DNA of 34,266 nt, taken from positions 1 to 34,266 of the forward strand of contig CAIPUN010000020.1 in NCBI GenBank assembly GCA_903868245.1. The letters run 5' to 3'. The position numbers and the translations under genes are program-made. Source of the DNA: an uncultured Sphingomonadales bacterium. GTDB lineage: Bacteria; Pseudomonadota; Alphaproteobacteria; Sphingomonadales; Sphingomonadaceae. Below the pieces are notes generated by a model. The model was not told the origin of the DNA. It ran no database searches and saw only the letters and a list, made by a program, of their open reading frames with translations. The stretch's first letter is position 1, and the number at the start of each line of letters is the position of its first letter. Below, one piece after another: positions 1 to 34,266 of the stretch.

Positions 1-186
1 AAAAGAGAGATGGAGATTGTGGATCTTGTGTGCCTGGGATTACGCAATCGCCAAATCGCAGATCGTTGCGCATTAACCGAAGGCACAGTAAAAATTCACC
101 TCAACAGTGTTTACCGAAAACTTGGTGTTGCCTCTCGTGCAGAATTGATCGTGAAACGCGAGGGTATGCGGTCCACACAGAGTTAA
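1..186 (+). CDS. LuxR/NarL-family response regulator, C-terminal fragment (5' end outside window)
   Basis: Frame 1 is open from the first base to the TAA at 184-186 and gives 61 residues. They match a GerE/LuxR-type DNA-binding helix-turn-helix: RNRQIADRCALTEGTVKIHL is the scaffold plus recognition helix, and VYRKLGVASRAEL is the usual dimerisation end of NarL/FixJ-type regulators. The start and any receiver domain lie upstream of the window, so the signal sensed cannot be inferred. It reads toward the catalase-peroxidase gene, but 271 bases separate them and nothing shows that it controls that gene. Confidence 0.85.
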   Translation, partial: KREMEIVDLVCLGLRNRQIADRCALTEGTVKIHLNSVYRKLGVASRAELIVKREGMRSTQS

Positions 187-457
187 GCTTTTAATAGCAA
201 TTTGCATATATTTTCGCCGAATTGACAAAGGCAGCATTGGTCACGTCGCCCGCCGAGACCCGTGTTAAAATGACTTTGGATCAGTTATTTAATGTCCACG
301 ACCCACGCTGCAAATTTATTTGCGGCACTTAAAACCCGCATTTATCAATGCAATCGATTATACTGACAAATCAATCTCATTGGGTTCCCAGCTACAGGCC
401 CCATATGACACACTCAACCTTTGGAGAATCAAAGGTGAATTGGGAGCTTTTTACGTC
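187..457. other. Intergenic region upstream of the catalase-peroxidase gene
   Basis: This is 271 bases without a convincing gene. The reading frame of the downstream gene stays open back to 320, but the residues before 458 do not look like protein and the real start with its signal peptide is at 458. A TTGACA hexamer at 222-227 has no acceptable -10 box 16-18 bases downstream. I see no clear OxyR-type site, terminator or repeat. A promoter for the peroxidase gene must lie here but I cannot place it. Confidence 0.4.
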
Positions 458-2668
458 ATGAAAATACGCAACATCCTCACTGTCGCTTTGCTGGCCGCCA
501 CATCATCGATGGCGCTCACCACCGCCGCAGTTGCCGAAACCACAGAAACAAAAATCGAGTGGTGGCCAAAGAAGGTCGACCTTACCGCATTGCGCCAGAA
601 CGAAGCGCGCGCCAATCCCTATGGCGATGACTTCAACTATGCCGCTGAATTTGCCACGCTCGATTTGGACGCCGTAAAGGCAGACATCCGTAAGGTTCTG
701 ACGACATCACAACCTTGGTGGCCTGCGGATTATGGGCATTATGGCCCATTCTTCATCCGTATGGCTTGGCACAGCGCAGGTACTTATCGCACAGGTGACG
801 GGCGCGGTGGCTCTGACGGTGGCGAGCTACGCTTTGAGCCATTAAACTCGTGGCCGGATAACGTCAATCTGGACAAGGCTCGTCGCCTCGTGTGGCCCAT
901 CAAGCAAAAATATGGCCGCAAGCTTTCATGGGGTGACCTCATGGTCCTCACGGGCAATGTCGCTATGGAAGATATGGGCTTCAAAACCCTTGGATTTGCT
1001 GGTGGTCGCGTCGATTCATGGCAGCCTGACCTTGTCTTCTGGGGCCCTGAGGCCGAGCTTTTGGCTGACCGCCGCCGTGACTCCAAGGGCAATCTCAAAG
1101 GACCATTGGCCGCATCGCAAATGGGCCTGATCTATGTGAACCCAGAAGGCCCTAATGGCGTTCCTGACCCGTTGGCCGCAGCTGCCGAAATCCGCCGTGC
1201 CTTCAGCTCGATGGCGATGAACGACGCCGAAACCGCTGCATTGATCGCGGGTGGGCACACTTTTGGTAAAGCACATGGCGCACGCAAGCCTGAAGAATGC
1301 GTCGCCGGTGACCCTGGTGTCTCCCCAATTGAACAGCAAGGGTTCGGCTGGAAAAACAAATGTGGCAAGGGCCATTCGGAAGACACGATTACGAGTGGAT
1401 TAGAAGGCGCATGGACATCAAACCCAATCGCTTTCACGACAGAGTATCTCGACAATCTGTATAATTTCGAATGGGTAAAAACCAAAAGCCCAGCAGGCGC
1501 AACGCAATGGATTCCAAGCGACCCAGCGGCCGCCAACATGGTCCCGGATGCGTTCCGTGCAGACGTCCGTCACGCGCCAATCATGTTCACAACTGATATC
1601 GCGTTGCGTGAAGACCCCGGCTTCCGGAAAATCACACAGCGTTGGCAGAAAAATCCGCAAGAATTTGCAGATGCCTTTGCGCAGGCTTGGTTCAAGCTGA
1701 CCCACCGGGATATGGGGCCACAGGCTCGTTATTTGGGTAAGGATGCGCCTAAGGTCACTTTGACCTGGCAGGATCCGCTTCCAAAGGCAGCGTACGCCCC
1801 AGTTAACGCTGCTGATATTGGCCAGTTGAAATCCAACATATTGGCAAGCGGTCTGACGACGGCAGAACTCGTACGGACTGCATGGGCTTCGGCATCTTCC
1901 TTCCGTGCGACCGACATGCGCGGCGGGGCAAACGGTGCGCGTTTACGGCTTGCACCGCAAAAAGATTGGGCAGTCAATGATCCCGCAGAAGTGGCGAAGG
2001 TCGTTGCAAAGTTCGAAACTGTACGCGCGGCGTTCAACAAGAGCGCAACAGGTGGCAAGCAAGTTAGCCTGGCCGATCTGATCGTGCTTGGTGGAAACGC
2101 AGCCATTGAACAAGCTGCGAAGGCCGCTGGACAGGATATCATCGTTCCGTTCAACGCAGGACGTGTTGATGCGACACAAAGCCAGACAGATGTTGAATCC
2201 TTCAACCAGCTTCAGCCAAAGGCCGACGGCTTCCGCAATTACTTTGCATCCGACGCTTTTTATGGGCCGACTGAAGCACTGATCGACAAAGCGGACTTGC
2301 TTGGCCTTACCGTAACCGAAACAACCGTGCTGGTTGGCGGTATGCGCGTATTGGGTGCAAATGCCGGTGGTTCAACCGCAGGCGTCTTCACCAATAAGCC
2401 CGGCACGTTGACCAACGACTTCTTCACCAATTTGCTGTCGATGGACACCGTTTGGGCGAAGTCGGCGACCAACGCTGCCCTGTATGTAGGCAAGGACCGG
2501 ACGACAGGCGCTGCGAAATGGACAGCAACGCCAGTCGATTTGGTGTTTGGTTCCAATGCCGAATTGCGGGCAGTCGCTGAAGTCTACGCTTCGGATGACG
2601 CGAAGCAGAAGTTCGTGTCCGACTTTGTCGCGGCATGGACGAAGGTGATGAACGCAGATCGCTTCTAA
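458..2668 (+). CDS. katG: Exported catalase-peroxidase (KatG family, periplasmic type)
   Basis: Bifunctional haem enzyme that dismutates hydrogen peroxide and also acts as a peroxidase. The protein is 736 residues, the usual length for the two-domain KatG family. All catalytic positions are visible: distal Arg101-Trp104-His105 in RMAWH, Tyr226 in [10 protein letters not shown], Met252 in SSMAMND (the Trp-Tyr-Met crosslink triad), and proximal His267 in [10 protein letters not shown]. The spacing 104/226/252 equals the 107/229/255 of the mycobacterial enzyme. The N-terminus from 458 is a Sec-type signal peptide (MKIRN, hydrophobic core, cleavage likely after AVA at residue 26), so the mature enzyme should be periplasmic, unlike ordinary cytoplasmic KatG. 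An in-frame start at 320 would put 46 unlikely residues before the signal peptide. A GGAG at 443-446 precedes the chosen ATG. A terminator follows directly. Confidence 0.95.
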
Positions 2669-2682
2669 TATACTCCAATGAG

Positions 2683-2713
2683 GCGGCGGCGGGTCATACC
2701 GCCGCCGCTTTTT
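2683..2713 (+). terminator. Rho-independent terminator after katG
   Basis: A perfect 10-bp GC stem (GCGGCGGCGG at 2683-2692, CCGCCGCCGC at 2699-2708) closes a six-base loop and is followed by five T (2709-2713). It sits 14 bases after the katG stop. It also lies inside the longest possible frame of the next gene, which supports starting that gene at 2726. Confidence 0.85.
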
Positions 2714-2725
2714 CATTCCAACTTA

Positions 2726-3115
2726 ATGAGTTATCTTGTGTCCTTCACTCTGCGCCTGTCTGTATCCGTTTTCTTTTTGGCAATGGCGTTGATGGTCACA
2801 ACCATAGCTCCAGCTAAAACGCAGCAGGCACGGCCCCCTGCTTTTGCGCAATGTGCAGGATGCCATTCAACGCAAGCTGGCAAAACCCTATTCGGACCAA
2901 GTCTCGCCGGTGTAGGCGGTAGACGGGCGGGCACGCTTCCGGGTTATGCTTATAGCCCTGCCCTCAAGGCATCTGGTTTAACATGGAACGCAAAGACACT
3001 CGACCGATGGCTCATATCGCCAAAAAAGACGGTGCCAGGCACCAAAATGCCCTTTAACGGAATTCAGGACCCAAAATCGCGCGAGCAAGTCATAGCTTAT
3101 TTGCTGACGCTGTAA
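2726..3115 (+). CDS. Small exported class I cytochrome c
   Basis: A 129-residue protein with an N-terminal hydrophobic export segment (residues about 5-30) followed by one haem-attachment motif, CAGCH at residues 43-47. A downstream GTKMPF supplies the likely Met axial ligand. The order GPSLAGVGGR, then KMPF, then a final helix ending VIAYLLTL is that of the mitochondrial-type cytochrome c family found in alphaproteobacteria. It should work as a soluble or membrane-tethered periplasmic electron carrier. Starting at ATG 2726 avoids the katG terminator that an upstream start (2678) would include. It lies 57 bases after katG on the same strand. An electron-donor role for the exported peroxidase is possible from position only, and the terminator between them argues against simple co-transcription. 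Confidence 0.88.
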   Translation: MSYLVSFTLRLSVSVFFLAMALMVTTIAPAKTQQARPPAFAQCAGCHSTQAGKTLFGPSLAGVGGRRAGTLPGYAYSPALKASGLTWNAKTLDRWLISPKKTVPGTKMPFNGIQDPKSREQVIAYLLTL

Positions 3116-3277
3116 CGTCGTTCAAAACCGTAGATTGAAACTATGCCCTCATGACGGATGGGGCTAAATCCAACCAAAATTGGTAATTCGAGTGGAAAAG
3201 GATATGCGCACCCGTTAACTGCGGCGCAATAGTGAGACATCAGGACCGAAACGCACCGGCAGGAGGAAACACAGCGC

Positions 3278-4444
3278 ATGCGTGAAGCACTAGCCCCCGA
3301 ATTGCCCCAGTCACGCATCGGAACGCTGGAGACACCGTGCCTGATCATTGATGCGCTTCGTATGGACCGCAACATCGCGCGCTTACGCGACAGGCTCGCA
3401 CCCATGGGCGTGCCGCTGCGTCCGCACCTCAAGACAGCAAAGTCGATTGAAGTTGCAGTTCGCGCTATGGCTTCGCCGCAAGGCCCTGCAACAGTTTCGA
3501 CGCTCAAGGAAGCCGAGTTTTTTGCTTCCGCTGGCGTTCGCGACATAATTTATGCAGTCGGCATCACACCATGTAAGCTGAAAAAAGTGGTTGAGCTGCG
3601 CCAAAGTGGAGTGGACCTTGCCGTTATTCTCGACACAGTTGAACAAGCCGAAGCGGTTGCATTAGCATCGCGCACCGATGGTTTAGCTATCCCCGCATTA
3701 ATCGAGATAGATTGTGATGGCCATCGTTCGGGTGTGCCCCCGCAAGATAGCGAGCGCCTACTCTCCATCGGCCGGGCGATTGTGCAAGGTGGCGAATTGC
3801 GGGGTGTTCTTACCCATGCAGGTGGAAGTTACGCCGCGCGCGGGGCCACAGCCCTGCGGGAAGCAGCAGAAACCGAACGCCGCAGCGTTGTCGACGCAGC
3901 AAACATTCTCCGTGATGCTGGCCTTCCCTGCCCTGTGGTTAGCGTGGGTTCGACCCCTACGGCCCATTATGCCACTGACCTTAGCGGCGTGACAGAAGTC
4001 CGCGCAGGCGTTTTCGTCTTCTTTGACCTCGTTATGGCGGGCATTGGTATTTGCGAAATCGACGACATCGCGATGTCGGTGCTCGCGACGGTTATCGGGC
4101 ATCAGCGCGAAAAGGGTTGGATTTTGATTGACGCCGGATGGATGGCCATGTCCCAAGATCGTGGCACATCCAAGCAGGATATCAACCAAGGTTATGGCGT
4201 CGCATGCGATAGCGCCGGCGTGCCATTTCAGGATCTTATTCTGGCGGATGCTAATCAAGAACATGGCATCCTAAAGGTGCGTCCGGGGTCAAACGCGGTG
4301 CTTCCCGAACTGGCCATTGGCGATCGCGTGCGCATCTTGCCTAATCACGCCTGCGCTACTGGCGCGCAGCATCGCAGCTACCACATCGTGCACGGCACGT
4401 CAGATATCGTTACCAATGAGTGGGTGCGTTTTACAGGCTGGTAA
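3278..4444 (+). CDS. PLP-dependent D-amino-acid dehydratase/aldolase-like protein (DSD1 / D-threonine aldolase family)
   Basis: A 388-residue fold-type III PLP enzyme with an alanine-racemase-like N-terminal barrel. LETPCLIID opens the barrel and RPHLKTAK provides the PLP lysine, Lys52. The C-terminal D-serine-dehydratase-like domain ends with LPNHACAT, giving a His357-x-Cys359 pair. In this family a His-x-Cys metal site is typical of zinc D-serine or D-threo-3-hydroxyaspartate dehydratases, whereas manganese D-threonine aldolases have His-x-Asp, so a dehydratase is the better guess; the exact substrate is not decided. A strong AGGAGG at 3261-3266 lies 11 bases before ATG 3278. The gene stands alone, with 162 bases upstream and 184 downstream. 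It probably degrades D-serine-type amino acids in the cytoplasm. Confidence 0.85.
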   Translation: MREALAPELPQSRIGTLETPCLIIDALRMDRNIARLRDRLAPMGVPLRPHLKTAKSIEVAVRAMASPQGPATVSTLKEAEFFASAGVRDIIYAVGITPCKLKKVVELRQSGVDLAVILDTVEQAEAVALASRTDGLAIPALIEIDCDGHRSGVPPQDSERLLSIGRAIVQGGELRGVLTHAGGSYAARGATALREAAETERRSVVDAANILRDAGLPCPVVSVGSTPTAHYATDLSGVTEVRAGVFVFFDLVMAGIGICEIDDIAMSVLATVIGHQREKGWILIDAGWMAMSQDRGTSKQDINQGYGVACDSAGVPFQDLILADANQEHGILKVRPGSNAVLPELAIGDRVRILPNHACATGAQHRSYHIVHGTSDIVTNEWVRFTGW

Positions 4445-4628
4445 AACGACAGATACAATTGCTTTTGCCGTACGCGCTAAAGCGCAGCAAAGACTGGCGC
4501 GCGATTTGATTAGGAAGTGTCACCCGACACTCACAACATCCCTTTTCAAAGCTGCGGACGTGTCAACTCGCTTGCGCCGATGTTCTGTTTATGTTCTTTT
4601 ACAAATTCCTCTCCGATTCGGCACTCCC

Positions 4629-5873
4629 ATGCGCAAACCAGACACAATCGAGCACCTCTATTTGGACTTTGACGGCTTTTTTGCGAGCGTTGAGCAGTTG
4701 CGAAACCCTGCCTTACGCGGGCGTCCCATCGGCATTGTTCCCTATGAAGGGGGACGTTCGTGCATCATCGCTTGTTCACGCGAAGCGAAGGCGCGCGGCG
4801 TCAAAAACATAATGATGGTAGATGAAGCCAAGCGGATATGTCGCGATCTAGTTTTGGTGCCGCAAAAGCCAGATTTATACAGGCGTGCGCATAACGAGCT
4901 TATATCGCAAATTGGCTCCGTAATCCCGGTCGATCAGGTCAAGTCGATTGACGAATTAAGTTGCAAACTTGACGAAGGGCAAAGGGCCGATCCGGCTGGC
5001 GTGGCGGCGGCTATCAAACGGACGATCCGTTATAACATCGGCGCAAGCATCACATGCTCTATCGGCTTTGCCGCCAATCGCCATTTGGCCAAGATTGCAG
5101 GCGGGACGCAAAAGCCGGATGGCCTTTCTATCTGGCGACCTGAGGCCATGCCCGCCCCCTTATTGAAGCTCCCCCTAGATGATATACCGGGCATCGGGAA
5201 ACGGATGGAAATTCGGCTCTCGAAAGCTGGGATAACGACAATGGCGGCCTTGCTGGCGACCCAACCTAAACAGCTCCGCGCTTTGTGGAATAATGTGACC
5301 GGCGAGCGGCTTTGGTATGCGCTACACGGCTATGCGATAGAAGCACCACCGACCGAACGCGGCATGTTCGGCCATGCAAGGGTTTTGCCGCCCGATGCAC
5401 GGACGTTGACGGATGCTAAGACAATATCGCGCCTGTTGCTTGTGAAAGCAGCTAGGCGGGTGCGCAGGGCCGGATATTACACAAAGTCCATTACCCTATG
5501 GATGCAATATTATGAGGGCAGCGGGTTTGACAGCCTGACACTGCCACAAGTGAATGACGATCAAGCGCTGCTAACCGCGCTCGCTTATCTTTGGGAACGC
5601 CTTACAAGCCGCCTGACTAGCAAAACGAGGGTGATGCGTATCGGTGTTAGCCTTGGCGATCTAACGACTGCCAATCATCGCCAGCTCGATTTTTTGTTGG
5701 ATGATGATTCCGAACGGCAAAAATGGGAGCGGCTGGGCTCTGCGCTTGACCGGCTTAATATCAAATATGGCAAAACGGTTGCCAGTGTCGGCTTTTGGGA
5801 GCCGCCGCCCGGTGGCAATGTTGGTGGTAAAATATCATTTACGCGGATTCCCAGTGCAGAGGATTTTTGGTGA
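4629..5873 (+). CDS. Y-family translesion DNA polymerase (DinB/ImuB-like, divergent subgroup)
   Basis: A 414-residue Y-family polymerase-like protein. Palm motif YLDFDGFFASVE gives catalytic Asp13 and steric-gate Phe18, and SIDE at 106-109 gives the second acidic pair Asp108/Glu109, so the metal site is intact. The helix-hairpin-helix DDIPGIGKRMEIRL (residues about 185-200) and a little-finger-like C-terminal half follow. The nucleotide-binding segment is unusual: the family pattern N-Y-x-A-R reads S-R-E-A-K here (residues 50-54), replacing the tyrosine by Arg51 and the arginine by Lys54. Relatives in sphingomonads are often mislabelled 'type VI secretion protein ImpB'. An upstream in-frame start at 4317 would overlap the previous gene in another frame, so ATG 4629 was chosen. 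The stop overlaps the start of the zinc-ribbon gene (GTGA). It probably copies damaged DNA. No LexA box was recognised. Confidence 0.88.
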   Translation: MRKPDTIEHLYLDFDGFFASVEQLRNPALRGRPIGIVPYEGGRSCIIACSREAKARGVKNIMMVDEAKRICRDLVLVPQKPDLYRRAHNELISQIGSVIPVDQVKSIDELSCKLDEGQRADPAGVAAAIKRTIRYNIGASITCSIGFAANRHLAKIAGGTQKPDGLSIWRPEAMPAPLLKLPLDDIPGIGKRMEIRLSKAGITTMAALLATQPKQLRALWNNVTGERLWYALHGYAIEAPPTERGMFGHARVLPPDARTLTDAKTISRLLLVKAARRVRRAGYYTKSITLWMQYYEGSGFDSLTLPQVNDDQALLTALAYLWERLTSRLTSKTRVMRIGVSLGDLTTANHRQLDFLLDDDSERQKWERLGSALDRLNIKYGKTVASVGFWEPPPGGNVGGKISFTRIPSAEDFW

Positions 5874-6121
5874 ACTGGCGAAGCAATATCCAAATACTCG
5901 ATTTGGACGCAAACGACCGGCTGGAACTGACTTGCAAGAAATGCGGAACGTTCCGGTGGCTCACGGGTGCAGAGTTACAAGACCGGAAGGGAAAAGAGCG
6001 GCTAACTTTAGGCGAAGTCGAAAGTCGCGCGCGTTGTCGGCAGCGCGGGTGCGGTGGCGCTATGCGGATGGCCATGCCCGCGCCTCAAGACACAGCTGGG
6101 TTTGTCGGCGGAATTGCTTAA
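5870..6121 (+). CDS. Small zinc-ribbon-like protein coupled to the Y-family polymerase
   Basis: An 83-residue protein with two cysteine pairs, CKKC near residues 22-25 and CRQRGC near 56-61, arranged like a zinc ribbon. The segment between them is hydrophilic and charged (ELQDRKGKERLTLGEVESR). I recognise no named family. The GTG start at 5870 overlaps the polymerase stop in GTGA, and an AGAGG at 5857-5861 lies just upstream, so translation is probably coupled; a TTG at 5867 is an alternative start. The coupling suggests a partner or DNA-binding accessory of the polymerase, but that is inference from position. No signal peptide or membrane segment is visible, so it should be cytoplasmic. Confidence 0.75.
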   Translation: MNWRSNIQILDLDANDRLELTCKKCGTFRWLTGAELQDRKGKERLTLGEVESRARCRQRGCGGAMRMAMPAPQDTAGFVGGIA

Positions 6122-6217
6122 AAATTTAGATCACATTACCTCAAACACCAAAGCTATGGGGGTAATTAGGTAACAGCGCGATAGGTTAGATTTTTATTCT
6201 TATTTTTCAATAAATAA

Positions 6218-6307
6218 TGGCGGAGAGATAGGGATTCGAACCCTAGGTACCGTCACCGGCACGCCGCATTTCGAGTGCGGTGCTTTCGACCACTCAGCCA
6301 TCTCTCC
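6218..6307 (-). tRNA. tRNA-Ser (anticodon CGA)
   Basis: The reverse complement folds as a class II tRNA of 90 bases including an encoded CCA. It has acceptor GGAGAGA paired with TCTCTCC, a D-arm beginning GGCTGAGTGG, an anticodon stem CCGCA/TGCGG with loop CTCGAAA, a long variable arm and a T-arm with TTCGAAT. The anticodon CGA is at 6271-6273 and reads UCG serine codons. The long variable arm and discriminator G agree with serine identity. Confidence 0.97.
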
Positions 6308-6438
6308 GCAATTCATAGGGACTGGTCATTGCCGCAAAACGGCGCATCCCCATGACAGAGCGGGGCCATTAACCCAAGTTTTTCGCTTTGCCAAGCCACA
6401 AGGTTGATTTGCATCCAAGAAGCTATCATATTGTGGAC

Positions 6439-6789
6439 ATGAATGGTCCAATAGCTCCACCCGACATTGTTAAAACGGCGTTTTCCATAGGGGACGTTGT
6501 ACGCCATCGCATATTCGATTTTCGTGGCGTGGTGTTCGACATTGACCCTGTTTTTGCCAATAGTGAGGAATGGTATCAGTCCATACCGGAACCGGTACGA
6601 CCTTCAAAAGAGCAGCCATTTTACCATCTGTTCGCCGAAAATGCGGAAAGCAGCTATATCGCTTATGTGAGCCAGCAGAATTTACTTGCTGACCATCAGC
6701 AAGGGCCCATCAACCACCCGGGCATTGATGCGGTTTTTGAAGGGTGGAATGGCGACCAGTATCAATTGAAGCGGCTTATGCGTCAGTAA
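6439..6789 (+). CDS. hspQ: Heat shock protein HspQ (YccV-like, hemimethylated-DNA-binding domain)
   Basis: A 116-residue protein dominated by the HspQ/YccV domain: FSIGDVVRHRIFDFRGVVFD, then DPVFANSEEWYQSIPEPVRP, then PFYHLFAENAESSYIAYVSQQNLL. In enterobacteria this protein binds hemimethylated DNA and acts as a specificity-enhancing factor for Lon protease; the alphaproteobacterial role is known less well. ATG 6439 is preferred because homologues begin about ten residues before FSIGDVV; an in-frame ATG at 6388 would add 17 residues and overlaps nothing, so it cannot be excluded. The ribosome-binding site is weak. It stands alone, between tRNA-Ser and a decayed palindromic repeat. Confidence 0.9.
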   Translation: MNGPIAPPDIVKTAFSIGDVVRHRIFDFRGVVFDIDPVFANSEEWYQSIPEPVRPSKEQPFYHLFAENAESSYIAYVSQQNLLADHQQGPINHPGIDAVFEGWNGDQYQLKRLMRQ

Positions 6790-6790
6790 G

Positions 6791-6865
6791 CCGCGCAAGC
6801 TGGTGCCTAACGCGCCTGTCTGCGCAAGCCGCGCGCCGCCCCAGTCTCCGCTGGAGCGACATACG
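6791..6865. repeat. Decayed copy of the palindromic composite repeat (see 32070-32317)
   Basis: Bases 6791-6822 align with the inverted element plus downstream flank at 32219-32250, 24 of 32 identical by hand count. Bases 6837-6865 align with the forward element at 31724-31752, 22 of 29 identical. The two halves have the same reverse-then-forward order as the units near 32.1-32.3 kb but the middle is shortened to 14 bases. It fills most of the gap between hspQ and the 3' end of pntB. Confidence 0.65.
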
Positions 6866-6879
6866 GTGCTTTCAGATCC

Positions 6880-8292
6880 TTAATGCTGTAAAGCTTTAAC
6901 GATGTCCTCACACATCTTCTTCGCATCGGCGAGAAGCATCATGGTTTGATCCATGTAGAATACGTCATTGTCGACGCCGGCATAGCCAACGCCGCCCATG
7001 GAACGCTTAACAAAGAAAACGGTCTTTGCCTTGTCCACATCGAACACGGGCATACCATAAATGGGCGAAGTCTTGTCCGTTTTCGCCGCGGGGTTCACAA
7101 CGTCATTGGCGCCAATGATGAAGGCGACATCGGCTTGCGCAAATTCGCTGTTGATATCCTCAAGCTCGAAAACTTCGTCATAAGGGACCGATGCCTCGGC
7201 CAACAAAACGTTCATATGGCCAGGCATACGTCCGGCAACAGGGTGGATGGCGTATTTTACGCTTACGCCCTGCTTCTTCAGAACATCGGCCATTTCGCGC
7301 AAGATATGCTGCGCCTGCGCAACCGCCATGCCGTATCCTGGCACGATGATGACGCTTTCGGCCTGTTGCATCATATAGGCAGCATCTTCCGCAGAACCGC
7401 GCTTCCATGGACGTTGTTCCTTGGCTTCTCCGCCCGATACAGCCGCCTCGGCACCGAAGCCACCCGCGATAACGCTAATGAAGCTACGGTTCATGGCCTT
7501 GCACATGATGTAGGACAAAATCGCCCCCGACGAGCCGACCAAAGCGCCTGTGATGATCATCGCCGTGTTATGCAAAGTGAAGCCCATGGCAGCGGCGGCC
7601 CAACCCGAATAGCTATTCAGCATCGACACCACGACGGGCATATCTGCGCCGCCGATGGGGATGATCAACAAGAAGCCGATGAGGAAAGCAAGCGCAGTAA
7701 TGGTCCAGAAAATCCAAGGACTTTGGTCCACAGTGAAATAACCGATGAGACCAAGGATTGCCGCCAAAGTACCCAAGTTAATGACATGGCGCAGCGGCAA
7801 GAGGATGGGCGCGCCCGACATTTTGCCCGCCAGCTTCAGGAAAGCGATGACTGAGCCTGAAAAGGTGATCGCGCCAATGGCGATGCCCAAGCCCATTTCA
7901 ACACGACTGACGGGGTTTATAAAGCCGTCTTCACCAACAATGCCAAAGGCACCAGGGTTAAGAAAGGCGGCAGCAGCGACGAGTACTGCGGCCATACCAA
8001 CGAGCGAGTGGAACGCAGCGACAAGTTGCGGCATGTCGGTCATGGCAATCTTACGCGCCGTAACCCAACCAATACCGCCGCCAATCGCGATAGCGCCGAT
8101 GATTTCGGGCAGCGATGCAACGTCATGCGTGATTAAGGTCGTGACCACAGCAATCAACATGCCGGCCATGCCGAAGCGGTTGCCGCGCTGCGATGTGGCA
8201 GGCGAAGACAATCCGCGCAGTGCCAGAATGAAGAATACGCCAGAAATCAAATAAGCGAGCATGACCCATGCAGGAGGAGCAGTATGTTCCAA
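6880..8292 (-). CDS. pntB: NAD(P) transhydrogenase subunit beta
   Basis: A 470-residue membrane protein: about nine hydrophobic segments in the first 280 residues (proton-channel domain II), then the NADP(H)-binding domain III with VIIVPGYGMAVAQAQH, AGRMPGHMNVLLAEA and FIIGANDVVNPAA. With PntA1 and PntA2 it couples inward proton movement to hydride transfer from NADH to NADP+, supplying NADPH. The start is a TTG at 8292, chosen because AAAGGAG lies 7 bases upstream (8300-8306); the next in-frame ATG would fall inside the first membrane helix. One base separates it from the pntA2 stop. It is the last gene of the operon. Confidence 0.95.
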   Translation of the reverse strand: MEHTAPPAWVMLAYLISGVFFILALRGLSSPATSQRGNRFGMAGMLIAVVTTLITHDVASLPEIIGAIAIGGGIGWVTARKIAMTDMPQLVAAFHSLVGMAAVLVAAAAFLNPGAFGIVGEDGFINPVSRVEMGLGIAIGAITFSGSVIAFLKLAGKMSGAPILLPLRHVINLGTLAAILGLIGYFTVDQSPWIFWTITALAFLIGFLLIIPIGGADMPVVVSMLNSYSGWAAAAMGFTLHNTAMIITGALVGSSGAILSYIMCKAMNRSFISVIAGGFGAEAAVSGGEAKEQRPWKRGSAEDAAYMMQQAESVIIVPGYGMAVAQAQHILREMADVLKKQGVSVKYAIHPVAGRMPGHMNVLLAEASVPYDEVFELEDINSEFAQADVAFIIGANDVVNPAAKTDKTSPIYGMPVFDVDKAKTVFFVKRSMGGVGYAGVDNDVFYMDQTMMLLADAKKMCEDIVKALQH

Positions 8293-8293
8293 C

Positions 8294-8575
8294 TTAACGC
8301 TCCTTTTTCTTGTACATGGCCAGCATGCGGGCCGTTACCGCAAAACCACCGAAGATGTTGACGCTAGCCAACGCAACGGCGATCAGACCAAGCCATTTCG
8401 CGGTCGGTGAACCACCTGCCGCCGCCGCGATCAACGCGCCGACGATAATGACCGAAGAAATCGCGTTTGTGACCGCCATCAGCGGTGTGTGCAAAGCGGG
8501 GGTAACAGACCATACGACATAATAGCCGACGAAACAGGCCATCACGAAGATGGATAAGATTGAAATAAAGTCCAT
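8294..8575 (-). CDS. pntA2: NAD(P) transhydrogenase alpha subunit, membrane part (PntA2/PntAB)
   Basis: A 93-residue protein with three hydrophobic helices, containing SVTPALHTPLMAVTNAISSV, the conserved membrane segment that in enterobacteria is fused to the C-terminus of PntA. Alphaproteobacteria usually encode it as a separate gene as here. It forms part of the proton channel. ATG 8575 has AAGGGGG just upstream; it starts 9 bases after the pntA1 stop and ends one base before pntB. Confidence 0.95.
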   Translation of the reverse strand: MDFISILSIFVMACFVGYYVVWSVTPALHTPLMAVTNAISSVIIVGALIAAAAGGSPTAKWLGLIAVALASVNIFGGFAVTARMLAMYKKKER

Positions 8576-8584
8576 TATGCCCCC

Positions 8585-9715
8585 TTACGCCAACAGGCGA
8601 TCATTCACGACCTTGCCATCTTTGGTCAGGCGAATTGCTGCGGTAATTTCATCATCATCGGGCAACACAGGTTTGCCAGCTTCCTTATCCCAAAAGGCGG
8701 AGAGGAAGTTGAACAGATTGCGTGCGTAAAGCGCCGATGCGTCCGCCGCCAAATGCGCTGGCGTGTTGCTGTAGCCGATAATTTTCACGCCATGCTTGAT
8801 GACGATTTCGTCGGCTTTTGATCCTTCGACATTGCCACCTTGCGCAACGGCAAGGTCAAAAATGACGGAGCCAGGCTTCATACTCGCGATTTGCGCATCC
8901 GATACCAAACGGGGCGCTGGGCGGCCCGGGATCAACGCGGTTGTAATAACGATATCCTGCTTGGCGATATGCGCGGAGACCAGTTCGGCTTGCGCAGCCT
9001 TATATTCGTCCGACATTTCAGTCGCATATCCACCAGCGCCCTCGCCTTCGATCCCGGCGACATTCTCAACAAAAATAGCTTTGGCGCCCAAGGATTCAAT
9101 CTGCTCCTTGGTGGCTGAACGCACATCGGTTGCCGATACTTGCGCGCCCAATCGGCGTGCCGTGGCAATCGCCTGAAGTCCGGCAACGCCAACGCCCATG
9201 ATAAAGGCCTTTGCGGCACTTACGGTGCCTGCAGCAGTCATCATCATCGGAAAGGCGCGACCATAGACCGAAGCTGCCTCAATCACAGCTTTATAGCCGG
9301 ACAGGTTTGACTGCGACGACAATATGTCCATCGATTGCGCACGCGTAATGCGCGGCATGAATTCCATCGCCAACGCTTCTACGCCTGCCTTGGCATAAGC
9401 ATCCACGCGTGCACGCTGACCAAAAGGATCGAGGCCTGCAACCAACCAAGCGCCGGGCTTCATGCCCTTCAGCGCCTTTGGATCTGGCCCTTGGACGCCA
9501 AGGACAATGTCAGCGTCCTTTAGGACTGAAGACAGATTGCCAACAGAAGCGCCCGCATTTTCATAATCGCTATCACCGATGGACGCTCCCGTCCCAGCTG
9601 CATTCTCGACCGAAACCGTCGCGCCTAATGCGATGAATTTCTTGACGGTTTCAGGGGACGCAGAAACGCGGGTTTCGCCTTGGGTGGTTTCCTTCAGGAC
9701 AGCGATTTTCACCAT
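8585..9715 (-). CDS. pntA1: NAD(P) transhydrogenase alpha subunit, NAD-binding part (PntA1/PntAA)
   Basis: A 376-residue soluble domain I related to alanine dehydrogenase: KIAVLKETTQGETRVSASP at the N-terminus, a Rossmann motif GVGVAGLQAIATARRLGA near residues 173-190, and GRPAPRLV plus PGSVIFDLAVAQGGN in the NAD site. It binds NADH on the cytoplasmic face of the complex. Its ATG follows the stop of the subunit IV-like gene with no gap (TAAATG), so it is probably translated by reinitiation or coupling. The split into pntA1 and pntA2 is normal for alphaproteobacteria. Confidence 0.95.
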   Translation of the reverse strand: MVKIAVLKETTQGETRVSASPETVKKFIALGATVSVENAAGTGASIGDSDYENAGASVGNLSSVLKDADIVLGVQGPDPKALKGMKPGAWLVAGLDPFGQRARVDAYAKAGVEALAMEFMPRITRAQSMDILSSQSNLSGYKAVIEAASVYGRAFPMMMTAAGTVSAAKAFIMGVGVAGLQAIATARRLGAQVSATDVRSATKEQIESLGAKAIFVENVAGIEGEGAGGYATEMSDEYKAAQAELVSAHIAKQDIVITTALIPGRPAPRLVSDAQIASMKPGSVIFDLAVAQGGNVEGSKADEIVIKHGVKIIGYSNTPAHLAADASALYARNLFNFLSAFWDKEAGKPVLPDDDEITAAIRLTKDGKVVNDRLLA

Positions 9716-9850
9716 TTAAGCCGCGCGACTTGCGATGATCAGAACCACGATGGCGGTGACAACCGCCGATAATATTGCGCCCCATTTGAAAAGCGTGATG
9801 AAACCCGCATAGGTTTCTTTTGCAGGTCCTAGGTCGTGATCGTTAGCCAA
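9716..9850 (-). CDS. aa3-type cytochrome c oxidase subunit IV-like microprotein
   Basis: A 44-residue ORF with a short polar N-terminus (ANDHDLGPAKETYAGF) and one membrane helix (roughly residues 22-41, AILSAVVTAIVVLIIAS). This pattern is that of the bacterial aa3-oxidase subunit IV family. It starts with TTG at 9850, supported by a perfect GGAGG five bases upstream (9856-9860), and stops immediately before the pntA1 ATG. Co-translation with the transhydrogenase rather than with oxidase genes suggests the family label may hide a different job, for example a small transhydrogenase-associated subunit; that is inference. Confidence 0.8.
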   Translation of the reverse strand: MANDHDLGPAKETYAGFITLFKWGAILSAVVTAIVVLIIASRAA

Positions 9851-10020
9851 AACAGCCTCCTTCTAAACTATATTCCCTGTGAGCTTTAACTGGTGATTTT
9901 CTAATGCTCAAGCACGTTGAACAAAGAAAATGTCATCGCGCCAAAATGGGTACTTTAACTCGACCGCTTTACAATTCTGCGCACTGCCAACGACAATTGC
10001 TGCAAGGCTTGTTCAGCGGA

Positions 10021-10440
10021 TTAGACATTCTTGCCCAACAAAGCCTGTGTGATCCAAAAGCCCACCAACGAGGCAGAGCCTGTCAGGAATGTTCCCCAAA
10101 TAATGTCGAGGATGGTGACTTTCGTGCTCCACACTTTCAACGTGGCATAATTGGTCAGGTCATAGGTCATGTAACAAAAAAAGCCCATCAGCGCGCCCCA
10201 GATAAGTGCGGTCTGCCACTTGCCGGTCAACAACGCTGGCCCAACGGCGAAGATCATCATGCCCAAAATATACAGCAGATAGAAAATAATCGCCGGCCCC
10301 ATACGAAAGCCGCCCTTCATCAACAATTCGCCGATTTCTGGCTGATATAGGCGCGTGTACATGGTCCGTAGCCATACGCTGTCGATGACCGCAAACGCGA
10401 TGCCAGTTGCAATATACCCGATGATATATTTCATAAGCAT
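10021..10440 (-). CDS. DUF2177-family integral membrane protein
   Basis: A 139-residue protein with four hydrophobic segments and the conserved early D-S-V-W-L of this family (AVIDSVWLR), plus MTYDLTNYATLKVWS in the second half. The function of the family is not established. ATG 10440 has GAGGGGG seven bases upstream; a second ATG two codons in is possible. It is transcribed toward the pnt operon but 170 bases lie between, so it is probably a separate unit. Confidence 0.85.
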   Translation of the reverse strand: MLMKYIIGYIATGIAFAVIDSVWLRTMYTRLYQPEIGELLMKGGFRMGPAIIFYLLYILGMMIFAVGPALLTGKWQTALIWGALMGFFCYMTYDLTNYATLKVWSTKVTILDIIWGTFLTGSASLVGFWITQALLGKNV

Positions 10441-10500
10441 TTCAGATCCCCCTCAAAATTGCCCGAAAACTGCCAAACGATGAAAGCAGGGTCAATGCAG

Positions 10501-12930
<2,430 letters not shown>

Positions 12931-12945
12931 ACTGCCCAAAAAAAG

Positions 12946-13527
12946 TTACAGCAAAAGCAGTTGCGCCACAGGCGCGAAGCTTTTCCGGTGCAAAGGTGTC
13001 GGACCATGCTCCTGCAGCGCGGCCATATGGTCGGGTGTTCCATAGCCTTTATTCTTTTCCCAACCATAATGCGGGTATTGCGCAGCGGCGGCACGCATCA
13101 TTCGGTCGCGATGTTCTTTGGCAATGATCGAGGCTGCGGAAATACACGGTTCAATCGCATCGCCACCGACAATAGCCCGCGCTGGCCAACGCCATTCAGG
13201 ACGGCGACCGGCGGGGGTCATATTTCCATCAACCAATATCTCAAGCGGGTCGCAGCCAAGTTTTGTGCACAAAGCTTCTACCGCCAAGGTCATGGCCAAC
13301 ATTGTTGCGCCAAATATGTTCAGGCGGTCAATTTCTTCGACCTCAACCACGCCCACCGCCCAATGGCAACGACGTTTTATAGTGGCTTCCAACGCCGCAC
13401 GGCGCGCAGCGGTTAGTTTTTTGCTGTCATCCAGCCCAGATGGGCGCGGCTTGGACAAGAAAACGGCCGCCGCGACCACCGGCCCTGCAAGCGGCCCACG
13501 TCCCGCCTCATCTACGCCGAAGATCAT
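12946..13527 (-). CDS. rnhB: Ribonuclease HII
   Basis: Removes ribonucleotides from RNA-DNA duplexes during replication and repair. The 193-residue protein begins with the signature [15 protein letters not shown] (Asp6, Glu7), has LVDGN (Asp100) and [11 protein letters not shown] (Asp141), completing the four-acid site. The frame can be extended to a TTG at 13536, but ATG 13527 overlaps the thiD stop as ATGA and gives the standard N-terminus, so it was chosen. It is the last gene of the glmM-thiD-rnhB unit. A run of seven T on the minus strand follows the stop within a few bases, without a clear hairpin. Confidence 0.94.
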
Positions 13528-14666
13528 ATCCGCCAATCAGGGTAGCGACGGTTTTCGCCAGCATTGTATAGGCACACAATATTGCCCGCCGGATCGAGCA
13601 AGCGCGCTTCACGCCAGCCCCAGCTTTCATCCTGTGGCAACTGTTCAAACGCAAAGCCTTGGCTGGCCAGCTCCGTTACCCAAGCATCCAGCCGTTTGCT
13701 TTCAAAATACACTATGGTCGATGGCGTGATATCATCGCAGTGATGTATGGAAAAGGTGACGCCATTGGGCGTTTCAAATCGCGCATATCCGTTGGCCGGG
13801 CTATCAACAATCAACTGAAGACCAAGCGCCATGTAAAAATTGACGGACGCCGCATAATCAGAGCAACCAACGGTCACATGATTGAGCGACGGGCCAGCGA
13901 CCATCGCATCCTCACGCACCGATTGATGCCCCATCGGACCATGTCCTTGACCAAGCTCCGGCGCGTCGCGCAGAGCAAGCCGCACAAACAAACGCGCCCG
14001 TTCTACGGCGGGCACAAGCTCCATCCCCTGGCCTAGTCCCGTTGCGATGGCCGACGACAATGTGCACCCAGTGCCATGTGTACTGCGCGTCTGTATCCGT
14101 GCGCCGCGCCAGCTTTCGCTCTGCCCAGGCGCGAGATGTAGTTCGTCAATAATATCATCTCCGTCCGCATGACCGCCCTTGATCAGCAATGGAAACCGTT
14201 GGGCGAGCAAGGCATCTTTGCCACCCAAAGCCTCCAGTTCCGGCAAGTTAGGCGTGGTCAGCGTGGCAAGCTGCATCAGCCGTTCAAACGCAGATATGGT
14301 ATCTGGATCCGCTAACACGGCCCCGCTCGTTGCAACCATGACGGGGTCGAATATGATCGGGCAAGACAGGTCCGAAAGACTGTCGGCTACCGCATGCGCG
14401 GTCGCAGCATTGCCAATCATCCCGATTTTGACAGCATCAACGCCAATGTCGCTGACAACCGCATTGATTTGGTCAATCACCATTTGCGTCGGAATCATAT
14501 GCACGGCATCGACGCCTAGCGTATTTTGCGCGGTAATCGCGGTCACTGCCGTCATGGCATAGCCACCTAGCATGGTAACCGTTTTAATATCCGCCTGGAT
14601 CCCTGCGCCGCCGCCACTGTCAGAACCAGCGATAATCAATATGCGGGCGGGCACGCCTTTCATCAT
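13524..14666 (-). CDS. thiD: Hydroxymethylpyrimidine (phospho)kinase ThiD fused to a C-terminal VOC/glyoxalase-like domain
   Basis: A 380-residue, single-frame fusion. Residues 1-245 are Thi[19 protein letters not shown] at the N-terminus, [22 protein letters not shown] and the anion-hole/catalytic segment [10 protein letters not shown] with Cys201. It phosphorylates HMP and HMP-P in thiamine synthesis. Residues about 258-373 form one VOC module ([22 protein letters not shown] and [12 protein letters not shown]) with candidate metal ligands His263, His308/309 and Glu353. ThiD is normally ~265 residues and ends after the kinase. The start is ATG 14666, overlapping the glmM stop (TGATG); an ATG at 14663 is equally possible, and the frame extends to 14696 inside glmM. 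No TPP riboswitch was recognised upstream. Confidence 0.9.
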
Positions 14667-16006
14667 CAGGATGCAGCGATCCTGACCGCGTCGCAAATGC
14701 TGTCGACAATCCGATTAACCTGCGCTGCGTCATCGCCCTCCGCCATCACGCGGATGACTGGCTCAGTCCCCGACGGACGAATTACCAAACGGCCATTGCC
14801 CGCCAGCTCGGCCTCAGCCTTTGCGATAACGGCCTGAACATCTGGATTATCAAGCGGCTTGCCACCTGAAAAGCGAACATTTTTGAGCAATTGGGGGACG
14901 GGATCGAAAAGGTGCAGCACTTCACTCGCGGGCTTCCCGCTCGCAACAAGCTGGGTCAGCACCTGCAGCGCCGCAACGGTGCCATCGCCTGTGGTTGCAT
15001 GATCCAGCATAATCATATGGCCAGATTGCTCCCCACCGACATTGATGCCGTGCTTGCGCATTTCTTCGAGGACATAACGGTCGCCGACTTTCGCGCGAAT
15101 GAGGCGCAAGTCCTGCGACTCCAGATACCGCTCAAGGCCCAAATTGGACATCACCGTCGCGACAATACCCCCGCCCGTCAGCTTGCCGCTGCGGTTCATT
15201 GCGGAGCCAAGCAATGCCATGATCTGGTCGCCGTCTACTACGCGGCCATGTTCGTCAACGACGATCAATCGATCCGCATCGCCATCAAGCGCAATGCCAA
15301 TATCGGCGCCAGCTGCAACTACGGTTTCCTGCAAAGTTACAACATGCGTTGAGCCGACCTTGTGATTGATATTCTTGCCATTGGGGTCAATTCCAATTGC
15401 CGTTACCTTCGCACCCAGTTCCCAAATCGCGGTCGGCGCGACTTGATATGCTGCGCCATTGGCGCAATCGAGCACCACATGTAGACCGTCGAAACGGATA
15501 TGTTCAGGCACCGATGCCTTTACTGCATGAATATAGCGGCCCCGGCTGTCTTCAATACGCCGCGCACGCCCCACATCAGCCGCGTCGGCCAATGGAAGCG
15601 ACCCATCTAGTAAAGCTTCAATCGCCAGTTCGTCCGCGTCAGAAAGTTTAAAGCCGTCAGGACCAAAAAGCTTAATGCCATTATCCTCATAGGGGTTGTG
15701 GCTGGCCGAAATCATCACGCCCAAATCGGCGCGCATCGACCGCGTGAGCAATGCGACGGCTGGCGTTGGGATCGGACCAAACTGGACCACGTCCATGCCA
15801 ACGCTGGTAAATCCGGCGACAAGCGCATTTTCAATCATATAGCCGGAAAGGCGCGTGTCTTTGCCAATAACAACGCGATGCTTATGACCGCCACGAAGAA
15901 AATGCGTGCCCGCTGCTTGACCGACTTTCATTGCCATTTCCGGCGTCATGGCACCCGCGTTACTACGCCCCCTGATGCCGTCTGTACCAAAATATTTTCG
16001 CGCCAT
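14666..16006 (-). CDS. glmM: Phosphoglucosamine mutase
   Basis: Converts glucosamine-6-phosphate to glucosamine-1-phosphate for UDP-GlcNAc, peptidoglycan and LPS. The protein is 446 residues, as usual. It begins [10 protein letters not shown], has the phosphoserine loop [12 protein letters not shown] (Ser102), the metal loop LDGDADR, EQSGH, and the C-terminal phosphate-binding RPSGTEP. It is the first gene of the minus-strand unit and is divergent from the symporter gene across 96 bases. Confidence 0.96.
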
Positions 16007-16102
16007 GTACGTCCCTGCTCTTTTGCGGTCGTTATTTGATTTTTTCGTGCCGCTAAGCCTCTCCCTTGCATAGGGAGCAACAGGCTGGCAAGACCCGATG
16101 CT

Positions 16103-17333
16103 ATGTCAAACGCTACACGTATTCTCCTCGCGCTCGTCATTGGTCTTGCCCTTGGAATTTTCGCCGCCGCACAAGTGCCCTTTATAGGTACGAAAATTGC
16201 CTATTGGCTCGATATTGTCGGCTCCTTGTGGCTTAACGGCCTTCGTATGACAGTGGTGCCTTTGGTCGTCGCACTACTGATCACCGGTATCGTCAAAAGC
16301 GCCGAGGCGGCCCGCGCTGGCCCCATGGCTGCGCGCACAGTAACGTGGATTGTAGTCATGATGTGCCTCTCTGCGGCCATGGGCGCTCTGTTGACGCCAT
16401 CATTGCTATCCATCTGGCCAATGCCATCTGAGAGTGCGGCGGCGTTGCGCGCGGCTCTTACAGGTGTTCCAGCGGTAGCGGAGCAGCCTCCGTTGCGAGA
16501 CTTTCTTGTCGCTTTGGTGCCGACCAATCCCATTGCTTCAGCAGCCAATGATTCGATTCTACCGCTTCTGATCTTCACTTTAGTATTTGCCTTTGCGGTC
16601 ACGCGCCTCACGCAGGGCCCAAGAGCGCAAATGGCCGGTTTTTTCAGCGCGCTCGCCGATGCCATGGTCATTGTCATTGAATGGGTGCTCAAACTCGCAC
16701 CCATCGGTGTATTTGCCTTATCCTTTGTCGTTGGCGCAAGGTCCGGACTCGCGGCACTTGGCGCAGTTGCCCATTATATCGTCACGGTTTCTATCGTCGG
16801 CATCATCGTTGGTGGCTTCGCCTATCTGGTCGCCATGTTTGCCGGTAAGGTACGCTTAAGCGAATATGCACGGCAGATCGCACCAGTGCAGGCCTTTGCC
16901 GTATCAACACAATCGTCGCTCGCAAGCTTGCCGCTGATGCTGAAAAAGGCAGAGGCGCTGGGCGTACGTGAATCGACCGCTGGATTGGTCCTGCCTATGG
17001 CCGTCGCTTTGTTGCGCGTTACGGGTCCGGCCATGAACTTGGCTGTCGCTTTATATGTGGCAAACTGGTTTGGTTTGGAACTCAGCGGTTTCGATTATGG
17101 CTTCGCAATTTTTATTGCGGCATTGACATCCATGGGTGCCGTGAGCTTACCTGGTTCGGTAAGCTTCGTGACTTCCATCGCGCCTATCTGCTTGGCACTG
17201 GGCATCCCGATTGAGCCTTTGGCCCTGTTGATTGCGGTCGAAACACTGCCCGATATATTCCGCACCACTGGTAATGTGCAGATGGACGTTGCGCTGGCCA
17301 CAGCCATAGAGGCATCTGAGAAGGACAAAGTTG

Positions 17334-17347
<14 letters not shown>
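16103..17347 (+). CDS. Dicarboxylate/amino acid:cation symporter (DAACS family, divergent)
   Basis: A 414-residue membrane protein with the DAACS (GltP/DctA) layout: eight hydrophobic segments, [19 protein letters not shown] early, [19 protein letters not shown], and the serine-rich hairpin [10 protein letters not shown]. The NMDGT motif that binds sodium and substrate in characterised members is absent; the equivalent stretch reads [17 protein letters not shown]. Substrate is therefore uncertain. No clear Shine-Dalgarno precedes ATG 16103. The stop lies inside the next gene (14-base overlap), so the two are probably co-translated. Confidence 0.85.
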
Positions 17348-18325
<978 letters not shown>

Positions 18326-18329
<4 letters not shown>

Positions 18330-19003
18330 AGGCCGACCCAACGGAAAAGGCCAGCGCCGCCTACGCCCCAATATGGGTGCGCCCATGTGGCGATCATCCA
18401 AATCAGAATGCCTGCGCCCCATGGGCCAATGCCCGCACGCAACAAGGCGGCGGGGCGGACAACAAAATGCGTGCGACGCAACCACTGTGCCCACTGCCCA
18501 CCCATCAAATTGCGCTTCTTAATTTCTTGCGCCTTTGAACCGGCCAGGGCCAAGAAGACAAGACTGCCTGCAAAGATGAAATTGTCGATACGTGGCGCAA
18601 CAAGAATGTGCCCCGCCCCCCCAAAAGCAAAGCCCCACATCATGGGATGCCGGGTCGCTATAAACACCCCCGCGGGGGTTTGCGCAGCCAGTGCGTGGGG
18701 CACACCGGGAAGCGAAGGGTTGCGGATGAACGAACCTGCAAACAGTACCGCCGCTATCAGCGTAAGTGCGCTCGCGGCCACCCAAAGAATATCACCCACA
18801 GGCCAAAGACCGTTAGACTTTGGAGATGCCCCAAATGCGATAATCATCCACACAAATGTCACGAGCGATATGGTCGAATAGACGCCCATAAAGCCATTTG
18901 CTCCGAACCGACGGACCAAAGGTGCGCGCAAGGGATGCGACATCAAAAAATGGCTGCCAACGAACGAGATACTCGCTGCAACCAATGCTAGATAATCACC
19001 CAA
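18326..19003 (-). CDS. NnrU-family integral membrane protein
   Basis: A 225-residue protein with about six hydrophobic segments and the family hallmark ATRHPMMWGFAFGGAGH, related to NnrU and, at fold level, to isoprenylcysteine-methyltransferase-like proteins. NnrU was named from denitrifiers, but no denitrification genes are nearby, so the role is unknown. The start is a TTG at 19003: AGGAGG (19011-19016) lies exactly seven bases upstream and no suitable ATG follows before the first helix. It ends in a 4-base convergent overlap with the aldo/keto reductase. Confidence 0.85.
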
Positions 19004-19052
19004 AATGCCACCTCCTCCCCATTCAACATCTTGTTGTTATAGTATAATTTTA

Positions 19053-20341
19053 TCAGCGATCATATGCCTTTGGTAAATCCCCTTCGGTAGGACGCGCATA
19101 ACGGTCACGTAGGCGGTTCTGACGATTGCCGAGCGGTTGCTCCACACCGTCGATGATAACCATCGTGGCTGCACTGGAAAGTTCGAGCGGGTCGCCGTCC
19201 CAGAGCACGACATCCGCCGCCTTTCCTGCTTTCAAGCTTCCAAGACGGTCGCCAACGCCCATGATCTCGGCAGGAACCGAGCTGATTGCGGCGAAAGCCT
19301 CATCCCAGGTCAGCCCCGTTGCCCCGGGCACATATTGAAGGCTCACAATATTACCGGCATATTGTGTGGTGTAGCGCAATTGGTGGGAATCCCTATCATT
19401 GATCATACCAATGGCGACTGTCACACCGGCGTCCTTCATACGACCAATGTTGCTTTGCGTCGCACCCAGCATTTCGAATGTTGCGGGTAAATCATTGAGC
19501 GCCGATGCAATGACAGGAATGCCCGCTTTTGCAAGTTCGCGGGCGACCCGCCAACCTTCGCTCACGCCTACAAACACCATTTTAATTGCTGGAAATTCCC
19601 GCTTTAATTCCATAAGCCGCAGCATGTCATTTGCGCCTTCAACATGGATGAGCAAACGAGTGTCCCCGCGAAGGACGGACAACAACGCCTTGGCATCCTC
19701 GGCCTTCAACAAATCATCGTCAAACGTATCACGTCCAGCAGCATAATCTTGGGCTTCACGCAGCATAGCGCGGAAGTGCAGATGCGTTCCCGCACGGCTT
19801 CCACCCGCAGAAGCAGCGCCCTCTTCGCCGAACTCGGCAAATTGGAATGCACGGGCTTTTGTGACCGGGTTACTGTCTGCCCCAAGGTCGGCAATGGCGC
19901 CCTGACCTGCAAAGATACTGTCTGCAGACTCTGGTGCAACCACCGCGCGTGTGACACCCGAAGAACGGTTTACAGCAAAGGGCGACCGAAATGGGTCAAT
20001 CGCCGGCGCAACGTCGATAGCGGCAGAAAATCCACTTCGACCGCCACTCTTGTCATTGGTGCCGTTGACCGCATCCACTTCAGCTAGGCCAAGGCGGGAG
20101 AAACCAGCAAATACACCTGGCGTTACCCATTTGCCCGCGGCGTCAATCTGACGTGCGCCTGATGGTATGGCAACAGTGGCACCCGCAGCAACGATTTTGC
20201 CGTCGCGGATGACGACAGTTCCGCCTTCAATCGGCGCACTGCCATCCCCGACCACGACGCGGCCACCCGTAATCGCAATGGTTTCGGCAGCAACTGGCGT
20301 TGCAAAGGCTGCCAAAGAAGCGGCGGCATAGAGGAAATGCC

Positions 20342-20345
<4 letters not shown>
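19053..20345 (-). CDS. Exported amidohydrolase-superfamily protein lacking the usual metal ligands
   Basis: A 430-residue protein with a signal peptide (cleavage likely after residue 20, PVAA) and the amidohydrolase framework: TIAITGGRVVVGDGSAPIEGG, KWVTPG and a C-terminal LGSLKAGKAADVVLWDGDPLE. The metal-binding HxH that follows VTPG in active enzymes is missing: VFAGFSR occupies that place (Phe82 and Arg84 where His is expected). Where the neighbouring paralogue has FHHAVES and HSDDEN this protein has VGVSEG and INDRDS. It is probably non-catalytic or unusual. ATG 20345 overlaps the stop of the upstream amidohydrolase (ATGA), so the two are made together, likely in the periplasm. Confidence 0.88.
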
Positions 20346-21742
<1,397 letters not shown>

Positions 21743-21746
21743 ATGC

Positions 21747-23348
21747 TTATGCTGCCTTTTCTTCTGCAGTGTCTTCGTCCTTAAGCGTGTCAAGGTGCAT
21801 CAGGCGCTTCACAAGAGGTGATACCAGCAGCACGACCACGCCGATGGCAATGGTGATGTAACCGATCTGTTCATAGACGTTGATCAGGCCCTCACGTGTC
21901 ATTGCTCCATCATGACCGCCCGTTGCAGCGCCGATGACGCCAGCAAGGAAGTTGCCGCCCGCAGTGGCAAAGAACCAAGCCCCCATGATCAGCGACGCCA
22001 TGGTCGCCGGTGCAAGCCGGTTCATTGCCGATAGCCCGACTGGCGAGAGGCAAAGCTCTGCAGTGGCGGCGAATAGGTAAAAAGCAAAGATGAACAACAC
22101 CGGCACCAGAGTATCGGAACCAACGCTGTTCGCACCCCAGACCAGAACAAGGTTCGCAAAGCCAATCTGCGCCAGCGCGATACCGAATTTGGCAGGAGTC
22201 GAAGGCTCAAGTCCGCGGCGGCCGAGCCACACCCAAAGACCCGCAAAGATTGGACCCAGTAGGATAATGTAGATTGGGTTAATCGACTGGAAGATCGACG
22301 CAGGCACGCCCTGACGATCAACAAAGCGGTCGGTGAACAGGTTCATGCTACCACCCGCCTGTTCGAACAGCGCCCAAAACAGGGGCTGCAACGCCAACAG
22401 GAAGAGGATGGCATAGATGCGGTGGCGCGCCTCTACATCTAGCTTGAACGACTGTAGCAGCACATAGCCGAGCAACAGCACGCCAAGGCCAAGAAGCAAC
22501 CAGCCATAAAAGCCCTGATACTGGATCAGTAGCCAGATACCGGCAACAGCAGCAAGGCCGATGCCATAAATGCCATATTCGGTCGACTTGGTCATAGGAG
22601 CCGGTGCTTCGCCGCGGCCCATAAGCAAAGGCTTGCCGAATACAAACACGATCAGGCCCAGCAACATACCGAGGCCAGCTGCGCCAAAGCCATAAGACCA
22701 GCCATAGGTTTCACCAAGATAACCAGCAAATATTGTACCGATCGCAGCGCCCACGTTAATGCCCATGTAGAAAATGGTATAGGCACCGTCACGACGCACA
22801 TCAGTGCGCGGATAGAGTTGGCCAACAATCACGGAGATATTGGCCTTAAGGAAGCCCGAGCCGACAATGATGAAGGCCAAAGCCAGCCAGAATATGTTTA
22901 TCGCGGGATCCGCCTGTTTCACCAATGGGTCGGTAACGCCCGCCAAACCTTCAAATGCCATCAAGACATGGCCGAAGGTCAGCAGGACCGCACCGAATGC
23001 CACCGCCTTACGCTGGCCTAGATACCGGTCAGCAAGCCACCCACCGAGAACCGGCGTGATGTAAACAAGGCTGGTATAAGCGCCATAGATCAGGTTCGAT
23101 TGACCGTCGGAAAAGAGCCAGTGCTTTGTAAGATATAGGATAAGCAGGGCACGCATCCCATAATAGGAAAAACGCTCCCACATCTCTGCAAAGAAGAGAA
23201 CATAGAGACCACGCGGGTGGCCGGCAAACTCAGGCTCCTTGCGCGTCGCGATATATGCCCCGCCAAGCAGAAAGAAACCCAGAACCGCAGCTGCAATCGC
23301 TGTGATCCAATCCTGCTCCTGCCAAAGCGCAATGTCTTTTAGCCCCAT
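21747..23348 (-). CDS. POT-family proton-coupled oligopeptide transporter
   Basis: A 533-residue major-facilitator protein of the PTR2/POT family: EMWERFSYYGMRALLILYL (the ExxERFxYYG proton-coupling motif), GGWLADRYLGQRKAV, and FLKANISVIVGQLYPRTDVRRDGAYTIFYMGIN split over the PTR2 signatures. About 14 membrane helices are expected. It imports di- and tripeptides with protons. The frame extends to 23411, but ATG 23348 has GAGGGG seven bases upstream (23356-23361) and gives the usual N-terminus. It heads a three-gene operon with the two amidohydrolases and is divergent from the nitroreductase. Confidence 0.94.
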   Translation of the reverse strand: MGLKDIALWQEQDWITAIAAAVLGFFLLGGAYIATRKEPEFAGHPRGLYVLFFAEMWERFSYYGMRALLILYLTKHWLFSDGQSNLIYGAYTSLVYITPVLGGWLADRYLGQRKAVAFGAVLLTFGHVLMAFEGLAGVTDPLVKQADPAINIFWLALAFIIVGSGFLKANISVIVGQLYPRTDVRRDGAYTIFYMGINVGAAIGTIFAGYLGETYGWSYGFGAAGLGMLLGLIVFVFGKPLLMGRGEAPAPMTKSTEYGIYGIGLAAVAGIWLLIQYQGFYGWLLLGLGVLLLGYVLLQSFKLDVEARHRIYAILFLLALQPLFWALFEQAGGSMNLFTDRFVDRQGVPASIFQSINPIYIILLGPIFAGLWVWLGRRGLEPSTPAKFGIALAQIGFANLVLVWGANSVGSDTLVPVLFIFAFYLFAATAELCLSPVGLSAMNRLAPATMASLIMGAWFFATAGGNFLAGVIGAATGGHDGAMTREGLINVYEQIGYITIAIGVVVLLVSPLVKRLMHLDTLKDEDTAEEKAA

Positions 23349-23481
23349 TTGCAATCCCCTCGATAATCTTAAAGTGGACGGTCTTCGCCGCCTGTTTCTC
23401 TGTTGCGTCATCTAACTGAAAAATCGGATCTGTGAAGAATTTTGTTGCGCTTGTTACAGCTTTTCGACGAACAGCAGGGTT

Positions 23482-24051
23482 ATGTTCAACGATCTCTCCT
23501 CTGTTGCCACCTATCTGGAAACCCGCCGCTCTGGCAAACCACGCGACATGATCGCCCCCGGTCCCGATGGCGCAAAACTGGACCTGATCCTAAGAACTGC
23601 CATGCGCACACCCGACCATGGCAAATTATTCCCGTGGCGCTTTATTGAGATTACCGATCGCTCCGCCTTTGCGGATGTGTTGAAAAAGGCATTCTGCGAC
23701 GCCAACCCGGATGCCCGCCCAGTGCAAATCGAAGCGGCGATTGCACCAGCGCATATGGCCCCTACCCTCATCTTGTTGCTGTTTGCACCTCAACCAAGCT
23801 TGAAAATTCCGTTATGGGAACAGGAGATGAGCGTGGGCGCTGTGGGTATGAATTTACTGCACGCGGCGCATGCCCACGGCTTTGTCGGTAGCTGGATCAC
23901 AGGCTGGGCAAGCTACGACCCGATTGTGCAAGCCGCCATTTGTCAGGGCGATGAGAGAATAGCAGGCCTATTCTTCATAGGCACGCCAGCGCTCGCGCTT
24001 GAAGAACGCCCACGCCCCGTGCCAAGCGACATCATCCGTCAATGGCCATGA
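23482..24051 (+). CDS. Nitroreductase-family flavoprotein (YdjA-like)
   Basis: A 189-residue short nitroreductase. FMN-binding features are LETRRSGKPRDM at the N-terminus, RTAMRTPDHGKLFPWRFIEI, and GAVGMNLLHAAHAHGFVGSWITGW in the second half; ends GLFFIGTP. The RTPDHGKLxPWRF stretch is characteristic of the YdjA subgroup. The physiological substrate is unknown. It is the first of two plus-strand genes and starts 133 bases from the divergent peptide-transporter operon. The Shine-Dalgarno is weak. Confidence 0.9.
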   Translation: MFNDLSSVATYLETRRSGKPRDMIAPGPDGAKLDLILRTAMRTPDHGKLFPWRFIEITDRSAFADVLKKAFCDANPDARPVQIEAAIAPAHMAPTLILLLFAPQPSLKIPLWEQEMSVGAVGMNLLHAAHAHGFVGSWITGWASYDPIVQAAICQGDERIAGLFFIGTPALALEERPRPVPSDIIRQWP

Positions 24052-24082
24052 CTATATAGATTTACCCATGCTTGACGCGCCA

Positions 24083-24100
24083 TACTGTATTATGGCAGTA
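24083..24100. promoter_or_regulatory. Inverted repeat TACTG-N8-CAGTA before the GntR gene
   Basis: TACTG (24083-24087) and CAGTA (24096-24100) form a perfect 5-bp inverted repeat with an 8-base spacer, ending 8 bases before ATG 24109. Short GntR regulators usually repress their own promoter through such palindromes, so this is a candidate operator; no consensus promoter was confirmed around it. Confidence 0.45.
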
Positions 24101-24108
24101 AGCATGTG

Positions 24109-24450
24109 ATGAAAAATGACGTAAAACCGGTCTATCTTAAATTACGTGACGTGATCGCTGCGGCTATCCTTGACGGCAAATATAAAGAGGGCGAAATGCT
24201 CCCCTCCGTGCGGGCATTTGCCGCAATTCAGGGCGCAAATCCGCTAACCGTAGCCAAGGCTTATCAGCTATTTCAGGACAGTGGCTTGGTTGATGTCAAG
24301 CGCGGTGTGGGTTTGTTTGTAGCCCGTGGCGCAACTGCAAAGCTGCGGAGTTTTGAGCGTGACAATTTCGTCGAGAATGTCTGGCCCGACGTAAAGGCAC
24401 AAATGCAGCGCGCCGGCATTGATCCTGCAGAGTTGCTCGCACTGTCTTAG
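24109..24450 (+). CDS. Short GntR-family transcriptional regulator (YtrA-like)
   Basis: A 113-residue protein with an N-terminal winged helix-turn-helix: YLKLRDVIAAAILDGKYKEG, then EMLPSVRAFAAIQGANPLTVAKAY, then LVDVKRGVGLFVA. Only about 35 residues follow, typical of the YtrA subfamily, whose short C-terminus mediates dimerisation and which often regulates transporters. ATG 24109 is preferred to the GTG at 24106. The inverted repeat at 24083-24100 is a likely self-operator. It converges on the ScfR-like gene with 12 bases between stops. No obvious transporter target lies adjacent downstream. Confidence 0.88.
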   Translation: MKNDVKPVYLKLRDVIAAAILDGKYKEGEMLPSVRAFAAIQGANPLTVAKAYQLFQDSGLVDVKRGVGLFVARGATAKLRSFERDNFVENVWPDVKAQMQRAGIDPAELLALS

Positions 24451-24462
24451 GGTCGATTGGCT

Positions 24463-25878
24463 TTAGGCCAGCTGATCGAAATTGAATGGCGACATACCTC
24501 TTTCGCGATCATTAAATACCAGAACTCGCCCAGTGGGCGGCGCACTTCTTTGGGGGCATTCTGGTCGCGTACAGGCCGAACAGCCAAGCCCGATGGCCGT
24601 CGCCGTGCCATTTTTTAGGTCCATACCACGGGCATAAGCCAACGGTGTGGCGAGTTTTGCGTCCAAACCAAGGCAAATCGCGAACTCCGCCTCAATGCCG
24701 CCGATCACCGCGGTTTGCGGGTGCACTGCGCGTGACAATGTGAACCAGCGACTCCCGTCCTCTAATTCCACAAGATGCGGCAGCAGCGTTCCGGGCCGCG
24801 CAAATACATTATGCACATGCCATAAGGGACAACGCCGATCGGTCGCAACCAAGGGCGACCCGCTTGCGCCAGCATAGCGTTTACTGCTTTGTCCTGCCTT
24901 ATCAATGCGTAGCATAAAAAAGGGCAGCCCGCGTTGTCCGACACGCTGCAACGTTGTTAGGCGGTGGGCAATCTGTTCAAAGCCTGCGCCAAAGCGTCGC
25001 TGCAAAAGCATGATGTCATAACCAGTTGCTTCGCACGCACGCAGGAAACGCGCATAAGGCATCATAACCGCAGCCGCGAAATAGCTGCTCAAATGGCGGC
25101 GATAGAGCCTTTCGGCAGCTCGCTCTGTAAAGGATGCTCCAACAACAAGCGCATCAATCTCCGCCTTGGCCTCCAACATGCCAAGCTGCAACGCTGCGGC
25201 AAAGGTACGGCTTGCGGGGTCGAGAAGCTCGGACAATTGCAGCTGCCGTGCGTGTAAGTCCAAGCGGCGGAGCCTATCGGGCATGACATCAAACGGTAGT
25301 ATACGTATCGAAAGCTGATGTTTGACGCGCAGCCGTTCGGTAATCGCGCCATAGAGGTCCGCGTTGGCGAGTCGCAATTCATCAGCAAGAATTTCGGCCT
25401 GCGAATCCAAATCAGCAAAATGGTTGCGCCAACGTTCAATCTCGCGCCGCGCCGATGCAATAGCTTCAGGCTCAATCTGTGCGCCGCCGGCTGCTGTATT
25501 GGCCCCACCGTGCGAGCCGCCCGACAGGCGGTCAAATGCCCGCGCAAACGCCTCAGCGGCATCCGGGCTGGCGGCGATCCATTCTTCGACTTGTGCGCGG
25601 TCAACCGCCAAATCAGCAAACATCGGATCGCTTAACCGGCGCCGGATAGCGTCAACGCCGCCTCCGGGCGTCGTTCCAGTCAACGTGCGCGGGTCAAAGT
25701 CATAGGACTGCGCTAGTTTCAACAACAAGGTCGCAGTCAACGGCCGTTGATTGCGTTCAATAAGGTTAAGATAGGACGGCGATATCGCAAGCGTCTCGGC
25801 CATTATCCCTTGGGTCAGACCATAAGCGCGGCGGATCCTGCGCACAGCATGTCCTGCAAATAGTTTTTCTTCGGCCAT
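24463..25878 (-). CDS. ScfR/RamB-type short-chain fatty-acyl transcriptional regulator
   Basis: A 471-residue regulator. Residues ~8-65 are an XRE helix-turn-helix (AVRRIRRAYGLTQGIMAETLAI, SPSYLNLIERNQRPLT). The centre has the IrrE/ImmA-like region (RRHLSSYFAAAVMMPYARFL, HRLTTLQRVGQRGLPFFMLR). The C-terminal DUF2083-type domain carries a cysteine cluster, GCSACTRPEC. Relatives control glyoxylate and methylcitrate genes in response to acetate or propionate metabolites. The gene is divergent from aceA across a 149-base region with ATTACAA repeats, so it most likely regulates isocitrate lyase and itself; this is inference from family and position. Confidence 0.9.
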   Translation of the reverse strand: MAEEKLFAGHAVRRIRRAYGLTQGIMAETLAISPSYLNLIERNQRPLTATLLLKLAQSYDFDPRTLTGTTPGGGVDAIRRRLSDPMFADLAVDRAQVEEWIAASPDAAEAFARAFDRLSGGSHGGANTAAGGAQIEPEAIASARREIERWRNHFADLDSQAEILADELRLANADLYGAITERLRVKHQLSIRILPFDVMPDRLRRLDLHARQLQLSELLDPASRTFAAALQLGMLEAKAEIDALVVGASFTERAAERLYRRHLSSYFAAAVMMPYARFLRACEATGYDIMLLQRRFGAGFEQIAHRLTTLQRVGQRGLPFFMLRIDKAGQSSKRYAGASGSPLVATDRRCPLWHVHNVFARPGTLLPHLVELEDGSRWFTLSRAVHPQTAVIGGIEAEFAICLGLDAKLATPLAYARGMDLKNGTATAIGLGCSACTRPECPQRSAPPTGRVLVFNDRERGMSPFNFDQLA

Positions 25879-25896
25879 CGCGCCCTTGTCAATAAT

Positions 25897-25955
25897 ATTA
25901 CAACATTACAAACAATCGATAGAGTTTTACGACGATAACACAACAAATATTACAA
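25897..25955. promoter_or_regulatory. Three ATTACAA direct repeats in the scfR-like/aceA divergent region
   Basis: ATTACAA occurs at 25897-25903, 25905-25911 and 25949-25955, the first two one base apart. The region is AT-rich compared with its surroundings and lies between divergent starts at 25878 and 26028. These are candidate binding sites for the regulator encoded at 24463-25878; they have not been matched to a published consensus. Confidence 0.4.
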
Positions 25956-26027
25956 AATTGATTCGGCTTTTCCGCGCGAGCGGCGGAATAATTGGGAGAT
26001 AGAACCCTACGAACGAAGGATTAGAAA

Positions 26028-27629
26028 ATGTCATATCAGACACTGATAGCCACAAACAGCGCGCAAATTGCAGCGCATAAAGGTACGTGGGATTCCATCA
26101 GCGCAGAATCTGTCGCGCGCATGCAGTTGCAAAATCGTTTTCAAACTGGTCTCGATATTGCCCGCTATACCGCGAAGATCATGCGCGAAGACATGGCTGC
26201 TTATGACGCCGATCCAGCGCAATACACGCAGTCGCTCGGTTGCTGGCACGGGTTTATCGCGCAGCAAAAAATCATTTCTATCAAGAAGCATTTTGGCACC
26301 ACCAAGAAACGCTATCTATATCTGTCGGGTTGGATGATCGCCGCATTGCGGAGCGAATTTGGCCCCCTGCCCGACCAATCTATGCATGAAAAGACAAGCG
26401 TTCCTGCGCTCATCGAGGAACTCTACACATTCTTACGTCAAGCCGACAGCCGTGAGCTTAACATCTTGTTCCGCGATCTCGACGACGCGCGCGAAAAGAA
26501 CGATACAGCGCGCGCCGCCGCCATCATGGACAAGATCGAAAACCATGAAACCCATGTCGTTCCGATCATCGCGGACATCGACGCTGGGTTCGGCAATGCA
26601 GAAGCTACATATTTGCTGGCAAAGAAGATGATTGAAGCTGGCGCTTGCGCGCTCCAGATCGAAAACCAAGTGTCTGACGAAAAGCAGTGCGGACACCAAG
26701 ACGGCAAAGTTACCGTGCCACATGAGGATTTCCTTCAGAAGATCCGCGCTTGCCGATACGCCTTCCTTGAACTTGGCGTTCCGGAAGGCATCATCGTTGC
26801 CCGCACAGACTCGCTTGGCGCTGGCCTGACCAAGCAGATTGCGGTGTCTACCGCTGCTGGTGACTTGGGTGATTTGTACAACAGCTTCCTCGATTGTGAA
26901 GAAATCGACCCAGCAACGGCGCAAAATGGAGATGTCATTTTGAACCGCAATGGAAAGTTGCTGCGTCCAAAGCGTTTGCCATCCAACCTGTTCCAATTCC
27001 GCTCTGGCACGGGCGAAGACCGTTGCGTTCTCGATTGCATCACGTCGCTCCAAAATGGCGCCGACTTAATCTGGATCGAAACCGAAAAGCCGCACATCGA
27101 ACAGATTGCCGGCATGGTTGACCGCATCCGTGAGGTCGTTCCCAATGCAAAGCTCGCATATAACAACTCACCTAGCTTCAATTGGACTTTGAACTTCCGC
27201 CAGCAAGTGTTTGATGCATGGTCCGCCGAAGGCCAGGACGTTTCAGCATATGACCGCGCAAACCTCATGAGCGCAAGCTATGACGAAACGCCACTTGGTA
27301 TAGAAGCCGATGTCCGCATTCAGAATTTCCAGCGTGATTCCGCAAAGCGTGCAGGTATTTTCCATCACCTCATAACGCTGCCAACTTACCACACGGCGGC
27401 GCTGAGTACTGATAATCTCGCAAAGGATTATTTCGGCGAAATGGGCATGCTTGGTTATGTTGCGGGCGTTCAACGCAAGGAAATCCGTCAGGGCATCGCC
27501 TGCGTCAAGCACCAGAATATGTCAGGTTCCGACATCGGTGACGATCATAAGGAATATTTTGCCGGTGAAGCCGCTTTGAAGGCGGGCGGCAAAGACAATA
27601 CGATGAACCAATTTAACCACGCCGCATAA
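26028..27629 (+). CDS. aceA: Isocitrate lyase (long form)
   Basis: Splits isocitrate into succinate and glyoxylate, the first step of the glyoxylate shunt, allowing growth on acetate, fatty acids or ethanol. The protein is 533 residues, the longer bacterial class (about 530) rather than the ~430-residue E. coli type. The active-site loop reads KQCGHQDGKV with catalytic Cys221, the KQCGH variant usual for this class, and the metal-binding IADIDAGFGNAEATY is at 181-195. AAGGA lies 7 bases before ATG 26028. Malate synthase is not in the window. A 52-residue gene follows 12 bases after the stop. Confidence 0.97.
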   Translation: MSYQTLIATNSAQIAAHKGTWDSISAESVARMQLQNRFQTGLDIARYTAKIMREDMAAYDADPAQYTQSLGCWHGFIAQQKIISIKKHFGTTKKRYLYLSGWMIAALRSEFGPLPDQSMHEKTSVPALIEELYTFLRQADSRELNILFRDLDDAREKNDTARAAAIMDKIENHETHVVPIIADIDAGFGNAEATYLLAKKMIEAGACALQIENQVSDEKQCGHQDGKVTVPHEDFLQKIRACRYAFLELGVPEGIIVARTDSLGAGLTKQIAVSTAAGDLGDLYNSFLDCEEIDPATAQNGDVILNRNGKLLRPKRLPSNLFQFRSGTGEDRCVLDCITSLQNGADLIWIETEKPHIEQIAGMVDRIREVVPNAKLAYNNSPSFNWTLNFRQQVFDAWSAEGQDVSAYDRANLMSASYDETPLGIEADVRIQNFQRDSAKRAGIFHHLITLPTYHTAALSTDNLAKDYFGEMGMLGYVAGVQRKEIRQGIACVKHQNMSGSDIGDDHKEYFAGEAALKAGGKDNTMNQFNHAA

Positions 27630-27641
27630 GGAGCGATCGAT

Positions 27642-27800
27642 ATGGGCGAACCAGCACGCGCACGCGCTGTCCTTTCGACTGAGGACCTCACGCTCCTACG
27701 GCAGGCATTGCTGCATTATCTTGAAGTCATTCAGGACAAGCCTGAATCGGTCAAATTCGCGCGGCTGTATCACCGCCTTGGCAGCGCCGGCGGCAAATAA
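27642..27800 (+). CDS. Conserved-looking 52-residue protein downstream of aceA
   Basis: An intact small ORF, MGEPARARAVLSTEDLTLLR then a helical stretch (QALLHYLEVIQDKPESVKFA) and a GSAGGK tail. An ideal AAGGAG (27628-27633), overlapping the aceA stop codon, lies 8 bases before its ATG, and a strong terminator follows it, so it is very probably the second gene of the aceA operon. It looks cytoplasmic and alpha-helical. I recognise no family and assign no function. Confidence 0.75.
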   Translation: MGEPARARAVLSTEDLTLLRQALLHYLEVIQDKPESVKFARLYHRLGSAGGK

Positions 27801-27819
27801 GCCCGCTTATTTACTAGAG

Positions 27820-27837
27820 TTTTCCTGGGGAGGAAAA
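27820..27837. other. Perfect hairpin TTTTCCT-GGGG-AGGAAAA
   Basis: A 7-bp perfect inverted repeat around a GGGG loop, 19 bases after the small ORF and 7 bases before the main terminator hairpin. It has no T-run of its own on either strand. It may be a processing or stabilising stem in the aceA transcript. Confidence 0.4.
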
Positions 27838-27844
27838 GCAACTG

Positions 27845-27875
27845 ACCGCCGGCAGCAATGTCGGTGGTTTTTTTT
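27845..27875 (+). terminator. Rho-independent terminator of the aceA operon
   Basis: Arms ACCGCCGGCA (27845-27854) and TGTCGGTGGT (27859-27868) pair over 10 positions with two G-U wobbles, closing a GCAA tetraloop, followed by eight T ending at 27875. It lies between the convergent small ORF and bdhA genes and is oriented for the plus strand. Confidence 0.85.
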
Positions 27876-27901
27876 GATCCCTAAGCGCTAAATGTTCGCC
27901 G

Positions 27902-28687
27902 CTATTGCGCTGTCCACCCGCCATCAACCGAAAGATTTGTGCCCGTAATCGCACTCGCCTCTTCCCGGCACAAAAACACCGCAAGCGCAGCCAATTGCTC
28001 CACCTGCACAAATTTTTTCTGCGGCTGATTGGCCAGCAGCACATCGTTAATCACTTGGTCCCGCGTTAGCCCGCGTGCTTTCATCGTATCGGGGATTTGG
28101 TTTTCTACCAACGATGTCCAGACATAGCCCGGGCAGATATTGTTCACCGTAATACCTTGCGTAGCCACTTCAAGCGCGACCGTTTTGGTAAAGCCGGAAA
28201 GCCCATGTTTTGCGGCATTATAGGCCGATTTAAAGGGCGATGCGACGAGACTGTGCATCGACCCAGTGTTAATGATGCGGCCCCATCCTTTAGCCTTCAT
28301 CGCAGGCAAGGCGGCCTTGGTCGTGTGGAATGCGGAGGACAGGATGATCGACAGGATCGCGTCCCATTTGTCGTCCGGAAACTCGTCCACCGGCGCAACA
28401 TGCTGAATTCCAGCGTTATTGATCAAAATATCAGGCGATCCCAATAGGTTAGTGCATTCAGAGACCATAGCCCGGATGCTGTCGGGTACAGTCATGTCGG
28501 CCGCGGAATAATGCGCCTTTCCGCCGCTCACCTTGCTGAGTTCGGCAACATAGCTTTGTATCAGGTCGGCATCGCCGAAACCGTTTATCATCACATTTGC
28601 ACCCTGCGCGGCTAAGGCACGGGCATAGCCCAATCCGATACCGGAAGTTGAACCTGTGATGAGTGCTGTCTTGCCTTTGAGGAACAT
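27902..28687 (-). CDS. bdhA: 3-hydroxybutyrate dehydrogenase (SDR family)
   Basis: Oxidises D-3-hydroxybutyrate to acetoacetate with NAD, typically in polyhydroxybutyrate or ketone-body use. The 261-residue protein has the Rossmann TGSTSGIGLGYA at the N-terminus, NNAG at 90-93, and the catalytic Ser143, Tyr156 and Lys160. The context SMHSLVASPFKSAYNAAKHG is characteristic of bacterial 3-hydroxybutyrate dehydrogenases among the SDRs; it ends LSVDGGWTAQ as they do. It converges on the aceA operon, and both act in C2/C4 carbon use. A related SDR activity cannot be fully excluded. Confidence 0.92.
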   Translation of the reverse strand: MFLKGKTALITGSTSGIGLGYARALAAQGANVMINGFGDADLIQSYVAELSKVSGGKAHYSAADMTVPDSIRAMVSECTNLLGSPDILINNAGIQHVAPVDEFPDDKWDAILSIILSSAFHTTKAALPAMKAKGWGRIINTGSMHSLVASPFKSAYNAAKHGLSGFTKTVALEVATQGITVNNICPGYVWTSLVENQIPDTMKARGLTRDQVINDVLLANQPQKKFVQVEQLAALAVFLCREEASAITGTNLSVDGGWTAQ

Positions 28688-28851
28688 ATGCGCATGCCTT
28701 TACATTTAGGATGACGTTATCTTGCGCAATGCTCGGCTAAACGCAATGTTCCATCTGGATAATATGCAGCGGCACAACCAAGGACCGGATGCCGTGCAAG
28801 CGCAAAATCCAAATAGATGCAATTATGTGCAAGGTCTGTCATAAGCCCAAA

Positions 28852-30000
28852 ATGCGTTTACAAGATTGTCACAATGTCACCGATTTTCGCCGTCTAGCAA
28901 AATCGCGCCTGCCTTCACCTATCTTCAACTATATCGATGGCGCTGCCGACGATGAACGCACCAAGAAGCGTAACACGTCGGCATTTGACGATTGCGACCT
29001 GGTGCCAAATATCTTGGCGGGCGTGTCAGAGATCGACATGGGCGTGACCGTCATGGGGCAGCGGATTGATATGCCGCTGATGTTGTCCCCCACCGCGTTG
29101 CAGCGCCTGTTCCATTGGCAAGGCGAGCGCGCTGTCGCGTCGGTCGCGCAGCAACATAACACTTGGTTTGGCATCTCCTCACTCGCCACCGTAAGCATTG
29201 AGGAAATAGGCACGACCATCAAAACGCCAAAAATGTTCCAGCTTTACATCCACAAGGATAAGGGGCTGAACACATCGATGATCGAACGCTGCAAGGCGGC
29301 AAAATTTGATGCCATCGCATTGACAGTCGATACGATCGTTTCCGGAAACCGCGAACGGTGCTTGCGCAGCGGCTTTACTTCGCCGCCGCGCTTCACACCT
29401 GCCTCGGTGATGAGCTACGCGATCCACCCCAAATGGGCGCTAAATTACCTGTTTCGCGAAAAGTTCGCCCTGCCCAATCTGCAGACCCATGTCGATGCGG
29501 GCACCAATGTCGCGGTATCGGTGGCGGAATATTTCAATACGATGCTCGATACATCGATGGACTGGGCCATGGCCGAAAAGATCCGTTCAGATTGGGGCGG
29601 TGAGTTTTGCTTAAAGGGCATTATGTCCGTTGAGGATGCAAAACGTGCCGTCGACATTGGCGCGACCGCAATCATGGTGTCCAACCATGGCGGGCGGCAA
29701 TTGGACGGGTCGCGTTCCCCCTTCGATCAAATCGCCGAAATCGCCGATGCCGTGGGCGGGAAAATTGATATCATTTGTGACGGCGGCGTGCAGCGCGGAA
29801 GCCATGTGTTGAAAGCGCTGGCCGCAGGGGCCACTGCCTGTTCGGGCGGGCGGCTCTATCTATATGCCCTGGCGGCGGCTGGCCAACCCGGCGTGGAACG
29901 CATCGTCGGTAAATTACGGGACGAAATTGCGCGGGACATGCGGCTAATGGGTGTGAAGTCACCGGCGCAACTAAATCGGTCAATGCTGCGCTGGCGCTAA
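28852..30000 (+). CDS. FMN-dependent alpha-hydroxy-acid dehydrogenase (L-lactate dehydrogenase-like)
   Basis: An FMN TIM-barrel enzyme of the LldD/glycolate oxidase family, 382 residues from the chosen start. Signatures: FNYIDGAADDE (active-site Tyr), SPTALQRLFHWQGE, LTVDTIVSGNRE, CLKGIMSVEDAKRA and the catalytic SNHGGRQLDGSRS (His and Arg). It probably oxidises L-lactate or a related 2-hydroxy acid and passes electrons to the respiratory chain. The frame extends to ATG 28789 (AAGGA 4 bases before) and has another ATG at 28825; 28852 is preferred because family members begin about ten residues before the VTDFRRLAK segment. It overlaps the convergent LysE-type gene by four bases. Confidence 0.88.
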   Translation: MRLQDCHNVTDFRRLAKSRLPSPIFNYIDGAADDERTKKRNTSAFDDCDLVPNILAGVSEIDMGVTVMGQRIDMPLMLSPTALQRLFHWQGERAVASVAQQHNTWFGISSLATVSIEEIGTTIKTPKMFQLYIHKDKGLNTSMIERCKAAKFDAIALTVDTIVSGNRERCLRSGFTSPPRFTPASVMSYAIHPKWALNYLFREKFALPNLQTHVDAGTNVAVSVAEYFNTMLDTSMDWAMAEKIRSDWGGEFCLKGIMSVEDAKRAVDIGATAIMVSNHGGRQLDGSRSPFDQIAEIADAVGGKIDIICDGGVQRGSHVLKALAAGATACSGGRLYLYALAAAGQPGVERIVGKLRDEIARDMRLMGVKSPAQLNRSMLRWR

Positions 30001-30602
30001 CTTATCAAAAACCAGATAGCGATTGCCGCCAACAAAACCGCAAAGACGCGGCGGACAATCCGCGTCCTGTTCCCAGTGGATATCCATCCATGCGCCTGCG
30101 CCGCGAGTGCAACGATGACGAGATGCACAAAGGTGGCAATCGCGACATAGCTTGCAGACAGTAAAGCCGTTTGCGGCGCAACGGGCGCATTTTGCATTAT
30201 ATAGGCTGGTAGGACGGTTATAAAGAAAACAGCTGCCTTTGGGTTCAACACATTCAACAACAGCCCATGGCGAAACCATGCGCCGAGCGCATTTTTGCTT
30301 ATGCGATCTGGTATGGGCTCATCTTGACCCGCCCATGTCTTCCACGCCAGCCAGAGTAAATAAGCGACGCCAGCATAGCGCAACAGGCTGAACAAAGCTG
30401 GAGAACGCGTCGCCAGCTCCGCCAACCCAATCGCCGATGCCGCAGCCAATATCGCGAGGCCAAGCGCAATCCCGGCTACTGCCGCAAATCCAGACCTTTT
30501 GCCTTCGCTCGCACTGGTCAACGCCAACCACGCCATATTGGGACCGGGGGTAAGCTCGATCAGCATTGTCATCACAAGGAAAGGCATGAAAAGTTCTGTC
30601 AT
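29997..30602 (-). CDS. LysE/RhtB-family amino-acid exporter
   Basis: A 201-residue membrane protein with about six helices and the family's N-terminal ELTPGPNMAWLAL and central GLLLNVLNPKAAVFFITVLP. Such proteins export amino acids or related small molecules; the substrate cannot be told from sequence. The frame extends to 30647, but ATG 30602 places LTPGPN about 16 residues in, as in the family. It is divergent from the monooxygenase gene. Confidence 0.9.
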   Translation of the reverse strand: MTELFMPFLVMTMLIELTPGPNMAWLALTSASEGKRSGFAAVAGIALGLAILAAASAIGLAELATRSPALFSLLRYAGVAYLLWLAWKTWAGQDEPIPDRISKNALGAWFRHGLLLNVLNPKAAVFFITVLPAYIMQNAPVAPQTALLSASYVAIATFVHLVIVALAAQAHGWISTGNRTRIVRRVFAVLLAAIAIWFLIS

Positions 30603-30682
30603 CACACCAACGCATATCGCACGGTACGAAGACATAGTCGATTGCACTTGGCTTTAGACCGATAAGCCACCATCTAAGCTTC

Positions 30683-31669
30683 ATGACATCCTTCTCTTTC
30701 CTTGATCTGGTGCCTGTTGTCGAAGGTGGGTCTGTCGCAACCGCGCTCGCCAATGCGGCTGATCTTGCGGCGCATGCCGAAAGTCTTGGTTTCACGCGCT
30801 ATTGGGTCGCGGAACATCATGGCATGCGCGGCATTGCCAGCGCCGCCACCAGCGTCGTCATCGGACATATTGCCGCCGCAACGCAGACCATCCGCGTTGG
30901 CTCTGGCGGCATCATGTTGCCCAACCATGCGCCTTTAGTGATCGCGGAACAGTTTGGCACATTGGACGCGCTCTATCCGGGGCGGATTGATCTGGGGCTT
31001 GGCCGTGCCCCCGGGAGCGATCAGCGCGTTGCTGCCGCGATCCGGCGAACGCTCGACAGCGATCCCAACGCATTCCCGCGCGATGTGATGGAATTGCAGA
31101 GCTATTTCGCCGATGATGGCAAAACCGGAATTGTCGCAACACCCGGAGCAGGCGCCCAACTGCAACTCTACATCTTGGGCAGTAGCCTCTATGGCGCGCA
31201 GGTGGCCGCTGCTTTGGGTCTGCCCTTCGCCTTTGCCAGCCATTTTGCGCCACAAATGTTAGATGAGGCGCTGCACATCTACCGCAGCCATTTCCGCCCA
31301 AGCGCCGTGCTTGATGCGCCGCACGCGATGGCCGCGTTCAACATCATCGCTGCCGATACCGATGCGGAAGCGGAGTTTTTGGCAAGTTCATTGATGCAAA
31401 GCTTTGTCGCGCTGCGCACAGGCAACCCCCGCCAATTGCCACCACCCGTCGAAGGCTATGTCGCCTCTCTGCCCCCGCATTTTGCATCTGCGCTCAATGA
31501 TGTCTTGTCCGCCAGCGCCATTGGTGCAGCGGACACGGTCACATCGGCGGTGCAGGCGTTTCAGGCGCGGACGCAGGCCGACGAAATCATCGTTGCTTGT
31601 TCTGTTTTCGACCATGAAAAGCGCAAGCGGAGCTTGGAAATAACGGCCGAGGTTTTTGCGCGGCTTTAA
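30683..31669 (+). CDS. LLM-class flavin-dependent oxidoreductase (luciferase-like, MsnO8/YhbW type)
   Basis: A 328-residue TIM-barrel flavoprotein of the bacterial luciferase family: [68 protein letters not shown]. These signatures place it with the YhbW-like group that uses reduced flavin and oxygen; no substrate is known. It starts 80 bases from the divergent LysE-type gene and is followed by the palindromic-repeat region. Confidence 0.92.
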
Positions 31670-31715
31670 TAGGATGCGTTAACAAAGATTTGCTGCTCAA
31701 GTGAGAGCCTTCACA

Positions 31716-31751
31716 ACGTGATAGGCACCAGCCTGCGCTGGGGCGACATGG
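31716..31751 (+). repeat. Palindromic repeat copy R1 (forward)
   Basis: Core TAGGCACCAGC-CTGC-GCTGGGGCGAC: an imperfect stem-loop shared with four copies at 32.07-32.32 kb. It ends 11 bases before the GIY-YIG start and forms an inverted pair with R2 on the other side of that gene. The GIY-YIG leader therefore lies inside or beside the repeat. Confidence 0.9.
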
Positions 31752-31762
31752 GAGTTTGTCGG

Positions 31763-32056
31763 ATGGCGAAGGGCGGATATGTCTACATCATGGCCAGCGG
31801 TCCGCACGGCACCCTCTATATCGGCGTAACCGCCAATCTCCCACGCCGGATTTGGGAACATAAGAATGATGTCGGCTCCGAATTCTGCAAAGAAAATGGC
31901 TGTAAGATACTGGTCTATTACGAAGTTTTTGGCGACATTGAAGACGCCATCAAGCGCGAAAAAGCGATGAAGGTTTGGAAGCGTCGGTGGAAGACTGAAT
32001 TGATCAGCCGCATTAACCCCGATTGGCGAGATTTGTATCAGGACCTGAACAAATAG
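31763..32056 (+). CDS. Single-domain GIY-YIG nuclease
   Basis: A 97-residue GIY-YIG endonuclease-superfamily protein (the UvrC-N-like small class). GGYVYIM (residues 4-10) and TLYIGVT (17-23) are the two GIY-YIG strands. Arg28, His33, Glu66 (IKREKAMK) and Asn85 (INPDW) occupy the usual catalytic positions, so it should be active. It has no DNA-binding domain. ATG 31763 has GGAG (31751-31754) 8 bases upstream; in-frame ATGs at 31748 and 31718 lie in the palindromic repeat and are less likely. The gene sits between inverted copies of that repeat, which suggests the nuclease and the repeat are linked; no function is established for this small class. Confidence 0.92.
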   Translation: MAKGGYVYIMASGPHGTLYIGVTANLPRRIWEHKNDVGSEFCKENGCKILVYYEVFGDIEDAIKREKAMKVWKRRWKTELISRINPDWRDLYQDLNK

Positions 32057-32069
32057 CCATCTACCCAAA

Positions 32070-32101
32070 CATCGCCTCAGCGTAGGCTGGGCCTATCACG
32101 T
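32070..32101 (-). repeat. Palindromic repeat copy R2 (reverse)
   Basis: Reverse-orientation copy with stem GCCTCAGC-GTAG-GCTGGGCC, one G shorter than R4 in the right arm. It begins 13 bases after the GIY-YIG stop and forms the left half of the first composite unit with R3, over a 38-39 base spacer. Confidence 0.9.
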
Positions 32102-32139
32102 CTATCGGCTTACTCAACCACCCGATGCACTATACGGAA

Positions 32140-32175
32140 ACACGTGATAGGCACCAGCCTGCGCTGGTGCGACGT
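32140..32175 (+). repeat. Palindromic repeat copy R3 (forward)
   Basis: Forward copy with a perfect 8-bp stem GCACCAGC-CTGC-GCTGGTGC (32151-32170). Its first 22 bases after the ACGTGATAG flank are identical to R1. Compared with R4 one pair of the stem has changed from C-G to A-T on both sides, a compensatory change. Confidence 0.92.
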
Positions 32176-32210
32176 AGCGTTTATCTAAAGGGTAATAAAT
32201 TTAAACCCAC

Positions 32211-32242
32211 CGTCGCCCCAGCGTAGGCTGGGGCCTATGACG
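32211..32242 (-). repeat. Palindromic repeat copy R4 (reverse)
   Basis: Reverse copy with a perfect 8-bp stem GCCCCAGC-GTAG-GCTGGGGC (32215-32234). It opens the second composite unit (R4-spacer-R5). Confidence 0.92.
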
Positions 32243-32281
32243 CCTGTCGGTTTAAACAGCCACGCGACGCGCTACCCTGAT

Positions 32282-32317
32282 ACACGGTATAGGCCCCCGC
32301 CTTCGCTGGGGCGACCT
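32282..32317 (+). repeat. Palindromic repeat copy R5 (forward)
   Basis: Forward copy, GGCCCCCGC-CTTC-GCTGGGGC, with one mismatch in the stem. It ends 28 bases beyond the sdhA stop codon (on the opposite strand), so the sdhA transcript runs straight into the repeat cluster. The R4-R5 spacer resembles the R2-R3 spacer. Confidence 0.9.
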
Positions 32318-32345
32318 ATCTTCAATAGTTACGGCTATCTTAGAC

Positions 32346-34148
32346 TCAATACACCCGCGGCTTCGGCTTAATATACTCGACATCATCGGTCAGCGTGTAA
32401 TCATGCACCGGGCGGTAGTCGATTTTGACCTTACCGCCGGAGCCGCCCCAACCGTCAAACCAGGAAGCGGTGTGCTTCATCCAGTTGGCATCATCGCGCT
32501 CGGGGAAATCTTCGTGGGCATGGGCACCGCGGCTTTCCTTACGGTTGTTTGCGCTTTCGATCGTGCAGACTGCTTGTGCCATAAGGTTATCTAGCTCAAG
32601 CGTTTCAATGAGGTCCGTATTCCAGATCAAGCTACGGTCGGTCACATGGACGTCGGCGAGGCGCTTGTTGACCTTCTGCATTTCGACGACGCCTTCTTCC
32701 AACAAGGCGGTGTCGCGGAAGACGGCAGCATGCTTTTGCATTGTCCGCTGCATTTGCAAACGGATGTCGGCAGTCGGCGATCCGCCCTTTGCATTGCGGA
32801 ACTTGTCGACGCGGGCCAGTGCAAGGTCAGCAGCGTCCGCTGGCAATGCCTTATGCGGCGCGCCTGGGGTCAGCGTCGATTTCAAATGCAAGCCTGTGGC
32901 ACGGCCGAATACGACAAGGTCGATCAAGGAGTTGGAACCCAAACGGTTTGCGCCATGTACCGAAACGCAGGCCGCTTCGCCAACGGCATAGAGGCCCTGA
33001 ACGATCACTTCGGGATCATTGCCGACCTTATTCACGACCTGGCCATGATAATTGCAGGGAATACCGCCCATATTATAGTGGACCGTTGGCGTCACAGGCA
33101 AAGGTTGGCGGGTTAGGTCGACGCCAGCAAAAATCTTACCGCTTTCGGTGATGCCGGGCAAACGCTGCGCCAATACCGCAGGGTCGATATGGTCGAGGTG
33201 CAGGTAGATATGGTCCTTATGTTCGCCAACGCCGCGCCCTTCGCGCATTTCAAGCGCCATCGAACGGCTGACAACGTCGCGTGACGCCAAATCCTTCGCC
33301 GATGGGGCATAACGCTCCATAAAGCGTTCACCTTCACTATTGGTCAGATAACCACCCTCGCCGCGTGCGCCTTCGGTGATGAGAACGCCAGCGCCGTAGA
33401 TACCTGTTGGGTGGAACTGGACAAATTCCATATCTTGCAATGGCAGGCCAGCGCGCAAGACCATGCCGCCGCCATCGCCGGTGCAGGTATGCGCTGACGT
33501 TGCCGAGAAATAGGCGCGGCCATAGCCGCCGGTTGCCAGCACAACAGCGTGGCTCTTAAACCGGTGGATGCTGCCATCTTCCATGCACATGGCGATAACG
33601 CCACGGCATTCACCATTTTCCATGATCAGGTCGAGCGCGAAATATTCAATGAAGAAGTCCGCGTCATATTTCAGGCTCTGTTGATACAAAGCATGCAACA
33701 TGGCATGACCGGTGCGGTCGGCGGCGGCAGCGGTCCGCTGAACGGGGGGGCCTTCGCCCATATTCTGCATATGGCCGCCAAAGGGCCGTTGATAGATGGT
33801 GCCATCGGCGTTGCGCGAGAATGGCACGCCCGCATGCTCAAGCTCATAAACCGCGGCAGGCGCCTCACGGACCATATATTCGATAGCATCTTGGTCGCCG
33901 AGCCAATCGGAGCCCTTAACCGTGTCATACATGTGCCAGGTCCAATGGTCTGGCGAGTTATTACCCAGCGATGCCGCAATCCCGCCCTGCGCCGCCACAG
34001 TATGCGAACGCGTTGGGAAGACTTTGGTAATGCATGCTGTTTTCAATCCAGCTTCCGCGCTGCCCATAGTGGCGCGCAGACCCGACCCGCCAGCGCCGAC
34101 GACGACGGTGTCATATGTGTGGTCGATAATCTTATAAGCGTCTGACAT
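32346..34148 (-). CDS. sdhA: Succinate dehydrogenase flavoprotein subunit
   Basis: Catalytic subunit of complex II, oxidising succinate to fumarate at the inner face of the cytoplasmic membrane. The 600-residue protein has the FAD motif [14 protein letters not shown], the covalent-FAD histidine in [11 protein letters not shown] (His49), the substrate loop [21 protein letters not shown] and [12 protein letters not shown]. The C-terminus ends [13 protein letters not shown], as in alphaproteobacteria. ATG 34148 shares its A with the sdhD stop (TGATG). The sdhB gene normally found next is not downstream; the palindromic repeats and an opposite-strand GIY-YIG gene are there instead. Confidence 0.97.
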
Positions 34149-34266
34149 CAGGCGGGAGCTCCGGTAAATGCGAGTTTTGCGACAACGAAAATGCCGAATA
34201 CGGCGCTGGCGATGACGTAAAAGTTAAGGAGTGTCATGGCCGCGAACTTCAGGCCATCATCATGCA
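34148..34266 (-). CDS. sdhD: Succinate dehydrogenase membrane anchor subunit SdhD, C-terminal fragment (5' end outside window)
   Basis: Thirty-eight residues before the TGA at 34148-34150, beginning [20 protein letters not shown] and ending in one membrane helix and LAFTGAPA. Position directly upstream of sdhA with a one-base stop-start overlap, and the hydrophobic C-terminal helix, identify it as SdhD of complex II. The start lies beyond the right edge. Confidence 0.85.

Follow-up and report, generated by a model that had tools for sequence, protein, structure and literature searches.

A single-domain GIY-YIG nuclease gene flanked by CGTC-tagged REPs: a candidate enzyme for a widespread family of bacterial repeats

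Organization of the repeat-nuclease locus

The window analyzed in this study, a 34,266-nt stretch of DNA from an uncultured Sphingomonadales bacterium, is contig C20 of a draft genome (labelled G000; 1.97 Mb in 202 contigs). Near its right end, between a gene that ends at 31669 (a flavin-dependent oxidoreductase, assigned by eye) and a minus-strand gene that ends at 32346 (succinate dehydrogenase flavoprotein, also assigned by eye), lie a small nuclease gene and five copies (R1 to R5) of a palindromic repeat:

31670..32345, no strand: entire insertion between the left and right genes, absent from four species of the same genus
31716..31747, minus strand: R1, a CGTC-type REP and lone dimer half; its tag, TGTC, faces the gene; one stem mismatch
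31763..32056, plus strand: single-domain GIY-YIG nuclease gene, 97 aa; an alternative in-frame ATG at 31748 abuts R1
about 32070..32096, plus strand: R2, a degenerate REP that is missing one base and forms the left half of the dimer R2-R3
32070..32175, no strand: REP dimer R2-R3, with one long hairpin predicted (z -7.6)
32142..32173, minus strand: R3, a REP with a perfect 8-bp stem and the tag CGTC, right half of the dimer R2-R3
32211..32315, no strand: REP dimer R4-R5, with a long hairpin predicted (z -5.9)
32211..32238, plus strand: R4, a REP whose 8-bp stem is perfect and which forms the left half of R4-R5
32288..32315, minus strand: R5, a REP whose tag is degenerate and whose stem has one mismatch; it forms the right half of R4-R5

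All five repeats are present in the order and orientation given in the first-pass annotation of this DNA, and its report of perfect 8-bp stems in R3 and R4, related by a compensatory pair, is borne out by both sequence and folding. The stem arms are GCACCAGC/GCTGGTGC in R3 and GCCCCAGC/GCTGGGGC in R4, with one compensatory pair as the difference, and as single-stranded DNA the two repeats fold at -9.9 kcal/mol (z -3.9) and -10.6 kcal/mol (z -4.5), respectively, values that 0 of 200 shuffles equalled in either case. Folding is weaker for R1 (z -1.0, 24 of 200 shuffles equally good) and R5 (z -1.9, 10 of 200). The spacing of the inverted ends was only partly as described: the gap of about 13 bases between the gene and R2 stands (13-14 nt), while the gap to R1, given as 11 bases, is 15 nt when counted from the ATG at 31763.

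With up to three mismatches allowed, the draft genome contains 30 matches to the repeat core and 0 to its reversed control, which excludes chance. Ten opposed repeat pairs lie outside the window, eight of them with a start spacing of exactly 58 nt; R2-R3 and R4-R5 are therefore ordinary dimers, with R1 left as a single half. In an alignment of 14 stretches around copies, some of which are incomplete dimers, conservation extends from CGTC to GACG, and an internal spacer lengthens the palindrome. The genome contains three GIY-YIG genes, of which the one described here is alone in being flanked by repeats; the second small gene, at a contig end, belongs to a different subfamily (C59), and the third encodes its domain within a 656-aa frame.

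Identity of the repeats and of the nuclease

On its tagged strand R4 reads CGTC-GCCCCAGC-GTAG-GCTGGGGC-CTA, that is, a tag, an 8-bp stem, a 4-nt loop, and a 3-nt tail, an architecture that was named CGTC-1 by Di Nocera, De Gregorio, and Rocco in 2013 (PMC3733652). As described in excerpts of that paper, CGTC-tagged REPs share with the window copies the tag, the 8-bp stem, a loop of 4 or 5 nt, the 3-nt tail, the arrangement in opposed dimers, and an alphaproteobacterial host; they include dRS3 and RPE-4/RPE-6, and 9 bp is the other stem length given for them. In the window the tag is CGTC in R3 and R4, TGTC in R1, and degenerate in R5, the stem, loop, and tail lengths are those of CGTC-1, and the 30 copies with 10 opposed pairs outside the window match its high copy number and dimeric arrangement. 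The window copies differ from the described REPs at the base of the stem, where the usual AT pairs are missing and the stem begins with GC. Among 165 distinct REPs with a 4-nt loop (four-loop REPs) that flank nuclease genes, the stem starts with an AT pair in 106 and with a GC pair in 33, so that the window repeat is a subtype of CGTC-1 at best. Stem positions 1, 2, 3, and 6 vary in these 165 REPs, mostly in a compensated manner, and compensatory changes occur at several stem positions when a further 71 distinct flanking REPs are included. The same excerpts of PMC3733652 name no enzyme for CGTC REPs; transposase genes were examined there, and the intragenic set of that study left out REPs inside hypothetical proteins of less than 120 aa.

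The window protein contains a GIY-YIG domain (PF01541, E 2.6e-12). Across 33 homologues, Y8, G21, R29, H33, E66, and N85 are invariant and Y19 nearly so; the protein thus carries the GIY and YIG motifs and the Tyr, Arg, Glu, and Asn residues of the superfamily, the last four of which we take to be catalytic. The only solved structures matched by sequence at E <= 0.01, 1zg2 and 1ywl, both come from UPF0213 single-domain proteins.

Association of nuclease genes with REPs

Homologues of the nuclease (E <= 1e-10) were found in 80 of the 119 genomes of the family-rank group, with 1-8 copies each among the matches listed. A hairpin was scored where a CGTC or TGTC tag preceded an 8-bp stem with a 4-5-nt loop and at most one mismatch, and 110 loci were examined, comprising the first 30 returned and 80 picked down the match list after those 30 had been seen (L135 and L136 begin at the gene and have one flank only, and some other loci lie near contig ends). 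The enrichment beside GIY-YIG genes that the first-pass annotation anticipated holds for this subfamily, with a CGTC hairpin within 200 bp of the gene at 94 of 110 loci (upstream at 82, downstream at 80, on both sides at 68, and on neither at 16). Hairpins number 8.2/kb within 100 bp of the genes versus 0.07-0.21/kb beyond 200 bp (roughly 40-120x), and six control tag sets gave 0-0.14/kb within 100 bp. Using a 120-bp window, 93 of 110 loci have a hairpin compared to a mean of 2.7 for random pseudo-genes placed in the same loci; for perfect stems the corresponding values are 79 of 110 and 1.4. When 9-bp stems were allowed, a rule applied afterwards that leaves the headline counts at 8 bp, one of the 16 hairpin-free loci was added (95 of 110) and the control subfamily described below remained at 0 of 30.

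The tag of the nearest REP mostly points outward, at 70 of 82 loci upstream and 64 of 80 downstream, a polarity shared by free dimers. Where both nearest REPs have outward tags (51 of 110 loci), the gene therefore occupies the position of the dimer's spacer. The window locus is in the minority, with the tags of R1 and R2 both facing the gene, an arrangement ('-gene+') that was scored at 5 of 110 loci; the window itself was scored as '-gene-' because the script overlooked the degenerate R2.

Thirteen of the 16 hairpin-free members share one clade of the protein tree with two REP-flanked members. Some of these 13 loci (L062, L063, L076, L106, L049, L059, L060, L066, L094, L100, L101, L114, and L120) are syntenic between genomes, and the clade looks domesticated and vertically inherited. 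The first-pass annotation had suggested a REP-like system with a different enzyme, to be doubted if the repeats were spread evenly or if homologues in relatives lacked them. The repeats are concentrated at the genes, homologues lacking them do exist but form a minority that falls largely in one clade, and the suggestion is supported.

Genes of other kinds in the same genomes do not have this association. Unlike the window nuclease, the GYTYKRRPVEL-type (C59) GIY-YIG subfamily, possibly of the YhbQ/UPF0213 type, has a CGTC hairpin within 200 bp at 0 of 30 loci (the best 30 of about 60 places, with L144 represented by one flank only). Transposases of the Y1/RAYT type occur in 21 of 119 genomes, with a hairpin nearby at 1 of 25 loci, where its sequence is not that of a REP, and G000 contains no match to PF01797 (Y1 transposase). 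These counts rule out RAYT as the enzyme in these genomes, and Di Nocera et al., in excerpts of PMC3733652, likewise describe tyrosine transposases as not flanked by REPs. The hallmarks of a REPtron were not found: no Y1 (HUH) transposase is flanked by the repeats, and GTAG-tagged hairpins have a density of 0.14/kb within 100 bp of the nuclease genes.

The association was also recovered starting from the repeats. Opposed four-loop REPs 325-355 nt apart, the one spacing range searched and one fitted to the known unit, form 21 pairs in the 119 genomes, and 21 of 21 enclose a nuclease gene (16 identified by tblastn and five by overlap with known homologue places). Of five further pairs picked by eye, that in G033 encloses a broken copy, that in G081 an intact gene already in the set, and those in G116, G118, and G103 none.

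REP subtype and REP number

Flanking REPs were assigned to eight subtypes according to loop length and inner stem and compared with the protein tree, which is built on few columns and leaves many forks unresolved. On the tree of the 94 REP-flanked proteins, subtype changes 22 times, compared with an average of 58.6 after shuffling; three of the eight subtypes (each of them small) cluster no better than in shuffles. In 71 of 94 cases (17.5% expected by chance) the nearest protein from another genome has the same subtype, versus 30 of 106 ordered pairs of same-genome paralogues, 12 of which come from four near-copies in G071, indicating that the type of REP goes with the enzyme more than with the host.

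The number of REPs per genome, counting both loop classes, has a median of 37 in the 80 genomes with a listed gene versus 3 in the 39 without (Mann-Whitney p 1.5e-9), a comparison that ignores phylogeny apart from five same-genus contrasts. In each of those five genera, with one carrier and one non-carrier apiece, the carrier is richer (57 v 7, 77 v 4, 130 v 9, 10 v 4, and 6 v 3). By these patterns 8 of 80 genomes with the gene hold fewer than 5 REPs, and among the 39 genomes lacking a detected gene 28 hold fewer than 10 and 11 at least 10. When all 39 were searched with a profile, three of these 11 REP-rich genomes (G009, G049, and G054) proved to carry broken or fragmentary genes next to REPs, and the other eight yielded none; in G049, which holds 121 REPs, the gene is reduced to its 3' end, sitting between two REPs.

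For loop length, the correspondence between gene-flanking and genome-wide REPs is looser. More four-loop than five-loop REPs are held by 23 of 32 genomes in which every examined nuclease gene is of the four-loop type, and more five-loop REPs by 16 of 23 five-loop-type genomes (share difference p 1.7e-4), while 16 of the 55 single-type genomes lack a majority of REPs in their gene's loop type. G000 is itself an exception to this fit, with 15 four-loop and 50 five-loop REPs under the strict pattern. A five-loop-type nuclease was not found in G000, and a lost, missing, or foreign enzyme may lie behind its 50 five-loop REPs.

Occupied and empty sites, copies, and selection

The insertion site of the window was read in 11 species of its genus. 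In G123, G125, G127, and G133 there is almost no space between the two flanking genes, and both REPs and nuclease are missing; G120, G121, and G134 likewise lack both at this site. REPs are present without the gene in G122, and a broken-frame gene lies between REPs in G126. G132 and G128 contain other inserts, that of G128 with one CGTC hairpin. The G132 insert (L280, G132:C1 ~139134-139828) spans about 600 nt, encodes a toxin-antitoxin pair of the ParD/ParE type (PF03693, PF05016), and is bounded by a ~95-bp repeat of the left gene's end. Two other REP dimers of G000 (L340, 776-861 and 5905-5991) are missing from sister species (eight and five genomes read, respectively). These two independent insertions have nearly equal net lengths of 144 and 146 nt, compared to a dimer of about 86 nt, leaving an extra flank of about 58-60 nt, and the position of the dimer within the insert differs between the two.

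Whole units have also been duplicated. The four copies in G071 are 94-96% identical at the DNA level and lie in different contexts, and the two in G111 are 94% identical. As judged by eye, the duplicated units extend about 25 nt past the left REP (with lower similarity in one of the four copies) and 17-60 nt past the right REP; units and insertions alike overrun the REP tags, and exact element ends were not found in either. An empty-site comparison at one G071 copy drew on one relative only, with the flanks on separate contigs. The G071 copies (L138-L141) adjoin, by eye, another short repeat, GTCGGGAAAGCGGACAT / ACGTCCGCAATGTCGG, and similar letters occur near the copy on pNL2 (L344); this repeat could mark a favored landing place or belong to a larger unit. 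Some REP-flanked loci are syntenic between genomes, so that frequent movement is not universal. At L322 (G118:C6:81400-82100) an array of ~253-nt units, with one REP dimer apiece, indicates that tandem amplification of REP dimers is possible as well.

The nuclease gene is under purifying selection, with dN/dS of 0.04-0.20 in 12 nuclease pairs and 0.2-0.6, based on few changes, in four pairs of the near-identical G071 copies; three further pairs yielded no value.

Distribution in other phyla and on plasmids

An alignment of 33 REP-flanked members was used as the query for a wider set, comprising the best 80 of 575 relatives. Within this set a CGTC hairpin lies within 200 bp at 63 of 80 loci and on both sides at 48 (at three hairpin-free loci one flank is shorter than 200 nt), and hairpin density falls from 7.2/kb within 100 bp to about 0.06/kb beyond 400 bp. 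The set spans alpha-, beta-, gamma-, and deltaproteobacteria as well as Kordia (Bacteroidota), and includes bins labelled Thermotogota, Chloroflexi, Nitrospira, Omnitrophota, and Patescibacteria; several members are metagenome bins, whose phylum labels may be wrong. Allowing 9-bp stems raises the count to 67 of 80 by adding Oryzibacter, a Rhodospirillales bin, a gammaproteobacterial bin, and Maritalea, and leaves 13 loci with neither an 8- nor a 9-bp-stem CGTC hairpin, including those of Fulvivirga, Colwellia, and Roseibium. Homologues were found in 32 plasmid records and matched in no phage record. Of four plasmids inspected, three have CGTC hairpins on both sides of the gene by script, and the fourth (S. 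meliloti, L346) has longer-stem CGTC hairpins that were seen by eye and missed by the 8-bp rule.

A proposed mode of spread and its alternatives

The most probable explanation of these patterns is that the gene and the repeats form one system, selfish or domesticated, in which the GIY-YIG nuclease is the probable cognate enzyme of CGTC REPs and the system would spread by cutting and repair copying. The complete element would be REP-gene-REP, and the REP-spacer-REP pairs would be its gene-less derivatives. The nuclease would bind the tagged hairpin, either extruded from the duplex or exposed on single-stranded DNA, and would nick or cut at or beside it. The resulting break could then be repaired by copying another REP locus, a process that would spread and homogenize REPs and occasionally take the gene along. 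GIY-YIG enzymes cut DNA without a covalent intermediate, and to our knowledge they do not join strands. For this reason, and because a protein of this size could not accommodate a known joining domain and because duplicated units and REP-dimer insertions alike bring extra flank with them (about 58-60 nt in the two insertions), repair copying is preferred over transposition of the transposase type. A wider claim, held more tentatively and in our judgment somewhat short of an even chance, is that CGTC REPs are one widespread mobile family across several phyla, divided into clade-specific hairpin subtypes and moved by a single-domain GIY-YIG nuclease that has neither a transposase nor an integrase or polymerase. 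Such a nuclease would cut tagged hairpins and leave the copying of the element, together with some flanking DNA, to host repair. If each nuclease clade recognizes its own subtype, several independent nuclease-REP pairs could coexist in one genome.

There are several potential alternatives to a cognate enzyme. It is conceivable, though unlikely, that a free-standing homing endonuclease uses ready-made CGTC REPs as target or shelter while the REPs spread by other means. The window site itself would fit such an order of events, with REPs but no gene in G122 and the gene between REPs in G126 and the window genome, as would the 11 of 39 gene-less genomes with at least 10 REPs and the 50 five-loop REPs of G000, for which no matching nuclease was found there; subtype matching would also be expected if each clade targets one REP type. 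However, REP number is low in the absence of the gene (below 10 in 28 of 39 genomes), and homing is made less likely by the broken genes beside REPs in 3 of the 11 REP-rich genomes that lack a working gene and by the lack of any other enzyme candidate, the Y1 transposases being confined to 21 of 119 genomes and not flanked by REPs. Less probable again is a role in host housekeeping, in which a structure-specific repair enzyme trims or resolves the hairpins that REPs form during replication and stays close to them for regulatory reasons, the REPs serving for example as terminators or mRNA stabilizers of its gene. SLX1, a single-domain GIY-YIG relative, acts on branched DNA, and the REPs directly at both gene ends, the mostly REP-free and partly syntenic clade, and purifying selection would all suit such an enzyme. 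Against this role, the family looks mobile, being patchy, with 1-8 copies per genome among the matches listed, decayed copies, near-identical copies in unrelated surroundings, and empty sites; housekeeping also leaves unexplained why REP subtype follows enzyme clade.

Finally, REPs could simply collect in intergenic space, with a small mobile gene landing in the same permissive spots. Both are indeed intergenic, but such coincidence is very improbable given the local enrichment of about 40-120x, the orientation bias, the other subfamily at 0 of 30 loci, and the REP-first search, in which 21 of 21 pairs at the expected spacing enclosed the gene. As a sufficient explanation, a passenger or hot-spot effect is rejected by the local control, the tag control, the orientation bias, and the C59-type subfamily.

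Comparison with known systems

The proposed nuclease-REP system resembles REP/RAYT systems (REPtrons and REPINs) in its tagged palindromes, opposed pairs, many copies, repeat-flanked enzyme gene, and linkage between enzyme and repeat subtype, as judged from excerpts of a TnpA-REP study (PMC8266576) and of RepRanger (PMC12306157). It differs in the tag, which is GTAG in REP/RAYT and CGTC or TGTC here, and in the enzyme, which is an HUH tyrosine transposase (TnpA-REP) there and a GIY-YIG nuclease of about 97 aa here, so that the joining chemistry of TnpA-REP is unavailable. The logic of a tagged palindrome with a cognate enzyme would be the same, with another tag, another enzyme, and probably a different chemistry. 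GIY-YIG homing endonucleases such as I-TevI and I-BmoI have the same catalytic domain and spread selfishly by cutting and repair, the mode favored for the present system. Unlike them, the window nuclease is associated with no intron or intein that we could see, leaves no room within 97 aa for a separate DNA-binding domain, and has its gene flanked by repeats.

The literature searched, whose scope ended short of preprints and most subscription journals, contained nothing linking GIY-YIG genes to CGTC REPs. One paper, a population study of Moraxella, contains both terms 'GIY-YIG' and 'repetitive extragenic', and excerpts of a Caulobacter study (PMC10688885) describe transcribed, phage-regulated GIY-YIG genes. 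The present results make the nuclease a leading candidate for the enzyme behind CGTC REPs, which the passages of PMC3733652 consulted left without one in 2013. If the candidate is correct, bacterial REPs would have a second, chemically different route of spread, and the patchy, multicopy occurrence of small GIY-YIG genes, some annotated as hypothetical or 'excinuclease ABC subunit C', would be explained. Homologues occur on large plasmids in Rhizobium, Sinorhizobium, Shinella, and Sphingobium, and the latter label, which some of them carry, probably hides the nuclease family.
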